A DNA stretch of 64,000 bases from Actinomycetaceae bacterium TAE3-ERU4 (lineage in GTDB: Bacteria; Actinomycetota; Actinomycetes; Actinomycetales; Actinomycetaceae): contig JAHUUJ010000001.1 of assembly GCA_019218365.1 (NCBI GenBank), positions 186,001 through 250,000 of the forward strand. Direction: 5' to 3'. Positions 1 through 64,000 of this stretch are shown here, one piece after another. Made by a program: the position numbers and the translations under genes. Within the stretch, counting starts at the first letter, position 1; each line of letters opens with the position of its first letter. The notes beneath the pieces are model-generated. The model was not told where the DNA came from. It was given only the letters and a program-made list of their open reading frames with translations, and ran no database searches.

Positions 1-55
1 TGGGGCCTATCAGACGCGTAGCGAGGGGGGTGGGTGCGCTCTGCTCTGCGTTCAT
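1..55 (-). CDS. 5' end of a gene, probably tRNA(Ile)-lysidine synthase (truncated by window edge)
   Basis: Only about 18 codons are visible. An ATG at 55-53 on the minus strand is preceded by a good Shine-Dalgarno (AAAGGA, about 6 nt spacing), and the frame stays open to the window edge with N-terminus MNAEQSAPTPLATRLIGP. It starts about 60 nt after the dacB stop on the same strand. In many actinobacteria the order is ppa, dacB, tilS, hpt, ftsH, so tilS is expected here. The product name is inference from synteny; the start and RBS are seen directly. Confidence 0.4.
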   Translation of the reverse strand, partial: MNAEQSAPTPLATRLIGP

Positions 56-115
56 GACCGTCCTTTCGTGTGCTTAGCGCTTATCATACAGCCTGTTTTA
101 GGAAGGTGTCCCGCT

Positions 116-1534
116 TCATTGCTCACTGAGGGCGGTGAGGAAATCGTCAATGTCAGCACGTACTTGGTAAACACTTCCTGGTTCGAATTTATTTACGAGA
201 ACGGAAAAGATAAGTTCGTGCCCTGTTTTAGTGCGAATGATTCCGGCCATGGAGCTAACTCCGGGTAAAGATCCGGTTTTAGCCCGAATCCGGCCACGTC
301 CCTCGGGTTTTTCGAAACGGTTTTTTAAGGTGCCGTCCCAGGCCGCTACGGGGAGCATACCAATGAGAGGTTGGGTACGTGCTTCTTCTAGGTCATGCTT
401 AATAAGGGAAACTAAGGAAGCAGCGGTAACTCGGTTATTTATATCTAACCCGGAACAGTCATGAAGCGTCACATTTTTTGTGTCCACTCCCTGTTCTCCC
501 AAATATTTAACGACTCCAACGGCAGTGGTTGCGTAGTTAGGTTCAACTTTTAGGGCGGGGGCTAAACGCCGGCAAAACTCTTCCATTAGTGTGTTGTCAG
601 AGTTCTTTTCGGCGTAGCGTAAAAGGGTTCGGTTGGTGGCGGATTCAACCTCAGCAAGAGGCGTTGCTTTGGGTGGAATTGGCGCATATTTAATATCGGA
701 GTTAGTTTTTACGCCATATTTTTCTAGTTGTTTTTGGAATTCTTTAGCGGCATCGTTTTGCGCGGTTTGGGAAAAGTTACGAGCTCGTGCGGGATTTGGG
801 CGTCCTTGGTGCACGGCCATATCGGTAGTGTTACCCACGTAGCCTTGTACATCTTGAGTTTTCCAAATGGGGTTTCTTTCTGGCCCAGCGATGGCGGTAT
901 CGTCAACGTTAAGTTGGAAAGTGCCAGGGTGGGATTTTAGTTTTTCTGCAGTTTTTTTGGCAAGATCCCCCAGGCCTGCATACCCCATTGCTTCATTTTG
1001 GTTCCCTTGTTCCGGGGCGAGCATGAGATCACCTTCAGATTTAAGGTAGAGATTATTTGCCTCTAAGGCGGTGTAAGTTTTTAGACGTTCTTCCGGTTTA
1101 AGTAGGGAAATAGCCGCCGAGGAAGTAAAGAGTTTTGTGGTCGAAGCAGGAATATAGGGGGTATTTTCGTTATTTTTAACAATTACCTCGCCAGTTTCCC
1201 GATTAACCACAAGGACTCCCAATTCTCCTTTGTGAGCTTCTACTTGCTTTTGGAGTTTATCCAAAGACGCAGCGGCAGTAGCGGGATTCGGGGAAGGGCC
1301 TTCCTCGGTAATGGAGGGCAAATCTTCACGCAGAGTAGTTGGGGCAAGGGAAACCGGCGGCGGGGTGGGAGAAACAGAATTCTGAAAGCTAATTACGCCA
1401 GGCACTAATTCAGCCGCATCGGCCGCCGCATAGCAAGCTCCCAGCCCAAGTACGCCAGCTAACAGGGCAGCACCCCTTTTGGGAAAGCGCACAAATACCT
1501 CCGGTTTATTTTTAAGTAGCGCGAAGATTCTCAA
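116..1534 (-). CDS. dacB: D-alanyl-D-alanine carboxypeptidase/endopeptidase, PBP4 family (S13)
   Basis: A 472-residue class C low-molecular-weight penicillin-binding protein that trims peptidoglycan stem peptides outside the membrane. The three catalytic motifs are visible: STTK (serine at 131), SDN within KNSDNTLME (about residue 310) and KTG within RAKTGSLPG (about residue 415). The N-terminus has a hydrophobic export segment (about residues 20-40) containing LGAC, which could be a lipobox, followed by a Pro/Ser/Thr-rich linker to about residue 90. It is divergent from ppa and upstream of a probable tilS start, the conserved actinobacterial arrangement. Family assignment is secure; the lipoprotein status is uncertain. 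Confidence 0.93.
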   Translation of the reverse strand: MRIFALLKNKPEVFVRFPKRGAALLAGVLGLGACYAAADAAELVPGVISFQNSVSPTPPPVSLAPTTLREDLPSITEEGPSPNPATAAASLDKLQKQVEAHKGELGVLVVNRETGEVIVKNNENTPYIPASTTKLFTSSAAISLLKPEERLKTYTALEANNLYLKSEGDLMLAPEQGNQNEAMGYAGLGDLAKKTAEKLKSHPGTFQLNVDDTAIAGPERNPIWKTQDVQGYVGNTTDMAVHQGRPNPARARNFSQTAQNDAAKEFQKQLEKYGVKTNSDIKYAPIPPKATPLAEVESATNRTLLRYAEKNSDNTLMEEFCRRLAPALKVEPNYATTAVGVVKYLGEQGVDTKNVTLHDCSGLDINNRVTAASLVSLIKHDLEEARTQPLIGMLPVAAWDGTLKNRFEKPEGRGRIRAKTGSLPGVSSMAGIIRTKTGHELIFSVLVNKFEPGSVYQVRADIDDFLTALSEQ

Positions 1535-1713
1535 AATTTACTTTTTTGGAACCACTGTGATTAGATTATCTGATATCAGGTTACAAGGGGACGGGCAATC
1601 ATTCTTGCCAGTACCATTGAGGACTAACTACTAAACTAAATTTAGAAATAAGGATTAAGCAAGGTTGCCGTTTACCGGTATAACTGTTTAGGACTTGATG
1701 AAAGGACCGAAAA

Positions 1714-2211
1714 ATGGAATTCGACGTCACAATCGAAATCCCTAAGGGTAACCGTAACAAGTACGAAGTTGACCATGTTACCGGGCGGATTCGTCTGGAC
1801 CGAATGCTGTTCACTTCCACTCGTTACCCGGATGACTATGGGTACATTGATGGAACTTTGGGTGAGGATGGTGACCCGCTGGACGCCCTGGTTCTCTTGG
1901 AAGAACCTACTTTCCCAGGTTGCTTGATTCGCTGTCGCGCACTGGGCATGTTCCGCATGCGTGATGAAAAGGGCGGTGACGACAAGGTATTGTGCGTTCC
2001 TTCAATGGATCAGCGTGCTTCTTGGCGTACCGATATCGAAGATGTTTCCGAGTTCCACCGCTTAGAAGTCCAGCACTTCTTTGAGGTTTACAAGGACCTT
2101 GAACCGGGTAAATCTGTGGAAGGTGCGCACTGGGTAGGACGCGAAGAAGCGGAAGAAGAAATCAGGCGCTCTTTCGAACGTGCAAAAGCAGCTGGCTTAG
2201 ATCACCACTGA
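1714..2211 (+). CDS. ppa: Inorganic pyrophosphatase (family I)
   Basis: A 165-residue cytoplasmic enzyme that hydrolyses pyrophosphate to two phosphates and so pulls biosynthetic reactions forward. It is the normal length for family I. The N-terminal substrate signature ([12 protein letters not shown]) and the metal-binding block around [20 protein letters not shown], with its clustered aspartates, are intact. The start is supported by GAAAGGA about 8 nt upstream of ATG. It stands alone, divergent from dacB, and ends in a strong hairpin terminator shared with the convergent NlpC/P60 gene. Confidence 0.97.
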
Positions 2212-2218
2212 GTTTTAT

Positions 2219-2262
2219 AAAAGGTTTGGGTACCACCTAGTAGGTGGTACCCAAACCTTTTA
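2219..2262. terminator. Bidirectional rho-independent terminator between ppa and the NlpC/P60 gene
   Basis: A near-perfect inverted repeat with arms of about 20 bp (AAAAGGTTTGGGTACCACCTA and its complement) and almost no loop, with A-run and T-run ends. It sits between convergent genes and can serve both strands. Confidence 0.9.
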
Positions 2263-2276
2263 TCTTTTCTAATGCA

Positions 2277-3863
2277 CTAACCTAGGCGAACAACGTTCGG
2301 CATGAGTTTTCGATAACGTACTGAAGTTTCGGTAACGCTGGCCCCGGGGTAGGGAGCCTCAATCATGCGCCCATTGCCAGTGTAGATGGCAACGTGGAAG
2401 ATACCGCCAGAACTACCGTTGGAAGACCAGAACAGTAGGTCACCGGGCTTAGCGTTCTCGTATGAAACATGCGTTCCTGACCAGTATTGACGACGTGAGG
2501 AGTGCGGAAGGTAAACTCCCTGCGAACGCCAGGCCCCCTGAACTAATCCAGAACAGTCGTAACCGGCATCGCTATCCCCACCCCACAGGTAGGGAATACC
2601 AATTTTAGTGCGCGCCCAGGCAATTGCTCCAGAAGAGCCCGAAGCAGCCGGGAGAGAAGCATTTTCTTTAGCTTTTTGGCGTTCTTTTTCACGTGCGGCT
2701 TCAGCCTCGGCAGCACGACGCCGTTCTTCCTGACGGCGAGCTTCAGCCGCGGCTTCACGTTCCCTACGTGCCTTTTCACGGGCAGCTTCAGCTTCGCGTT
2801 CCTTACGTGCCTTTTCACGGGCAGCTTCAGCCGCGCGGCGCCGTTCTTCCTGACGGCGAGCTTCAGTCGCGGCTTCACGTGCGCGACGTTCTTGTTCCGC
2901 ACGCGCTTTGGAGTCTTTTTCTCGCTTTGCCTTTTCGGCAGCTGCGGCGGCCTTACGGCGTTCTTCTTCTGCCTTACGTGCGGCTTCAGCTTCGGCGCGA
3001 CGCTGGTTTTCTTCCTGGCGGGCTTTTGCTTCAGCGATTGCCCGCTGATTACGTGCGGCTTCAGCCGCGGCTTTATCTTCGCGATTTTGTTCGGCGCGCA
3101 TTCTATTGCGCGCGGTGGCTTCGGCACGAGCGTCGGCTTCAGCTTCTAGGTTTTCTTGGTGTGCGCGTTCTTCGGCTACGGAACGGTGACGCAAAGAAGC
3201 AAGTTGGGCAATTAGCTGTTCCCTACGGTTTTCAATATTTTGTAGTTCTTGACCGAGCTGTGTGGCTTTAAGGCGAGCGTCTTCGCTGTTCTTTTTGACT
3301 GCCGCAGTAGCGCTTTCTTGGCGTTTTAAATCTGAGCTAGCCTGTTTTTCCAAAACTCTTACGACAGCTTCACTGGCCTGGAACTTCTGAAGTTTCTTTT
3401 GCGCTAAGTCCCCAAACTTTTCTTGGAAAATCTGCTGAGTTTCGAGCTTTTCCAAACCGCCTTCTTCAAGATAGGGGGCAAGAGCGGCCAGAGAAACCGA
3501 GCTGTCACGGTAAACGGCAGTAACTACCTGCATGAGCTCAGCACGAGCTTTAGCCGATTCTGTACGGGCGTTTTCGGTAGCTTTTTTCGTGCTTTCCAAG
3601 TTGGCTTTCGCCGCGTCCAGTTCATCACGTGAACGCTGGTAAAGTTCATTAGCCTCCGAGGCGGCAGTTAGTGCGTTTTCCCGACGGGTACGAGTGGCGG
3701 CAAGCTGAACTTCAAGAGAGGCGACGGAAGTACCCTGACCGATAGTTTGGGAACTATCAGGGTCAGCGAGAGCAGCCGGGGTCGCAATAATCAACCCCCC
3801 GGTAGCTACACAAAATGCCGCGGCTACCGCCGTTAGTTTCTTTCTTTGGCTCAAAAATGCCAT
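2277..3863 (-). CDS. Secreted NlpC/P60 peptidoglycan endopeptidase with long coiled coil (RipA/CwlO-like)
   Basis: I choose the ATG at 3863 (528 residues, N-terminus MAFLSQRKK), because GAAAGG lies 7 nt upstream of it; a start 8 codons earlier has no RBS. A signal peptide (about residues 1-35, ending ALA) is followed by about 180 residues of heptad-like coiled coil and then a very charged Ala/Glu/Arg/Lys helix built from repeated AAREKARKE-like units (about 200-400). The C-terminal NlpC/P60 domain (about 413-528) shows the catalytic Cys in DCSG (437), His in HVAIYTG (490) and a following polar residue region. This architecture fits RipA/CwlO hydrolases that cut stem peptides during daughter-cell separation. 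A tandem 9-bp repeat array lies 48-110 nt upstream and may be its operator. Confidence 0.9.
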   Translation of the reverse strand: MAFLSQRKKLTAVAAAFCVATGGLIIATPAALADPDSSQTIGQGTSVASLEVQLAATRTRRENALTAASEANELYQRSRDELDAAKANLESTKKATENARTESAKARAELMQVVTAVYRDSSVSLAALAPYLEEGGLEKLETQQIFQEKFGDLAQKKLQKFQASEAVVRVLEKQASSDLKRQESATAAVKKNSEDARLKATQLGQELQNIENRREQLIAQLASLRHRSVAEERAHQENLEAEADARAEATARNRMRAEQNREDKAAAEAARNQRAIAEAKARQEENQRRAEAEAARKAEEERRKAAAAAEKAKREKDSKARAEQERRAREAATEARRQEERRRAAEAAREKARKEREAEAAREKARREREAAAEARRQEERRRAAEAEAAREKERQKAKENASLPAASGSSGAIAWARTKIGIPYLWGGDSDAGYDCSGLVQGAWRSQGVYLPHSSRRQYWSGTHVSYENAKPGDLLFWSSNGSSGGIFHVAIYTGNGRMIEAPYPGASVTETSVRYRKLMPNVVRLG

Positions 3864-3910
3864 TTTTCGCCTTTCGGTTAAACGCATTCACGCTAAGGCT
3901 ACACGAAAGA

Positions 3911-3973
3911 AATCACATAAACAACACAAGTCACATAATTAACACTTTTCACATTTTTAACAGTAGTAACACT
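3911..3973. repeat. Seven tandem 9-bp repeats upstream of the NlpC/P60 gene
   Basis: Read on the plus strand from 3911 the sequence falls into seven 9-mers: AATCACATA, AACAACACA, AGTCACATA, ATTAACACT, TTTCACATT, TTTAACAGT, AGTAACACT. The shared core is (T)(C/A)ACA, and TCACAT recurs exactly every 18 bp at 3913, 3931 and 3949. On the minus strand this reads TGT(G/T)A repeats towards the endopeptidase gene. It looks like a multi-site binding array for a transcription factor; the identity of the factor is not visible. Confidence 0.7.
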
Positions 3974-4090
3974 TTAGAGATTTTGGGAACGTTCGTTTAG
4001 GGCTGTCGTTAGTGCCCAAAGCGGGAGGTATCTGGAATAATGGGCACTAGCGATTTGTGTATCCCACGCATTTATTGAGGAGTCCGTTTT

Positions 4091-5725
4091 ATGGCCTTGT
4101 TTGAATTTGATAACGGGCGCTTTTTCCCAGCGCAGTTTGGCCGTCCAGTTGCCGAGGGAATTACCGAGCAAGTTTTTGACTCCATTCGCCGTCAAGTTTT
4201 GGATATCCTAAACCGCCCCTTCTTCCCCGTAATTTGGGTTGGTGAAGGCGTTAAGACTCGCCTCATCGCTCTGGACGCATCCGGGCAGGTAGTTTCTATT
4301 CAGGTAATCCACTCCCTTAATTCCGAAACAATGGTTTCCGCATTAGCTGCACTTAACGACGTCAGGGCTTTGGGGTGGAACGAGTTAGCTGAACTCTACC
4401 CGGGCGGACAGGCGGCATTCCGCACTCGCCTAAGTGAATTTCGTGCGCAAATGCCCGCAAATGCTTCACCCGGCCCTCGTCTAATCGTGGTTGCCGCAGA
4501 GGTAAAGGCCGGGCTTCGTCCGGCAATTGAGGTGCTAGCTACCTCCGGGATGGAGGTAAACGAAGTTTCTCTCCGCGAGATGTCTAACGGTCGCCGCTTC
4601 ATTGAGGTAACGCCAGTTTCGCAGAGCTACACCGGATCTTTGCACAACTGGCTGGGTAGCCGCAATCCGCAGATTATCCCCACAATTTCCGAAGGGGAAG
4701 ACGAATCTTCGACAATTCCTTCCAGCTTGCTAGCTGCAGCACGAATTAACACTTCCACTCCGATTACGGTGCAAGCAGACCCCGCTTTGGAAGCAGAACC
4801 ACAGGCTGAACCACAGCCGCAGGCCGAAGCGAAAATTGAGATAGAACTAGACACGGAAACTGAACGTGTATCTGCTGATACAAAAGAAGCTTCGCCCGAA
4901 GAAGATATCTGGTCTGAACCACTGGTAGAAACTTCATCTATAAAGCACCCGGCTCTTATCTCTCGTTTGCGCCGCCGCCGCAATACTGTCTCTGCCAAAG
5001 AAGAGTTACTTACCTTTACCCCTGGCGAAGCCACAGAATCTGAGAACACGGAGGTACTCAAACCGGTAACTGTTGACGAGCTACCCGCACCTGCCGCACC
5101 GAAGATTCCTGCGGGCATTCCCCGTAGAGTAGGTCGTCGTCTGTCCTCGCAGGCAAACGCCGCTTTCACCTCCAAAACAACACGACAGCCGGTTTCCCAC
5201 CAGGAAAGCACAACAGCCCCTCACCAAACCCAGGCGGAAATGATTGAACCGAGTAGTAGCGGCACAGTCCCCCGCCGCTCACGACTTTCGCGCCGCACTC
5301 ACCAGGGCCATACCCAGGTAGTCAAAAAGGTTGAACGCGACGAACAGGGCTTAGCGCAAATAGCTTCTTCACTGGGTGAACCCGTTACCCTTTTCGCCCT
5401 AGTTTCCGGGGCGCCAGAAAGCGTCGAATTGCATTTAGATGGAACCCTCCGCGGCGAAGCCGGAGCTGTAAGTGTTACCCCGGCACTAGCTCTTTTGGCG
5501 CTCGGTGAGGAAGTAAGTGGAGATGCTTGGGACCGCTGGCACATTCACGATTTAAATGGCCCAACACTGGCAGATGCGCAAATTGAGCTTAACTCTGGCC
5601 ACCGGGCCACATCTGCAACAGATGATTCTTCCCCCCAGCCTATTGCAGCGGAGGAACCACCCGCCCAAACCACTCCGCACGGTATTCCCATTCCGCACCG
5701 CAGGCGCACTCGCCGCCAAGGCTAA
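4091..5725 (+). CDS. Uncharacterised two-domain protein, possible C-terminal RAMA-like domain
   Basis: A 544-residue protein with no signal peptide or membrane segment. The N-terminal domain (about 1-190) is compact and mixed alpha/beta (starts MALFEFDNGRFFPAQFG; contains NRPFFPVIW and GWNELAELYPGG). A long acidic, proline- and Arg-rich linker (about 200-430) carries several RRR/RLSRR patches. The C-terminal segment (about 435-510), with a DGTLRG turn, SVTPALALLAL and DAWDRWHIHDLNGPTLAD, resembles the RAMA domain, a predicted reader of modified DNA attached to restriction or methylation proteins; that link is a pattern-level inference. GAGGAG precedes the ATG. It is monocistronic and ends in a strong terminator. 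Real function unknown. Confidence 0.8.
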   Translation: MALFEFDNGRFFPAQFGRPVAEGITEQVFDSIRRQVLDILNRPFFPVIWVGEGVKTRLIALDASGQVVSIQVIHSLNSETMVSALAALNDVRALGWNELAELYPGGQAAFRTRLSEFRAQMPANASPGPRLIVVAAEVKAGLRPAIEVLATSGMEVNEVSLREMSNGRRFIEVTPVSQSYTGSLHNWLGSRNPQIIPTISEGEDESSTIPSSLLAAARINTSTPITVQADPALEAEPQAEPQPQAEAKIEIELDTETERVSADTKEASPEEDIWSEPLVETSSIKHPALISRLRRRRNTVSAKEELLTFTPGEATESENTEVLKPVTVDELPAPAAPKIPAGIPRRVGRRLSSQANAAFTSKTTRQPVSHQESTTAPHQTQAEMIEPSSSGTVPRRSRLSRRTHQGHTQVVKKVERDEQGLAQIASSLGEPVTLFALVSGAPESVELHLDGTLRGEAGAVSVTPALALLALGEEVSGDAWDRWHIHDLNGPTLADAQIELNSGHRATSATDDSSPQPIAAEEPPAQTTPHGIPIPHRRRTRRQG

Positions 5726-5728
5726 GAA

Positions 5729-5780
5729 AAAATACCCACTTGCTGCTACCTAATAGCGAATAGCACCAAGTGGGTATTTT
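5729..5780. terminator. Bidirectional terminator between convergent genes
   Basis: Arms AAAATACCCACTTG (5729-5742) and CAAGTGGGTATTTT (5767-5780) enclose an inner CTGCTA/TAGCA-type pairing. A-run and T-run flanks suit termination in both directions. Confidence 0.85.
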
Positions 5781-5788
5781 GGTAGTTC

Positions 5789-6952
5789 TTAGACTGCCGG
5801 CAAGATAGTATCTGGCAACACGACAGGGTCTGTTCCGGGGGAAACCGGAATGTTATCGGCATACCAACGGTAAAGATCTCCGTAGTATTCCATACGCACT
5901 TCCGGATCAGACAGGGTGATGTCATGCATTGATTCGTAGCGCATCAAAGTTAGGCTCCGACTCAACCAGGCCGCCCGACGAGCCAGATTCTGCACGTGCA
6001 AAACGCTATCTCCCCGACGCATTCGCGGACTCCAAGTTTTCCCAAACTCGGAAGTCACTGCCGCCCCCATAAAGACTGGGCAATCAATCGCTAGACCATT
6101 TGCCACCTGTTCGTGTGCGCGCAAAATTGCCGCAAACCACCCAGCGAGGGTTTTTTGTCCTTGCGGGCTCTTCCATTTCGGGTTCGTCCCCCATTTTCCT
6201 GTCACTGCCGGGTCATTTGGCCAGGCTTGTAAGTTTTCAGGAAGGGGCCCGTCAGACTCACGCCAGCCAGAAAAGGACATCGCGTAAAAGTTAGGACCGC
6301 CCCCAAAGGGAAGAACGCGACGCGGTTGCAACTGGGCAATTTTCTTGAAAAACGGCCTCGTTACCGTCCGCATAAACGGCGAAATATGGTTTTCTAACCA
6401 AGGTGAGTTAAGTACCAAACCAGCTAGTTCCCCACGGTGGCGTGCTGCCCACATCGTAGCCGTCAAACCACCAGTTGAGTGACCCATCAGCACTACGGGC
6501 AGAGGGGTAGCGCAACCTCGCACGGAATCCTCAGCACGAATCACCTTCAGGGCGGCGGCAATGTCTTCATCATAAACAGTAAGCGAATCAACATAACCGA
6601 AAGTCTGGTGAGAGCGTAAAGAACGCCCGTACTTGCGCAGGTCCAGACCGTAAAACCGCGCCCCCGCACGCGCCGAGTGACGGGCTAATTCCCGCTGAAA
6701 AAAGTAGTCATTCCAACCGTGTAGATAAAGAATATTAAAATGCGGGACTTGTGGAGTATCCTCCACCGCACCCGGATCATCAGATGCGAGATGACGAACC
6801 AAAGTGGCCACAACATCGCCCTCGTCGTCGGGGTCAAGCGCTAAAGTTTGCGCTTGAAAACCAGGCCCTAAAATATCGGGACCCCATTGCCCCAGCGGAG
6901 CACTCCAGTTTTCCCAAGGCTTGACATCACTCATCGACTCTGAATTGATCAT
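5789..6952 (-). CDS. Alpha/beta hydrolase (serine aminopeptidase S33 / lysophospholipase-like)
   Basis: A 387-residue cytoplasmic hydrolase. The oxyanion-hole region LYLHGWNDYFF (about residue 73), the nucleophile elbow GHSTGG (serine about 159) and a late histidine in YESMHDIT (about 345) form the expected Ser-Asp-His fold order of the Hydrolase_4 family. The substrate cannot be read from sequence; relatives include monoacylglycerol lipases and lysophospholipases. There is no clear RBS before the first ATG, but TAGACT lies at -12 to -7 relative to it, so a leaderless start is possible; an internal ATG at 6934 is the alternative. It stands alone, convergent with the preceding gene. Confidence 0.85.
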   Translation of the reverse strand: MINSESMSDVKPWENWSAPLGQWGPDILGPGFQAQTLALDPDDEGDVVATLVRHLASDDPGAVEDTPQVPHFNILYLHGWNDYFFQRELARHSARAGARFYGLDLRKYGRSLRSHQTFGYVDSLTVYDEDIAAALKVIRAEDSVRGCATPLPVVLMGHSTGGLTATMWAARHRGELAGLVLNSPWLENHISPFMRTVTRPFFKKIAQLQPRRVLPFGGGPNFYAMSFSGWRESDGPLPENLQAWPNDPAVTGKWGTNPKWKSPQGQKTLAGWFAAILRAHEQVANGLAIDCPVFMGAAVTSEFGKTWSPRMRRGDSVLHVQNLARRAAWLSRSLTLMRYESMHDITLSDPEVRMEYYGDLYRWYADNIPVSPGTDPVVLPDTILPAV

Positions 6953-7033
6953 GTGTACAGTCTATCTACTAGCAGCAACAAGGAATAACCGATGATCTAA
7001 CGTGCAGACAAAAACGACTTTGGGCGAAAAATT

Positions 7034-8113
7034 TTACGCTAAAGCTAAGGTCGCTAGCAGGGAAACCGTCCCCGCAATAAGGCAAGCTCCCAATCCCAAA
7101 AGCAAAGCCTTCCCCGAGGTTCGTAAAAGAGTTTTCAGGTGAACTCCCGCTCCCATAGCAAACATTGCCATAGTCAGCAATACCACCGCCAGATAGTTAA
7201 TTGAAACAAAAACTTCCGACCAAACAAACGATTCTCCAAAAGTACGAAGTAGCATCGCCATAAAGAAAGCCAAAACAAATGGCGGAACTAACGGCGGACG
7301 TTTCTGGCTTTTGCCCACTGGAGAAAGTCCCTGACGGTCAGCTCTACGACGTTCCAAGATTCCCACCAGGGCAACCAGCGGAGCCAAAAGCACCACTCGC
7401 GCCAGCTTGGTCAAAGTAGCCTCGCTTAAAATCTGCGCTCCCTGTCCTGCCGCGTAGTGCGTGGAAACAACCTGCGCAGCAGCAGTTACCTGGCCCACCT
7501 CGTGAATTGCTGAACCAGTCCAGATTCCAGCTAAGTGAGCCGGTAGCCCCATCCAGACAATTAACGCCGGAAGAAGGAAAAGCAAAAGCAAACCGTAAAG
7601 AGTTACCGAAGCAATAGCCGTAGCCGCGCCCTCGTCAACTTCATCTTGATCTTTTCCCACCACCACGGAGGACATTCCCGCAACCGCCGCCGCACCACAA
7701 ATTGCAGTCCCCGTCGCGGTCAGTACCGTAGCGGCATGTCCAACCCGTAAAAGACGACCTAAAAACAGTGTCCCGGCAAAGGTTAAGGACACCGTCAAAG
7801 CAACTACCGCCAACGCCGCCCACCCGAGTCGAGCTACACTCAGCAAAGAAAGGTGGAAGCCCAACAAAATCACACCTAGGCGCAAAATAAACTTCGCGGT
7901 AAAGGCCAAACCCGCTAACGCGCGAGCCGGTAGGAGTCCTAAATTACGTGCCAAAACCCCTAAAACAATCGCAATTAAAAGCGGCGAGGCTAACGGAACC
8001 AGGTGATTACCCAGAAACGAAAGTACCCCTGCAAACAGAGCCAACGCAATCCCGAAAGAATTACGCGAGGCCCAAGCAGTTAATTTTTCTGAGAGACGGT
8101 GAGAAGAAGTCAA
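7034..8113 (-). CDS. YeiH/YadS family putative sulfate exporter (UPF0324)
   Basis: A 359-residue membrane protein with about ten hydrophobic helices. Family hallmarks of Cons_hypoth698 are present: GVILLGFHLSL, a conserved glycine-rich block (TATGTAICGAAAVAGM) and GSAIHEVGQVTAAA. Some relatives are annotated as exporters of sulfate formed during sulfonate metabolism; the actual substrate is not established. The only available start is a TTG at 8113, 11 nt after the stop of the DUF1846 gene and without a good Shine-Dalgarno, so translation is probably coupled to that gene. Confidence 0.85.
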   Translation of the reverse strand: MTSSHRLSEKLTAWASRNSFGIALALFAGVLSFLGNHLVPLASPLLIAIVLGVLARNLGLLPARALAGLAFTAKFILRLGVILLGFHLSLLSVARLGWAALAVVALTVSLTFAGTLFLGRLLRVGHAATVLTATGTAICGAAAVAGMSSVVVGKDQDEVDEGAATAIASVTLYGLLLLFLLPALIVWMGLPAHLAGIWTGSAIHEVGQVTAAAQVVSTHYAAGQGAQILSEATLTKLARVVLLAPLVALVGILERRRADRQGLSPVGKSQKRPPLVPPFVLAFFMAMLLRTFGESFVWSEVFVSINYLAVVLLTMAMFAMGAGVHLKTLLRTSGKALLLGLGACLIAGTVSLLATLALA

Positions 8114-8124
8114 AAGATTCAGCT

Positions 8125-9612
8125 TTACTTTTTGTACAGGGAAGAACCTAGGTAGACAGGCTCCGAAGTAACATTGACCCCAAGGGAACGGAAGATACCC
8201 GTATCGACAGAACCAAGAATGGTAGTTGTGTGGACATCACAGCCGCGAAGCTGATTAATGCAATCCAGCGCTTTACGTGCATTCGGGTCGCTCTGTGCCG
8301 AAACAGCCAAAGCAATCAGTACCTCATCGGTATGCAAACGCGGATTCTTCGATCCGAGCGAATGCGTTTTAAGCTGCTGGATTGGCTCAATTGCACCGGG
8401 AGCCAATAGCTTTACCTCGTCATCTAGCCCAGCCATAACCTTAAGCGCATTTAGTAACAGCGCGGAGGAACATCCCAGCAGGGCGGAAGTCTTCCCCGTA
8501 ACAATCTGTCCTTCCGATAGCTCCAAAGCCGCCGCCGGGGCCTCCGTTGCAGCTGCCAATTCACGAGCCGGAACAACCACCGGACGATCAGTTTCTTCGA
8601 CCCCCAACTGGCTCATCAAAACCGCAATCCGACTCGACTGTTCCGGTTCCAAGTTATCGCGACGTTCAGCTACCAAAGCGTGGAAATAACGACGGACTAC
8701 CTCCTGACGAGAGGCCTCCTGGCACACCTCATCAGAAGTAATCGAGTACCCAGCCATGTTCACACCCATGTCAGTAGGTGACTTGTAGGGAGAGTGTCCC
8801 AAAATTTTTTCAAATAATCGGTTCAAAACTGGGAAAATCTCTACATCACGGTTGTAGTTGACAGTCTGTTCCCCATAAGCCGCCAGGTGAAACGGGTCAA
8901 TCATGTTCACATCATCAAGATCAGCAGTAGCTGCCTCGTAGGCCACGTTTACCGGGTGTGAAAGAGGCAAATTCCAAATCGGGAAAGTTTCAAATTTAGC
9001 GTATCCACTACGCTGACCGCGCTTATAATCGTGGTACATCTGCGACAGGCAGGTAGCCATCTTTCCTGAACCTGGACCCGGAGCCGTAACCACCACCAGG
9101 TCACGTGAAGTCTCTATATACTCATTTCGCCCATACCCTTCCTCGGAAACAATATGGGAAACGTCGTGGGGATAGCCGGCAATTAAGAAATGGCGATAAA
9201 CCCGAAGCCCCAGACCTTCGAGCTTGCGCTGGAAAGATACAGCCTGCGTATTGTCTTCCTCGAATTGGGTAATTACTACGGAGCCGACGAAAAGACCATA
9301 ACCACGGAAAGCGTCTATGAGACGCAAAACATCCTCGTCATATCCAATTCCCAAGTCAGCACGAACCTTGTTGCGCTTAAGGTCACGCGCGCTAATGGCA
9401 ACAACTACTTCGACTTCATCCTTAATGGAACCCAGCATGACAATTTTGTTGTCGGGAGAAAATCCCGGAAGGACTCGTGAAGCGTGAAAATCATCAAAAA
9501 GTTTCCCTCCGAACTCCAGATAAAGCTTACCGCCGAACTGATCACGGCGTTCTTGAATATGCTTGGTCTGCAACTCAATATAGCGTTCCCGATCAAATCC
9601 AATTGCTTTCAC
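8125..9612 (-). CDS. DUF1846 domain-containing protein
   Basis: I place the start at the GTG at 9612 (495 residues, N-terminus [14 protein letters not shown]), because GGAGGA lies about 7 nt upstream; the longer frame to 9639 lacks an RBS. The protein matches the DUF1846 family along its length: [22 protein letters not shown] near the N-terminus, a P-loop-like [20 protein letters not shown] segment (about residues 170-195) and [11 protein letters not shown]. Structures of relatives exist but the function is not settled; a nucleotide-binding role is suggested by the glycine-rich loop. It is followed 11 nt later by the YeiH-family exporter on the same strand. Confidence 0.9.
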
Positions 9613-9720
9613 GGACTTCCTCCAATACAAAATAAACACTCGGCTAAAATTCTACCGCCTATCTTCCTTAGAAAATAAGAAATTTAATAAAAATAAAAGC
9701 AATTTAACACCCCGAGTTTG

Positions 9721-9726
9721 TATACT
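9721..9726 (+). promoter_or_regulatory. Possible -10 element for the SLH-C39 gene
   Basis: TATACT, preceded by TTTG, lies about 49 nt upstream of the ATG at 9775 in an AT-rich 160-nt divergent spacer. No convincing -35 is visible. This is weak evidence only. Confidence 0.3.
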
Positions 9727-9774
9727 GAAAAAAGGATATTCTCCCTACCAAAAACCATAAATTCGGGGTCCTAA

Positions 9775-11556
9775 ATGTGCTTTTCAAAGTCCCTCTTTAC
9801 TCTTCCAAAATTTTTCTTTTCATCGGCATTCGCAACCGAATTGGTTCTTTCTCTAATCTGGACACTGACTGTCACCACGACCAAGGTTTTTCTTACGCAA
9901 ACCCCAGATACGGTAGAAGCAAGTAATGACCCGGCGGAAACCTCCGAAATACCCGCGAGTCCCGAAGTTTCCCTCCCCAATACCACTCCTATAACGCCCG
10001 AACATAGACCGCTAAAAAGACCGCATCTTCCTCAGCACTCCCCACGTGAAGCAAAAATTCCCAAGATTTACACTGCCCACATAGATATTCCTCAAACTCA
10101 CCCCTTCTGGGATACCGGAGATTGGTTTCCATTCGAAGGAGAAATAGCATGGGCTCGTAAAAAAGGAATTGCCCGCGGGTACTTTGATTTTTCTTTCCGC
10201 CCAGAAACCCTCATCACCAGACAAGCTTTAGCAGCCTTCTTCTACAGGCTCGCGGGAAGCCCCAATTTCACTCCCCCGCCAAAACCAACATTCCGTGATG
10301 TAGGCCCACAAGATCCGTTCTATAAGGAAATTGAATGGATGTCTAAAACAGGAATTAGTACCGGTTGGAATGACAAAACTTTCCGTCCCGGCCTTCCTCT
10401 ACAACGTAACGCCCTCGCCGCTTTTATCAAACGCTACTGCGATTCAACCAGTATCGGTTGCCATCGCCTGCTTAAGGAAGTACCTAACAATGGGGTACAG
10501 AATTTTTCCGACATGGAAGAAACAGCCCCTTTCGCTAAAGAAATTGGTTGGCTTGCCTCCAGCGGAATAACTACCGGCATTACCCCCGATAAGTTTGGCC
10601 CCCTCCTGCCAGTAGAACGCGGGGCGATGATTGCTTTCATCTTTAGAATGGCAGAAAACCGGGACACACCGCGCACCCTACCGGCCGCCAGAATAAGTAA
10701 ACTGCAACTGCCCATCAGCAAAGCCAACTATTCCCTCCTCGGCAAAGCCCAAAAAGCAGCAGAAGCCAAAAATCGTCGCACGGTATATTTTCAAAACGGT
10801 GCAGTGATTACCGGTAGAAATACCCTGGTAGTTCATTCTGACATTTACCGGCAGTGGAAAACCCACGGCGATATAAACGGAAAATACGGGTTTCCAACCA
10901 ATAATCAACACAATTTCTTTGCGTTCCCAATCCAAGATTTTGAACGAGGAAACTACCTCATTGCCGGGGGAAGTACCCGGAGACACAATGTTCCTTGGCA
11001 TGGACAACAAACAAACTACTACTGCGGGCCCGCCAGCGCACAAATGATTTTGGACTATCGCGGCAAGCACCGAGCAATTGATTCCACCCAGCTTTCCCAA
11101 CGAGCACTGGCCTCTAACAAATACCTAAAAACAGACCAATACGGATACACCTCATTTCACACTTCCGCATTATCGAGAGGAATTAACAAGTGGGTTGGCA
11201 AAGAGATATATAAACAGCGTCATACCCCAAACCACAACCAGGTACGAGAAGCTATTCTCAAATCATTCCACCAGGGCTGGCCAGTTGTAGTTGATTCTCA
11301 GGAACGACGTGGCGGCCCCCATTTCAACGGGCACAACAATGCCACTTTCTCACATATTATGGTTATTGATTCCTACGATTATGCAACAGATTCAATGCTC
11401 CTGGCTGACCCCGGCGCAAACGGTAGTGTATGGACGAGAGCTAAATCTAAATTCTGGGTTCCTAGCGTAAAAAGTTTTACGAAAAACCATCTACAGCACG
11501 AAATAATTAACGACGGCCGCCGCCATATCGGCATCTATTACAGCAAGGTGAACTAA
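9775..11556 (+). CDS. Secreted SLH-domain / C39-like cysteine peptidase fusion protein
   Basis: A 593-residue exported protein. A hydrophobic N-terminal segment (about 1-40) is followed by a Pro/Thr-rich linker and three S-layer-homology repeats (about 100-290), each with the GI.TG/FRP..P..R.A.AAF pattern (for example ISTGWNDKTFRPGLPLQR). Next is an LGFP-like stretch (about 355-395, KTHGDINGKYGFP). The C-terminal C39_2-type peptidase domain (about 405-570) has the catalytic Cys in NYYCGPAS (417) and a His in FSHIMVIDSYD. SLH repeats bind cell-wall polymers, so the enzyme is probably wall-attached; its target is unknown. The stop codon overlaps the next ATG by one base, so it is coupled to the lipoprotein gene. 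Confidence 0.85.
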   Translation: MCFSKSLFTLPKFFFSSAFATELVLSLIWTLTVTTTKVFLTQTPDTVEASNDPAETSEIPASPEVSLPNTTPITPEHRPLKRPHLPQHSPREAKIPKIYTAHIDIPQTHPFWDTGDWFPFEGEIAWARKKGIARGYFDFSFRPETLITRQALAAFFYRLAGSPNFTPPPKPTFRDVGPQDPFYKEIEWMSKTGISTGWNDKTFRPGLPLQRNALAAFIKRYCDSTSIGCHRLLKEVPNNGVQNFSDMEETAPFAKEIGWLASSGITTGITPDKFGPLLPVERGAMIAFIFRMAENRDTPRTLPAARISKLQLPISKANYSLLGKAQKAAEAKNRRTVYFQNGAVITGRNTLVVHSDIYRQWKTHGDINGKYGFPTNNQHNFFAFPIQDFERGNYLIAGGSTRRHNVPWHGQQTNYYCGPASAQMILDYRGKHRAIDSTQLSQRALASNKYLKTDQYGYTSFHTSALSRGINKWVGKEIYKQRHTPNHNQVREAILKSFHQGWPVVVDSQERRGGPHFNGHNNATFSHIMVIDSYDYATDSMLLADPGANGSVWTRAKSKFWVPSVKSFTKNHLQHEIINDGRRHIGIYYSKVN

Positions 11557-12785
11557 TGACTCGACCACGGAAAAAATCAGGAGCCGTACTGGCTCTCTGT
11601 TTGCTATCTTTCCTCACCACCGCCTGTTCTAGCGCAAATCGTTCTTTGCCGACGCTAAAAGAAAATACCCCCACTGTAAAAGCTACTTCCGAATCTCCCG
11701 TAGCCTCCAAAACTCCGGTTAACTCCCCACAAGTGCGCCTTCCTTTTGAAACCACCCTAGCAAAAACTAAACTGTTGGAAGCAACCGTAAACGCATCTTT
11801 ATCTTCATCTCCAGGGGAATGGAAACTAGGAGGAGATTTTTCAGTAATTGCCGCGCTGCCCCTTTCCGCAACGGAAATTTTTGGGTCTGTCTCAAAAACA
11901 CCGCAGAAGATTGACAGCTATGACCCGGCAATAATCAGCGCAAAGGGCAATACCTCTTTACGTTCACACCAAGACGACAAGACATATTACGAACCCCAAG
12001 ACGCCACGGCTAAGGGAAAATGGATTGTTTGGAGAGAATCACGACTTAGTAATATTCCCGGACAAGTACCCGACGACTGGCGGCTGGTTTCCTACGACCG
12101 AGAGCTTAAAGAAAGTAAAGTTTTAGGAACCGCGAAAGAACTTAACGGCACTGACCAAACCCCCAGCGTTTCCGGCGAGTCCCTTCCGGTAATACTTGAT
12201 AAAAAAGCCTATTTCTGCACAGCGTTGAAAAAGGATACCCACTGGGATACCCGCCTGATATCTGTGCCTTTAAACGGAAACAGTAAACCGCAAGAAGAAG
12301 CCAAAGGTTGCTGGCCAGCAACTACACAAAAAGAGGTTTTCTACCTTGCCAACCCCCTTGCCAATGTAAGCGAAATACGCCAATTGGGATCACACCAACA
12401 CCGCGGAAGAATCACCAGTTCCAATTGGGGCTTTTCGGGGCTATGGGCAAATAATCTAATAACCGTAGCCGCAGTTAGTTCACGTCAAGATAACGGGGGT
12501 ACCTACGCGGCAATTTGGAAAAATGATAATCCCCAGGAAGTAACCTGGATTCATTTTCCCTCACCTTCCATATTCGCCTCTATAGGAGCACAAAAAGTAG
12601 CTTTCGGGAGCGGTTCAGAAAGTTTAAATCCACAGATGACACTGTGGAGCTGGGGGGAAGAAAAATTAACTATCCTCGGGACAGCTCACGGTTATTCTCG
12701 CCCTGTTTTAGCTCCCGATGGAAGTGCTATTTTGGTTCCTCATCAGGAAAACGGTCAAGTCTCCTGGGATCTAAGAAAACCGTAA
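11556..12785 (+). CDS. Lipoprotein of unknown function, possibly beta-propeller
   Basis: A 409-residue protein with a clear lipoprotein signal peptide: basic start (MTRPRKKSG), hydrophobic core and a lipobox ending LTTAC (Cys about 24). A Thr/Ser/Pro linker is followed by a beta-rich region with recurring units such as WRLVSYDRELKESKVLG and SLPVILDKKAYFC, and a final block resembling TolB-like propeller blades (YSRPVLAPDGSAILVP). No enzyme motif is seen. AAGGTGA precedes the ATG, which overlaps the stop of the SLH-C39 gene, suggesting that the two work together at the cell surface. Confidence 0.75.
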   Translation: MTRPRKKSGAVLALCLLSFLTTACSSANRSLPTLKENTPTVKATSESPVASKTPVNSPQVRLPFETTLAKTKLLEATVNASLSSSPGEWKLGGDFSVIAALPLSATEIFGSVSKTPQKIDSYDPAIISAKGNTSLRSHQDDKTYYEPQDATAKGKWIVWRESRLSNIPGQVPDDWRLVSYDRELKESKVLGTAKELNGTDQTPSVSGESLPVILDKKAYFCTALKKDTHWDTRLISVPLNGNSKPQEEAKGCWPATTQKEVFYLANPLANVSEIRQLGSHQHRGRITSSNWGFSGLWANNLITVAAVSSRQDNGGTYAAIWKNDNPQEVTWIHFPSPSIFASIGAQKVAFGSGSESLNPQMTLWSWGEEKLTILGTAHGYSRPVLAPDGSAILVPHQENGQVSWDLRKP

Positions 12786-12874
12786 CCAATAAGTTGCAAA
12801 ACTTTTAGATTTTTTAACAAATAAGCATTATTATAAATATTATTTTATCTTTTCTCTGAAAGAAGCTAAATCTT

Positions 12875-15181
12875 ATGTCGACCCTCTGCTCCCCCTCACC
12901 CAAAAGTGCGAAACAAAAGCATTTTAGGGCTGATATACAGGCGCTCCGGGCCTTTGCCGTACTGGCTGTTTTAGTAAATCACCTATCCCCAGCACGACTT
13001 CCTGGCGGGTATGTAGGAGTTGATATTTTCTTTGTAATTTCAGGGTTTCTCATCACTTTTCCCATAACTCGCGAACTGTCTACGAAAGGGAAGATTAACC
13101 TCGGGGCATTCTATGCTCGACGTATTCGCCGCCTGCTTCCCGCTGCCATATTGGTAATCATTTCTTCCCTTTCCCTAATGTTTTTCTTTATGCCTGCTCG
13201 GCTTTGGTTGGGAAATATTCATGAGGGACTAGCCTCAATTTTTTATGGTGAGAATATTTATCTTTTTTTACAATCTCGTGACTACCATGCCTCGAATCAG
13301 CAGGTTTCACTTTTTCAACACTATTGGTCTCTTTCTGTAGAAGAACAGTTTTATCTAGTTTGGCCCCTACTGCTACTAACCGGATTTGTTATAACACATC
13401 TACTTTTTCGGAAATTTTTCCTCTCTAGCGGGAAAAGTGAGGATCGAGCACGTCAAGAAGTAGGTTGGATAGGGCCTTTATTCTTTGTCTCTCTAGCAAC
13501 AATAGCTTCTTTCATATACGCGTTATTTTATGGTGAAATGTACCCTAAAGAAGCGTATTTCTTTACTCCCATTAGAGCCTGGGAATTCGCGCTTGGAGCA
13601 CTCATCGCCATCTTGGTTCAAGCTCTACAAATTCATCACTTTACCTGGCTTCCAAAACTTGAAGACGACACCATAGATGGCAAAAAACTACTTTTAGCGC
13701 GCTACATATTTTCCATTATTGGATGGACAATGATACTGGTTTCTCTTTGGAGTATAGACGAGCACAGCATCTTCCCCGGGCCCATTACTCTCCTACCAAC
13801 CCTGGGTGCAGCATTTGTAATTCTTGCCGGAGTCCAAACTCATCACGCACCGTTCAATTTCATCTGGCGTTTCTATCCGATTCGACTAACTGGTGACATT
13901 TCCTATTCCATTTACTTGTGGCACTGGCCCTTAATGCTCCTGCTCCCATACATAGTCGGAACAGACCATCCTCGTTTATCGAAAATTGGTTTCGTAGTGG
14001 TCGTATATCTATTGGCGGTACTAACTAAATTTGGCATTGAAGACAAAGGCATGCAGTGGAACTACTGGCGCACGTCAACCTCTCGCTCTTTCATCCTAAT
14101 GTGCTTAATGCTGGTTGTTTCCTTGGGAAGTGGTTGGGGACTACAAAAATATACGCACTACCAACTCTCACTTGCCGCCAATCCAAGTTACATTCTCGAT
14201 TCCAAACATTGTCAAGATCCACGAATAAACAGCGGCTCTATTTGCGCTAAAACAAATACACCCCTACTTAGTACAACAATTCGCCCCAGTGAGCTCTACA
14301 GTATTCCAGATGTTCGCCAACACGTTATCTACGATGTTTCTTCACCGACCGAATCCTACTACTATAAACTTCTTGCGACTAACCCCCAACAAGCTGCATC
14401 ACCGGAAAATCCCTGGCTAAATTTCACTCCAGAACCTCAAAAGAAGGATATTTCTAAACCGGCTAAAAGGGTGCTTATAGCGGGTGATTCGCACTCTGAA
14501 GAATATCTAAATGCAATAATTCCCTGGGCCGTAAAACGACACTGGAATTTAGAGATATTCCGCTCTTCTGGTTGCCCTCTACAACCGGCTGAATACACTG
14601 TCTCCACACAGGATGAGTCCTACCGTAAGAGGTGCGAAAGTGGGCAGATAAAGCTGGATGAGCTACTAGCTAAGAACAAATATGACCTAATAATTTACCG
14701 AGCAGAATTGCGAATGGAACCAATAACTTCACCGCTTTCTCCGAACGTAGATTTAACAGCTGAAGCATTACGCAAACGTTTCGAAACTTTCCTTGCTTCT
14801 TCCAAACAACTTTTGGTTTTAGCTGATACTCCACGCAATTCCCTACCCAGTAGCGACAAGTCATTACGTTCACCAGCTTGCCTGGATATTTATCGGGATA
14901 CACCGCAAAAATGCAAGCTTCCCCGCAAAGTGGCACTTCCACCTGATTTAGCAGTTACTGTAGCTAAAGAACTGGCTGTGCAGGCGGGAAAGGTAGACGG
15001 GCGATACCCCCGTGTAGCAACGGTGGACGTAAATGATGTATTTTGCGATGAGTCTTTCTGTTATGCGGCAGCCGGTGGCATCCAGTTCTTCTACGATGCT
15101 GGACATATTTCCCGAACTTCCGCGCATAAAATTTCTCCCCTGCTCCAAAAACGAGGAGAAGCCGCACTCGGTTTGCCTTAA
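12875..15181 (+). CDS. Acyltransferase 3 / SGNH-domain protein (OatA-like)
   Basis: A 768-residue two-part membrane enzyme that typically O-acetylates surface polysaccharide or peptidoglycan. The N-terminal acyltransferase_3 domain (about 17-440) begins with the family signature RADIQALRAFAVLAVLVNH, includes GGYVGVDIFFVISGFLIT and SVEEQFYLVWPL, and has about ten membrane helices. The C-terminal extracellular SGNH domain (about 520-768) carries the GDSHS nucleophile block (serine about 537) and a late DAGHIS box with the catalytic His. It follows the SLH and lipoprotein genes on the same strand after an AT-rich gap of about 90 nt, so it probably has its own promoter. The acceptor is unknown. 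Confidence 0.9.
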   Translation: MSTLCSPSPKSAKQKHFRADIQALRAFAVLAVLVNHLSPARLPGGYVGVDIFFVISGFLITFPITRELSTKGKINLGAFYARRIRRLLPAAILVIISSLSLMFFFMPARLWLGNIHEGLASIFYGENIYLFLQSRDYHASNQQVSLFQHYWSLSVEEQFYLVWPLLLLTGFVITHLLFRKFFLSSGKSEDRARQEVGWIGPLFFVSLATIASFIYALFYGEMYPKEAYFFTPIRAWEFALGALIAILVQALQIHHFTWLPKLEDDTIDGKKLLLARYIFSIIGWTMILVSLWSIDEHSIFPGPITLLPTLGAAFVILAGVQTHHAPFNFIWRFYPIRLTGDISYSIYLWHWPLMLLLPYIVGTDHPRLSKIGFVVVVYLLAVLTKFGIEDKGMQWNYWRTSTSRSFILMCLMLVVSLGSGWGLQKYTHYQLSLAANPSYILDSKHCQDPRINSGSICAKTNTPLLSTTIRPSELYSIPDVRQHVIYDVSSPTESYYYKLLATNPQQAASPENPWLNFTPEPQKKDISKPAKRVLIAGDSHSEEYLNAIIPWAVKRHWNLEIFRSSGCPLQPAEYTVSTQDESYRKRCESGQIKLDELLAKNKYDLIIYRAELRMEPITSPLSPNVDLTAEALRKRFETFLASSKQLLVLADTPRNSLPSSDKSLRSPACLDIYRDTPQKCKLPRKVALPPDLAVTVAKELAVQAGKVDGRYPRVATVDVNDVFCDESFCYAAAGGIQFFYDAGHISRTSAHKISPLLQKRGEAALGLP

Positions 15182-15279
15182 TGTTATTTTTACTTACTCG
15201 CAAAACGGGAAAATCATACACTTCAATAACATTATTTAATTCGCTTTTGAGCACGGGAAACGTGCAATAAGGCAATAGT

Positions 15280-15321
15280 GTTTTCTGGGAAAGGTAGAAC
15301 GTTTCTCCCCTTTCCCAGAAA
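15280..15321. terminator. Inverted repeat downstream of the acyltransferase gene
   Basis: 14-bp arms TTTTCTGGGAAAGG (15280-15293) and CCTTTCCCAGAAAA (15308-15321) form a stable hairpin about 100 nt after the stop. No T-run follows on the plus strand, so terminator function is plausible but not clear. Two smaller inverted repeats (AATGTTATT/AATAACATT at 15182-15233, and GCACG/CGTGC near 15250) lie in the same spacer. Confidence 0.5.
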
Positions 15322-15425
15322 AACGAGGAGTTTAAATATCACCGATTTTTTACAACAATTATAAAAATGTAGTTAAATCTAACGGAACCGTGATTTTTAG
15401 TGAAAAAAATAGAATAATAAATAGC

Positions 15426-16631
15426 ATGAATGATTTATTCTCTCCCGTTAAGTTTTATGCATTTGCCGGACCGAAAGATAATCCCAATGAAGTGGAATTA
15501 GTTTTTCCTAATCGCCTTATGATGCCACCGATGTGCATGTATTCCGCTGCTCCCGCTGGCAAAAATCAAGGAAGTCCTACAGATTTTCACCTTGTACACT
15601 ATGGAAGTAGAGCGCAGGGACTTGGAAGCGTGGTGGTTGAAGCAACCGGTGTTCTTCCCGAAGGGCGTATTTCCAACCAATGTTTAAGTTTTTCTCGCGA
15701 TGATCAGGTTCCGGCGTTTAGTCGTCTAGTTAAGGTAATTCATGCGGCTGGAGCAAAAGCAGGGATTCAGCTAAATCATGCAGGACGTAAAGCTGGAACT
15801 ATAGTCAGTCCCCAAATGAGAGAGTCTGGATTCTCCTGGAGCGGGGAGAGCCTTGAGAAAAATGAAGGAACCGCCAGTTGGGATTTGCTGGGCCCCTCAG
15901 AAATTGCGTTTAGTGACTCATACCCGACCCCGCACGAACTAAGTCGGGAACAAATAGATGGGCTAGTTGAAAGCTGGGCACAGGCAGCACGACGTGCAGC
16001 TGAAGCAGGTTTTGATTTTGTGCAGATTCATGCGGCGCACGGATATCTATTACATTCTTTCCTTTCACCGATTTCCAATCATCGTAAAGATGAATACGGC
16101 GGGAGCTTAGAAAATCGAGCTAGATTCCTGATGCGAGTAGTAGAGAGCACACGCGAGTTCATTCCTGTAGCAGTTAGAATTTCTGCCACAGAATGGGTAG
16201 GACCAGATACAACTGCTGACGCGCGTAGCGGTGACGAGGGCGAAAAATATCTTGCGATGGATTCCTTTACTTTGGAAGAAGCGGAAAGAGTGGCCAATTG
16301 GTTGGCACAAGAACATGTTTTTATGATTAATGTTTCTACCGCCGCTAACCTGGCTTCAGCTCCCCTTCCACTAGGTCCGGGATACCAGGTAGCGCCTGCT
16401 TCACGAGTTCGTAAGGCACTCCACGATAAAGGCGCAAAAAATATTCTGGTTGGAACCGTTGGTTCAATTACTCGCCCGGAACAGGCACAAACTATTTTGG
16501 CTACAGAACAGGCCGATATAATCGAAGTCGGGCGCGCCCTTTTAGCAGATCCTGCAATTGCTTCACGGTGGCGTCACAAGCTGGGGCTAGCCCCAGAAAC
16601 ATTGGGACAGTATGGGCGTGCGGTCTTTTAG
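15426..16631 (+). CDS. NADH:flavin oxidoreductase, old yellow enzyme family (YqjM-like)
   Basis: A flavin (FMN) TIM-barrel enzyme that reduces activated C=C bonds with NAD(P)H. The start is chosen at the ATG at 15426 (401 residues, MNDLFSPVKFY), which matches where OYE proteins begin; the frame also has an upstream GTG at 15390. Motifs: RLMMPPMCMYSA with the active-site Cys typical of YqjM-type enzymes, GIQLNHAGRKA, the catalytic His pair and Tyr in FDFVQIHAAHGYLLHSFLSP, and GGSLENRARF. Near the C-terminus are ILVGTVGSIT and IIEVGRALLADP. It is a single gene in an AT-rich context. The physiological substrate is unknown. Confidence 0.93.
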   Translation: MNDLFSPVKFYAFAGPKDNPNEVELVFPNRLMMPPMCMYSAAPAGKNQGSPTDFHLVHYGSRAQGLGSVVVEATGVLPEGRISNQCLSFSRDDQVPAFSRLVKVIHAAGAKAGIQLNHAGRKAGTIVSPQMRESGFSWSGESLEKNEGTASWDLLGPSEIAFSDSYPTPHELSREQIDGLVESWAQAARRAAEAGFDFVQIHAAHGYLLHSFLSPISNHRKDEYGGSLENRARFLMRVVESTREFIPVAVRISATEWVGPDTTADARSGDEGEKYLAMDSFTLEEAERVANWLAQEHVFMINVSTAANLASAPLPLGPGYQVAPASRVRKALHDKGAKNILVGTVGSITRPEQAQTILATEQADIIEVGRALLADPAIASRWRHKLGLAPETLGQYGRAVF

Positions 16632-16706
16632 GTTTAGTGACTATTTTTCTTCACTCTAGGAGCCTATGATAAACATCGAAATGTTTCATAAAGAACAGGT
16701 AGGAAA

Positions 16707-17114
16707 ATGACCAAGATTCCAGAGAATAACGAGAATACTTTTGGTGAAGCGCAGCTTACCGCTACAGAAGGTAGCATGAGCACACTTAATGCCTTAGATT
16801 TGGTTCCTGAATTGGATACTTCCCGTGATGTACCAGCGGTTAAACGAGTTTTTCAGGGAAACGGCGCTAATTTAATTTTGTTTAATTTCGCGCCTGGTCA
16901 AAGACTTCGTGATCACAAGGCAATCCACCCAATTATGGTTCAGTGTCTACGCGGCCTTTTAACTTTCACCTACGGGGAAGAAACTGTTGAATTACGCCCC
17001 GGAACTATCTTGCATCTAGATCCGATGTTGGTTCATCGAGTTGATTGTCCCGATGAAGCAAGTGGGGAAGGAAACGTCCTTCAGCTGGTCATGCTGACAG
17101 GAAAGAAAAACTAA
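16707..17114 (+). CDS. Cupin-domain protein
   Basis: A 135-residue protein with one small beta-barrel cupin domain. Motif 1 is degenerate (FNFAPGQRLRDHKAIHPIMVQCLRG) and motif 2 is PGTILHLDPMLVHRVD, where a histidine remains; such folds bind a metal or small ligand. TAGGAAA precedes the ATG. It is transcribed alone and ends at a strong hairpin. Many small cupins of this type act in sugar or redox metabolism or as sensors; nothing here fixes the role. Confidence 0.8.
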   Translation: MTKIPENNENTFGEAQLTATEGSMSTLNALDLVPELDTSRDVPAVKRVFQGNGANLILFNFAPGQRLRDHKAIHPIMVQCLRGLLTFTYGEETVELRPGTILHLDPMLVHRVDCPDEASGEGNVLQLVMLTGKKN

Positions 17115-17131
17115 GAAACTTAGACTGAACT

Positions 17132-17166
17132 GATTGGGGCGGGGAGATTATCTCCCCGCCCCAATC
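17132..17166. terminator. GC-rich hairpin between cupin and ppdK
   Basis: Perfect 16-bp arms GATTGGGGCGGGGAGA (17132-17147) and its complement (17151-17166) around a TTA loop, located between convergent genes. There is no T-run, but stability should be high. Confidence 0.75.
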
Positions 17167-17194
17167 AGCGTCTATACAAGAATGTCAGTACTCT

Positions 17195-19906
17195 CTAAGA
17201 ACGCTTATCCATTACTGCGGCACGTCCGGCTTCCAGGCGCGCAACCGGAACTCGGAACGGTGAGCAAGAAACGTAGGTAAGACCGGTCTGGTGGAAGAAG
17301 TGAACCGAATCCGGATCACCACCGTGCTCACCGCAAACCCCCATCTTCATTCCAGGTTTGGTAGAACGTCCCTTTTCTACTCCCAGTTTGACTAGGCGTC
17401 CAACCCCGTGGGTATCAATGGTTTCGAAAGGAGATACTCCGAATACACCTTCCTCGGTGTAAAGTCCAAAGAAAGATCCTTCTACGTCATCACGACTGAA
17501 TCCCCAAGTAGTTTGGGTAAGGTCGTTAGTTCCAAAGCTGAAGAAGTCGGCTTCGTGTGCTAGATCCTCGGCAGTTAGAGCCGCACGGGGAAGTTCAACC
17601 ATACAACCAATAGGAATATCTAGTTCTACCCCGTTACTTTCACACACATCGGCGATAATCTTTTCAGCTTCTTCACGAATAATCTGAAGTTCACGAATAG
17701 ACCCAACTAGCGGCACCATAATTTCTGGACGGGGGTCAATTCCCTCTAGTTTCAGTTCTGCCGCAGCCTCAACCAAAGCGGAAATCTGTAGAGCGAATAG
17801 GCCGGGCAGCGCCAATCCTAGTCGCACACCGCGCAGACCCAACATCGGGTTAGCCTCATGCATCTTACGTACAGCAGTCAGCATCTTCTTATCAGCTTCT
17901 AGGTTTTCGGTCTTGCCGGTGGCCTCAGCAACTGCAACTTTTACTTCTAGCTCGGTCAAATCGGGGAGGAACTCATGCAGTGGTGGGTCAATCAGACGAA
18001 CCGTCATTGGCTTTCCATCCATTAAACGCAACATCTGCTTAAAGTCACCCTTCTGCAACGGAATTAAGGCTTTCATCGCCTCATCGCGTTCCGCAGAGTT
18101 ATCTTCAGCGAGAATTACTCGTTCAATCAGTGCACGGCGCTCACCCAAGAACATGTGCTCGGTACGGCAAAGACCAATTCCTTCTGCCCCGTATCCAAGA
18201 GCTCGTTCTGTGTCTTCGGGAGTGTCGGCGTTGGTGCGCACACGAAGTGTACGGACCTTATCGGCGTGGGTAAGCATGCGGTCTACCGAGGTTACAAGAT
18301 CCTTCATGTCCTCATCTTCACCAGCTGCTTCCAGTCCCGCTTCAAGCCCGTGGGACAGGTAGGTAGTAACGGCGGAGTCCACAACATCTACCTTGCCCTC
18401 AAATACTTCACCGGTGGTTCCGTCAATCGAAATTACATCACCTTCACTGAAGACCTTTTCTCCGACTTTCAAGGTTCGAGTAGCAAGGTCAATCTCTAGG
18501 GCTTCGGCACCGCAAACACAAGTCTTTCCCATACCGCGCGCCACCACAGCAGCGTGTGAGGTTTTACCACCGCGGGCGGTTAGCACGCCTTCGGCAGCAA
18601 CCATTCCCGCGAGGTCTTCCGGGTTGGTTTCACGGCGAACTAGAATACAGGGGGTACCCGCCTGGGCCATGGCGATGGCCGAGGCATTGTCAAAAGCAAT
18701 CTGTCCTACCGCGGCACCCGGTGAAGCAGCCATTGCTCGAGTTAGCAAAGTACGCGGTGAACCGGCATTAAACTGCGGGAACATTAGTTGGGTTAGCTGT
18801 GCTCCGCTAACTCGTTCAAGGGCCTCGTCAGGAGTAATGAGTTTTTCATCAATTAGCTGCGAGGCAACACGGAAAGCAGCACCGGCAGTACGCTTACCGA
18901 CACGAGTTTGAAGCATCCAGAGTTTACCGCGTTCGATAGTGAACTCAATGTCGCAAAGGTCTTTGTAGTGGGTTTCTAGCTTGCGCATGATTCCCCGTAG
19001 CTCATCGTAGACAGGACGATTAGCGTCCTTTAGAGCCGATAGAGGAAGAGTGTTACGAATACCGGCAACAACGTCCTCCCCCTGAGCGTTCATCAAGTAA
19101 TCACCGTAAACACCAGAGTCACCCGAGGAGGGGTCGCGGGTAAAGCAAACACCGGTTCCGGAAGTATCCCCCATGTTACCGAAGACCATGGTGCAAATAT
19201 TTACGGCCGTTCCCAAATCGTGGGGAATACGCTCGCGACGGCGGTAAATGTGCGCACGTTCGGTGTTCCAAGAACGGAATACTGCTTCTACTGCCATATC
19301 CATCTGTTCACGCGGGTCTTGCGGGAAGGATGAACCGATGGCGTCTTCGACAATTTTCTTGAAAGTTTCTACCAGTCCTTTAAGGTCCTGCGCGGTTAGT
19401 TCCACATCTCCGGAAACTCCACGTTCTTTCTTTAAATCGTCCAAAGCGTCAGAGAAAAGATCGCCGTCAATATCCAATACTGTCTTTCCAAACATTTGGA
19501 TAAGTCGACGGTAAGAGTCCCAAGCAAAACGTTCATCTCCAGATACCTTTGCTAGGCCTTCAACCGAAGCGTCATTAAGACCAATGTTCAGTACGGTTTC
19601 CATCATTCCCGGCATTGAGAACTTAGCTCCGGAGCGTACTGATACCAAGAGGGGATCTTCACTGTCACCAAGCTGTCGACCGAGGTCATCCTCAACGTCT
19701 CGCAAAGCTTGAGTTACCTGAGTTTCAAGCTCTGCGGGAACCTCGCCCTGTTTGAGATAAACACGGCAGGCATCGGTGGTAATCGTAAATCCCGGAGGGA
19801 CAGGCAAACCTAGTTTTGTCATTTCAGCTAGGTTGGCACCCTTACCACCTAGCAGGTCTTTCATTTCCTTGTCACCTTCGTGGAAGTTGTAGACGAATTT
19901 TGTCAT
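17195..19906 (-). CDS. ppdK: Pyruvate, phosphate dikinase
   Basis: A 903-residue enzyme interconverting pyruvate + ATP + Pi and phosphoenolpyruvate + AMP + PPi. The nucleotide-binding N-terminal domain begins FVYNFHEGDKEMKDLLGGKGANLAEM. The swivelling phosphohistidine domain has the catalytic His in GGKTSHAAVVARGMGK (residue about 451). The C-terminal PEP-binding barrel has GLCRTEHMFLGERR, GLRGVRLG and FFSFGTNDLTQTTWGFSRDD. The length is normal. AAGGGGAT precedes the ATG. It stands alone on the minus strand, and a pyrophosphatase gene lies elsewhere in the window, consistent with PPi-linked energy metabolism, although the direction in vivo cannot be told from sequence. Confidence 0.97.
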   Translation of the reverse strand: MTKFVYNFHEGDKEMKDLLGGKGANLAEMTKLGLPVPPGFTITTDACRVYLKQGEVPAELETQVTQALRDVEDDLGRQLGDSEDPLLVSVRSGAKFSMPGMMETVLNIGLNDASVEGLAKVSGDERFAWDSYRRLIQMFGKTVLDIDGDLFSDALDDLKKERGVSGDVELTAQDLKGLVETFKKIVEDAIGSSFPQDPREQMDMAVEAVFRSWNTERAHIYRRRERIPHDLGTAVNICTMVFGNMGDTSGTGVCFTRDPSSGDSGVYGDYLMNAQGEDVVAGIRNTLPLSALKDANRPVYDELRGIMRKLETHYKDLCDIEFTIERGKLWMLQTRVGKRTAGAAFRVASQLIDEKLITPDEALERVSGAQLTQLMFPQFNAGSPRTLLTRAMAASPGAAVGQIAFDNASAIAMAQAGTPCILVRRETNPEDLAGMVAAEGVLTARGGKTSHAAVVARGMGKTCVCGAEALEIDLATRTLKVGEKVFSEGDVISIDGTTGEVFEGKVDVVDSAVTTYLSHGLEAGLEAAGEDEDMKDLVTSVDRMLTHADKVRTLRVRTNADTPEDTERALGYGAEGIGLCRTEHMFLGERRALIERVILAEDNSAERDEAMKALIPLQKGDFKQMLRLMDGKPMTVRLIDPPLHEFLPDLTELEVKVAVAEATGKTENLEADKKMLTAVRKMHEANPMLGLRGVRLGLALPGLFALQISALVEAAAELKLEGIDPRPEIMVPLVGSIRELQIIREEAEKIIADVCESNGVELDIPIGCMVELPRAALTAEDLAHEADFFSFGTNDLTQTTWGFSRDDVEGSFFGLYTEEGVFGVSPFETIDTHGVGRLVKLGVEKGRSTKPGMKMGVCGEHGGDPDSVHFFHQTGLTYVSCSPFRVPVARLEAGRAAVMDKRS

Positions 19907-20109
19907 TCGTATATCCCCTTAAATGTTGCGGCGCGACAGTGCGGCGCTTTTACTAAAACCGAAAAATCTGTTCGGCAATGTTACGAACATAAATGTAACA
20001 CAGTGATATAGCCCCTATCAGAGTTAGATAGAAAACTGAAAATGTTTTTCTTTTATTTTTTATCAGCTGCAATTTTTTCTTCTCCACCTCTATCGGTTAA
20101 GGTGTCTAC

Positions 20110-21486
20110 ATGAATCATGCTGATATGCCTTCGTCTGCCCCTATCCCCACTCCTGCTAAAAGTGCAGATATTTCTAGGGAAACCGCGGAATCTCGTTTTC
20201 ATACTCAGCACCATGGGCCAGTTTCTGATTTTTATGCCCAGGCCCCGAAAGTAGCCAGTGACGCGAAGCGTTCACGTCATGCGCAAGGACGTTCTTTCGC
20301 CACGCGTTGTGTAGCAACAACTCCTTTTGACCCAACGGGTGCCGTAGTTCCCTCAATTTATCTGGCCTCCACCTACGCTCATCCTGTTCCGGGTTGCGAC
20401 CCGCGGCCAGCTCCAATGCCCTGCGGAACTAACGAGGAGGGTGGACACTCTTATCAGCGTTGGTCTAATCCCACGCGCGCGGCCGTGGAAGTGGCGGTAG
20501 CTTCTTTAGAGGACGCTAGCCACTGTTATGCTTTTGCTACTGGAATGGCCGCAATTTCAGCAGTTTTTTCCACCGTTAAAACAGGACAGCGAGTTTTACT
20601 TTGCGCTTCACTTTACGGGGGTACTTTTCAGTACATTTCAAATTATTTCCCAAGTCGCGGGATAGAGTATGACCTAGTTGCTGATTTGAATGCGCTTAGC
20701 ACGCAGGATATTCCCGCTGATACCGCAATGATTTACATTGAATCCCCGACTAACCCGTGTTTGCGGGTAGTGGATATTGCGCACGCTGCTTCCTTGGCGC
20801 ATTCGGTGGGCGCGAAACTTGCCATTGATAATACTTTCCAGACTGCTTACCTCCAGCGACCTTTGGACCTCGGGGCTGACATTGTTGCCTACTCGGCAAC
20901 TAAATACATTGCTGGTCACGGTGATGTTTTGGCGGGAATGGTATTAGCAAATGACGAGGAAATTTCGGAACAGATTCGCCTAGCCCAGGTTGCACTAGGG
21001 GCGCCTTTAGCTCCGTTCGATTCTTACTCGGTTCTGCGTGGCTTGAAGACTATGGTTGTGCGAATGGACAGGCAAATGGAAAACGCTGCCAAAATTCGTA
21101 ATTTCCTCACCGCTCACGAACTTGTAACCAAGGTTTACTATCCCGGTTCCCATGATTCAAAGGAAGCTGAGATTCAGTCCCGCCAGTCTCGCGGTGATGG
21201 CTCGGTACTTTCTTTCGACCTTGCCGAGGAGGTTAACCTTTCGAAGTTTGTGGGCGCTTTGGACATTATTGGATACGCGGTCTCGCTCGGAGGAGTTGAG
21301 TCTTTGCTCTGCCACCCGGCTTCAATGACGCATGCTTCAATGAATGACAAGCAGTTACAGGCTGCGGGCATTTCTAAGCGAATGATTCGTCTGGCCGTGG
21401 GTATCGAAGATGTCGATGATTTAATTGCCGAACTGGAACGAGCTTTACGCGCGGGCCTGGCCAATTGCTCCGAGGATAAGGCTTAG
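20110..21486 (+). CDS. PLP-dependent trans-sulfuration enzyme (Cys/Met metabolism family; O-acetylhomoserine sulfhydrylase or methionine gamma-lyase type)
   Basis: A 458-residue fold-type I PLP enzyme. The PLP lysine is in YSATKYIAGHGD (K265), with the usual DNTFQTAYLQRPLDLGADI upstream, the TGMAAISAV phosphate-binding region and SLGGVESLLCHPASMTHASM near the C-terminus. It has about 60 extra N-terminal residues rich in Ser/Pro/Ala before FATRCVATTPFDPTGAVVPSIY, unusual for the family. The chosen ATG has AAGGTG 5 nt upstream, but an internal start cannot be excluded. Whether it makes homocysteine or cystathionine, or degrades methionine, is not decidable here. No other methionine genes are adjacent. 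Confidence 0.88.
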   Translation: MNHADMPSSAPIPTPAKSADISRETAESRFHTQHHGPVSDFYAQAPKVASDAKRSRHAQGRSFATRCVATTPFDPTGAVVPSIYLASTYAHPVPGCDPRPAPMPCGTNEEGGHSYQRWSNPTRAAVEVAVASLEDASHCYAFATGMAAISAVFSTVKTGQRVLLCASLYGGTFQYISNYFPSRGIEYDLVADLNALSTQDIPADTAMIYIESPTNPCLRVVDIAHAASLAHSVGAKLAIDNTFQTAYLQRPLDLGADIVAYSATKYIAGHGDVLAGMVLANDEEISEQIRLAQVALGAPLAPFDSYSVLRGLKTMVVRMDRQMENAAKIRNFLTAHELVTKVYYPGSHDSKEAEIQSRQSRGDGSVLSFDLAEEVNLSKFVGALDIIGYAVSLGGVESLLCHPASMTHASMNDKQLQAAGISKRMIRLAVGIEDVDDLIAELERALRAGLANCSEDKA

Positions 21487-21504
21487 AGTCTTCACCCTTT
21501 TCCT

Positions 21505-22143
21505 TTAGCGTCCAGCGCGAGCCAGTGCGCGATGGTAGCTTTCACGCTCATGCACGGCCTGATACCAACGGTTTAAAGCAGGATAGTCGCTCAGGTTAAA
21601 CCCTGAGCCTTCTGCACCAAAAATCGCAAATTCCATCTGGATATCGGCAATTCCAAAACTGTCGTTATCAGAAAGGTATTCGTGATTTTGCAGGTACTCA
21701 TTTAGGTATTTGAGAGCACCACGCACGCCAGGAGACGTAAATTGTTCGGCGATAGCTCCGGTAAACTTCTTAAAAATTGGGTGCAAGATACGCGGTGTTT
21801 TGGTGGCGGCAGTTTTATTTACCAATCCCATTACCAGATACGGCATTAGCGATGATTCACAGTAGGTAAGCCAAAAATAGGGTTTTTCCTGCCGGGCAGA
21901 AAGTTTCCCTCCACTTTTATCTGAAAGGTGTTCCAAGATACACTGTGATTCAACCAAGGTTTCTTCTCCATCGACGAGGATGGGGGATTTTCCGAGAGGG
22001 TGTATCTCTTTCATCTCTGCGGGAGCCAAGAGACTTTCGGTTCGCTGATGCTTAACAAGATTGTATTCAGCTCCCAGTTCCTCTAGTGCCCAAGCAATTC
22101 GGAAAGAACGAGAGTCATTTAGGTGATGCAACGTGATATCCAT
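21505..22143 (-). CDS. Glutathione S-transferase family protein
   Basis: A 212-residue soluble protein with the thioredoxin-like N-terminal domain (ITLHHLNDSRSFRIAWALEELG, then HPLGKSPILVDGEETLVESQCILEHL, the cis-Pro and Glu-Ser substrate-binding turn) and an all-helical C-terminal domain from about residue 85. The serine in DSRS could be the catalytic residue. Actinobacteria usually use mycothiol rather than glutathione, so the thiol cofactor is uncertain. It is a single gene, convergent with the PLP enzyme; no clear RBS is visible before the ATG. Confidence 0.88.
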   Translation of the reverse strand: MDITLHHLNDSRSFRIAWALEELGAEYNLVKHQRTESLLAPAEMKEIHPLGKSPILVDGEETLVESQCILEHLSDKSGGKLSARQEKPYFWLTYCESSLMPYLVMGLVNKTAATKTPRILHPIFKKFTGAIAEQFTSPGVRGALKYLNEYLQNHEYLSDNDSFGIADIQMEFAIFGAEGSGFNLSDYPALNRWYQAVHERESYHRALARAGR

Positions 22144-22263
22144 AGTTTCATTCTAGCGACTTAAAGAACGAGAAAGAGGTTCTTCGATAGCCCAAGACAG
22201 TTTAAAACGGCAAAAACCTAAACAAATGTAAGAAAATTTGCAACCAAGTTGCTTATTTTTGAT

Positions 22264-22328
22264 CAAAACGTGCAGAAATAGATACATTTATCACAATATG
22301 TGGACATGAAATGAACAAAACTGCACAA
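22264..22328. promoter_or_regulatory. Two direct-repeat boxes upstream of the PTS operon, possible operator
   Basis: CAAAACGTGCAGAA (22264-22277) and CAAAACTGCACAA (22316-22328) are near-identical boxes about 52 nt apart, roughly five helical turns. The spacer between GST and the PTS genes is AT-rich and has no gene. No regulator gene is adjacent, so the binding protein is unknown. Confidence 0.4.
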
Positions 22329-22397
22329 TTTAACTACAAGATAATCAGCTTAGCTCATTTTTAGTCAACGTAGCCTAACTCCCTAAGGAGCTTCATA

Positions 22398-22847
22398 ATG
22401 AACAGTTCATTCGCCGGCATCATCACCCCAGAGTGCGTCAAAGCCACTGCCGAGGTAAACGACTGGCGTGACGCAGTCAAAATTGTTGGAGGCCTACTCA
22501 AAGACAGTGAAATCTGCACCGACGGTTACGTCGAAGCAATGCAGCAAGCCGTAATCGACCTCGGCCCCTACATGGTTGTCGCCCCCGGTGTAGCCATGCC
22601 CCACGCTCGCCCCGAGGCAGGCGTAATCAAACCGGGAATTGCGGTAGCCACCCTAACTACACCCGTAAATTTCGGACACAAGAAAAACGACCCGGTAAAC
22701 CTTGTAATTGGTTTTGCCGCCATTGACAAGGACGCACACCTAAAGACTCTGCAACAGATTGTTGCACTACTACAAGACGAAGAACGTACCAAGGCGGTAC
22801 GTAACGCCAAAACTGACGAAGAGCTATACGCAGCCCTGACTCACTAA
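22398..22847 (+). CDS. PTS EIIA component, ascorbate/mannitol-fructose type
   Basis: A 149-residue cytoplasmic phosphocarrier. It carries the phospho-accepting histidine in VAMPHARPEAG (H69), the standard motif of EIIA-2 domains. It passes phosphate from HPr to the EIIB encoded next. AAGGAG precedes the ATG. It is the first gene of a six-gene operon (EIIA-EIIB-EIIC-SIS-KbaZ-AgaS) with short gaps throughout, so all six are probably co-transcribed. Confidence 0.93.
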   Translation: MNSSFAGIITPECVKATAEVNDWRDAVKIVGGLLKDSEICTDGYVEAMQQAVIDLGPYMVVAPGVAMPHARPEAGVIKPGIAVATLTTPVNFGHKKNDPVNLVIGFAAIDKDAHLKTLQQIVALLQDEERTKAVRNAKTDEELYAALTH

Positions 22848-22879
22848 AACCATAAAACTTCATCTGAACGGAGAAAAAA

Positions 22880-23164
22880 ATGCTAAACATCACCACCGTC
22901 TGCGGAATGGGATTCGGAACCAGCCTCATGCTTGCAATGCAGGTACGCGAAATCCTCGCCAATGAAGGTATTGAAGCCGATACCAACCCGGTAGACCTCG
23001 GGTCATTCAAAACCATGTCCTCCGACATGGTGGTCGCTCCCGCCGACATGGAATCTCAAGTAAGCGGCGGACCTGCCAAGAAAATTGTTCTCATTGACAA
23101 CCTGGTAGACAAAAACGAAGTCAAAACTAAGGTTCTCGAAGCAGTCAAGTCACTGCTTGACTAA
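22880..23164 (+). CDS. PTS EIIB component, ascorbate (UlaB) type
   Basis: A 94-residue phosphocarrier with the P-loop-like active site TTVCGMGFGTSL; Cys8 is the expected phosphorylation site. The length is typical of a free-standing UlaB-like IIB. It starts 32 nt after EIIA with a GGAGA RBS and is followed 36 nt later by the membrane component. Its partner EIIC belongs to the same SgaT/UlaA lineage, so the three form one transporter. Confidence 0.93.
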   Translation: MLNITTVCGMGFGTSLMLAMQVREILANEGIEADTNPVDLGSFKTMSSDMVVAPADMESQVSGGPAKKIVLIDNLVDKNEVKTKVLEAVKSLLD

Positions 23165-23200
23165 TCCCCTACCCTAAGCACAGAAAAGATAGGAAAACCC

Positions 23201-24661
23201 ATGAATCCCGTACTCCAGTTTATTATCCAGCTGGTACAGATTCCCGCGATTATCGTCGGGTTCATTGCGCTACTGGGGTTACTACTCCAGAAAAAAGAAG
23301 TTGGACAGGTTGTTACCGGAACGGTTAAAACCGTTCTCTCCCTGCTGATTATCGGCGGTGGTATTACCGTCCTTATCAACGCCCTAGTCCCAATCCAGAA
23401 GATGTTCGCCATGGCGCTCCCTTCGGAATCAGTTACCACCTTCGTGACTTTCGACGAGGCCGTAGTTTCCGCCGTGCAGTCTAACACAGCCACTAAACTC
23501 GGAACCCTAATCGGACTTACCCTACTGTTTGGGTACATGTTCCACCTGCTAATTTCCCGTATCACTAGCCAGCGTTACGTTTACTTAACAGGACACATGA
23601 TTTGGGTACACGCCGGTGGGTTCGCAATCTTGTTCTACTCGCTTGGACTTCCAAACTGGGCCGTCGTACTTGTAGCATCACTTGTTGACGGTGCGTACAT
23701 GACTTTCGCTCCCGCAATGGCGCAGCCATTTATGCGCAAGATTACCGGCACAAACGATGTCGCGTTCGCCCACGGACAGACAATCCTAAACGTTGCCGCC
23801 GCAGGACTCGGTAAACTAATTGGTGACCCCAAGAAGAGCACCGAACACATTAATGTTCCCAAGAAACTAAACTTCTTCCGTGACGTAGCAGTTTCTACCA
23901 CCATCGTCATGTTTATCGTCTCGTTTATTGCCGCAGTTGGCGCAGTTATCAAGGTGGGTGTAGCCGGACTTGAGGGTGGAGAAAATCCCCTAACCGGTGG
24001 ACAAAACTGGATTGTCTTTACCCTCTTGCAGGCCCTCGGCTTCACCGCCGGTATGCTCATCATGCTCTACGGTGTACGCATGTTGATTGCCGAAATCGTT
24101 CCGGCCTTCGAAGGCATTGGTCGTAAGGTAATCCCCAATGCTAAACCCGCACTGGATGTTCCGGTAATCTTCCCCTTTGCTCCCAATGCACTAATCATCG
24201 GTCTTATTTCCGGTTTCCTCGGTCAGATTCTTGGAATGGTAGTGCTGGCCCTCATCGGCCTCCCAATGCCTATCCCCTCGGTTATCGTCGCTTTCTTCGC
24301 CTGTGGTGCCGGAGCTATCTTCGCAAACGCTACCGGTGGTGTCCGCGGCGCCTGGGCCGGTGGTTTCATGTGGGGCTTCGTCGGCTGGATTTTGATTTCG
24401 GTCGCCTACTATGTCGGCGCTTTTGGTGACCTCACCGCTCTGGGCGCAAGCAGCCTAGGATTCACCGTTCCCGACGTCATTATCCCCGGTCTAATTGTCC
24501 ACTTCCTGTTCGTCATTGGGGGCAAGTGGGTAGCTACCGCAGTACCGGTAATCCTAGTTCTCGCCCTAGTTGCCATCTTCTGGCAGCCACGCCTAGAACT
24601 ACCCAAGGCAGAAACCGAAAACACTGAAAACCCTGCAGACGCAGCAGCATCAAGTAAATAG
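23201..24661 (+). CDS. PTS EIIC component, SgaT/UlaA (ascorbate) family
   Basis: A 486-residue membrane permease with about eleven helices and the glycine-rich family signatures (GHMIWVHAGGFAI, PALDVPVIFPFAPNALIIG, NATGGVRGAWAGGFMWG). UlaA relatives carry L-ascorbate or other acidic or sugar-derivative substrates with phosphorylation. The gene neighbours point to an amino-sugar or ketose rather than ascorbate: no UlaG, UlaD, UlaE or UlaF is present, but AgaS- and KbaZ-type genes follow. Substrate assignment is therefore open. AGGAAAA precedes the ATG. Confidence 0.92.
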   Translation: MNPVLQFIIQLVQIPAIIVGFIALLGLLLQKKEVGQVVTGTVKTVLSLLIIGGGITVLINALVPIQKMFAMALPSESVTTFVTFDEAVVSAVQSNTATKLGTLIGLTLLFGYMFHLLISRITSQRYVYLTGHMIWVHAGGFAILFYSLGLPNWAVVLVASLVDGAYMTFAPAMAQPFMRKITGTNDVAFAHGQTILNVAAAGLGKLIGDPKKSTEHINVPKKLNFFRDVAVSTTIVMFIVSFIAAVGAVIKVGVAGLEGGENPLTGGQNWIVFTLLQALGFTAGMLIMLYGVRMLIAEIVPAFEGIGRKVIPNAKPALDVPVIFPFAPNALIIGLISGFLGQILGMVVLALIGLPMPIPSVIVAFFACGAGAIFANATGGVRGAWAGGFMWGFVGWILISVAYYVGAFGDLTALGASSLGFTVPDVIIPGLIVHFLFVIGGKWVATAVPVILVLALVAIFWQPRLELPKAETENTENPADAAASSK

Positions 24662-24697
24662 TTAATTCCTCTTCCACAATCACTCAAAGGAGTAAAA

Positions 24698-25447
24698 ATG
24701 TCATCCGAAATGCCTAACACTTACATCAATGGTGCGATCAAGCTACTAGAGCGTCTGCGCGACGAGGAATCCCCCAAACTGGAAGAAGCTGCAATCGCAA
24801 TTTCTAAAGTTTTACGTAACGGCGGAAACCTGTTTGCCTTCGGTTGCTCGCACTCCTCACTTCCCGTTCAGGACATCGTCTACCGTGCCGGTGGACTAAT
24901 GCTGGTTAACCCGCTGTACGGCCCCGGAATCGCCGCCCTGGACACCCGCCCGACCACCCTCGGCTCGGAAATGGAAAAGCTACCCGGATACGCCAAAGCA
25001 ATCTTGGATAACTCCCCCTTGAAGAAAGGCGACGCCCTAATTGTAGTTTCGGTTTCTGGACGTAACGCAGTGCCGATTGAGCTGGCACAGCTAGCTCAGG
25101 AACGCGGCATTCTTGTTATCGCTGTAACCTCGCACGAGTACACCGACAGCGTAGAATCCCGCCACGAATCCGGTAAGAAGATGAAGGATTTCGCCGACAT
25201 CGTTTTGGACAACAAGGTAGATGCTGGAGACGCAATCTTGTCTCTGCCCGAGGTTCCGCAGAAGTTCTGCGCTCTCTCGGGGGTCACTTCCACTGCTCTC
25301 CTGCACACCCTGGTTGGACTCATCATTGAGGACATGGTCAAGAATGGCGTAACCCCGCCCGTATTCCTCGCCGCCAACCTAGATGGTGGTAAGGAATGGA
25401 ACCTCAAGCACCTGTCCGAGAACAAAGACCGTATCTTCTACCTCTGA
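24698..25447 (+). CDS. SIS-domain sugar isomerase (UPF0309-like)
   Basis: A 249-residue protein with a single SIS fold (sugar-phosphate isomerase/binding). Visible features are the FAFGCSHSSLPVQDI loop, the phosphate-binding serine-rich turn VVSVSGRNAVPIELA (about residues 113-127) and VIAVTSHEY. Proteins of this type are annotated sugar isomerase domain-containing. AAAGGAGT precedes the ATG. Within the operon it would act on the phosphorylated sugar delivered by the PTS; the exact reaction is unknown. It is distinct from the AgaS-type SIS protein two genes later. Confidence 0.85.
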   Translation: MSSEMPNTYINGAIKLLERLRDEESPKLEEAAIAISKVLRNGGNLFAFGCSHSSLPVQDIVYRAGGLMLVNPLYGPGIAALDTRPTTLGSEMEKLPGYAKAILDNSPLKKGDALIVVSVSGRNAVPIELAQLAQERGILVIAVTSHEYTDSVESRHESGKKMKDFADIVLDNKVDAGDAILSLPEVPQKFCALSGVTSTALLHTLVGLIIEDMVKNGVTPPVFLAANLDGGKEWNLKHLSENKDRIFYL

Positions 25448-25465
25448 TACAACAATTTAAGTAGG

Positions 25466-26764
25466 GTGAAGACTTTGAAGTACTCCGACATCATCGCGGC
25501 CCACAAAGCGGGTCAGACCATTGGTATTTATTCAATCTGCTCGGCAGACCCGACAGTGCTGCGTGCATCTATTCGTCACGCCGCGGCTGACGGCACCTCC
25601 GTTTTGATTGAAGCTACCTCAAACCAGGTTGACCAGTTCGGTGGATACACTGGCATGACACCCCCTGATTTCCGCGAACTGGTTTACCAGATTGCAGATG
25701 AAGAGGGACTATCACGGGAAGACATTATCCTCGGTGGCGACCACCTCGGCCCAAACCGCTGGCAGAAAGAAGATCCACAAAGCGCTATGGAAAAGGCGGT
25801 GGATTTGGTTCGCGCATACGCCGCAGCCGGATACACCAAAATTCACTTGGACTGTTCTTTCTCCTGCAAGGGTGACCCCTTCCCCATTACGGACGAAATC
25901 GCCGCAGCGCGTGCCGCCCAAATGCTGAAGGCCTCCGAAGAAGCCGCTGCCGAAGCCGGAACTAGTGAACAGATTCGCTACGTTATTGGTACCGAGGTTC
26001 CGGTTCCCGGTGGCCACCAGGAAGAACTGGGAGAAATTACCCCCACGTCAGCCGAAGCCGCAAAGACCACCTTGGCTAAGCACCGTGAAGCCTTCGAAAA
26101 GGTTGGACTAAGCAACATTTGGCCAAAGATTTCCGCCCTGGTTGTACAGCCCGCGGTTGAGTTCGACCACCTAAAGGTTGTTGACTACAAGACCGAGGGA
26201 ACTCGTGAACTACGGACCGTTCTCGATGATGAACCAACCTTAGTTTTCGAGGCCCACTCAACGGATTACCAGACTCCGCAGAACCTGGCGCAACTGGTTA
26301 AGGATCACTGGGCAATTTTGAAGGTCGGTCCAGGCTTGACCTTCAACCTACGTGAAGGCCTATTCGCGCTCGCTCATATCGAAGACGAACTTATCGACCC
26401 CGAGAAGCGCTCTAACCTGCGTGAAGTTGTCGAGACCCGCATGGTGGAAGAACCCTCCCGTTGGGAAATCTACTACACCGGCGACGAGGACGAACAGCGT
26501 ATCGCACGACGCTATTCTTACTCGGACCGCATGCGCTACTATTGGCCCGATGAACAGCTCAAGTCTGCTCGTGCGAAGCTGATGGAAAACCTAGCTAATG
26601 TAGAGATTCCTCTCCCCTTGCTCTCGCAGTACCTGCCTTTGCAGTACGAACGAGTCCGGGAAGGAATCTTGGAAGCTACTCCCGAGGCTTTGCTGATTGA
26701 TCGTGTACGTGATTCGATTCGTCCCTATGCGGCGGCCTGCTACCCAGACAATGAAACTAGGTGA
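25466..26764 (+). CDS. D-tagatose-1,6-bisphosphate aldolase subunit KbaZ/GatZ/AgaZ-like
   Basis: A 432-residue TIM-barrel protein of the GatZ/KbaZ family: IGIYSICSADPTVLRA at the N-terminus, GGDHLGPNRWQ (about residue 90), KIHLDCSFSC and IGTEVPVPGG are hallmarks. In E. coli, GatZ/KbaZ is an accessory subunit that stabilises the class II aldolase GatY/KbaY; no such catalytic partner is in this operon. The start is a GTG at 25466; a TTG at 25475 with better RBS spacing is an alternative. The stop overlaps the next GTG by 4 nt (GTGA). Confidence 0.9.
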   Translation: MKTLKYSDIIAAHKAGQTIGIYSICSADPTVLRASIRHAAADGTSVLIEATSNQVDQFGGYTGMTPPDFRELVYQIADEEGLSREDIILGGDHLGPNRWQKEDPQSAMEKAVDLVRAYAAAGYTKIHLDCSFSCKGDPFPITDEIAAARAAQMLKASEEAAAEAGTSEQIRYVIGTEVPVPGGHQEELGEITPTSAEAAKTTLAKHREAFEKVGLSNIWPKISALVVQPAVEFDHLKVVDYKTEGTRELRTVLDDEPTLVFEAHSTDYQTPQNLAQLVKDHWAILKVGPGLTFNLREGLFALAHIEDELIDPEKRSNLREVVETRMVEEPSRWEIYYTGDEDEQRIARRYSYSDRMRYYWPDEQLKSARAKLMENLANVEIPLPLLSQYLPLQYERVREGILEATPEALLIDRVRDSIRPYAAACYPDNETR

Positions 26765-27882
26765 AATCAGTGAGTGACTACAAACAAGCGGTAACCTATC
26801 AGGAAGTTTGCGAACAGTACCCGAAGTGGGGCGTACTTGCTAGCTCTCTAAAGGAAAACGCATCCAAGCATGAAGCATTCCTCCAGCCTCTACTGGAGAA
26901 AGAAAACTTGCGAATCGTTTTGACCGGAGCGGGAACTTCCGCTTTTGTTGGCGAGGTTGTGGCTCCGGCGCTGACTCGCAAGGGACGGCGCGCAGAAGCG
27001 GTTCCAACTACGGATATCGTCTCTAACCCGCGCGAATGCTTCGGCCAGGACGTTCCCACCCTACTGGTTTCCTTCGCTCGTTCAGGTAACTCTCCCGAGT
27101 CTCTCGCAGCCACCCAGTTGGCCGATCAGCTTCTTTCCGAGGTTTACCACCTAGTGCTAACCTGCGCTCCCGAAGGTGAGCTTGCTCAGGGACGTAAGGA
27201 TCAGGAAAACTCCCTGGTAGTTTTGATGCCCGAGGGCTCAAACGACAAGGGGTTTGCCATGACCTCATCGTTCACCTGCATGCTCCTTTCTGCACTGGTT
27301 TTGCTGGGAGCTGGAAGCGTTGATTTGCTGGCTCCCCTAGAGGAAGCCGCAGCTCACCTGGTTCAGGAAAAGCAAAGCGATATCAAGGCACTGGCGGACA
27401 AGCTTCCCAAGCGCGTGGTTTACCTCGGCTCGGGATCCCTGCGCGGCCTCGCCCATGAGGCCGGGTTGAAGTTCCTTGAGCTAACCGCCGGTGATCACGT
27501 TTCATTCTACGAGTCTTCAATGGGATTCCGTCACGGTCCTAAGGCAGTAATTGACGAGGATACTCTTGCTTTCGTATTTGTTTCCTCCGACCCTTACACA
27601 CGCCAGTACGATTTGGATATTGTTAACGAGTTGCGCGGAAACCTCGGCACTAAGGCCGTAGTTGCTCTGGCCGGGGCTCCCGTGGAGTTAGAAAACTCCT
27701 TCGTCTGGCCAGGCTTGAGCGAGGTTCCCGATGCTTTCGTCGCCGCTGTACACGTTATTTTCGCGCAGTTCCTGGGAGTCTTTACTTCCGCGGCGCTCGA
27801 TAAGAACGTGGACAATCCCTTCCCTGCTGGGGATGTTAACCGAGTAGTTAAGGGAGTCTTCATTCACCCACTAGAAAGCTGA
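26761..27882 (+). CDS. agaS: AgaS-type SIS sugar-phosphate isomerase/deaminase
   Basis: A 373-residue protein with two SIS domains, as in AgaS (galactosamine-6-phosphate deaminase/isomerase) and GlmS-like isomerases. Domain 1 has VLTGAGTSAFVGEV and LVSFARSGNSPES; domain 2 has VYLGSGSLRGLAHEAGLKFLEL and the FYESSMGFRHGPKA active-site block. It starts with GTG inside the GTGA overlap with KbaZ, so translation is coupled. It would convert a phosphorylated amino-sugar to a ketose phosphate and release ammonia. A strong terminator follows. Confidence 0.88.
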   Translation: MKSVSDYKQAVTYQEVCEQYPKWGVLASSLKENASKHEAFLQPLLEKENLRIVLTGAGTSAFVGEVVAPALTRKGRRAEAVPTTDIVSNPRECFGQDVPTLLVSFARSGNSPESLAATQLADQLLSEVYHLVLTCAPEGELAQGRKDQENSLVVLMPEGSNDKGFAMTSSFTCMLLSALVLLGAGSVDLLAPLEEAAAHLVQEKQSDIKALADKLPKRVVYLGSGSLRGLAHEAGLKFLELTAGDHVSFYESSMGFRHGPKAVIDEDTLAFVFVSSDPYTRQYDLDIVNELRGNLGTKAVVALAGAPVELENSFVWPGLSEVPDAFVAAVHVIFAQFLGVFTSAALDKNVDNPFPAGDVNRVVKGVFIHPLES

Positions 27883-27911
27883 AAGTAGAGAGTCAGCGTT
27901 TTAGTCCTAGA

Positions 27912-27952
27912 AGTTGGTGTCCCAAGGTTTTCCTTGGGGCACCAACTATTTT
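27912..27952 (+). terminator. Rho-independent terminator of the PTS operon
   Basis: Arms AGTTGGTGTCCCAAGG and CCTTGGGGCACCAACT (one mismatch) around a TTTT loop, followed by ATTTTT, 30 nt after the agaS stop. Confidence 0.92.
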
Positions 27953-27978
27953 TAGCTTTAAAAGGATAAGATACAGAA

Positions 27979-28073
27979 TAATTCTATTTATTAAAAATAG
28001 TATTATTTAACAAATAAAGTTTATTTTTCTAACTCTATTTACTAAGAATCGATATTTTTAATAAATAGAATTA
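27979..28073. repeat. 21-bp perfect inverted repeat upstream of the Fic gene
   Basis: Positions 27979-27999 (TAATTCTATTTATTAAAAATA) and 28053-28073 are exact reverse complements, 53 nt apart, in a very AT-rich spacer 54-148 nt before the Fic ATG. The spacer contains further partial copies such as CTATTTACTAA near 28034 and TTCTATTTTT near 28083. Each arm also contains a small CTATTT...AAATAG dyad. This suggests a cluster of operator half-sites, or a relic of a mobile element. Confidence 0.65.
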
Positions 28074-28126
28074 GTATTAGGCATTCTATTTTTCAATATG
28101 AAGATTCTGGTCAGTATGGAGACAAA

Positions 28127-29374
28127 ATGAGCTACAAAACTTTAAAAACAGTTTTTCACGCGAACACAGAAACCCTCTGGCAAGAAGAAGAAAAATCTAG
28201 ACGTAATTCCCCATCAGCTATTCACTGGCCTGATTTTAAAGTTGGCAATTACTCTCTATTTTGTATAGTAACACCGCAAATACTGTCTCTAAGCGAATCA
28301 ATCCGACAGATAAATAAAGAGGTCGAAAAAATTTGGGCTAATCTTCCCAACGGAGCCAAAACCCACTTCCTGGACAGCATGATTATTGAAGAAATTCAAT
28401 CCACAAACGAAATTGAAAGTGTTTATTCAAGCCGAGAAGAGATTTTTGCTGCCCTCGTAAAAACTCAAATTCCTAATAACAGGAGCAGGTTCACAGAGAT
28501 AGCCAAACTCTATAACTGTCTGCTTGGGACAACTATTGACGCCCAAAAAAACAAATGCGCAACCACTCTAGAAGATATTAGATACTTCTATGATGCTGTA
28601 ACCGACGGAGAGATAGAAAGTAATAACGCCCCAGACGGAAAATTATTTCGTTCTCACAACGTAGTAATAACCAGTGGGCAAAAGACAATTCACAGCGCAA
28701 ATTTTTCCGAAGAAGAAATTTCTAAAAGACTCACGATAATGCTTACGAATGCAAAAAATTATAATATTTCACCACTTTTAAGGACGGTAATTTCACATTT
28801 TATGTTTGAATATGTCCACCCGTTCTACGATGGGAACGGCAGGACAGGTAGATATCTATTAAGTGCTGATATTAGCGTCAATCTTTCCATAATTGGATGG
28901 CTTTTACTAACCCCCACAATCGCAAATAACAAAAAGAGATATTACGATGCTTTTTCTAGCGTTGAGAACAAACTAAATTGTGGCGAAGCCACAGAGTTCA
29001 TTATTGAGATGCTTACACTAATCAAAGAAGCGCAATCCAACCTTTACGAAAAATTAAAAGAACAATACATCCTCCTTACAAAAGCAGGGGAGGAAATTAC
29101 AAAATTAATAAAAGGTAACGACCTAAAACTTGACTCCGATACTTACAAGCTTTTAAGCATATTTGCACAAGTTCATTTATTTACATTTAACAGGACAATC
29201 GATCTCACTGAGCTCGCTAAAGAATACCAAAAAAGCAAACAAATAGTCAGAAAATATACTAAAAAATTAGAAGAAGCCGGAATTATCGAAACGATTTCCC
29301 GCAAACCTCTGCGCTTCCAACTTAACCAAAAGGGATGTGAACTACTAAAAATTGAAGAGGATAAATTTTTCTAA
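28127..29374 (+). CDS. Fic family protein (AMPylase-type) with C-terminal winged-helix region
   Basis: A 415-residue protein with the full Fic motif HPFYDGNGRTGR (His at 231), so it is likely active in transferring a nucleotide monophosphate to a target protein. An N-terminal helix contains STNEIES (about residue 92), which matches the class II inhibitory motif (S/T)xxxE(G/N) except for Ser at the last position. The C-terminal part (about 340-415) looks like a winged helix (DLTELAKEYQKSKQIVRKYTKKLEEAGII), which could bind the repeats in front of the gene. GGAGAC precedes the ATG. The gene is AT-rich relative to its neighbours, suggesting horizontal origin. Confidence 0.88.
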   Translation: MSYKTLKTVFHANTETLWQEEEKSRRNSPSAIHWPDFKVGNYSLFCIVTPQILSLSESIRQINKEVEKIWANLPNGAKTHFLDSMIIEEIQSTNEIESVYSSREEIFAALVKTQIPNNRSRFTEIAKLYNCLLGTTIDAQKNKCATTLEDIRYFYDAVTDGEIESNNAPDGKLFRSHNVVITSGQKTIHSANFSEEEISKRLTIMLTNAKNYNISPLLRTVISHFMFEYVHPFYDGNGRTGRYLLSADISVNLSIIGWLLLTPTIANNKKRYYDAFSSVENKLNCGEATEFIIEMLTLIKEAQSNLYEKLKEQYILLTKAGEEITKLIKGNDLKLDSDTYKLLSIFAQVHLFTFNRTIDLTELAKEYQKSKQIVRKYTKKLEEAGIIETISRKPLRFQLNQKGCELLKIEEDKFF

Positions 29375-29403
29375 AATGACTTTGACAAACTTATTACGTC
29401 TTC

Positions 29404-29988
29404 TCAGCCCCGAGGCCTAAGCGCCACACTACCCGACACCCCAACCCCTATAAGAGCGAGAATCAGGGGAAAGTACCACCATACTAGGTTCACGTACATC
29501 GCTCCATCCGCTATCCCAAAACCACTAAATAGCGGATAGATTAGGAGCAAGAATAGGGAAATTGTCGAGGCTGCTATCCCGCGCTGCGAACGAGCTGCAC
29601 GCAATACAAATAAACCCAACCAGCTTCCCAGAACCATCAGCGGGTAAGTAATAATTACTAAGAGGGAAGAAAAATTAATGTACCTTACCGATATTCCCTG
29701 CGCCTCGCTGTAAAGCAAAGTAACCAAAGTCCACTCGATAAGATAGACGCTTAAAATGATCAGGGGAATTAGCGCTAAACGCGATACCAGATATTGTTTT
29801 GCCCCCTGCGCATTTAACCGCTGAAAACCGGTAAACGGAATACCGGATGCGGAAAAACCATCCGTACCTTCCGTACTCGAACGGTAATTACCTGAGGTGG
29901 AATCTAGGGTATGTTCACCCGGGAGTAAATCATCGTCATCTGCAAAACGGGGGCGACGCTGATTGTAGTTATTTTCAGGTGTTTCCAT
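29404..29988 (-). CDS. Membrane protein of unknown function
   Basis: A 194-residue protein. The first 65 residues are hydrophilic, acidic and Ser/Thr-rich (FADDDDLLPGEH), followed by about four membrane helices (about 70-190) with very short loops and a C-terminal ALRPRG. No family is recognised. It lies downstream of Fic in convergent orientation and after the clpC terminator, so it is probably transcribed alone. Confidence 0.7.
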   Translation of the reverse strand: METPENNYNQRRPRFADDDDLLPGEHTLDSTSGNYRSSTEGTDGFSASGIPFTGFQRLNAQGAKQYLVSRLALIPLIILSVYLIEWTLVTLLYSEAQGISVRYINFSSLLVIITYPLMVLGSWLGLFVLRAARSQRGIAASTISLFLLLIYPLFSGFGIADGAMYVNLVWWYFPLILALIGVGVSGSVALRPRG

Positions 29989-30004
29989 GAATCCATTCTA
30001 AACG

Positions 30005-30044
30005 TGAGGGCGGCTGTTCCATTGTTATGAAACAGCCGCCCTCA
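30005..30044 (-). terminator. Hairpin terminator downstream of clpC
   Basis: Arms GAGGGCGGCTGTT (30006-30018) and AACAGCCGCCCTC (30031-30043) around a 12-nt loop, 20 nt beyond the clpC stop. The T-run after it is weak. Confidence 0.75.
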
Positions 30045-30063
30045 GCGAAACTATTAGCTGATT

Positions 30064-32598
30064 TTACTCGTTATCAGAGTTTTCTGATTCGGTAATTTCT
30101 GCAGCATCATCAGGAACAGTAATCTCCGGATAAGTTCCCTGGAAAGTAAAGTTCTGCTCACCAGTAGGACCTTCAACATCCACGGTGACCAACTGTCCCG
30201 GACGAATCTCGCCAAATAGAATCCGCTCCGAAAGTGCATCCTCAATATCACGCTGCAAAGCACGACGTAGCGGACGAGCGCCCAGAACCGGATCGAACCC
30301 ACGATCGGCCAGAAGTTCCTTCGCGGCCGGGGTCAAGACGATGGAAAGGTCCTGCTCCTTCATGCGGGCATCCAGACGGTCCACCATCAAATCGACAATC
30401 TGGGTAATTTCCTCACGCTTGAGCTGCGGGAATACCACAACCTCATCCACACGGTTTAGGAACTCGGGGCGGAAGTGCTGCTTGAGCTCTTCATTAACCT
30501 TAGACTTCATCCGCTTGTAGTCAGTGGTTGAAGCATCACCGGCTTGGAAACCGGTCAGTACACCCTTGTTAATTTCTCGCGTACCAAGGTTGGTGGTCAT
30601 GATAATTACGGTGTTCTTGAAGTCCACCAGGCGTCCCTGACTGTCGGTCAAGCGACCATCTTCGAGAATCTGCAACAGGGAGTTGAAAATATCCGGGTGA
30701 GCCTTTTCCACCTCATCGAACAAAACCACGCTGAATGGGCGACGACGAACCTTCTCTGTTAGCTGACCGCCCTCGTCATAACCGACGTATCCGGGAGGAG
30801 AACCAAACAGGCGAGAAGCGGTGTGCTTTTCCCCGAACTCAGACATGTCTAGCTGAATTAGGGCATCCTCGTCACCAAATAGGAACTCAGCCAGAGCCTT
30901 CGCAAGCTCTGTCTTACCCACACCGGTAGGACCGGCAAAGATAAACGAACCACCCGGGCGCTTGGGGTCTTTAAGACCTGCGCGAGTACGGCGAATCGAC
31001 TGTGAAAGGGCCTTAACCGCGTCATCCTGTCCGATGATGCGCTTGTGAAGCTCATCTTCCATATGCAATAGTTTGGAAGTTTCCGCCTCGGTAAGTTTCA
31101 TAATCGGAATACCGGTGGACATAGCCAAAACTTCGGCAATGGAGTCCTCAGTTACTTCGGAGATAGAAGACTGGGCACCTTCACGCCAAACGCGTTCCGC
31201 CTCGGCGCGTTCTTCGGTCAAGCGCTTTTCCGAGTCGCGCAAGGCAGCGGCTTTTTCAAAGTCCTGGGCTTCGATTGCGGCTTCCTTAGCGGTGCGCGCC
31301 TTAGCGATTTTATCGTCAAATTCACGTAGCTCGGCCGGAGCGGTCATGCGCGCAATACGCAGACGGGCACCAGCCTCGTCCAGCAGGTCAATGGCCTTAT
31401 CCGGGAGGAATCGGTCAGAAACGTAACGGTCTGCCATCGAAGCAGCCGCACCGATAGCGTCATCGGTGATGATTACCTTGTGGTGAGCTTCGTAGCGGTC
31501 ACGCAGTCCCTTAAGAATCTGCACGGTTTCTTCCACGCTAGGTTCTTCGACCTTGACCGGCTGGAAACGACGTTCTAAAGCGGCGTCCTTTTCGATGTGC
31601 TTACGGTATTCCTCCAGGGTGGTAGCACCGATTGTCTGAAGTTCACCGCGAGCCAACATGGGCTTAAGAATCTGCGCGGCGTCAATTGCACCCTCTGCCG
31701 CACCAGCACCCACCAGGGTGTGAATCTCGTCGATAAAGAGGATGATGTCACCACGGTTGGTGATTTCCTTCAGGACTTTCTTCATGCGCTCTTCAAAGTC
31801 ACCGCGGTAGCGTGAACCAGCGACCATGGAGCCCATGTCGAGGGAGTAAAGCTGCTTGTCCTTCAGGGTTTCAGGAACGTCTCCGCGCACAATTGCCTGT
31901 GCTAACCCCTCAACTACAGCGGTCTTACCGACACCGGGCTCACCGATTAGAACGGGGTTGTTCTTGGTGCGTCGAGACAGAATCTGCATGACGCGTTCCA
32001 TTTCCTTGTGGCGCCCGATTACCGGGTCTAGTCGCTTTTCCAAAGCGGCGGTGGTGAGGTTTCGTCCGAACTGCTCCAAAATGGCCGAGGCACGCTGGGC
32101 GGACTGACCGCCAGATGATCCACCCACTCCTACAGTTTCGCGACCTTCTTCGGTTGCTGAGTTGTATCCAGACAGAAGCTGCATGACCGACTTACGCAAA
32201 TCACCCAGGTTAACATCCATCTTTACTAGAACCTGGGAAGCAACCCCCTCACCCTCACGCAGTAGGCCCAATAGGAGGTGCTCTGTTCCGATGTAGTTGT
32301 GCCCCAGCTGGAGGGCTTCACGTAGAGCTAGCTCAAAGACTTTCTTTCCCCGCGGGGTAAAAGGAATGTGACCCGAAATTTCTGTCGAGCCTTTTCCAAT
32401 AATCTCAACTACCTGCTCACGTACTGCTTCGAGAGTCACGGAGCGCTCTTTAAGTGCCTTGGCGGCGATTCCCTCCCCCTCGGCGATAAGACCTAAAAGC
32501 AGGTGTTCCGTACCAATATAGTTATGGTTCAGACGACGTGCCTCGTCCTGCGCCAATACCACGACGCGGCGGGCACGGTCAGTAAACCGTTCGAACAT
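30064..32598 (-). CDS. clpC: ATP-dependent Clp protease ATP-binding subunit ClpC
   Basis: An 844-residue AAA+ unfoldase that feeds substrates to ClpP and takes part in protein quality control. The order is normal: two Clp N-domains ([16 protein letters not shown], about 1-145), first AAA+ module (Walker A GEPGVGKT about 215; [12 protein letters not shown]), a UVR-containing middle region ([20 protein letters not shown]), second AAA+ module ([32 protein letters not shown]) and C-terminal D2-small domain. The acidic tail is usual. AGGAGA precedes the ATG. It appears monocistronic. Confidence 0.98.
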
Positions 32599-32708
32599 GA
32601 AATCTCCTCTGTCAACCGGGCATAGATAAACATTCCCCGGAATGTACTGGTCAAAAGCCTACGGGGGATTAATGGACTGATGCGCGCCTGTTCGCCAAAG
32701 GCGAGGGT

Positions 32709-33158
32709 TTATACCTCCACGAGAAGCGTATAGGGACCGTCATTGACCAATTCAACTTCCATCATCGCCCCAAAAGAACCAACTTCGACGTGTACCCCAA
32801 GGGTTCTGAGTTGCGAGAGCACTTCTTCGTATAGGGGCTGCGCTACCGGGCCTGGAGCCGCGGCAGTCCAGGAGGGACGCCGCCCTTTTTTAGTTGCTCC
32901 ATAAAGGGTAAATTGAGAAACTAACAAAACCGGGGCACCGGCTTCTAGCACCGAGATTTCCGGACTTTCATCATCCCCTGGCCGAGGGCGTAAAATGCGT
33001 AGATTGGCGATTTTTTCGGCAATTTTTTTCGCCTGCTCGGGAGTATCATCATGGGTGACTCCCAGCAGGACTACCAAGCCGGGTTCGCTAATTTGTCCTA
33101 CGGTCTTTCCCGAGACGCTAACTTTCGCTTTCGTGGCACGTTGGATTACTGCTCTCAT
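32709..33158 (-). CDS. dtd: D-aminoacyl-tRNA deacylase
   Basis: A 149-residue enzyme that removes D-amino acids (and glycine) mischarged on tRNA. The two active-site motifs are present: SQFTLYGATKKGRRPSW (about residues 77-93) and the C-terminal NDGPYTLLVEV, a variant of the usual NxGPVT. It begins MRAVIQRATKAKVSVSG as in the family. The ATG lies 5 nt after the DUF2516 gene with TAGGAAA as RBS, so the two are translated together. Confidence 0.96.
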   Translation of the reverse strand: MRAVIQRATKAKVSVSGKTVGQISEPGLVVLLGVTHDDTPEQAKKIAEKIANLRILRPRPGDDESPEISVLEAGAPVLLVSQFTLYGATKKGRRPSWTAAAPGPVAQPLYEEVLSQLRTLGVHVEVGSFGAMMEVELVNDGPYTLLVEV

Positions 33159-33163
33159 TTTTC

Positions 33164-33577
33164 CTACCAGTCACGCGGTCCGCGAGTAGGACCGAATTGG
33201 TCGCGGCGGCGAATATGTTTTTTGTAATTGTCTAAGCGGGGTTTTTCACTGGCGAAATAAACTCCGGGAAGGGCAAATAGAATTACCCCGAAGAACCCTC
33301 CTAACGACGGTCCAACGAATCCGCTGAAATAGGGCAGTTGGATTCCCAGTAGGGCTAGTAGGGCCACTACCGAGTTCACTCCTTGCCAGAAGGTGAAAAG
33401 GACTCCTATCCACAGGAAAAGTAGCCAGTTTCCGCGTGGCCAACGAGCGAATGCGGTAAAAGCGTCCGAGGAGGTGACGGTAGCATGAATAGCGGCCCAA
33501 ATCATTAAGACCGCCAAAATTACGTTTAGTCCCAACTCAACTACGCGGATTATGCCAAAAAGACTTGCTGCTAACAC
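33164..33577 (-). CDS. DUF2516 family membrane protein
   Basis: A 137-residue actinobacterial membrane protein of unknown function, with about three to four helices and the family's C-terminal VYFASEKPRLDNY (compare VYLADVRPAL in relatives) followed by a basic, Arg-rich tail. The start is GTG at 33577 with AAAAGG upstream. It forms a tight pair with dtd. Confidence 0.8.
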   Translation of the reverse strand: MLAASLFGIIRVVELGLNVILAVLMIWAAIHATVTSSDAFTAFARWPRGNWLLFLWIGVLFTFWQGVNSVVALLALLGIQLPYFSGFVGPSLGGFFGVILFALPGVYFASEKPRLDNYKKHIRRRDQFGPTRGPRDW

Positions 33578-33626
33578 CTGATTACCTTTTTCCAGCCTCT
33601 AGTATCTGCTTTATTAGTTTATCTGT

Positions 33627-34874
33627 TTATAGACGCGCGCTGCCGGGTGGGCGGCGTACCCCACCTTTCAGGAGTTCTGCTCCAGGACGCTGTTTTGGCG
33701 AGGCCGCTGATTTTCCTTCAGGAATAACAATGACAGTTTGTGCGGCAGCAACATTTCCGGCGACTAGTTGAGCCTGTGGAGAAAGCGAACGTTTAAGTAG
33801 TGCCAAAGCAATGGGGCCATCCTCGTAGTGTTCGGCAATACTGGTAATTACTCCAACTTTTTCTTCCCCGGATTTAATTTCTGTGCCACATTTTGGTAGT
33901 TCTTCACCCGATCCGTCCAGGTGTAAAAATGCAAGACGACGCGGGGGTTTACCTAGGTTAATAATGCGAGCTACAGTTTCTTGTCCGCAGTAGCATCCTT
34001 TTTTCAGGTGCACACTGTCGCGGAGCCAGTCGAGTTCGTGTGGCATGGTTTTACCGTCTACTTCAGAGTATGACGGTTGCCAAGCCGCTATTCGGAGAGC
34101 TTCCCAGGCAAGGAATCCCGCTAGGTAACGCCAGTTGTTTTCTTTTCCGATTGGTTCACTAGCACTAGTTGTTCCCACGTATCCACTTCCTAGTTTAAGA
34201 AGTGTTACTTCCGCTTTGTCACGTTCCACAATTGTTAAACGAGTTTGTATTTGGGTTCCGGGGTGGTTGTTTTGCGGCATTTCTCCGGTATAGGTGGTTC
34301 CTCCGGTAAGGAGTTCGGGCCAGGTGTCCTTGCCAGTTAGGACTAGGCCAGGTAGGTCAAAGATTTCTCCTAAGTTGGCTTCGCCAGTTAGCGCACAGTC
34401 GCCCATTACAAGGTAATCTTCGGTAATATTTTCAATTTCTACCTGAGTGCGAAACTTCATGGTGCGAAGGAAATTGGTCAGTCCCTCGGCATCTGGTGTG
34501 ATTAGGTAAAGTTCTTCCGAGGTTGTTTTTGCCCAGAAATCGTAGCGAATATGCCCTTGGGGGTCGAGGATAAGTGCGTGCCGCCAAGTTTCGTCTTCAA
34601 GTTGTAGATTATCGAGCTTTTGGGAAGCTAGGGAACTAATCCACTGTGCCCGTTCAGGACCGCTTAAGCGAACTATTCCGTATGGTAAGACTGCCACTGC
34701 CTGGTTTTTTGCAAGGCGTTCTTGTTCTCCAAGTGGATTGCCGTAGTGCAGGGGAATACCCACTGAAGCCTGGACTCTACTTTGGGCATTAAAAACGCTT
34801 TCCGTATCTGAAAAAACCGTTTCTTTTTTGTTCTTCAGGAAGCTGTAGCGGCTGTTTTTTGCTGGCTGTTCCAT
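33627..34874 (-). CDS. ygfZ: Folate-binding protein YgfZ (GcvT-like, Fe-S cluster assembly/repair)
   Basis: A tetrahydrofolate-binding protein related to GcvT that helps maintain certain Fe-S enzymes. The diagnostic KGCYCGQE motif with the reactive cysteine is present (about residue 285), with VARIINLGKPPRRLAFLHLDG following. I place the start at ATG 34874 (415 residues, MEQPAKNSRYSF), with GGGTG upstream; the longer TTG-started frame to 34919 runs into the previous gene. It is downstream of the FABP-like gene, a pairing seen in other actinobacteria. Confidence 0.9.
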   Translation of the reverse strand: MEQPAKNSRYSFLKNKKETVFSDTESVFNAQSRVQASVGIPLHYGNPLGEQERLAKNQAVAVLPYGIVRLSGPERAQWISSLASQKLDNLQLEDETWRHALILDPQGHIRYDFWAKTTSEELYLITPDAEGLTNFLRTMKFRTQVEIENITEDYLVMGDCALTGEANLGEIFDLPGLVLTGKDTWPELLTGGTTYTGEMPQNNHPGTQIQTRLTIVERDKAEVTLLKLGSGYVGTTSASEPIGKENNWRYLAGFLAWEALRIAAWQPSYSEVDGKTMPHELDWLRDSVHLKKGCYCGQETVARIINLGKPPRRLAFLHLDGSGEELPKCGTEIKSGEEKVGVITSIAEHYEDGPIALALLKRSLSPQAQLVAGNVAAAQTVIVIPEGKSAASPKQRPGAELLKGGVRRPPGSARL

Positions 34875-34899
34875 GCTTTGCACCCGTTTTAAGTTTCTT

Positions 34900-35508
34900 T
34901 TAGCTGTTTTTGCGGGCAAGACGACCCGTGGCGGTAGCGGTAGTTTCTTCTTCGTTTAGTTCACGCCCTTGGCTAATTGCACGCGCGTATTCTGCGGTGG
35001 AAAAGGTAGATTCAGTCCACATCAGCTCTCCCCCGACAAGCCCAAACATGCGGATTTTGCCGAGTCCTTTTTCTTCTTCTGGTACCCCGCCAAGGGACTG
35101 CATTTGGATTCGTGGGCCCTGGGCAACTCCTACCCATTCACGTATGAGATTCGATTGGGTATCAATCTGGTTGATAGTTAAAATTACCTGACATTCACCT
35201 GGGGTATGTCTTTGGTCTTCGGGGATTTCATTAGTTTGGGAAACGAAAACTTCGTAAGTTTCATTTAGCGAGGCGGTTTTGACGGGTTTAAGCTGAGCGC
35301 GTCCTTCCAGGGCGGTATCGCTAGGGGGAACCCACCCTTCGGCCTGAGTAAAGCTAAAGGTTAGGCGTAGATGATTGTCAACTACCTCAACGTTTAGTTC
35401 CTGTAACCGAGAAGTTTCGGGAAGTAACATTCCGTATCCTTCCCAGCTATCAATTAGCCACGATAGTGGCAGTAGGGGCTCGGGGGTGGAAGCATCAATT
35501 TTTATCAT
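34900..35508 (-). CDS. FABP-family / nitrobindin-like heme-binding beta-barrel protein
   Basis: A 202-residue protein of the DUF1794 (THAP4-like, nitrobindin) family. The N-terminus has the family entry PLSWLIDSWEGYGMLLPE, in place of the usual LLGTWRGEG, followed by alternating beta strands to about residue 180. Relatives bind heme or peroxynitrite; whether the heme-ligating His is kept is not obvious here because the second half is divergent. AAAGGAAA precedes the ATG. It is followed 25 nt later by ygfZ. Confidence 0.8.
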   Translation of the reverse strand: MIKIDASTPEPLLPLSWLIDSWEGYGMLLPETSRLQELNVEVVDNHLRLTFSFTQAEGWVPPSDTALEGRAQLKPVKTASLNETYEVFVSQTNEIPEDQRHTPGECQVILTINQIDTQSNLIREWVGVAQGPRIQMQSLGGVPEEEKGLGKIRMFGLVGGELMWTESTFSTAEYARAISQGRELNEEETTATATGRLARKNS

Positions 35509-35526
35509 TTTTTTCCTTTGTGTAGC

Positions 35527-36627
35527 TCAGCTTCCCATGCGCACAAGGGCATATGTGGGCATGGCCATCACGATTGTCGGAAGTACTCCCCAGGCAATTG
35601 CTCCCCAGAGGGAAACACGGGTGGTAGTTGGACGTAGCACTCGTCCACCAACGATTACGATTAGACCGGAAAGAAGGCCCACGAATAGTCCAACGACAAG
35701 CGCTGGAATTGGTCCCCCGCCAATAAAGGTTCCAAGTTGCTGGAGCGCTTCGGCATTATTTCCGGTAATCAGCCCGAGTTGGTAGAGGGTTCCCGCCAAT
35801 AGAGAACCAACTATGCCAGTAAACAGCACACATACTGTACGGGCCGTATCTGTCAAGGCCCAGTATCGGGATATAGTACGGAATGTTTTATATTCTTTGC
35901 TATCTGCACCAATCCATGAGCCAGGACGCCAGGCCTCGGTAGTCTTGGGAAGTTCACGTATTTCTTTAAGGGTCTTTGCCGCACCGGGCCAGAAGTGACG
36001 CATTGTCTCAAATATTCCCATCGAGGCAAATACACAAATAGCGGAACTGACAAGGGCAAGTTTCCAAGATTCATGGGGGGCTAACCCGACGATAGCTACT
36101 GAGCAGGTGGCCGCCGCAGTGGTCAATATAGTGGTCGATACGGAGTCAAGTAATCTGGCTCGCCCGTCTTTTCGTGCCATTTCTGCCCCGAACGCGGCAA
36201 CTACAGAAAGAGCAAAGATGATTCCAGAAATATATAAATCATCAAGGGCACGAACTGTAAGGATAGAGGCCCAGGAAAAAATCAGGGATACGGTTGAAGA
36301 ATGGCGTGGAGCCGGTGCACCTACAGAACGTGGCAGCCCCAGTGAAACGATAGCTGCGGTAGCGAGGGAAATAGCGGTAAGAATGTCCCTTTGGATAAAG
36401 GCCCCAAAAGCTATTAGTGCGGCTAGAGCCCCGGCAGTAATGAGCATAATTTTAGTTGCTTGCCGAACCGTTACCCATGTCTTTGCCTGCGCGTCATTGT
36501 CGAGGACGATGCCGATTTCCCCGGTTCCCCCGCGGGCAGTTCGATACTGCAGTGAACGGTCGTCTACTGTTGAGGTAGTTTCCGTTTCTTTAGGTTCGGG
36601 CAAGATGTGTGACTGCTTTGAGCTCAT
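35527..36627 (-). CDS. Polytopic membrane protein of unknown function
   Basis: A 366-residue protein with a hydrophilic, Thr/Glu-rich N-terminus (about 1-55) and about nine membrane helices. A central soluble loop (about 205-245, EIRELPKTTEAWRPGSWIGADSKEYKT) separates two membrane halves. No known family or catalytic motif is recognised. The RBS before the ATG is weak. It is upstream of the FABP-ygfZ pair on the same strand with an 18-nt gap to FABP. Confidence 0.7.
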   Translation of the reverse strand: MSSKQSHILPEPKETETTSTVDDRSLQYRTARGGTGEIGIVLDNDAQAKTWVTVRQATKIMLITAGALAALIAFGAFIQRDILTAISLATAAIVSLGLPRSVGAPAPRHSSTVSLIFSWASILTVRALDDLYISGIIFALSVVAAFGAEMARKDGRARLLDSVSTTILTTAAATCSVAIVGLAPHESWKLALVSSAICVFASMGIFETMRHFWPGAAKTLKEIRELPKTTEAWRPGSWIGADSKEYKTFRTISRYWALTDTARTVCVLFTGIVGSLLAGTLYQLGLITGNNAEALQQLGTFIGGGPIPALVVGLFVGLLSGLIVIVGGRVLRPTTTRVSLWGAIAWGVLPTIVMAMPTYALVRMGS

Positions 36628-36719
36628 TCTTGGATATTGCCATACTTACGCTTATTTTTTCTACCGTAAGAGTGCTTTTTCTCATGCAGGTTCATTTCTT
36701 AAGTGTAATAATATGTGTA

Positions 36720-36804
36720 GGCACTGAACCGAAAAAGCCCCGGGCTCCAACTTTAGCCGCTACGAGCGGCCTTCGCGCCGACAGGCGCTTTACGGTTCAG
36801 TGTC
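36720..36804 (+). ncRNA. Candidate cloverleaf-shaped structured RNA
   Basis: A 12-bp closing stem GGCACTGAACCG (36720-36731) / CGGTTCAGTGTC (36793-36804, one G-U) encloses three hairpins: AGCC-CCG-GGCT (36736-36746), GCCGCT-ACG-AGCGGC (36756-36770) and GCGCC-GACA-GGCGC (36775-36788). The plus strand continues with a T-rich tail (TTTATTTGTTTTG) and has an AT-rich TAATAT about 10 nt before the stem that could be a -10. It is not a tRNA and lacks the SRP, 6S or tmRNA signatures I know. Structure is seen; expression is inferred. Confidence 0.5.
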
Positions 36805-36834
36805 TTTATTTGTTTTGTTATTTAATAAAAACCA

Positions 36835-36877
36835 GCAGGCCGGAGGTTTCCCTCTCTCAGGGATTCCTCCGGCCTGC
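36835..36877 (-). terminator. Rho-independent terminator of the large surface-protein gene
   Basis: Arms GCAGGCCGGAGG / CCTCCGGCCTGC with an inner AGGGA/TCCCT pairing, followed on the minus strand by TGGTTTTTATT, 19 nt after the stop. Confidence 0.9.
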
Positions 36878-36895
36878 GGCGCTATTTATCTGAAG

Positions 36896-39800
36896 TTAGC
36901 TTTTCTTCTTACCTGCAAGCAGAAGAATTGCCGCGCCGGCGATTAGACCGATAATTCCGGCTCCCATCAGGAATCCAGACCACCAGTCACTGCCAGAGTT
37001 TGGAGTTTGGGATGGACTTGAGACGGGTGCGGCTTGAGCCTCTCCGACAGGTCCAGATGCGGTTGCGGAGGGAGCCTCTACGGTTTTTTCCGCTACTACA
37101 TTCCCAGTTTCGGGAGTGTTTCCTGACTGCGGCGCTACTGTTACCAGCCCGTTCATGGGAGTGGTATCAGGAACGACCACAGATTTACCGTTTTCCCGAA
37201 CAGAAGTGGAATTATTGTTCCCGCGCTGAGGAACACGAACTAGTTCAATGCCCGGCACTTGAGTAGTAACTACTTTTACGTGTTCAGTAGGCTGAGTACC
37301 GGATTCAGTCGGACGCACTGTCGAAGTTGTTTTCGAATCTGGCTTTACCGGCTTTACCGGCTTTACTGGCTTTACCGGGTTAACTGGCTTTACCGGGTTA
37401 ACTGGCTTTACCGGGTTTACCGGCTTTACCGGCTTTACCGGGTTAACTGGCTTTACCGGGTCAACCGGCTGAGCGGGAACCGAAGGCACCGGGGTTTCAG
37501 GTACACTCTGTGGGAACTTGCCCTCGCGAATAATTTCTTTTGCTACCTTAATCGTTTCTTCGCCGACGATGAAGCTGGTACGTAACGGCTTATGATGCTT
37601 TACGCCCTTTTCATCAACCCATTCATATTTCAGGGTTACGTCATATACGCCAGGTTTACTGAACCACATTTGCTGATGATCGTGAGCCAGGTCTTTGTAG
37701 ACAATCTTCGCAGCCTTGTCCTTAGAGTCGAGCTTCTTATCGAGCTGTCCGGTAAGATCCAAATGCCCGGTTACCATGCGTCCAGGTCCGTTAAATTCCT
37801 CAAGAGAAATCACTACTGGAGAGTTAGGATCAAGATTTTCCTTACCCATGTCTTCGGTAGAGAAACCAACCCAGGGCATTTCATTTTGGCGTTCCCCGCT
37901 CTGGGGAAGAATCCAGGCGTGCTCCCCGAAGTCACCCAGTTTCTTAAGTGATTCCTGTACGTTTCCTCGTGTACGGTTACCCAGCGCAATTGAGAACGAT
38001 GCTGATGGATAAGCCTTAACGTTTGTAGGGTCTTCACCATCTTTCAGGAATGGGCCTATCCCATCATCTTTAATTTTTCCGAGTGCCAAATCCATATGGC
38101 CACGTTCAACAAATCGAACAGGAATCTCCTGCTTCCAAGCTTTGCGGAGAGCAGCAAGGGTACTTTCCTCAGACTCACTTGGTTTAGCGGGTTTTGGTTC
38201 CTTTCCATCTTCCGGATTGGCTGGTTTAGGAGTTTCTGGAGCTCCCTCCCCTGGCTTAACACCACCGGGAGTCTCGGTACCGGGTTCAGGATTAGTTTCC
38301 GGGTCAGCTGGGTTGGAGGGGTCAGCTGGCTTCGGATCTGGCACCGGATCTTCTTTTGGCTTTTGTTCTTTGATGGGATAGTCACCAGGGTCAGCCCCTT
38401 TTAGTGTTTCCCGTTCTTCGCAACTGGCTGGAATCTGGTCTTCTGGTAACAGATCCTTAATTCCTCTACTCTTGCGCAAGACGTTAATAGCCTTATTACC
38501 TACCGCAAAATAGGTACTTCCAAAATCGTAGGCAAGTTTATGGTCAAGACGAGTTGCGGTAAAAGTGGTAGATGCCTGATAGAAGCCTGGTTTTCCAAAT
38601 ACAAATTGCAGTGGATACTTTTTGGACTCTAGGAACATAATCTCATTACTACGTGAGTCGCGAGCCCCAACTAGAGGCATGAATCCTGCCCCTTCATCAA
38701 GACCTACCATCATCTGCCCACCGGCAGGTGAAGTACTGCGTTCGTAGGTAACTCTGGCTTTTTCTCTACCCATTAATTTGTAGTCAACTTCGCTTGTATC
38801 GACTCCGAGGGAGGGGGAATTGTTGTCACCTTGTTGAGGAGTAACCCAGGCCCAAGTGCTACCGCTAGATTTGATAAAGCTACCTAAGTACTTATCGTTC
38901 TTGGGAATGCAGCGAAGCTGCGAATCAGGAACTTCCATGATGGGGCTCTTGTGATGGTTCGTGCCTTTTACATAATCAATCACATTCATAGTCGGGTCTT
39001 CACGATTTTGCCCGCTCCAGAGGAATTTTCCATAATTTGTGGAGTTACTAATGCGACTGTTATTTGATACCCAGAGGTCTTCTAAAGCACTTTCAAGGTT
39101 GTCTTGTACCTCAGCGGGAGTTTCTGATACCGGTTTTTCATCAGGATATTCTTTTTCCGGTTCGCTTAGACCCATCTGTTCACGAATTTTTTCGGCACTT
39201 GTAGCGATAGAGCGCAATCCGGTAGTAGTTCCGGCAGGTAATCCTACTTCCTCGTCACTTCCAACTAACCAGTATTGTGTAACAGGTTTAGACTTTTCTA
39301 CACTACCGTCGTAGTGTTGTCCGGAAGCAACCCAAGTAAGCTTATAGATTCCGGGTTTGCTAAAGCTCCAGTCAATATGCCCATGCCCACCAACATTGAT
39401 GTAATAGGTACGTTTGTCACGAGAAGACAGGATTCTAGATGCTGTTCCCCAAGCTGGAGAATAGGTAAACATTTCCATGTCTCCAGGTCCTTCAAAATCT
39501 TCTAGCTTGAGTTGGGTTACGTTACCTACGAAATCCTTGGGAACTTCCCACTCATGGTTAGGGTCAAAAGAACCAAATCCAGCCCAGATAGGACGCCAAT
39601 CATCGTACTGTTTGGATGGAGCATGCCAGACAATCCGACCGGGCGATCCAATGAATCCAAGTTTTGGATTATTTGGTACAACCAATCGAGATAGTTCCAC
39701 TCCCTGCGGGCTGGCGTCGGGAGCAAGACGCATACAGGCTTCATTAGAGGGCAATACTTTTTGCCCACTAACTGTCATTACTGTTAGCTCCCCTTTGGAA

Positions 39801-40072
39801 CGCGTAATGTAGGTAGCGTCAACATGGCTGCGGTAGAGAAGTTTTCGTCCGGCACAGGGGTGTGGAACTTCTTTTCCATCTTTTTGCAGCTTAGTATCTT
39901 TTGGTAAAAGAACGCTGAATCCTTCGTTATTTGGTCTGTGATCCGGCCGGCTTTCCGTTACACCTGCAGCAGGCTCCTCGTTAAGTGCAGCACTAGCCCC
40001 ACTGGTTCCCATCAGGAAAGTCAGGCTAAGCGCAGTTCCGAGCGCACCAATTCCAATTTTTTTAATTTTCAT
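36896..40072 (-). CDS. Large surface-anchored repeat protein (choice-of-anchor M type)
   Basis: A 1058-residue exported protein. A signal peptide (about 1-29, ending ASA) is followed by at least three copies of the actinobacterial surface-anchored domain, each ending in a W/F.F.KPG.Y block: [17 protein letters not shown] (about 230), [14 protein letters not shown] (about 490) and [16 protein letters not shown] (about 810). The first and last copies have HxH or HDH histidine clusters. Proline-rich linkers lie at about 570-650 and 880-930, the latter a PVNPVKPV repeat. A C-terminal membrane helix with a KKKS tail anchors it; no clear LPxTG box is seen. GGAGA precedes the ATG. It follows the related LAxTG protein gene on the same strand with a 19-nt gap. 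Confidence 0.85.
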
Positions 40073-40091
40073 GAAAATCTCCAGATTCGCC

Positions 40092-41792
40092 TTAGCGAGC
40101 GTTAGAAGTACGACGTGTCCGTATTAGCGCAAGGCCAAATACACCCGCGCCGAGGGCGAATACGACAAATGGAATAGTCAGCGAGTTACTTCCGGTAGCA
40201 GCTAGTTCATTTCCATCTTTAACGTATCCGGCGGCCAGCTGCTTACCGTTTTTAATAGTCGGGCAAGGCTTACCATCGGCGGTCAACCACTGTTGGGAAG
40301 AAGTGGTGCTGTATTCCGCACCGAGGTCAAAGTGTCCGTTTGTTACGCCAGTTCCCGATCCAACATGGAAAACTAAGGTAGAAGTGGTCCGCAAGGTAGC
40401 ACCAGAAGTGCTCTTTACACTCTGGGTGATGCCCACACGGTAGGTACCGGGAGCGCTGAATACCCAGTTGGGGTGAACGTGAGTATTGCGGTCAAGAACT
40501 AGGTTTCCTCGCGGGTTGCCAGGAGAAGCTGAGAACCATTTGTTTCCCACTACTTTTCCGAAGTTTCCAGAAGTAAATACTTCCATATTTCCCGGGCCGG
40601 AGAAGCTAGTAAGGCTCCAGGTAACCGGACCCCTGGTGTTGTTCAAAAGAGAAGCATTCATGGTGTTGGCTCCCAACCAAGGGATTCCACTCACCTGGGT
40701 GGCACCAATCATCCATACCTCGGATCCAGCTTTGATTCCACCCAAATCGGCGGTTGCTTTAGTTTTTGCAGCAGGCCCGAGGAGGAAGGGAACCGAACGG
40801 GGGTCGCGCATTACGGCGGGAGTGGAACGGTCATCGCGGATTACCGAACGCAGTCCGGCTTGACCGCTTACGGTCTTGAGGTAGCACTTAGTTTCTTTAC
40901 TCTTGGGCGCAGGAATCGGTTTCTTTGTAACATCCTGCTTGGGAGCACTCGGTACCTTCATTTCTTTGGGGGAAGTAGGCGTCGGTTTAGCTTTGGGGGT
41001 TTCAACCGGCTTAGGCTTTTCGTTGACAGGAGGTTGGGCTGGTGAGGTAGGTTCCGGCTTGGTGGGTTTTTCCACTGCAGGAGGAGTAGGTACCGGTTTT
41101 TCGGGAGCTACTGGCGGCTTTGGTGGTTCAATCTTGAAATCACCAACATGCCATGTATAGGTAGCCGTGTTGGAGGTGTACTTTTTTCCCTCTTTCGTGC
41201 CGGTAGCATTGACTTTCATCGTATAAATACCGGGTTTTTCAAAAATCCAGTGTGCATGCGTGTGTGCCGGGAAGGTTTGTTCGCGAACCGCACCTGTTTT
41301 TAGGTCGTAAGAACCACCTTTTAATAGCGGGGATACCCCACCAAAGGGAGTTTGGGAAGCTAGTTTCACCCGTCCCGGTCCCTTTACTTCTAGGAAGTTA
41401 ATGTCAATTGCGTTAAACCCACCTGCGCTCACTCCGAGGGTGTCCCAACCTGGCCATAAGATTCCCGGTTTTTGATTTAACGGCAAGTAGTATCCAGCCA
41501 TTTCTACTCCCGGCACGTCTTTCGTACTCTTGTCGTAGGCTGATTCCTTGACTACCAGCACAACTTCCTCGGGATTACGAAGAACACTGTGTCCGGTGAT
41601 ATCTTCTTTCAGGTTCATTACCAGCTGGCCATCTTTTACGATGACATTGAAAAGGTCAGTGTGTCCCTCTTCAAGCTTAACTTTGGATGAACTTTCAGCA
41701 GCAACCGAAGACTGCACACCAGTTCCTCCGAAGGCTAGTGCACCAACCGTAAGTAAACTAACTGCGAATTTACGCGAAAGTTTATTAAACAA
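40092..41792 (-). CDS. LAxTG-anchored surface protein with two actinobacterial surface-anchored domains
   Basis: I place the start at TTG 41792 (566 residues, MFNKLSRKFAVSLL), because AGGAAGG lies 8 nt upstream and the result is a standard signal peptide ending VAA; the longer frame to 41879 lacks this. Two repeats are seen: one ending HTHAHWIFEKPGIYTMKV (about residues 195-212) and one ending NTHVHPNWVFSAPGTYRVG (about 435-453), both with HxH before the aromatic block. A Pro/Lys/Thr-rich linker (about 225-310) separates them. The C-terminus has LAATG, a membrane helix and an RTRR tail, a sortase signal. A Zur-like palindrome lies about 82 nt upstream. It probably forms an operon with the larger surface protein. 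Confidence 0.87.
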   Translation of the reverse strand: MFNKLSRKFAVSLLTVGALAFGGTGVQSSVAAESSSKVKLEEGHTDLFNVIVKDGQLVMNLKEDITGHSVLRNPEEVVLVVKESAYDKSTKDVPGVEMAGYYLPLNQKPGILWPGWDTLGVSAGGFNAIDINFLEVKGPGRVKLASQTPFGGVSPLLKGGSYDLKTGAVREQTFPAHTHAHWIFEKPGIYTMKVNATGTKEGKKYTSNTATYTWHVGDFKIEPPKPPVAPEKPVPTPPAVEKPTKPEPTSPAQPPVNEKPKPVETPKAKPTPTSPKEMKVPSAPKQDVTKKPIPAPKSKETKCYLKTVSGQAGLRSVIRDDRSTPAVMRDPRSVPFLLGPAAKTKATADLGGIKAGSEVWMIGATQVSGIPWLGANTMNASLLNNTRGPVTWSLTSFSGPGNMEVFTSGNFGKVVGNKWFSASPGNPRGNLVLDRNTHVHPNWVFSAPGTYRVGITQSVKSTSGATLRTTSTLVFHVGSGTGVTNGHFDLGAEYSTTSSQQWLTADGKPCPTIKNGKQLAAGYVKDGNELAATGSNSLTIPFVVFALGAGVFGLALIRTRRTSNAR

Positions 41793-41873
41793 CTTACATA
41801 CCTTCCTAAGACTAAAGGGAAGAAACACAAAGCCCATCCCCTTGTCGATAATTATTCTTAATAAGCATACTAA

Positions 41874-41891
41874 TGACAATCATTATCGTCA
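41874..41891. promoter_or_regulatory. Zur/Fur-like palindromic box upstream of the surface-protein genes
   Basis: TGACAATCATTATCGTCA is an imperfect 18-bp palindrome (TGACRAT / ATYGTCA arms) with the AATCATTAT core typical of zinc- and iron-uptake repressor sites. It is about 80 nt upstream of the TTG start at 41792; a partial second copy (GTCGATAATTATTCTTA) lies at about 41844-41860. The identity of the repressor is inferred. Confidence 0.45.
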
Positions 41892-42111
41892 AAGCGAGAA
41901 TAAGGGATGCTGAAATATTTATTGTTATATAAATTACATTTAATTATTTGAGACTAAATACCGTTCTTTTCCGCCCAAAATAGCGTTATAAACACAAAAA
42001 AATGCAAAAATACACCCCAAAAAATAACTTCTACTTCGCCTTATGTTTATGTTTTGCTCACTTCGCCCTAGAATGAAAACGCAAGCGTAACCAAACATGA
42101 GGAGATTCCCC

Positions 42112-42732
42112 ATGGGATTCAGTTTCCGTTCATCGGACTCTACCTTTTTTGATCTCTTTACCGATGTCGCCAACCACTTAGTTGAAGGCGTAGAAATCCT
42201 AGGTAAATTGGTCGGCGCTGATCCTGTTCAGCGCAAAGACTTCCGCTCGCGTCTTCACGAGATTGAACACGCTGCGGACAACACCACGCACGAAATCAAT
42301 AAAACTTTAAACGCTACTTTCGTCACCCCTCTTGACCGCGAAGACATCTCTCGTCTCGCCTCAATCATGGATGATTGCATGGACTACATGGATGAAGCCG
42401 GCGATTTAATTGTTTTGTACAAGCTTCACGAGCTCCCGGCCGGAGTTATCGAACAGGTAAAGCTACTTAACCGTTGCGCCGAACTGACTTCTGAAGCCAT
42501 TCCTGGACTGCGCAAAATGACGGGTCTGCGCGATTATTGGGTTGAGCTTAACCGCCTTGAAAATGCCGGAGATCGAGTCTATCGAGACATGCTCGCCGAC
42601 CTTTTCGATTCAAACACGGACGCTCTAACAGTAATCAAGCTTAAAGACGTTATTGAGACTCTAGAAAAGGCAATGGACCGTTTCGAAAGCTTGGCTAATA
42701 CGATTGAGGCCATCTCCATTAAGGAGTCGTAA
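42112..42732 (+). CDS. DUF47 family phosphate transport regulator
   Basis: A PhoU-like all-helical protein that partners Pit-type phosphate transporters. I place the start at ATG 42112 (206 residues, MGFSFRSSDSTFFDLF), with GAGGAGA 6 nt upstream, rather than the ATG five codons earlier that sits before that RBS. The metal-binding helical repeats are visible as IEHAADNTTHEINKTL, PLDREDISRLASIMDDCMDYMDEAGD and LENAGDRVYRD. It is followed 2 nt later by the transporter gene. Confidence 0.93.
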   Translation: MGFSFRSSDSTFFDLFTDVANHLVEGVEILGKLVGADPVQRKDFRSRLHEIEHAADNTTHEINKTLNATFVTPLDREDISRLASIMDDCMDYMDEAGDLIVLYKLHELPAGVIEQVKLLNRCAELTSEAIPGLRKMTGLRDYWVELNRLENAGDRVYRDMLADLFDSNTDALTVIKLKDVIETLEKAMDRFESLANTIEAISIKES

Positions 42733-42734
42733 AC

Positions 42735-43790
42735 GTGTCACCAACCCTTTTACTGGTCCTGGCAGTCGTAGTTATCGCACTTGCTTTTGACTACACTAAT
42801 GGATTTCATGATGCGGCAAACGCGATTGCCACCTCGGTTTCAACTCGCGCCCTTACCCCGCGTGTTGCCCTCTTAATGGCAGCAATTATGAACGTTATTG
42901 GTGCACTCCTTGGAACTGAAGTCGCAAAAACAATCGGTGATGGAATTATTGATGTCAAACAGTACGCGGAAGCAAATGACGTCAGTCTCCAAATGCACGG
43001 ATTAGCAATTGTTCTTGGTGCTTTAATAGGAGCTATTGTCTGGAACTTAATCACTTGGTGGTTCGGACTGCCTTCCTCCTCTTCACACGCTCTAATCGGT
43101 GGTTTGGTAGGTGCGGGACTAGCTTCGGCGACTCCCGTGGAGTGGTATGGAATTCTCAATAAAGTAGTAATTCCGATGTTCGCCTCACCGGTTGTAGGAT
43201 TCCTCTTAGCCTACCTGTTCATGCGTATCATAATGGTAGTTTTCCGCTCTTTCCCCTACCACCGAACCATGCGTCGTTTCCGCATTTTACAGACAATTTC
43301 TGCTGCTCTAATGGCTCTCGGTCACGGTCTTCAAGACGCCCAAAAAACAATGGGTGTTATCGTTATGGCACTACTGGCCGGCGGCTACGCAGAACAGTGG
43401 AATCTACTTGATGCTTCGGGTGGCCTGCAGATTCCCTGGGAAGTAAAAGTTGCTTCCGCGCTGGCTATTTCACTAGGAACCTACGCTGGTGGTTGGCGCA
43501 TCATGCGCACCCTCGGACGGAAGATGATCGACCTTGATCCCGCTCGCGGATTCGCAGCCGAAACTGTAGCAGCAGGTGTCTTATACACCACTGCTTTTAT
43601 TACTCACTCCCCCATTTCAACCACCCACACAATCACTTCAGCGATTATGGGTGCGGGAGCCACCAAGTCAATGAAAGCAGTGCGTTGGAATGTGGCACGC
43701 GATATTGTTATCGGCTGGTTCTTAACCATTCCAGCAGCCGCATTGGTTTCTTCCTTAACCTATTTAGGGCTTCATCTGTTCTTACCCTAA
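42735..43790 (+). CDS. Inorganic phosphate transporter, PiT family
   Basis: A 351-residue membrane symporter taking up (metal-)phosphate. The two PiT repeats are visible: FDYTNGFHDAANAIATSVSTRAL near the N-terminus and ISTTHTITSAIMGAGATKS near the C-terminus, plus GLPSSSSHALIGGLVGA and MALGHGLQDAQKTMGV. The start is GTG at 42735 with AAGGAG at the end of the DUF47 gene, so the two are translationally coupled. A strong terminator follows. Confidence 0.96.
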   Translation: MSPTLLLVLAVVVIALAFDYTNGFHDAANAIATSVSTRALTPRVALLMAAIMNVIGALLGTEVAKTIGDGIIDVKQYAEANDVSLQMHGLAIVLGALIGAIVWNLITWWFGLPSSSSHALIGGLVGAGLASATPVEWYGILNKVVIPMFASPVVGFLLAYLFMRIIMVVFRSFPYHRTMRRFRILQTISAALMALGHGLQDAQKTMGVIVMALLAGGYAEQWNLLDASGGLQIPWEVKVASALAISLGTYAGGWRIMRTLGRKMIDLDPARGFAAETVAAGVLYTTAFITHSPISTTHTITSAIMGAGATKSMKAVRWNVARDIVIGWFLTIPAAALVSSLTYLGLHLFLP

Positions 43791-43807
43791 ATAGCTCTTT
43801 TCCCTTT

Positions 43808-43839
43808 AGAGGTGTTAATCAACTTCGATTAACACCTCT
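43808..43839 (+). terminator. Rho-independent terminator of the DUF47-pit operon
   Basis: Perfect 13-bp arms AGAGGTGTTAATC / GATTAACACCTCT around AACTTC, followed by ATTTATTTG. Confidence 0.9.
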
Positions 43840-43979
43840 ATTTATTTGTAATATTCTCAATCCTAAATAAGCAATATTTTGTCTCATTTTAGTAACTAAA
43901 AATGATTTTCTTTCAAATTATGGCAGAATATCTTCCGTGCGCTGATCCTGCGCGGACTTTATAACTAAAAAGGAATCTC

Positions 43980-45422
43980 GTGAAAACGGTTAAGACACTC
44001 ACGACGCAAACGCCCGATAAAAAAATTAGCGGGCTCGACAACTTCTTTGAAATTAGCAAGCGGGGATCGAATCTCGCCGCGGAAATCCGAGGCGGTATCG
44101 TTACCTTCTTTGCTATGTCCTACATTCTGGTAATCAATCCTATTATTCTTTCTAAAGCAGCTGGGGTAAACCCTGCAGCGGTCGCTGCCGGTACCGCTCT
44201 GATTGCAGGGTTGATGACAATCTTGATGGGCGTTTGGGCTAATTTCCCACTCGCGATGGCTGCCGGAATGGGACTTAACGCAATGGTTGCCTTCACCTTG
44301 TGTGGTCCCTTAAATCTAACCTACGCCGAGGCTATGGGGTTAATTTTCTGGGAAGGTGTTCTAATTACCATCCTGGTGCTCACCGGTTTCCGTGAAGCAG
44401 TTTTCAAGGCCATTCCCAGCCAATTAAAAGTTGCCATTTCAGTTGGTATCGGGCTCTTTATTGCTTTCATCGGTCTAGTAGATGCCGGTATCATCCGCGC
44501 TACTCAGGCACCCCCGGTTCAGTTAGGAATTAACGGATCACTTGAAGGTTGGCCCGCGCTGGTTTTCGTAGTTGGTCTTATCACCACTATTATTCTTTAT
44601 GTCCGCAAGGTTCGCGGTGCAATTCTAATTGGTATCGCTTCTTCAACCCTCCTTGCTGTAATCATTCAGATGTTCGCCCACCTTCCAGGACGTTCAGCCG
44701 AAGCACCTACTGGTTGGGGAATTACCATTCCCCAATTGCAAGGTAGCCCAATTGCGATTCCATCATTTGCGACCCTTGGACAGATTGACTTCTTTGGGGC
44801 TTTCCACAAACTTGGTTTTGTCGCCGTTCTACTTCTTGTGTTTAGCCTAATGTTGGCCGATTTCTTCGACACGATGGGAACCATGGTAGCTATTGGTGCC
44901 GAAGCTGGATTACTGGACAAAGAGGGTGTCCCAGGACGTTCTCGCGCCATTTTGCTAGTTGACTCCCTTTCCGCCATTGCCGGTGGTCTAGGTGGTGTTT
45001 CTTCAAATACCGCCTATGTTGAATCTTCTGCCGGAGTTGGTGAAGGCGCGCGCACCGGTTTGGCTAATATCGTTACCGGTGTTTTATTCTTGCTGTCTAT
45101 GTTCTTCGCTCCGGTAGTTGAAATTGTTCCTTCCGAAGCAGCTACTACAGCTTTGGTATTCGTTGGTTTCTTGATGATGACCCAGGTAGCAGACATTGAT
45201 TGGAAGAATCCTGAGATTGCAATTCCCGCGTTCTTAACGATTGTGTTCATGCCTTTCTCATACTCCATTACCGTTGGTATTGGTATGGGTTTTGTCTCTT
45301 ACTTCTTTATCAAGTTGGGACGCGGAAAGTTCCGCGATATCCACCCTCTAATGTGGATCGTGTCCCTGCTATTCATGCTCTACTTCGTCCTCGGACCTGT
45401 ACAGCAGCTTTTAGGTTCCTAA
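43980..45422 (+). CDS. NCS2 family (AzgA-like) purine permease
   Basis: A 480-residue membrane transporter of nucleobases (adenine, guanine, hypoxanthine) by proton symport. Family marks: NFFEISKRGSNLAAEIRGGIVTFFAMSYILVINP at the N-terminus, AAGMGLNAMVAFTL, the substrate-site region MLADFFDTMGTMVAIGAEAGLLD, and GVSSNTAYVESSAGVGEGARTGLAN. The start is GTG at 43980 with AAAAGGAA 6 nt upstream. The 140-nt leader contains a short GC-rich hairpin (CCGTGCGC/GCGCGG near 43940) but no recognisable purine riboswitch. A terminator follows the stop. Confidence 0.94.
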   Translation: MKTVKTLTTQTPDKKISGLDNFFEISKRGSNLAAEIRGGIVTFFAMSYILVINPIILSKAAGVNPAAVAAGTALIAGLMTILMGVWANFPLAMAAGMGLNAMVAFTLCGPLNLTYAEAMGLIFWEGVLITILVLTGFREAVFKAIPSQLKVAISVGIGLFIAFIGLVDAGIIRATQAPPVQLGINGSLEGWPALVFVVGLITTIILYVRKVRGAILIGIASSTLLAVIIQMFAHLPGRSAEAPTGWGITIPQLQGSPIAIPSFATLGQIDFFGAFHKLGFVAVLLLVFSLMLADFFDTMGTMVAIGAEAGLLDKEGVPGRSRAILLVDSLSAIAGGLGGVSSNTAYVESSAGVGEGARTGLANIVTGVLFLLSMFFAPVVEIVPSEAATTALVFVGFLMMTQVADIDWKNPEIAIPAFLTIVFMPFSYSITVGIGMGFVSYFFIKLGRGKFRDIHPLMWIVSLLFMLYFVLGPVQQLLGS

Positions 45423-45434
45423 CCTAAAAGCTTC

Positions 45435-45470
45435 TGTCCCCCCGCAGTTTTGACGGGGGGACATTTTTTA
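45435..45470 (+). terminator. Rho-independent terminator of the purine permease gene
   Basis: Arms TGTCCCCCCG / CGGGGGGACA around CAGTTTTGA, followed by TTTTTTA. Confidence 0.93.
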
Positions 45471-45483
45471 TAAATTATTTTTC

Positions 45484-46284
45484 TTAAAAAAGAAAAGTTT
45501 TAATTAAAGTAAAACTTCCTACCGCTACAAGGAGAAAAGCAAAAATATAAGTAAGAGTTGACTGGCGTATCCGTTGCGAAAGCGGCCCTCCAAGGTATCC
45601 TCCTACAGATGAGCCCGCCGTAAACAGAAGCACAACCATCCAGTCAACATTAAAGTTTCCTCGCACTACCCCGGTTACGATGGCTACACTTGCCGCTATT
45701 ATCATCACCAGCAGAGCCGTTGCAGCTGCCTCACGAACGTTTAATTTCATCACTATCATCAGCGCCGGAACAACCACAAACCCACCAATTCCAAATAATC
45801 CAGTTAGGATTCCGGTAGATAAACCAGCTATTCCAACATAGAAATAGTTAATCTTTTGCTCTTTACAGCTTTTTCGCAGCAGTTGTTTTTGCGTATTGCC
45901 CTTTCCTCGTTCACGTTTCCTTTGTAAATAAGCGTTACGAAACATAAATCCGGAAACGCTGAGCAACAAAATTACGAATAGAGAAAAAAGTTCCTTTTCC
46001 CCCAAAAGATGATTTAAGTATCTTCCCCCGATTGCTCCAAGTGAAGAAAATAAAGCAAATGTTACCCCTTCACCCCACCGAATTTGTTCCCGTCTCTCCC
46101 TAGCAATAATTGCCGCAAAAGAAGTAACAATAACAATTACAAGCGACCCTGAAGTAGCATCATGAGGAGTTTGCATAAGCAGATAGGTCAAGATAGGTAC
46201 GGAAAGAATCCCTCCCCCAGCACCGAGAGTTCCTACAACCACTCCGACACTGAGACCAACTAAAACTGCTATCAGAGCAGACAT
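45484..46284 (-). CDS. TauE/SafE family sulfite/anion exporter
   Basis: A 266-residue membrane protein with about eight helices in two repeats, each with the family's glycine-rich entry: GVVVGTLGAGGGILSVPIL near residue 15 and GILTGLFGIGGFVVVPALMI near residue 155. A basic cytoplasmic loop (about 117-140, RKRERGKGNTQKQ) divides the halves. Relatives move sulfite, sulfoacetate or other organosulfur anions; the substrate is unknown. It lies downstream of the TetR gene on the same strand but with a gap of about 150 nt. Confidence 0.88.
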   Translation of the reverse strand: MSALIAVLVGLSVGVVVGTLGAGGGILSVPILTYLLMQTPHDATSGSLVIVIVTSFAAIIARERREQIRWGEGVTFALFSSLGAIGGRYLNHLLGEKELFSLFVILLLSVSGFMFRNAYLQRKRERGKGNTQKQLLRKSCKEQKINYFYVGIAGLSTGILTGLFGIGGFVVVPALMIVMKLNVREAAATALLVMIIAASVAIVTGVVRGNFNVDWMVVLLFTAGSSVGGYLGGPLSQRIRQSTLTYIFAFLLVAVGSFTLIKTFLF

Positions 46285-46431
46285 GTTACCCCGCCTAAAA
46301 ACAAGTCTATTTTTCGAATCATTGCAATTTGACCTTTGGGTAACAGGGAATAGTTTTCCCTATCTTAGACGAGTGTGTTTAGAGAAAAATTTTAAGAAGA
46401 TAAATCTTTATTCCCTGTTATTTTATCAAGA

Positions 46432-47097
46432 TTAGACTGAGGGGCGGTCTGTTTCTAATCCTCGGATAATAAAATCTAACTTAGTATCCAAAAAACCACG
46501 CCCGTTCATTTGAAAAGACTTAACACCCAATTCTTGAAACTGTTTTGTCATCTCTGCTTTGACTTTATCTGGGGCATTTTTATTATCCATGCACTTAAAC
46601 GGACTACGACCGGCTAATGCCTCCATTCCCACATGCGTGGCGATAACATTATCACCAATGAAATCTAGCGCAAACATCGCCTGACCACGAGTAAATCCCT
46701 GTTTTTCTAAATCTTTCAAGAGCCCTAGAAAGATAATCTTTATATATCTAAAAGAAGCTGGATTAGTTGATATAAGTACAGATATTCCAGGATATTTTTC
46801 GCAGCATTCCCATATTTTATTTGCCCACCCAAGGAGGATTTCTTTCCAACCCATTCCCTCGGTATCCAGACTCATCATCTTTACTGATTCTTCAATCGCA
46901 GCGTTAAGGACTTCCTCTCGGCTTTCGAATAGCCTGTATATAGCCGGGGTACTCACCCCCAGTTCCCTAGCCACTTGCCCAAGAGTAAAATCAGCTATCC
47001 CACATTTCCACGCCGCGCTAATAACATCCTGACGTGTAAAAGTGGGTTTAGGACCGGTTTTCTTCCCAAGCGGTTTGCTGCGCTTTATCTTTTCCAT
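46432..47097 (-). CDS. TetR family transcriptional regulator
   Basis: A repressor with an N-terminal HTH (about residues 20-65, FTLGQVARELGVSTPAIYRLFESREEVL) and a C-terminal ligand-binding region of TetR_C type (about 85-205). I place the start at ATG 47097 (221 residues, MEKIKRSKPLGKK), 4 nt after the stop of the second ABC gene; the longer frame overlaps that gene by 65 nt. AAGAGG abuts the ATG, suggesting coupling. It is the last gene of the ABC-ABC-TetR operon and may sense a transported ligand; iron control probably comes from the separate DtxR-type box upstream. Confidence 0.88.
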   Translation of the reverse strand: MEKIKRSKPLGKKTGPKPTFTRQDVISAAWKCGIADFTLGQVARELGVSTPAIYRLFESREEVLNAAIEESVKMMSLDTEGMGWKEILLGWANKIWECCEKYPGISVLISTNPASFRYIKIIFLGLLKDLEKQGFTRGQAMFALDFIGDNVIATHVGMEALAGRSPFKCMDNKNAPDKVKAEMTKQFQELGVKSFQMNGRGFLDTKLDFIIRGLETDRPSV

Positions 47098-47101
47098 CCT
47101 C

Positions 47102-48850
47102 TTAAGATAACTGCCATCCGGCCGCTGCCGCACGCGTAGCGATAAAACGGGCGTAAGTTTTCCCAATTTTCATTAATTCTTCGTGAGTTCCAATCGCCTC
47201 AATTTCTCCGTAGGAGTTTAGCGAGACAATCATGTCAGCTTCCTTAATGGTATCTAGTTTGTGGGCAATAACAAGGATTGTTGCACTCTTGCGTAATTCA
47301 TTTACTGAATTAACGATGTTATCCTCGTTCTCCGGGTCAAGCGACGAAGTTGCCTCATCCAGCAGTACAATTGGCGCGTTTTTTAGAAGGGCGCGAGCAA
47401 TCGACACTCGCTGGCGTTCACCGCCGGAAAGGGAACGTCCACCTTCCCCGACTGGAGTTTTCCACCCCTCGGGCAGTCGCTTAATAATTTCAGTTACACC
47501 CGCTAAGCGAGCCACTTCTTCAATTTCTTCAAAAGTGGCGTCCTCTCGTCCAAGACGGATATTAGCTTCCAAGGTATCGTCAAAGAGATACACATCTTGG
47601 AATACCATCGAAAGTTGGCTCATCAAAGCACTTGATTCCTGTTCTTTAACCGGCACTCCACCAACTAAGACTTCACCTGAAACCGAATCGTAAAAACGAC
47701 TAAAGAGTCGGGCAATAGTTGTTTTACCGCACCCAGAAGGCCCGACAAGAGCGCACATTCTCTGCGGTGGAACAGTGAAACTGATATTCCGCAGTACCGG
47801 AGCAGCGCCATAATCAAAGGAAACGTCTCGCATTTCCAACTCTCCCGGTTTAGGTAAGGGCTTAGCTTCGATTGGAGCGGGAAGCGGTTTAGCGACGAGT
47901 AAATCATCCATCGAATTCAAGGTTTCACGACGAGTTTCTATAGCAACTACAAATTGCGCAACGGTAGTTACCAACTGGTTAAAACGTAGCGAGATTCCGA
48001 TAAAGGCGATTGCCATAAGGGGTGGAATAACACCGCGAACGCTTAGATTACCGACATAGATAATTAGCATGACAACAACGAACTGGACTATTCCACCCGA
48101 AAGAATATTTGCCAAACTTTCGAGCCATAGTTCCTTATATGAAGATTTACGTGCTTTAGCGATAGCACGATTTAGTTGTTCATAAGATTCGTCTTGTCCG
48201 GCGGCACGCAGAGCCTGCTGGCACTGTGCAAATTCAACAATGCGTGAGGTAAGTTCTACCTGTCCCGGCTCACCTATGGCTTTGCCTCGTTTCCCTACCT
48301 TGCCGGCTACTAGGAGAATTACAAAAATTAGAGGCAAGGCTAGGAGTAGGGGTAAGCCAAGATGCCAGTCCCAGAAAAAAACACCTACTACAATTACCAA
48401 AACAGTTACTGTCTTGTACTGTACGGCATAGATAATGTGGGCGATGATTTCGCCGGCAAGCATCAGTTCATAGCTAACCAAACGAGACATTCTCCCGGCT
48501 TTAGAATCATCGAACCAGCCAAGAGGAAGTCGGGAAATCTGTTCACCTGCTCGGCGATGGAAAGTCCTCAGCATATCCCCAGCCATACTGTACGAAAGAA
48601 TGGCCGGGAAATAGAGGCAAATACCACCGATTATTGCTAGTCCTAAATAAACTATCATCCATTGCGTGAAGTAAAGCCCCCAGGAAGCCTGTCCAGTTTC
48701 GAGGGAAGTAACTGCAGGCAACAGGAAAATAAATCCTAGTCCTTCAGTAAGCCCAAAGATAATCGCCCAAACCGAAATTTTATTCAGAATTTCCGGTTCT
48801 TCAAGCATCCGTCCAATACGGGTTTTTAGATTAAGAATGACAGTGTCCAC
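47102..48850 (-). CDS. ABC half-transporter, ATP-binding/permease (siderophore import type, IrtB/YbtQ-like)
   Basis: A 582-residue half-transporter with a six-helix membrane domain (about 20-300) and an ATPase domain (about 340-582) with Walker A GPSGCGKTT, signature LSGGERQRVSIA, Walker B IVLLDEATSSLDPE and the H-loop (VIAHKL). It starts with GTG 2 nt after the first ABC gene, with AAAGGGAGA as RBS, and the two should form a heterodimer. Sequence alone resembles exporters, but the neighbouring siderophore-interacting flavoprotein and the iron box argue for Fe-siderophore uptake, as known for IrtAB and YbtPQ. Confidence 0.9.
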   Translation of the reverse strand: MDTVILNLKTRIGRMLEEPEILNKISVWAIIFGLTEGLGFIFLLPAVTSLETGQASWGLYFTQWMIVYLGLAIIGGICLYFPAILSYSMAGDMLRTFHRRAGEQISRLPLGWFDDSKAGRMSRLVSYELMLAGEIIAHIIYAVQYKTVTVLVIVVGVFFWDWHLGLPLLLALPLIFVILLVAGKVGKRGKAIGEPGQVELTSRIVEFAQCQQALRAAGQDESYEQLNRAIAKARKSSYKELWLESLANILSGGIVQFVVVMLIIYVGNLSVRGVIPPLMAIAFIGISLRFNQLVTTVAQFVVAIETRRETLNSMDDLLVAKPLPAPIEAKPLPKPGELEMRDVSFDYGAAPVLRNISFTVPPQRMCALVGPSGCGKTTIARLFSRFYDSVSGEVLVGGVPVKEQESSALMSQLSMVFQDVYLFDDTLEANIRLGREDATFEEIEEVARLAGVTEIIKRLPEGWKTPVGEGGRSLSGGERQRVSIARALLKNAPIVLLDEATSSLDPENEDNIVNSVNELRKSATILVIAHKLDTIKEADMIVSLNSYGEIEAIGTHEELMKIGKTYARFIATRAAAAGWQLS

Positions 48851-48852
48851 GG

Positions 48853-50700
48853 TTATTCTCCCTTTGCATTCTCGTCAATGCTGACACGGTGCTGTTGCCA
48901 TAGACGGCGATAAATTGGATTATCTTTTAATTCCTCGTGCTTTCCAGAGGCAACTAAATAACCTCGGTCTAGAACAAGAATTTGGTCGGCTCCGCGAATT
49001 GATTCCGGCCGGTGTGCAATAACGAGAACGGTTCGCCCTTCAACGAGACGATTTAGAGCATCTTGAATCTGAGCTTCCGATTCAGGATCAGCAAAGGCCG
49101 TTGCTTCATCCATTATCAGTACCGGGGTTTGCGCAAGAATAGCTCGTGCAATTGCGATTCTTTGACGTTCCCCGCCGGATAGGGCGGTATCTTTACCCAA
49201 GATAGTTTCATAACCATCTTCAAGATTCTCAATGACCTGGTTAATATTCGCTGCTTTAGCTGCAGTTTTTATTTCCTCTAGGGTTGCTCCAGGCTTAGCG
49301 AGAGAAATATTTTCCTTTACTGAAGCGCGAAGAAGCTGTGGGTCTTGAATGATAAAACCAACTCGTTTGTAGAGTTCTTTTGCCGGGTACTCACGTAAGT
49401 CCACGCCCCCTAGCTTGATACATCCTTGGGCGGGATCGTTAAATCTAGCAAGCAACATTGCCAAAGTTGATTTACCAGATCCAGAAGGGCCTACCAAAGC
49501 GGTGACAGTGCCTGGCTTTAAGGTAAAACTAATATCTTTTGCGGCAATATTTTCACCATAGCTATAGGAGACGTTATCAAATTCCACTTCCAGGTTCTCG
49601 GTAGGAATTTCCACATTCCCTTCCTTGTCCTGCTCAAGTATGGGAGAAGTGAGGATTTCTTGGATACGGATTGCCGCGGCACCGGCAATTTGGTAAGACC
49701 AAGTCATTCCTGCCATCACATCAAGCGCATTGGGAATCGCCAGTGCAATCAAGGAAGTAGCGAGTACGGAGCTAACGGGAACACCGGCATTCCATACTAG
49801 GTATCCACCTCCAAGTAGGTTTACAAAGAAAATTACAGGAACACCAATCCAAGCTGCCGCGAAAGCCGACCCCTTCATCATTGGGCCAGTCCAGTCCATG
49901 TAGAAGTCGTAGAAATTGTCTGCAGCTTCCTGGTAATTGCGGTGTGCTTTACCAGTTTTCCCAAAGGCTTTAACAACGGTAATCCCGGAAACAAATTCAA
50001 GAGTTGTAGACGATACTTTACCTAGGTAACGGTCCATTTCCACCGTTTTTTCGCCCATATTCCACATCATCCAAATCATTGCCGCAATGTAGATTGGAAG
50101 AGTCGAAATAGTTAACAATCCCAGTCGCCAATCAACAATAAAGGCATAGGCAGTTAGGCAAACAGGCATGAACATTGCCACGGTTTCATCGACAGGTTTG
50201 TGTGCAATTAAGACGTGGATTTGTAGTACGTCGTCGTGAACGAGTTTGCGGATTTTTCCAGAGTTGGTTTTAGAGAACCAAGAAAGCGGCATTTGTCCGA
50301 TTCGCTCAAGAAGTTTTTGCCGAATGAAAATACTGAATTTTAGGTCTCCCATGTGGGTAATTAACAGACCTAAAGCGTAGAGTAAAAGCTGTAAACAAAA
50401 AGCTGAAACTAAGATGATGATTACGTTGCTAACTTCCTGAGCATTGGGAGATTGTCCGTTAGCTGCGGCGCTAAGCAAAATGCTCCCAAGCTTAACCAAT
50501 GCAATGTAGGGAACAATGGATAAGAACCCTGAAATCATTCCGAGCGCGCGCCCGGCTAACAGATGATAGCGAATTGGAGTTAGTAGACTTGCGAGGGCTT
50601 TTTTACCCTCTTTATGCTGCGCCTTTAAATCAGCTTGTTTTTCATTCTCATCTTCCAAAGAGATTATTTCTTCAGAGTTTTCACGAGCTTTTACTTCCAC
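48853..50700 (-). CDS. ABC half-transporter, ATP-binding/permease (siderophore import type, IrtA/YbtP-like)
   Basis: A 615-residue half-transporter. A charged N-terminus (about 1-35) precedes the membrane domain, which contains PLSWFSKTNSGKIRKLVHDD and a VLIAHKPVDETVAMFMP helix (about residues 155-180), typical of the YbtPQ/IrtAB group. The ATPase domain (about 375-605) has Walker A GPSGSGKST, signature LSGGERQRIAIA and Walker B VLIMDEATAFADPE. The start is GTG at 50700 with AAAGGG upstream. A DtxR-type box overlaps the leader at 50716-50734. It lacks the FAD domain that IrtA carries; that function may be supplied by the separate SIP gene. Confidence 0.9.
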   Translation of the reverse strand: MEVKARENSEEIISLEDENEKQADLKAQHKEGKKALASLLTPIRYHLLAGRALGMISGFLSIVPYIALVKLGSILLSAAANGQSPNAQEVSNVIIILVSAFCLQLLLYALGLLITHMGDLKFSIFIRQKLLERIGQMPLSWFSKTNSGKIRKLVHDDVLQIHVLIAHKPVDETVAMFMPVCLTAYAFIVDWRLGLLTISTLPIYIAAMIWMMWNMGEKTVEMDRYLGKVSSTTLEFVSGITVVKAFGKTGKAHRNYQEAADNFYDFYMDWTGPMMKGSAFAAAWIGVPVIFFVNLLGGGYLVWNAGVPVSSVLATSLIALAIPNALDVMAGMTWSYQIAGAAAIRIQEILTSPILEQDKEGNVEIPTENLEVEFDNVSYSYGENIAAKDISFTLKPGTVTALVGPSGSGKSTLAMLLARFNDPAQGCIKLGGVDLREYPAKELYKRVGFIIQDPQLLRASVKENISLAKPGATLEEIKTAAKAANINQVIENLEDGYETILGKDTALSGGERQRIAIARAILAQTPVLIMDEATAFADPESEAQIQDALNRLVEGRTVLVIAHRPESIRGADQILVLDRGYLVASGKHEELKDNPIYRRLWQQHRVSIDENAKGE

Positions 50701-50715
50701 AACTAAACCCTTTTC

Positions 50716-50734
50716 TTAGGTTAGGCTAATATAT
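50716..50734. promoter_or_regulatory. DtxR/IdeR-type iron box
   Basis: TTAGGTTAGGCTAATATAT shares its first 14 positions with the consensus TTAGGTTAGGCTAACCTAA and diverges at the end. It is 16 nt upstream of the GTG of the first ABC gene, just before its RBS, a good position for iron-dependent repression. Confidence 0.75.
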
Positions 50735-50887
50735 TGATTAACGCTATTAACTATTTAATCATAGGTTTTTATTTTTGTGTAGAGTTTCGATAAAAAACTT
50801 AGTTATGGGCTGTCTCTAAGCAAAGACGAGCACAGATAAAAATAAGTTCTTTTAAGCCAAGAAAAAGCATAAATTGAAAGTAGCTAC

Positions 50888-51775
50888 CTACTCGTAAGCT
50901 ACATAATCAACCCTAACCGCAGGAAAAGAAGAAAGTAAAGATTGAATTTTCGGACGTATTTTCTCAAGGGTTTTCGAGCTAATTGCAACCCAGAGATAGA
51001 CTTGCGAAGAGATTCCTTCTGCAAACTCCATTCCACTTAAAAGTTCTTGTAATTTTCGGACCCCTTCTTGCACAAAATCTGCAGGTGGGCGAACCCAAAT
51101 TGGTTCCACTCCTTCAATCACCCTACGGTCAGCTTTATGAGGTATCCAGGCAAGCACCTCACACTTACCCTGCGGAAGCTTAACGCTTACCTTTTCATGG
51201 AAGTATTTTGCGATATTTTCGGCTGCGGGAATAGCTACCGGCTCAACCAGCAAAATTGTCTGAAATTCACCCCGCAGACAATAGTCCACCTTTTCTTCAA
51301 TTTCTAAAGTAACTTCATCGCCAACTTCAGCATTTTGGGCCCATTTAGCCCCCGGGCCGGGCGGGCGAGTATCGGCAGAAACGATTCCTTCAGGAACCTC
51401 CACACCTACAACAGGCGAGGCAGAAGCAGCCATAGGGTTAATGAAAACGTTTGACACACTAGAGCTTTCTTTTTCCGCACTAACTCCAGTAATTCCATAT
51501 CTAGCCATATCGTCACGCACAACAACATCAATCGCGAAAGAACGCAAGGTTCCTTCCTCGTCGTAACGAAAACGCGAAATTGTGTAGCTTCGACGGCAAT
51601 CTACCTCACCAAGTACCAGGGTGACTACCCGATTCGGTAGAGAATCTCCCAACAAGCTGAAGCTACCTAGACTTTGAGAAGAAGAAAAATCATCACTGGC
51701 AAGCCAAATTCTTTTATATATTCGGCTCAATCTTTGAGAACGAACCACTTTGGCTTTAATCATTTTTGTTGCCAA
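50888..51775 (-). CDS. Siderophore-interacting protein (SIP) family FAD reductase
   Basis: A flavoprotein expected to reduce Fe(III)-siderophores in the cytoplasm to release iron. The FAD-binding part has RSYTISRF (about residue 60, matching the R.YT.R box), FAIDVVVR and PGPGAKWAQNAEVGDEV (about 145-160); the C-terminal SIP domain extends to VDYVAYE. I place the start at TTG 51775 (295 residues), because GGAGGA lies 9 nt upstream; ATG 51763 is the alternative. It is divergent from typical SIPs. It precedes the ABC pair on the same strand, with the iron box in between. Confidence 0.8.
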   Translation of the reverse strand: MATKMIKAKVVRSQRLSRIYKRIWLASDDFSSSQSLGSFSLLGDSLPNRVVTLVLGEVDCRRSYTISRFRYDEEGTLRSFAIDVVVRDDMARYGITGVSAEKESSSVSNVFINPMAASASPVVGVEVPEGIVSADTRPPGPGAKWAQNAEVGDEVTLEIEEKVDYCLRGEFQTILLVEPVAIPAAENIAKYFHEKVSVKLPQGKCEVLAWIPHKADRRVIEGVEPIWVRPPADFVQEGVRKLQELLSGMEFAEGISSQVYLWVAISSKTLEKIRPKIQSLLSSFPAVRVDYVAYE

Positions 51776-51800
51776 TTCTGATTTTCCTCCAGTGGATAGC

Positions 51801-51835
51801 AAAACGCCCCTCTGGGATAATTCACCAGTGGGGCG
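51801..51835 (-). terminator. Terminator of tRNA-Arg
   Basis: CGCCCC-T-CTGG (51805-51815) pairs with CCAG-T-GGGGCG (51825-51835); TTTTGC follows on the minus strand. Confidence 0.8.
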
Positions 51836-51840
51836 CGCGG

Positions 51841-51913
51841 CGCGCTCGAAGGGACTCGAACCCCCAACCTTCTGATCCGTAGTCAGATGCTCTATCCATT
51901 GAGCTACGAGCGC
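51841..51913 (-). tRNA. tRNA-Arg(ACG)
   Basis: The reverse strand folds as a standard cloverleaf: acceptor GCGCTCG/CGAGCGC, D-arm AGCTCAATGGATAGAGC, anticodon stem TCTGA-loop CTACGGA-TCAGA with anticodon ACG (CGU/CGC codons), and T-arm GGGGGTTCGAGTCCC. Discriminator G, no encoded CCA. It ends in a hairpin terminator. Confidence 0.95.
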
Positions 51914-52038
51914 AAACCGTTTTATCGGTTAACGAAGAAAAACTATACCTTGCCTTTTGGGTTCAAGCAATTTGACGCGAGTAACTTTCACCACAATCAG
52001 CTTTTTGCTTGGCTTTCTAGGGATTACTTACCGTAGAT

Positions 52039-52962
52039 TTACCCCCGAATCCGAAGTCCTCCGGGAATTATCTCGAAATTAAGTTCTTCCCCTTTTTCTA
52101 CTTTCATAATTTCCCCATCTACGCACAGTAGGCAAGGGGCGTCAGTAACGATTTTCGCTTTCTTGTCTCGCCAAATTTTTAAGTATTTTGTTTTCCGCGT
52201 ATGACTACGCCGCAAGATATTTAACAAAATAAGGAAAAAACGAGGAAACGAAAGGTCTGAAATAAGGCAAATATCTAGATTACCGTCGTCTAAAACCGCA
52301 TCGGGTAATATTTCTACGCCTCCTCCATAAAACCGCCCATTACAGACCGTCAGCATAAGCAATTTCCGCCCCTCTTCTTTCTTTTTACCCCCGTTATCCG
52401 GAACTAGAACTCGAACAGGGAAAGATCGGAAAGTAAAAAGAGAATGAAAAACAGCAACAATATATGCAAGGTGAGAACGGAAACGTTTTTTAATCCGAAT
52501 CGCCTTATGCGCCACATCCGCATCGAACCCAACTGAAGCACAGTTAACAAAAATCTGCCCATTGACTATCCCATAGTCTACTCGGCGAATATGTTCCGAC
52601 TGGAGACGAAGTAGAGCCTCGCCTATTTCTGGGGGAATATTCAACCCTGAAGCCATATCATTGCCAGTCCCAGCAGGCAGAACACCAAGAGTGCCACAGC
52701 CAGACTGTAGAAGCCCCTTAGCGACCTCGTTAATGGTTCCATCACCACCTACAGCAACCACTAGGTCATAGATATTCGCGGCACTTTTCGCAAGCTCCGT
52801 CGCGTGCCCCGGATACTTCGTTTCAACTATTTCCACAGAGGGAGCCTCTTCAGCGCACTTCACGCGACTTTCTATCTCTCGATAAAAATTAGTTATCGTT
52901 GCCGAGGTAGACGCTGCCCTGCCACCGTTAGCGGTAGGATTAACAATAAATAGGTAACGCAT
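52039..52962 (-). CDS. Diacylglycerol kinase family lipid kinase
   Basis: A 307-residue protein of the DagK/YegS catalytic-domain family that phosphorylates diacylglycerol or related lipids at the membrane. Motifs: VNPTANGGRA at the N-terminus, the nucleotide loop VAVGGDGTINEVAKGLL (about residues 72-88), LGVLPAGTGNDMASGL, and CASVGFDADVA; a C-terminal YGGGVEILPDAVLDDGNLDI block is also typical. CGGAGAA precedes the ATG. It lies between two tRNA genes on the same strand. Confidence 0.93.
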   Translation of the reverse strand: MRYLFIVNPTANGGRAASTSATITNFYREIESRVKCAEEAPSVEIVETKYPGHATELAKSAANIYDLVVAVGGDGTINEVAKGLLQSGCGTLGVLPAGTGNDMASGLNIPPEIGEALLRLQSEHIRRVDYGIVNGQIFVNCASVGFDADVAHKAIRIKKRFRSHLAYIVAVFHSLFTFRSFPVRVLVPDNGGKKKEEGRKLLMLTVCNGRFYGGGVEILPDAVLDDGNLDICLISDLSFPRFFLILLNILRRSHTRKTKYLKIWRDKKAKIVTDAPCLLCVDGEIMKVEKGEELNFEIIPGGLRIRG

Positions 52963-53086
52963 ACTTCTCCGTTCGTCTACCGCATTTTATTGCGTTTATT
53001 CGTTTTGTGCTGCTAAAGCTACCCTAATTTCCATTTTCTATATTATTAGCGCAATTATCCGCAGTTTTTTCTTTTAGAATGCAGAA

Positions 53087-53119
53087 CAAAACCCCGCCGC
53101 TTCAGTGAAACGACGGGGT
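53087..53119 (-). terminator. Terminator of tRNA-Ser
   Basis: ACCCCG.CG (53091-53099) pairs with CG.CGGGGT (53111-53119) around a TTCAGTGAAA-type loop; TTTTGTTC follows on the minus strand. Confidence 0.8.
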
Positions 53120-53125
53120 AAGTGG

Positions 53126-53215
53126 CGGAGTCGGTGGGATTTGAACCCACGAGGGACTTTCTCAGCCCCTACTCCCTTAGCAGGGGAGCGCCTTCGGCCA
53201 CTCGGCCACGACTCC
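53126..53215 (-). tRNA. tRNA-Ser(GCT)
   Basis: The reverse strand folds as a class II tRNA: acceptor GGAGTCG/CGACTCC, D-arm GGCCGAGTGGCC, anticodon stem CTCCC-CTGCTAA-GGGAG with anticodon GCT (AGC/AGU codons), a long variable arm and T-arm GTGGGTTCAAATCCCAC. 90 nt, discriminator G. Confidence 0.95.
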
Positions 53216-53299
53216 TAGCGCTGTTTTGCAGCACTTGAAAAGGATACATGCAGCTCACATTTTTGACAACATGAGCCGCATTAATCCAAACATACTTTA

Positions 53300-55510
53300 C
53301 TAGAGTAGGCGACGACGAATTGCTAAGGACCCTGCCCCTAGCCCAGCGAGCAACATAGCTATACCAGCAGCATAAAGTGCGGCTGTACCCGTCTTAGCTA
53401 ACCCGCCGTCATCCTTTGCCTCAGGCTTGGTTTCCGGCTTAACAACAGGCTTAACCTCAGGCTTGGTTTCCGGCTTAACAACAGGCTTTACCTCAGGCTT
53501 GGTTTCCGGCTTAACAACAGGCTTTACCTCAGGCTTGGTTTCCGGCTTAACAACAGGCTTTACCTCAGGCTTAGTTTCCGGCTTAACAACAGGCTTTACC
53601 TCAGGCTTAGTTTCCGGCTTAACAACAGGCTTTACCTCAGGCTTAGTTTCCGGGTCAGTTTGAGTACCACCATCAGTACCAGGATCTACCGGGTCAGTTT
53701 GAGTACCAGCATCAGTACCAGGATCTACCGGGTCAGTTTGAGTACCACCATCAGTACCAGGATCTACCGGGTCAGTTTGAGTACCAGCATCAGTACCGGG
53801 ATCTACCGGGTCAGTTTGAGTACCAGCATCAGCGGTTGTCTTCTTTTTCCAAATTTTAATTACTCCGCCCGTGCCATTCGCAATTTCGGCGCTAAGAATA
53901 TCAGTAGCAGGGTCATATTCTTTTTCAACACCATTAACGTTCCATACCCAAACTTCATTTTCATCTATTGCAGGTGTAGATTTTGAATTAACGGCATCTT
54001 CTAGCTTAGTTCCGTTAACTACAGTGTCTGCGGAGAGTTTTTCATCCCCAGCATCTGCCTTTTCTTTTGAGTCGTAGAACTCCACCTTAACGGGTATAGC
54101 CCAGACATAGCGCTTGTTATCAGGGTCAGCTTGAGAAACTTTATAGTTATGCTCTGTCCCATCACCTTCGAGATAGGTAAATTCAGTAACATCCTTCTCA
54201 ACAACGAACATTGCGAGTTCATCGCCGGCCGAATTAGTTACTAGAACAGCACCCTGGTTACCGTCCTGACCTGTCTTAACGTTCTCAGGCAACTTTACAG
54301 AACCGCCATCAACAACGATTTTTACCTGCTCAGGCCACGGATTCTCGTTGCCAATATTAACAACAGCATTTTCCCCTGCCCAGAGCTTTGAGTTTCCGTT
54401 TTGTCCCTCTTTAGCGTCACGGCCAGCTGAAGGAGCAATTAACTTCCCATTCTCTACCTTATAAGTAGCATTCTGGAATTCAATCGCTTTCTGCGCACTA
54501 AAGTTAGAGCGATTAGAATTATCTTCTATTTCAACGAGCGAATCACGCCCGTCCTGACTAGAAATAACAAAATTACTGTTCTTGCTGTTTATACCAACTG
54601 CAGCATGAGAGGGAATACCAAACAGGGATGCGCCGCGCGCGTCTTCCGCTATAACTACCTTAATTTTTGAACTGTCAACAGTAATCTTCTGACCGTTATC
54701 CGCCGAGCCCACAAATGACATTCCGTAGTAGTCATGCGAAATAGCGTCTAGCTTTGTTCCATTCACGAACTCATTATTGGGAGACTCGCTGTAAAAGAAA
54801 GGAGCCCAAACGGATTTAGATGGCGAGAAGAACCCGCCTCTCTTGCTAACCTTACTGCTCTTATCATCAACCGTTATTTTTGTATTCGAGAAGCGTACCT
54901 GGCTTACTCCTTTACCAAAAATGAGCGCACCCTCAACATTGGTATCGGGAACATCGAAATTCATCGTCGCGTTATTGACGACAAAGGTTCCCTTCTGAAG
55001 CTGAGAATCTATATTGTAGTTGTGTATTCCGGCAAATTCATATTTACCACCGTCAAGTTCAACATTGCTGGTTCCAGATATCTGAAATCCGTATCCAGAT
55101 GGAACATCACCAAAATGAACGGTACCTGTAGAGTTAATCTTAAAGAGTTGAGCACCGGTTACCTTTAAACCGGCTCCCTTAGCAGGGGCAAAAGTAACAG
55201 TGGCCCACTGTGGAATATTAAAGGTAACTTCACGACCATTTGCAGGTACGGCAATGGTTTTATCAAAAGTCACATCAGCAGTGAAATTAAAATTAGTATA
55301 ACGAGATTCTTTCAGAGCCAGATTAAGCTCATCCGCAGTAGTGGTTCCAGTAACTGTAAAGGTGTCATCAACTACAGCGTACGCAGCCATTGCCGAAGGA
55401 GCTGGCGACAAAACTAAACTAAGTCCTCCCGCAGACACGCCAACAGCTAAAGCCATACTGGAAACCACAACAGCTCTCATAGCTGTCGATAGAGACTTCT
55501 TATTCTTCAT
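53300..55510 (-). CDS. LAxTG-anchored adhesin-like protein with beta-helix domain and two repeat tracts
   Basis: I start at ATG 55510 (736 residues, MKNKKSLSTAMRA), because AAAAGGAT lies 6 nt upstream; the frame extends 11 codons further without an RBS. A signal peptide (about 1-42) is followed by a region of short beta strands (about 45-370) that looks like a right-handed beta-helix of the pectate-lyase-like adhesive type, then a beta-rich region to about 530. A tract of five GTQTDPVDPGTD-like repeats and six KPEVKPVVKPET repeats forms a wall-spanning stalk. The C-terminus is LAKTG, a membrane helix and RRRLL, a sortase signal. Confidence 0.85.
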   Translation of the reverse strand: MKNKKSLSTAMRAVVVSSMALAVGVSAGGLSLVLSPAPSAMAAYAVVDDTFTVTGTTTADELNLALKESRYTNFNFTADVTFDKTIAVPANGREVTFNIPQWATVTFAPAKGAGLKVTGAQLFKINSTGTVHFGDVPSGYGFQISGTSNVELDGGKYEFAGIHNYNIDSQLQKGTFVVNNATMNFDVPDTNVEGALIFGKGVSQVRFSNTKITVDDKSSKVSKRGGFFSPSKSVWAPFFYSESPNNEFVNGTKLDAISHDYYGMSFVGSADNGQKITVDSSKIKVVIAEDARGASLFGIPSHAAVGINSKNSNFVISSQDGRDSLVEIEDNSNRSNFSAQKAIEFQNATYKVENGKLIAPSAGRDAKEGQNGNSKLWAGENAVVNIGNENPWPEQVKIVVDGGSVKLPENVKTGQDGNQGAVLVTNSAGDELAMFVVEKDVTEFTYLEGDGTEHNYKVSQADPDNKRYVWAIPVKVEFYDSKEKADAGDEKLSADTVVNGTKLEDAVNSKSTPAIDENEVWVWNVNGVEKEYDPATDILSAEIANGTGGVIKIWKKKTTADAGTQTDPVDPGTDAGTQTDPVDPGTDGGTQTDPVDPGTDAGTQTDPVDPGTDGGTQTDPETKPEVKPVVKPETKPEVKPVVKPETKPEVKPVVKPETKPEVKPVVKPETKPEVKPVVKPETKPEVKPVVKPETKPEAKDDGGLAKTGTAALYAAGIAMLLAGLGAGSLAIRRRLL
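53425..53835. repeat. Two coding tandem-repeat tracts in the LAxTG adhesin gene
   Basis: About six near-identical 36-bp units (53425-53655, encoding KPEVKPVVKPET) and five 39-bp units (53651-53835, encoding GTQTDPVDPGTDx). Copies differ by only one or two bases (for example aac/tac and ttg/tta changes), so copy-number change by slippage is likely. Confidence 0.9.
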
Positions 55511-56171
55511 GAATATCCTTTTATACCTAAGTGAACAAAACAACGATTAACCGCAGTATTCCGTACACCATACCCTATGGCATCGTTTAACAATATTCAA
55601 TAATAGATACAAAATTGTTATTCTAAGACTTTTTGTAAGCTTCTATATTTTATTTTTAAAATTACCCATTTAATTAAAAACAAAAAGAAGACTTGCCCAT
55701 TACTGGCAAAACACAATCGTTAAAAGATGTTAATTAGTAGTACTACTAATTAATTCCGAAAAAAGATAAAATAAATTCTCCTCACCGCCATTTTGCATTT
55801 TTCCAAAACACTTAATTAGATTGCTCACTTTTAACTATTCACAGAATTAAAGACGCAAAAACCCGTTCACTTTTCTTAGTAGTTTTTTTATCTACAGCAA
55901 GGTTTAGTTAATACAATTGACGTAACTTTTTACCACCCTCTGCAGTCAACACCAATACTGGAAAGTTAGTGTGCAAAAGCAGAGATGCCCTATATAGCCC
56001 ATCACCGATATTTTAGGCAATTACAAATATTTCCCTTCGAAACTTCAGCATCAAACCGTACCCAGAAAAGGCTCTTTGCATGCTAGAGCAACAGGACTTT
56101 TGTCGCATAGATACTAGCAAAACGTACCCTACAATCTCCAAGTCCTAAATCAACTTTTCATGGGGAAACTT
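55511..56171. other. AT-rich intergenic region without a recognisable gene
   Basis: About 660 nt between the divergent adhesin and TSUP genes. No frame with a plausible RBS and family resemblance is seen on either strand. The only clear structure is a 24-bp palindrome at 55730-55753. Promoters for both genes must lie here. Confidence 0.6.
55730..55753. promoter_or_regulatory. Perfect 24-bp palindrome between the adhesin and TSUP genes
   Basis: TTAATTAGTAG followed by TACTACTAATTAA reads identically on both strands. It is about 220 nt from the adhesin start. A dimeric regulator site is likely, by form only. Confidence 0.55.
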
Positions 56172-57080
56172 ATGCAGTATGTTCTTCTTGGCCTAATCGC
56201 AACGGCCAACCTAATTTTCATTTTCGCTCTCGTGCGTGACCTATACAAAAAACGCGCTACTTTCCTTAAGGAACCAGGAAACACAATAGCGCAGTCTATA
56301 AGTTCCACAATAATTTACTTCTTCTCTACCTTCGGTATCTCGGACTTCGCTATCTCAACAGTTCTGTACCGAAAGATGAAGTGGGTAAGTGACCGCAGAC
56401 TACCCGGTACTCTAAACACCCAGTGTGTAATTCCTGTAGCCGTAATGGCTTTTGCTTACATTTCTTCCGTCGAGGTTGGAATACGCACACTACTAGCCTT
56501 AGTAATCGCTCAAGCAGTGGGTGCCTACATCGGTCCGCGCTACGTGGTACGTCTCCCCGTTAACGCAATTCGTTTGTTCATCGCAACCGGCCTAGTGATA
56601 GCTTCATTGGTTATTACCGCTAGCCAGCTCGGTTGGATTCCCTCTGATGGAACAATTACCGAATTGCCTCTGCCTAAGCTAATTATCGCCATCATCTTGA
56701 TGTTCATCTACGGTGCTCTCAACAACGTGGGAATTGGCTCTTACGCCCTAACCATGGTGACAATATACGCTCTTGGGATGAACCCCGTAGCAGCTTTCCC
56801 CATCATGATGGGCGCTTGCGCCGTATCCGTACCGATTGGCGCCACAGAGTTCGTACGTCTGGATTCATACTCCGCCAAACTTACCTTTATCTCAGCTATT
56901 TTTGGTGTCATCGGAGTGCTTTGCGCAGTATTCTTAGTGACTTCCCTACCCCTTTACTGGATTAAGTGGCTAGTAGTTGCGGTCTTGGTCTACTCCTCTA
57001 TTACAATGTTTATCGCCTATGCTGAGAACAACACCTCCACAAAGGAAAAAAGTTCAAGCAAAGATAAGGTGATGAAATGA
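56172..57080 (+). CDS. TSUP (TauE/SafE) family permease
   Basis: A membrane protein with about eight helices. I place the start at ATG 56172 (302 residues, MQYVLLGLIATANL), with GGGGAA just upstream; the ATG at 56160 has no RBS. Family-like segments are TFGISDFAISTVLYRKMKW (first repeat, with FGIGD-like turn) and YGALNNVGIGSYALTM (second repeat). The stop overlaps the start of the ornithine cyclodeaminase gene (ATGA), so the two are coupled. The transported compound may be related to the amino-acid chemistry of that enzyme; this is inference. Confidence 0.85.
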   Translation: MQYVLLGLIATANLIFIFALVRDLYKKRATFLKEPGNTIAQSISSTIIYFFSTFGISDFAISTVLYRKMKWVSDRRLPGTLNTQCVIPVAVMAFAYISSVEVGIRTLLALVIAQAVGAYIGPRYVVRLPVNAIRLFIATGLVIASLVITASQLGWIPSDGTITELPLPKLIIAIILMFIYGALNNVGIGSYALTMVTIYALGMNPVAAFPIMMGACAVSVPIGATEFVRLDSYSAKLTFISAIFGVIGVLCAVFLVTSLPLYWIKWLVVAVLVYSSITMFIAYAENNTSTKEKSSSKDKVMK

Positions 57081-58060
57081 TTTTATTGAGCGCATCCGAT
57101 GTTGAACGTACCCTGCCAATGGACGCAGCTGTTGAAGCATGCAAACAAGCATTAGCTTTCCATGCGCAGGGAAAAGCAACAGTTCCGTTGCGCGTAAATG
57201 TCGGAGTGACAGAACACTCTGGGCAAGCATTATTCATGCCCGCTTCTGTTCCTGGTGCCGACAGTTTGGGAATCAAGATTGTTTCGGTCTACCCTTCTAA
57301 TGTCGAGAAAAATCTTCCGGTAGTTCCCGCTCAGGTCATAATGATGGACCCGACAACCGGTATCGTTACAGCAATTATGGAAGGTACTTCATTAACTCGT
57401 ATCCGTACCGGCGCGGTACAGGGTGCGGCTACTGATGTGCTCGCACGTAAAGATGCCAAGGTAGGTGCTCTAATTGGTACCGGTGGTCAAGCTTCCGGAC
57501 AGTTGGAAGCAATGTTGACTGTTCGTGACCTTGAAGTTGTGAAAGTAATGGATGTAGATTTTGCTCGCGCCCAGGCTTTTGCTGCCGCTGAGTCCGAACG
57601 CTTAAGCCGTTTCCGTACTCGTATCGAGGCTGTGGAAACCTCCGCCGAAGCAGTTCGTGACGCCGATATCATTACTGCCGTAACTATCGCTAAAGAAGCT
57701 GTTTTTGACGCTGATTTAGTGAAGCGCGGTGCCCACGTCAACGGAATTGGATCCTACACTCCCGACATGGCAGAAGTACCCGCCAAGCTGGTATGTAACG
57801 CTGATTTGGTTGCCATTGACACCGAGGACGCTCTGGCGGAATCTGGCGATTTGATTAACCCAATCAATGCTGGTGATTTTACTGTCGAGCAGTGCGTTCC
57901 ACTGGGAAACATTATCAATGGTGTCAACCCTGGTCGCAGCAGTGAAGATGACATCACTTTCTTTGAGTGCGTTGGTTCTGCAGTGCTAGACGTAGTATGT
58001 GGTCAAAGCGTATTGGAAAAAGCCCAAGCCGAAGGTTTAGGCCAAGAAGTCAACATCTGA
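57077..58060 (+). CDS. Ornithine cyclodeaminase / mu-crystallin family protein
   Basis: A 327-residue NAD(P)-dependent enzyme. Features: an N-terminal substrate domain with PLRVNVGVTEHSGQALFMPASV, then TGIVTAIMEGTSLTRIRTGAVQGAATDVLA (about residues 95-125), which holds the substrate arginine and lysine-site region, and the dinucleotide fold with LIGTGGQASGQ (about 134-144). Members convert ornithine to proline, or act as alanine dehydrogenases, ketimine reductases or in siderophore or amino-acid biosynthesis. AAGGTGA precedes the ATG. Which reaction it performs here is open. Confidence 0.9.
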   Translation: MILLSASDVERTLPMDAAVEACKQALAFHAQGKATVPLRVNVGVTEHSGQALFMPASVPGADSLGIKIVSVYPSNVEKNLPVVPAQVIMMDPTTGIVTAIMEGTSLTRIRTGAVQGAATDVLARKDAKVGALIGTGGQASGQLEAMLTVRDLEVVKVMDVDFARAQAFAAAESERLSRFRTRIEAVETSAEAVRDADIITAVTIAKEAVFDADLVKRGAHVNGIGSYTPDMAEVPAKLVCNADLVAIDTEDALAESGDLINPINAGDFTVEQCVPLGNIINGVNPGRSSEDDITFFECVGSAVLDVVCGQSVLEKAQAEGLGQEVNI

Positions 58061-58080
58061 CATTTTCTAAATAGCTAGCT

Positions 58081-58123
58081 GTGTGGCGCCGGGATGGAAT
58101 GAAGTTTCCTCCCGGCGCCACAC
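58081..58123 (+). terminator. Hairpin downstream of the ornithine cyclodeaminase gene
   Basis: Perfect 13-bp arms GTGTGGCGCCGGG (58081-58093) and CCCGGCGCCACAC (58111-58123). No T-run follows, but the stem is very stable. It marks the right edge of the higher-GC segment. Confidence 0.75.
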
Positions 58124-58694
58124 GTATATAAACCGAGTAAAGAGCATTCTCTATAGCAATGTTTCAATAGTCATTCAGTTTCGGGAGCGGGAAGTTCACC
58201 AGAGTGAAGCTGAAATAAAAAAGATGATGCTCTCGGCCCGCAGTTCAAAGAAGCTAAATCGCGGGGTGGAACACCATCTCTGCTTCCTACTCTAATGCAT
58301 TTATTCTTTTTTGCACGGCGGCTAAATAGTGCAGCAGAACGATTAGTAGTACATGAATCTATCACAGGAAGCCTTGCAAGAGGTGAAGCGATGAACTTAG
58401 TCGAGGTAACCTACATGACAATCCCCGAATGTCCTCGCACCGAGTTCGTTAAGAAAAGCACAGAAAAAGGCAACACAAGCACAGCACTTACTTTCGTGCC
58501 AGTGGCATTCCCGTGAAATACCACTATACAGAGCTAAATACGGCCATATAGGACTAAAAGATGTTTTCAATAAACACGACTTCTCCCTGCAAAAACAAGT
58601 AAAACACAAGGTTACCGCTTGGTGACATGCCCACAATATGCCCACACAGAGCTACGAGCCACTATCTAGTTTTCACCAATAGTTTCTCTTTTAG
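58124..58694. other. Non-coding segment at the left flank of the AT-rich island
   Basis: About 570 nt without a supported gene. Short frames exist on both strands but have no RBS or recognisable product. The right part carries two ATGCCCACA direct repeats. It may be the remnant of an integration site or of a lost integrase region. Confidence 0.5.
58627..58646. repeat. Two 9-bp direct repeats resembling integrase arm sites
   Basis: ATGCCCACA occurs at 58627-58635 and 58638-58646, an 11-bp period. Short TGGGCAT-type repeats of this kind are common beside tyrosine integrase genes of actinobacterial elements. No integrase gene is visible in this window. Confidence 0.4.
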
Positions 58695-58729
58695 TTGCTG
58701 TTTTAGTTACGCCTTGATAGTGTTAACAC
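58695..58729 (+). promoter_or_regulatory. Promoter with overlapping palindromic operator and leaderless start for the three-gene cassette
   Basis: -35 TTGCTG (58695-58700), 17-bp spacer, -10 TAGTGT (58718-58723). The expected transcription start falls on the A of the ATG at 58730, and there is no Shine-Dalgarno, so the first mRNA is probably leaderless. The perfect palindrome GTGTTAACAC (58720-58729) overlaps the -10 and start site, an ideal repressor site, perhaps for the HTH protein encoded second. Confidence 0.55.
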
Positions 58730-59482
58730 ATGAAAGAAAAGCAGGTGTATTCTAACGCACCTATTGTGTTTGCCGCAGTCGAGGTGCATCATTCCCCTTG
58801 CAGAAAGTTCAGCTCAAGGGATGTCTCTATTATTGATGCTATGTTGCAAGGTGAAGCCATTTGGCAACATGGTACAGAGGAAAAAGAAAACGAAGCACAC
58901 CAGTGGATAAGTGCTGACAACCAGACTGCTTTGATATTCTCTCGAGATTATTTTGCTGTTCAGACAACAAATTACAAAGGACATGAAAAACTTTTCAATT
59001 TAGCTCGCCTAGCTTTTCTTGCTCAAGATAGAGTAGAAGCGCCCGAATCAATTAAAAAAATTGAGTTAAGATATATTGACGAGGTTCGTGCGCCTTTTCC
59101 CCAGGACGAAATCACTATAGATGACTGGAAACCCTGGATATCTTCATATCTACTGGGGCCAAGTTTTAATGGAGAGATTAAAACTCTTGATACTAAATTA
59201 GGCGCCTCACTATTCACTTTTAGGGACTTCTTTATAATTCTGAAGTATGGTCCTCTACAGGGACATATAAAGTTAAATGTCCCCCTGGAAAGATTAGCGA
59301 CACCAGATACGCCTTTCTTCCTTATTGATATGAACAGTCTTTGTGAAGCGCCTGCAAAAGTGCCTGAATGGGATTTACAGTCTGTGTGTAATGCAATTGA
59401 AGAATTGCACTTACCACTTCGAGACATGTTTGAATCTTTGATTACTAATAAACTCCGCGAAGAGGTGCTGAATAGAAAATGA
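58730..59482 (+). CDS. TIGR04255-like protein, first gene of a three-gene cassette
   Basis: A 250-residue soluble protein of unknown function. The opening (YSNAPIVFAAVEVHHSP), the central IKKIELRYIDEV (about residues 103-114), and the overall length fit the sporadically distributed TIGR04255 family, whose function is not known. No enzyme motif, signal peptide or membrane helix is seen. It starts at an apparently leaderless ATG just after a palindrome and overlaps the next gene by 4 nt (ATGA), so it is the head of a tight operon. It is AT-rich compared with genes before 58 kb. Confidence 0.75.
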   Translation: MKEKQVYSNAPIVFAAVEVHHSPCRKFSSRDVSIIDAMLQGEAIWQHGTEEKENEAHQWISADNQTALIFSRDYFAVQTTNYKGHEKLFNLARLAFLAQDRVEAPESIKKIELRYIDEVRAPFPQDEITIDDWKPWISSYLLGPSFNGEIKTLDTKLGASLFTFRDFFIILKYGPLQGHIKLNVPLERLATPDTPFFLIDMNSLCEAPAKVPEWDLQSVCNAIEELHLPLRDMFESLITNKLREEVLNRK

Positions 59483-60105
59483 TACGCACAAATAATTCAA
59501 GAGGAATTGAATCCAAACCAGTACAAGATCATCGAGTGCCTCTTACATGGAATGAGATAACAAGAGATGCTGCCATTATTGAATACGAAGCAGACGACAT
59601 TAAAAATAGAGCAGCTAATACTCGTAAAGAAGCCACGAACCAAGTTTTGCTTAATAAAGCTGCAGAATACGATAAATTAGGCAAAATTAAACTACTGGAA
59701 AAGTTGGCTGATTTGGGATTTTCATGGCGTGACATAGCGAAAATGCTAAATGTTAGTGTCGTTTCTGTAAGGAAATGGAGAAGAGATCAGAGTATCGCGC
59801 CCATAAATCGCAAACGCATATCCCTCCTTTTAGCTTTATGCGACTATTTAAAGGAAGAGGACATGATTAATGAAGTCGCTTCTTGGTTTGAGATTCCGAT
59901 TTATTCAGGTGTTCCTATAACTCCAATTGATCTTTTTGCAAAAAGAAAAGAAAATCTGCTAATAGAATTAGCTAAAGGTAAGCTTGAAAGCGATAGGGTC
60001 CTAGATAATTTTGACCCCAGTTGGAGAGATAAATATCGTTCTGATTTTGAGGTTTTCATAGCTTCTGACGGTAACCTCTCCATACGTCTCAAGGAGACAG
60101 AATAG
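59479..60105 (+). CDS. HTH DNA-binding protein, second gene of the three-gene cassette
   Basis: A 208-residue protein. A predicted helical N-terminus (about 20-70, rich in charged residues) is followed by a helix-turn-helix (about 73-103, KLADLGFSWRDIAKMLNVSV then VRKWRR) and a C-terminal region with IPIYSGVPITPIDLF (about 143-157) and a helix (ENLLIELAKGKLESDRVL). The HTH makes it a likely repressor of the palindromic promoter upstream. It overlaps both neighbours (4 nt and 1 nt), so the three proteins are probably made in fixed ratio. No known family is assigned with confidence. Confidence 0.75.
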   Translation: MIRTNNSRGIESKPVQDHRVPLTWNEITRDAAIIEYEADDIKNRAANTRKEATNQVLLNKAAEYDKLGKIKLLEKLADLGFSWRDIAKMLNVSVVSVRKWRRDQSIAPINRKRISLLLALCDYLKEEDMINEVASWFEIPIYSGVPITPIDLFAKRKENLLIELAKGKLESDRVLDNFDPSWRDKYRSDFEVFIASDGNLSIRLKETE

Positions 60106-60806
60106 TGGGGAATAATCTTAAGACTATCTCAAATGATAAATGGGATATTTTATATGACGCTCGTGGAGACGACGTTCAAGAGACGCGTCTTTTTCTGACT
60201 GGCGACGTGTTTACAGATATAGAGTTACCCGGATCCACAGGAACGACTAAAAAGCGAACTGTCATGCTAGTACAGCATCCCTGTTCCATGCGCAAAGGTA
60301 TTGAGTTAAACTGGCGATTATTAGCTGTTGAAGTAACTAAAAGAAAACCACCAACAGAAGAAGAATGGGGAGGGTATTTTAATTTAATGTTCCTCCCTGA
60401 TTTATTTCCCGAATCTACGTCGAGGAAAATACATCAAGCCGCAAATTTTGATAATTTTTATGTGCTCTCACCTGACTTACTTAAGAATCGAATAGCTTGT
60501 CTTTCGCGAGAAGGAATTGAGATCCTTATGCAACGCTGGGTTAACTACAGTTCCCGTGTGATTGTACCGATAGGAGATTTTGGTAAGCAATTGGCGCCGG
60601 TTATTGAGGAAACCGACTTATTTGATGAATGGTGCGAAGCTAGAGATATTAATAATCTTGAACAGGGTAAGTCAGCACACAAAGACTATCATAATTGGCT
60701 CCGCTCACCCTTGTATGGAGAAAAAACTCCTCAAGAAATGCTCAAAGATGAATCCACCAGATCCACAGTTAGAAAAGAGATGAGAAAATATTTAAAATCG
60801 CAATAG
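60105..60806 (+). CDS. Unknown protein, third gene of the three-gene cassette
   Basis: A 233-residue soluble protein starting with GTG at 60105, overlapping the previous stop by 1 nt. An early beta-rich part (about 1-75) contains RTVMLVQHPCSMRKG (about 61-75), where His-Pro-Cys lies after a hydrophobic strand. The second half is helical with many aromatic and charged residues (EEWGGYFNLMFLPDLFPE; RVIVPIGDFGKQLAPV). No family or catalytic site is recognised. Its 3' end overlaps the truncated DUF4411 remnant on the other strand by about 15 nt, which marks an insertion junction. Function unknown; probably acts with the two upstream genes. Confidence 0.7.
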   Translation: MGNNLKTISNDKWDILYDARGDDVQETRLFLTGDVFTDIELPGSTGTTKKRTVMLVQHPCSMRKGIELNWRLLAVEVTKRKPPTEEEWGGYFNLMFLPDLFPESTSRKIHQAANFDNFYVLSPDLLKNRIACLSREGIEILMQRWVNYSSRVIVPIGDFGKQLAPVIEETDLFDEWCEARDINNLEQGKSAHKDYHNWLRSPLYGEKTPQEMLKDESTRSTVRKEMRKYLKSQ

Positions 60807-61069
60807 TCCTGTTTCTGTCCATATAATAAGGTCTCTCATACATCTAGCAGCTTCCGGAGTATCTGGATTTAGAAAAATATCTTTATTTGCTTTTGCCCAC
60901 TTAGATAACTCATCTCCCTTATTTTTCAACTCATCATATACGGGAATAAGCTACATACTTCTGCTGTGTCAAACCTCTCCCTAAGGAAGTACCAAAAGCT
61001 TGGAGCTATATCAAACCCGTAGTATTTATTTTTGACATCTATAAAAAAGTTAGCGTCAAGTAAATACAC
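60792..61069 (-). pseudogene. DUF4411 family (PIN-like) gene remnant, frameshifted and 3'-truncated
   Basis: The minus strand from GTG 61069 reads YLLDANFFIDVKNKYYGFD and APSFWYFLRERFDTAEV, the hallmark start of DUF4411 proteins, with the PIN-like acidic residues. Near 60945-60955 the frame breaks; the next frame continues IPVYDELKNKGDELSKWAKA and DIFLNPDTPEAARCMRDL and stops at 60792. The C-terminal half of the usual protein of about 160 residues is missing exactly where the three-gene cassette ends. It therefore is non-functional and probably was cut by insertion. The GTG overlaps the old stop of the ImmA/IrrE gene by one base, the usual pairing. Confidence 0.75.
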
Positions 61070-62239
61070 TATGCTACTGCCCCTCTTTGGAGCCTTTTCA
61101 CAAGTCCTTCAAAGGCCTTATGTGTTTTTGTCCCAAGCAGGCTATGTGCATCCCGGAAGGTTGTAGCCCCCTCATAAGTACTCGTAATCACCGCATCAGT
61201 AAATCTAGAACCAAGACGAGAAAGCTAGTTATTTGTAGTACCCTCCTTTAGAGCCTTCCTCTTTATCCTTTATTTTCTGAGCTTCAAGAAGTCTATTAAT
61301 TTATTTATACTCCTCTTGATAAGTATGCCAATTCAGGAAACCCGCATCATAAAGACTCTTGAGTATTACAAGCGTACTCACACAATATTTTTTAGAAAGT
61401 CTTTCATACTCTTCTGTACACAAAATATATCTGTAGTCTTTTTTTAATGCTTCTAGTGGCACAAGAGCTTCTGCAGCTACTTTGTTACACCAGTTTTCCT
61501 CATCATTTCCATCTTCAGTAATAATATTCGCGTCAGAAAGAGCGCTGCGCCCAAGGAATAAATGCGCTAATTCATGAATGATTGTGAAAATTTGTCCGCT
61601 TTTTGTATCAGCAGTATTAACAAAAATAAGTGGTGCTACTGGGTCACAAAGACTAAACCCTCGAAACTCGCTAATTCGAAGGGGGCGCTTAGCGTTAGAA
61701 CCTACCACACTGTTTCTCATCACTAAGACACCAAGGTCTTCTATTTGCTGAATAAGGTAAGTTATCATATTTTCTCTGGTACGACCTTTACGATCATCTA
61801 GTTCGAATCGGAGTAGTTTCCGAATTCTTTTTGCAACTATCTCCGGCTCTGTTCGCATGGAGGCGCTATTTATGAAAGAGAGCTCCTCTAGTCCAAGTTC
61901 TTCAGCATAGTCTTTGTACCAGCTTTGTCGTCGTTGACAGGTGTATATTGTGTCTAATAAATCACCGGAGGGATGCGTTACCTTACGGTTCTTCATTGTT
62001 CGCATGTCTAGAATAGGTATTTGTTCCGTAGGTGGTTCTGGAAGGAATAGCATTCCAAATGGGGCATGCGTTTTCGTCGCGAATTCTTGTAGCTGGTTGA
62101 GGGTAGGTTTTTTCTCTCCTGTAATCCAATCTATATATTTGGAGAATTTGTCGCAGGCGGTTTCGAAATCCCATCCTGCTCGTTCTCTTGCCCATTCTAA
62201 GAGTTCTGGTTCTACATCTACATAGACCGGTTTAGTCAT
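61069..62239 (-). pseudogene. ImmA/IrrE metallo-endopeptidase (HTH-linked) gene, C-terminus disrupted
   Basis: An intact reading frame of 312 residues runs from 62239 to a TAA at 61301. It has an N-terminal HTH-like region (about 1-70), a DMRTMKNRKVTHPSG strand and the zinc-protease motif HELAH (His at 222). Beyond the stop, homologous sequence continues: INRLLEAQKIKDKEEGSKGG in the same frame, then after a frameshift and a second stop near 61230, SRLGSRFTDAVITSTYEGAT and LLGTKTHKAFEGLVKRLQR to a TAG at 61069. So about 75 C-terminal residues are detached. The protease core may still be made; the full protein is not. AGGAGGTGA is a strong RBS. It pairs with the DUF4411 remnant. Confidence 0.75.
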
Positions 62240-62345
62240 TGTTATTTCACCTCCTCATTCCTTCATGGTTAATTTAGTCTATGTAGGTTGTGTTGCGTAG
62301 ATGAATACGGGTCACATCTTCATTTTGTTGAACATTTACGTGTGG

Positions 62346-62373
62346 ATACCCCGCCACTATACAGACGGGGTGT
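62346..62373. other. Short hairpin between the ImmA/IrrE and membrane-protein genes
   Basis: ACCCCG (62348-62353) pairs with CGGGGT (62366-62371), extended by two weaker pairs, in the 149-nt spacer. TTTTT follows on the plus strand at about 62379, where there is no upstream plus-strand gene. Role unclear. Confidence 0.3.
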
Positions 62374-62388
62374 GACATATTTTTGGAG

Positions 62389-63012
62389 CTATTTATCTTT
62401 CCGGCTTCTCGTGCCTCTAAAAATATATCCAAGTATGAGAAAGAAGAAGCCTTTTGTGGCGATACTTGAGAGCAAGGCTTGCTGTTTAGGGGCAGCTGTT
62501 TGATTGTTTTGTGCTTTAGAAGCAGGTGTCTTAGTTGTCTGTTCAGCAGCAATCTTCTTCTTGGGAAACATAGTAACGAGTAAATATTGGAACATTCCTA
62601 CCCATGCTTTACCCACTATTAGAGCAGCTATCAAGGTAATTATAAGGTTATTAGTTTGTTGTATTTCGAGCTTATGGAAAATGGTTACTATAAACATTCC
62701 AACTACAATAGAAGCTAGTGCGGGGGCAACTGTATTCTTAAGAAGTATTTTTTTATTCTTAGAGTCCCATCGACAAAATAGACTTCCTACTATCAGCGGC
62801 ACAAGAGCGAAGAGGTTCGACACAAGCCAAACGGGCATTGTATAACCTGGCAAAGCTGCACTACGAGGACAGGAAAAGCGAATCAAAAAATACATTTCAG
62901 CTAAGGCCACTAAGGAAAACATCACCATAAACACATATGCGGCGCGAGCTTCAAGTTCTTTTTGTCGCATAAATTTATTCTTTTTTTGGGATGGGGTTTT
63001 AACTTTTTTCAT
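62389..63012 (-). CDS. Small membrane protein of unknown function
   Basis: A 207-residue protein with a lysine-rich N-terminus (KKVKTPSQKKNKFMRQKELEA), about four membrane helices (about 25-150), a hydrophilic Ala/Gln/Lys linker (about 155-180) and a last helix (GFFFLILGYIF) with a basic tail. No family is recognised. It starts 29 nt after the XRE gene on the same strand, so the two are probably one operon within the AT-rich island. Confidence 0.65.
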   Translation of the reverse strand: MKKVKTPSQKKNKFMRQKELEARAAYVFMVMFSLVALAEMYFLIRFSCPRSAALPGYTMPVWLVSNLFALVPLIVGSLFCRWDSKNKKILLKNTVAPALASIVVGMFIVTIFHKLEIQQTNNLIITLIAALIVGKAWVGMFQYLLVTMFPKKKIAAEQTTKTPASKAQNNQTAAPKQQALLSSIATKGFFFLILGYIFRGTRSRKDK

Positions 63013-63041
63013 CAGTTTTCTAATGTTTTTTGGATTTTTAT

Positions 63042-63710
63042 TTATTCTGCGTGTGGGATGTCTTCTGGTTCGTAACTAGAGGCCGCGAGACGTTGCTGTT
63101 TCTCAACAGATGACGGGACAGCCTCGGTGTCCTCTACCGGACGCAACGGAATAGGAGAGGGCACTTGCTCTTCATCGGGAAAACGTGCCACATCCCATAC
63201 TCCCTGACTAAAAACTGGTGAAGTAACTTTTTTGTCATATTCTGGGGATAATGAGCGTTGAAGCTCAAGTAATTCCTTTTTCCCTTCTTGCCTTAGCGAG
63301 TGAGCGAAGTCTATAAGCATCTGCGATGTTAGGGGAACTTCAGTTTCGTACTGGATAGAAACCGTAAAAGATGTATGCCTATCGAGGGCATCAGTGCTTT
63401 CAATTTCTATTCCGTTAGTGCTGTAAACAATTCCGTCAGGATTTCCTTCGTCATCTGTCGTGTAGTCATAAGTGAGTATGCTATCCACATCTCCAGTCTC
63501 CAACAGATTTTGACTGGTTCCTCGCTCCCATTGAAGAGCTTGATCTAAACGAAGAAGTGTGTCGGCTCGAAAAGAATCTTTTTCCTCATTTTCGATAATT
63601 CTCACAGTTCTTGGAGTGAGAGCAGCATGTTCAGCAAGTGAAACAGCTGTATTCATTCCTAACTCTACACGTCTAACTTGAACAGCATTAGCAAGTTCTT
63701 TAATACCCAT
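63042..63710 (-). CDS. XRE-like HTH protein with C-terminal acidic tail
   Basis: I prefer the ATG at 63710 (222 residues, MGIKELANAVQVRRVELGM), which puts the HTH at the N-terminus (about residues 5-60, including TPRTVRIIENEEK) as expected; an ATG 12 codons upstream is possible, and neither has a strong RBS. The middle (about 90-160) contains a beta segment around SFTVSIQYETEVPLTSQML. The tail is Pro/Glu-rich and disordered-looking. Likely a regulator of the island genes. It is divergent from the gene starting at 63870. Confidence 0.75.
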   Translation of the reverse strand: MGIKELANAVQVRRVELGMNTAVSLAEHAALTPRTVRIIENEEKDSFRADTLLRLDQALQWERGTSQNLLETGDVDSILTYDYTTDDEGNPDGIVYSTNGIEIESTDALDRHTSFTVSIQYETEVPLTSQMLIDFAHSLRQEGKKELLELQRSLSPEYDKKVTSPVFSQGVWDVARFPDEEQVPSPIPLRPVEDTEAVPSSVEKQQRLAASSYEPEDIPHAE

Positions 63711-63869
63711 AAAGTTAATTAAACAGGAACAAAAAGAAAAGAACAAGACATGAAATGAATTACATTAAGGTAATTTATTTGTTAAAACAAGCTTTTTACT
63801 TTATTTTATTTACTTTTATTCCTCCATTCTGGATTTATCAAAAAAGAATAAATAGAAAGGAGGTTGAAA

Positions 63870-64000
63870 ATGCAGATTACAATCACCCTACCAACTTCTA
63901 CTTCGCCAAAGATTCAAGTTGTAGAAGAAAAAACAGAATTACCTATTGGGGAGCAGTTACGCAGAGAACAAGCCGTAGCCGGTCTTAGTAGAGCAGCTGC
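63870..64000 (+). CDS. 5' part of an unrecognised gene (truncated by window end)
   Basis: ATG at 63870 is preceded by AAAGGAGGTTG, one of the best Shine-Dalgarno sequences in the window, and the frame is open to the window edge (43 codons, MQITITLPTSTSPKIQVVEE...). The overlapping longer frame starting at 63755 is in another phase and has no RBS. It is divergent from the XRE gene, so the regulator may control it. Too short to name. Confidence 0.6.
   Translation, partial: MQITITLPTSTSPKIQVVEEKTELPIGEQLRREQAVAGLSRAA

What the first reader, a model, noticed from the sequence alone, without database searches (positions are those of the whole stretch)
58695..60806. Three-gene, self-contained cassette of unknown function (TIGR04255-like + HTH + unknown) with leaderless promoter and operator
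Seen: three plus-strand genes overlap by 4 nt (ATGA) and 1 nt; none is a known enzyme; the middle one has an HTH; a TTGCTG-17-TAGTGT promoter places its start on the first ATG; a perfect GTGTTAACAC overlaps -10 and start. The block is AT-rich, flanked on the left by integrase-arm-like repeats and on the right by a gene it appears to have truncated. Established: TIGR04255 proteins are sporadic and uncharacterised. Inference: a mobile, autoregulated module such as a defence, toxin-antitoxin or phage-response system. This is the best candidate for an undescribed system in the window.
Basis: partly seen in the sequence, partly recalled or inferred. Interest (0 to 1): 0.75.

Follow-up and report, generated by a model that had tools for sequence, protein, structure and literature searches.

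The report
Three-gene toxin-antitoxin-like mobile module
Three neighbouring genes form a small travelling unit, found mostly in actinobacteria, that looks like a poison-and-antidote system with an extra third protein of unknown role, probably used against viruses or to keep itself in the cell.

Summary
The three genes form one conserved unit. Of 80 relatives found through gene A, B follows in 72 of 78 testable loci and C in 66 of 69. B resembles the antitoxin MbcA (profile E 2.3e-5). C is confidently predicted as a MazF/CcdB-fold protein (VIA Z 11.4) with its own invariant residues. A is TIGR04255, fold uncertain. The unit is on a Rhodococcus plasmid, on viral contigs, and beside type I restriction genes in 9 of 80 loci. 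TIGR04255 also heads other three-gene operons, ending in a distant C relative, a HEPN-like protein or an unknown family. Best reading: an undescribed tripartite toxin-antitoxin module: B antitoxin and repressor, C toxin, A a stabilising or sensing part. Toxicity and defence are inferred, not shown.

The parts
58681..58716 (+). 12-nt tandem repeats (AGTTTC / AGTTGC / AGTTAC starting at 58681, 58693, 58705): proposed operator array for B; a looser copy AGTTTT starts at 58668
   Evidence: lag-12 RGTW pairs 98 observed against 1.8 in shuffles over 68 upstream regions; 55 of 71 B-bearing loci have a pair, controls 0 of 71, 0 of 66 and 1 of 71; only RGTTNC triple in the genome
58718..58723 (+). candidate -10 (TAGTGT, TANNNT type), start expected at or near the ATG
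   Evidence: sequence; TANNNT at this place in 34 of 67 upstream regions; not reported by the sigma-70 consensus scan
   Evidence: relatives
58730..59482 (+). gene A, TIGR04255 family protein, 250 aa: third component of unknown activity
   Evidence: NCBIfam TIGR04255 1.1e-25; AF2 pLDDT 91.6; weak fold matches, Z at most 8.3
59479..60105 (+). gene B, HTH protein related to the Xre/MbcA/ParS antitoxins, 208 aa: proposed antitoxin and autorepressor
   Evidence: profile of 40 B proteins matches MbcA 6fkg_C over HTH and C-terminal domain, E 2.3e-5; HTH_23
60105..60806 (+). gene C, 233 aa: MazF/CcdB-fold protein (about residues 26-153) with a helical C-terminal extension: proposed toxin
   Evidence: AF2 pLDDT 94.7; Foldseek MazF E 9.7e-5; VIA Z 11.4, rmsd 2.7, 109 residues
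60807..61072 (-). truncated and frame-broken DUF4411 gene at the right edge (flank, not part of the module)
   Evidence: PF14367 2e-10 and 1.8e-4 on two pieces searched apart; stop inside the end of C

Best explanation
A mobile tripartite toxin-antitoxin module. C is the toxin: a MazF/CcdB-fold domain with its own conserved residues and a helical tail, most likely acting on RNA or on another nucleic-acid machine. B is the antitoxin: its C-terminal MbcA-like domain should hold C inactive, and its HTH should bind the 12-nt repeat array in front of the -10, repressing the operon. A (TIGR04255) is the third part: it should stabilise the B-C complex or sense an invader, so that loss or occupation of A frees C and stops growth. 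Shown here by computation: gene linkage and order, B's relationship, C's predicted fold, the conserved repeats, mobile settings. Inferred: toxicity, neutralisation, binding of B to the repeats, A's role, defence.
For: A-B-C conserved (72 of 78, then 66 of 69). B matches MbcA; one related B' protein (L169) hits the Xre/ParS antitoxin model at 9.9e-11, below its cut-off, and B aligns with B' at 98.8%, or 97.4%, E 9.3e-12, once a row shared by both profiles is left out. C folds like MazF and CcdB. Distant C relatives without A sit behind other small genes, two of them weakly Phd/YefM-like (E 0.033 and 0.084, below cut-off). Repeats in front of A genes that have a B next to them. Plasmid, viral-contig and restriction-gene settings. 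Other TIGR04255 operons end in HEPN (4.2e-6 for one) or a weak HicA match (0.045).
Against: No toxicity, binding or phage data. C has no Pfam match to MazF/PemK. The position that I align by eye to the MazF active-site arginine is not conserved (R in 22 of 61), so ribonuclease activity is doubtful. A 233-aa toxin is not the usual MazEF plan, and B's partner is not a RES toxin. A also occurs alone: 5 loci and 3; C occurs without A in several genomes. 16 of 71 B-bearing loci lack a repeat pair.
Confidence: 0.68

Rival explanations
1. A toxin-antitoxin-chaperone (TAC) system in the strict sense: A is a dedicated chaperone that folds and protects antitoxin B, and phage proteins titrate A away, as CmdC does in CmdTAC.
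For: Three-gene plan with toxin-like, antitoxin-like and a third protein; A is shared by operons with different partner genes. CmdTAC as precedent (PMC11618068, abstract).
Against: A's best fold matches are phosphagen/McsB kinases, TBP and AdoMetDC, all weak (Z at most 8.3). A has invariant charged residues (R114, E118, R120, D200 in 69 of 69), which look more like an active or ligand site.
Confidence: 0.2
2. A regulatory module, not a toxin: B and C form a transcription complex on the repeats and C's MazF-like domain is only a binding module; A delivers a signal.
For: The MazF active-site arginine, aligned by eye, is not conserved in C; conserved operator; the repeat triple occurs once in the genome, at this operon.
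Against: With no second strict site in the genome it would regulate mainly itself. Setting on a plasmid, in viral contigs and beside restriction genes. Other TIGR04255 operons carry HEPN or HicA-like genes.
Confidence: 0.15
3. C is a gyrase-poison-like (CcdB-type) or other non-nuclease toxin rather than an mRNA interferase (a variant of the best explanation).
For: CcdB chains score nearly as well as MazF (Z 10.2 against 11.4); H58 (60 of 61) and the invariant C60, W88, R129, Q143, R144, R151 and E169 are not the MazF set as I recall it.
Against: MazF ranks first in both fold comparisons; no gyrase-binding feature can be tested here.
Confidence: 0.3
4. An ordinary housekeeping or metabolic operon.
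For: TIGR04255 alone sits beside genes that look like proA or a MoxR-type ATPase in mycobacterial-type loci (L104, L105, L110; L176).
Against: Sporadic: C in 6 of 396 and 10 of 394 genomes, and in 1 of 151 of the own family; mobile settings; toxin-like fold.
Confidence: 0.03

Closest known systems
MbcTA / Xre-RES toxin-antitoxin systems
   Same: B is related to the antitoxin MbcA over HTH and C-terminal domain; antitoxin-like gene before toxin-like gene; Xre-RES represses its own promoter (PMC12204516, passages).
   Different: C is MazF/CcdB-fold, with no RES match; there is a third gene A; the operator is a run of 12-nt direct repeats, whereas the P. putida Xre-RES complex binds an imperfect inverted repeat.
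MazEF / PemIK / CcdAB
   Same: C shares the toxin fold over about 110 residues (Z 11.4 MazF, 10.2 CcdB).
   Different: Twice the length, helical tail, no Pfam PemK match, different invariant residues (MazF set recalled), MbcA-type instead of MazE/CcdA-type partner.
Toxin-antitoxin-chaperone systems (CmdTAC; SecB-dependent TAC)
   Same: Tripartite: toxin, antitoxin and a third protein; defence setting (PMC11618068, abstract; PMC5105189, search listing).
   Different: A is TIGR04255, for which no SecB relationship was seen; the third gene comes first; toxin and antitoxin families differ.
Panacea (PanA) combinatorial toxin-antitoxin network
   Same: One shared component combined with several toxin families (PMC8832971, search listing; PMC10440598, listing and passages).
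   Different: PanA is the antitoxin itself; TIGR04255 is an additional gene in front of a two-gene couple.

Membership tests
TIGR04255 family (gene A) | score above the curated cut-off (30 bits) | tested here: met
   90.9 bits, residues 7-245 on profile 2-250 of 252
Xre/MbcA/ParS antitoxins (gene B) | HTH plus C-terminal toxin-binding domain, related in sequence | tested here: met
   profile of 40 B proteins hits MbcA 6fkg_C, E 2.3e-5, across both parts; the window protein alone does not hit PF09722 at E up to 1
Xre-RES / MbcTA systems | partner is a RES-domain toxin | tested here: not met
   C has no RES match and folds like MazF/CcdB
MazF/PemK/CcdB toxins (gene C) | MazF/CcdB fold | tested here: met
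   pLDDT 94.7; VIA Z 11.4, rmsd 2.7, 109 residues; the 50 entries shown are described as MazF, CcdB, Kid, endoribonuclease or toxin-type proteins
MazF/PemK/CcdB toxins (gene C) | sequence match to the PemK/MazF family model | tested here: not met
   no such family at E up to 1
MazF/PemK/CcdB toxins (gene C) | catalytic Arg and Thr of MazF (recalled) | tested here: inconclusive
MazF/PemK/CcdB toxins (gene C) | toxic ribonuclease or gyrase activity | not testable with these tools
   needs expression and in-vitro assays
Toxin-antitoxin-chaperone systems | three linked genes: toxin, antitoxin, third protein | tested here: met
   linkage; the roles of B and C are inferred
Toxin-antitoxin-chaperone systems | third protein is a SecB-like chaperone | tested here: inconclusive
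   weak, mixed fold matches only
Catalogued anti-phage defence systems (PADLOC-DB 2.0.0) | match of A, B or C to a model | tested here: not met
   none for A and C; for B only WGR_XIII at E 0.0046, over the HTH stretch

The most novel reading that the evidence does not exclude
TIGR04255 is a plug-in third component (sensor or licensing factor) of toxin-antitoxin modules. The same protein family sits first in at least four kinds of three-gene operon: MbcA-like + MazF/CcdB-fold; Xre/ParS + C' (distantly related to the first kind); unknown + HEPN; and a pair of unknown families. Profile comparison finds no relation between the second and third genes of the last two kinds and those of the others. 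One triggering principle would then be shared by several different toxins.
Probability: 0.42. Interest if true: 0.85.

Novelty: new variant of a known kind. Interest (0 to 1): 0.68.

Why it matters
TIGR04255 has no described function that I could find: full-text searches for the name found no paper in a 5.39-million-paper open-licence library; subscription literature is untested. The work gives this family a context, a predicted toxin-fold partner, an antitoxin-related partner and a conserved operator, all directly testable. If A is a shared trigger for several toxins, it would be a new way in which bacteria couple invader sensing to growth arrest.

Tried and rejected
Rejected: the palindrome GTGTTAACAC as operator. 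PDB hits of A by sequence (9hnh, 2i0o) are not significant. Single-sequence pattern scans gave nothing for C in genome contigs, A in viral contigs and C in viral contigs; the first C alignment had no stretch conserved enough. No match in the phage collection for an A relative, in plasmids for a C' protein or for the window's DNA. Comparison of C with the two short proteins of L160 and L168 is not significant (3.9%), so their place in the C' group rests on their motif, by eye. Direct repeats of 12 nt or more between 57.9-58.8 kb and 65.5-67.7 kb, as att sites: none. The VIA table for A shows no SecB among its 50 rows; that excludes nothing. I first took for a Bacillota sample because locus L106 is labelled Sporosarcina. 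That sample holds a contig of 13,546 bases that is also 'same phylum' as the window and mycobacterial-type loci, so I read it as a second sample of the window's phylum and make no Bacillota claim.

Results against my reading. Of 13 non-own genomes found by C, four show C without A (G597, G664, G702, G647; in G647 the contig ends just upstream, so A cannot be excluded), as does a second copy in G452; in G458 C lies on the opposite strand; in G231 the upstream part is cut off. 16 of 71 B-bearing loci lack a repeat pair; three loci were left out as A fragments; among the A genes without B, L112 has one pair 300-430 nt upstream. Pfam gave nothing for the L031 partner gene, which by eye resembles AbrB/MazE. 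C looks shortened or split in L014, L030/L050, L037, L074, L087, L088 and L094, which may be assembly error.

Full report
What is there. Three plus-strand genes, A 58730-59482, B 59479-60105 and C 60105-60806, overlap by 4 and 1 nt. A belongs to TIGR04255 (1.1e-25). B has an HTH. C has no family match better than E 0.048. The block is AT-rich. At its right edge a minus-strand DUF4411 gene is left as two frame-broken pieces that match the first half of the profile, the frame ending in a stop a few codons inside the end of C.

It is a unit. Searching by C, 6 of 396 phylum genomes and 10 of 394 class genomes have it, the own genome included in both, and only the own genome among 151 of its family. 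Of the 13 other genomes, eight have A, B and C together: seven in the window's order and strand (C broken in one) and one with C inverted. In one the upstream part is cut off; four show C without A. A family search in 59 relatives found one further A, again followed by B and a shortened C (L014). Searching by A in the GTDB species genomes gave 88 loci, of which 80 were kept; six of these are loci already seen. Among 78 with 700 nt or more after A, 72 have B next; among 69 with 700 nt or more after B, 66 have C. Two of the other three (L114, L115) have a distant C relative in its place, the third (L083) nothing recognised. By record title nearly all are actinobacterial; L082, L088 and L115 are Chloroflexi, L084 Dormiibacterota, L065 and L109 just 'bacterium', and L106 is labelled Sporosarcina, but its genome appears to fall in the window's phylum.

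What the proteins are. A profile of 40 B proteins finds the antitoxin MbcA (6fkg_C, E 2.3e-5) over HTH and C-terminal domain. One B' protein of another TIGR04255 operon (L169) hits the NCBI Xre/ParS antitoxin model at 9.9e-11, below its cut-off. B and B' profiles align at 98.8%; one row (L115) is in both, and without it in the B profile the figure is 97.4%, E 9.3e-12. The C model (61 sequences, pLDDT 94.7, pTM 0.90) matches MazF first (Foldseek 9.7e-5; VIA Z 11.4, rmsd 2.7, 109 residues) and CcdB at Z 10.2. The matches span residues 26-153; the helical tail was not tested apart. Invariant in 61 of 61 are G33, D34, C60, W88, R129, G137, Q143, R144, R151 and E169, with H58 in 60. These are not the MazF catalytic residues as I recall them, so the chemistry is open. 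C is related to short C homologues (95.9%, 5.9e-9) and less surely to the longer C' group (73.6%, 2.9e-5). The A model is good (pLDDT 91.6), but its fold matches are weak and mixed (TBP, AdoMetDC, McsB and phosphagen kinases, Z at most 8.3). Y82, R114, E118, R120, W133, D200 and F234 are invariant in 69 of 69.

A conserved operator. Upstream of A, RGTW motifs recur every 12 nt: 98 lag-12 pairs against 1.8 in base shuffles, and 50 against 1.5 at lag 24, in 68 upstream regions with the window's. Of the 80 loci, 3 were left out as A fragments. A pair lies within 130 nt upstream in 55 of 71 B-bearing loci; controls are 1 of 71 on the reverse strand, 0 of 71 inside A and 0 of 66 further upstream. 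Of six A loci without B, five have none near A (one of them, L112, has a pair 300-430 nt upstream), and the sixth, L057, whose contig ends just after A, has the repeats. In 14 of the 30 regions of the wider family that I tested there were none (all). In many loci the array ends on a -10-like GGTAGCAT or GGTATCAT. In the window three RGTTNC copies start at 58681, 58693 and 58705; this triple occurs once in the 1.7-Mb genome. That B binds it is inferred. P. putida Xre-RES binds an imperfect inverted repeat instead (PMC12204516, passages).

Mobility and setting. Two Rhodococcus MOBF plasmids carry A and B directly after mobF. On pNAPH a C match follows; on pRaL13e an insertion sequence follows B, and partial C matches lie elsewhere. 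All 3 viral contigs found carry A-B-C. Ten neighbours that I picked by eye from 9 loci were scanned for defence models: nine match, among them type I restriction subunits, Thoeris ThsB, PDC-S06, PbeA/helicase-type and DUF262-type proteins; one (L040) does not. A search of all 80 loci, with queries taken from such loci, finds type I restriction genes in 9 and HsdM in 8. For scale, by my count of the listing, about 120 N6-Mtase matches at E 1e-20 or better lie in 198 genomes of the phylum; at about 3 Mb each (my estimate) roughly 0.1 would be expected in the 0.5 Mb of flanks. Four of the eight (L043, L045, L047, L048) share one arrangement, as do L106 and L107, so they are not independent. In the own genome a tRNA-Ser(tga) lies at 66459-66547 in window coordinates, with a 75-aa fragment beside it that I read as an integrase arm (no Pfam match): probably a degraded element reaching from about 58 kb.

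The wider family. TIGR04255 was found in 14 of 201 genomes of a Chloroflexi locus's phylum (18 places) and 15 of 198 of the second sample (15 places). I fetched 30 of the 33 places and classed them by eye (part's output was cut, and 79 showed those loci again). One is A-B-C (L174, the contig of L010/L063); 11 have a third gene with the C' signature (S/T-x-x-C-D or close; one, L155, is L115 again); 4 have a HEPN-like third gene; 9 a pair of unknown families; 1 a weak HicA-like gene (0.045); 3 have A alone; 1 is unclear. Leave-one-out profiles support the HEPN set (1.3e-20 or better, these 4 plus a Thermus plasmid), its second genes (1.7e-11 or better, Thermus only 0.007), and the unknown pair (second genes 4.1e-14 or better in 9, third genes 4.3e-6 or better in the 8 used) as true families. 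Pfam HEPN is met by the Thermus protein (4.2e-6) and hit below cut-off by L157 (0.003), not by L162, L166 or L170. Apart from C with C', no pair among A, B, C, C', the two HEPN-operon genes and the two unknown genes is related by profile comparison (27 other pairs, best 1.2% probability).

How it most likely works. B and C look like a type II antitoxin and toxin; B, alone or with C, should repress from the repeats; A should stabilise or license the complex, and its loss or engagement by an invader would free C. CmdTAC, in which phage capsid protein removes a chaperone and frees a toxin, is the nearest worked example (PMC11618068, abstract). Every functional step here is inference.

What is known. 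Full-text searches for TIGR04255 found no paper. Searches combining MbcA, MazF, tripartite and defence terms, of which I saw the listings, showed no title or abstract beginning that describes this combination. A term search of the PanA network paper's main text finds neither MbcA nor tripartite; in the HicA context paper 'tripartite' occurs only in a reference.

Verdict. A real, conserved, mobile module of three genes for which I found no description; by anatomy a new variant of the tripartite toxin-antitoxin kind. Its most interesting part is the TIGR04255 protein, which appears in front of several unrelated couples.

Noticed in passing
window 61301-62239 (-): ImmA/IrrE-type metallopeptidase (Peptidase_M78 1.1e-11; phrog_2439 2.4e-44) next to the DUF4411 remnant: possibly a second, partly destroyed toxin-antitoxin-like pair directly right of the module.
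   Followed up: partly
own genome, window coordinates 66106-66333 and 66459-66547 (outside the window, L188): A 75-aa fragment that I read as an integrase arm (no Pfam match) beside tRNA-Ser(tga): probably the remains of an integrative element reaching from about 58 kb; no att repeat of 12 nt or more found.
   Followed up: partly
L117 (Thermus brockianus plasmid pTB1), 5839-7533: TIGR04255 followed by an unknown gene and a HEPN protein, on a plasmid stretch that also carries an argonaute PAZ protein, a DNA methylase, a VapC toxin and cas6.
   Followed up: partly
L033 6116-7275, L035 6270-7423, L031 5044-6090, L032/L034: Short relatives of C without A, behind different small genes (weakly Phd/YefM-like in L033 and L035; AbrB/MazE-looking by eye only in L031, no Pfam match): possible two-gene toxin-antitoxin pairs. 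L035 lies beside genes that I read as Wadjet jetABC (not tested).
   Followed up: partly
L101, L104, L105, L110, L112, L176: TIGR04255 without B and C in mycobacterial-type loci; beside genes that look like proA (L104, L105, L176) or a MoxR-type ATPase (L104, L105, L110, L176): a separate, apparently chromosomal use of the family.
   Followed up: no
L154, L155, L169 and others (third gene): A protein family of about 280-315 aa with a conserved S/T-x-x-C-D(I/L/V) motif, distantly related to C; the members scanned in Pfam and NCBIfam (L154, L164) have no model.
   Followed up: partly
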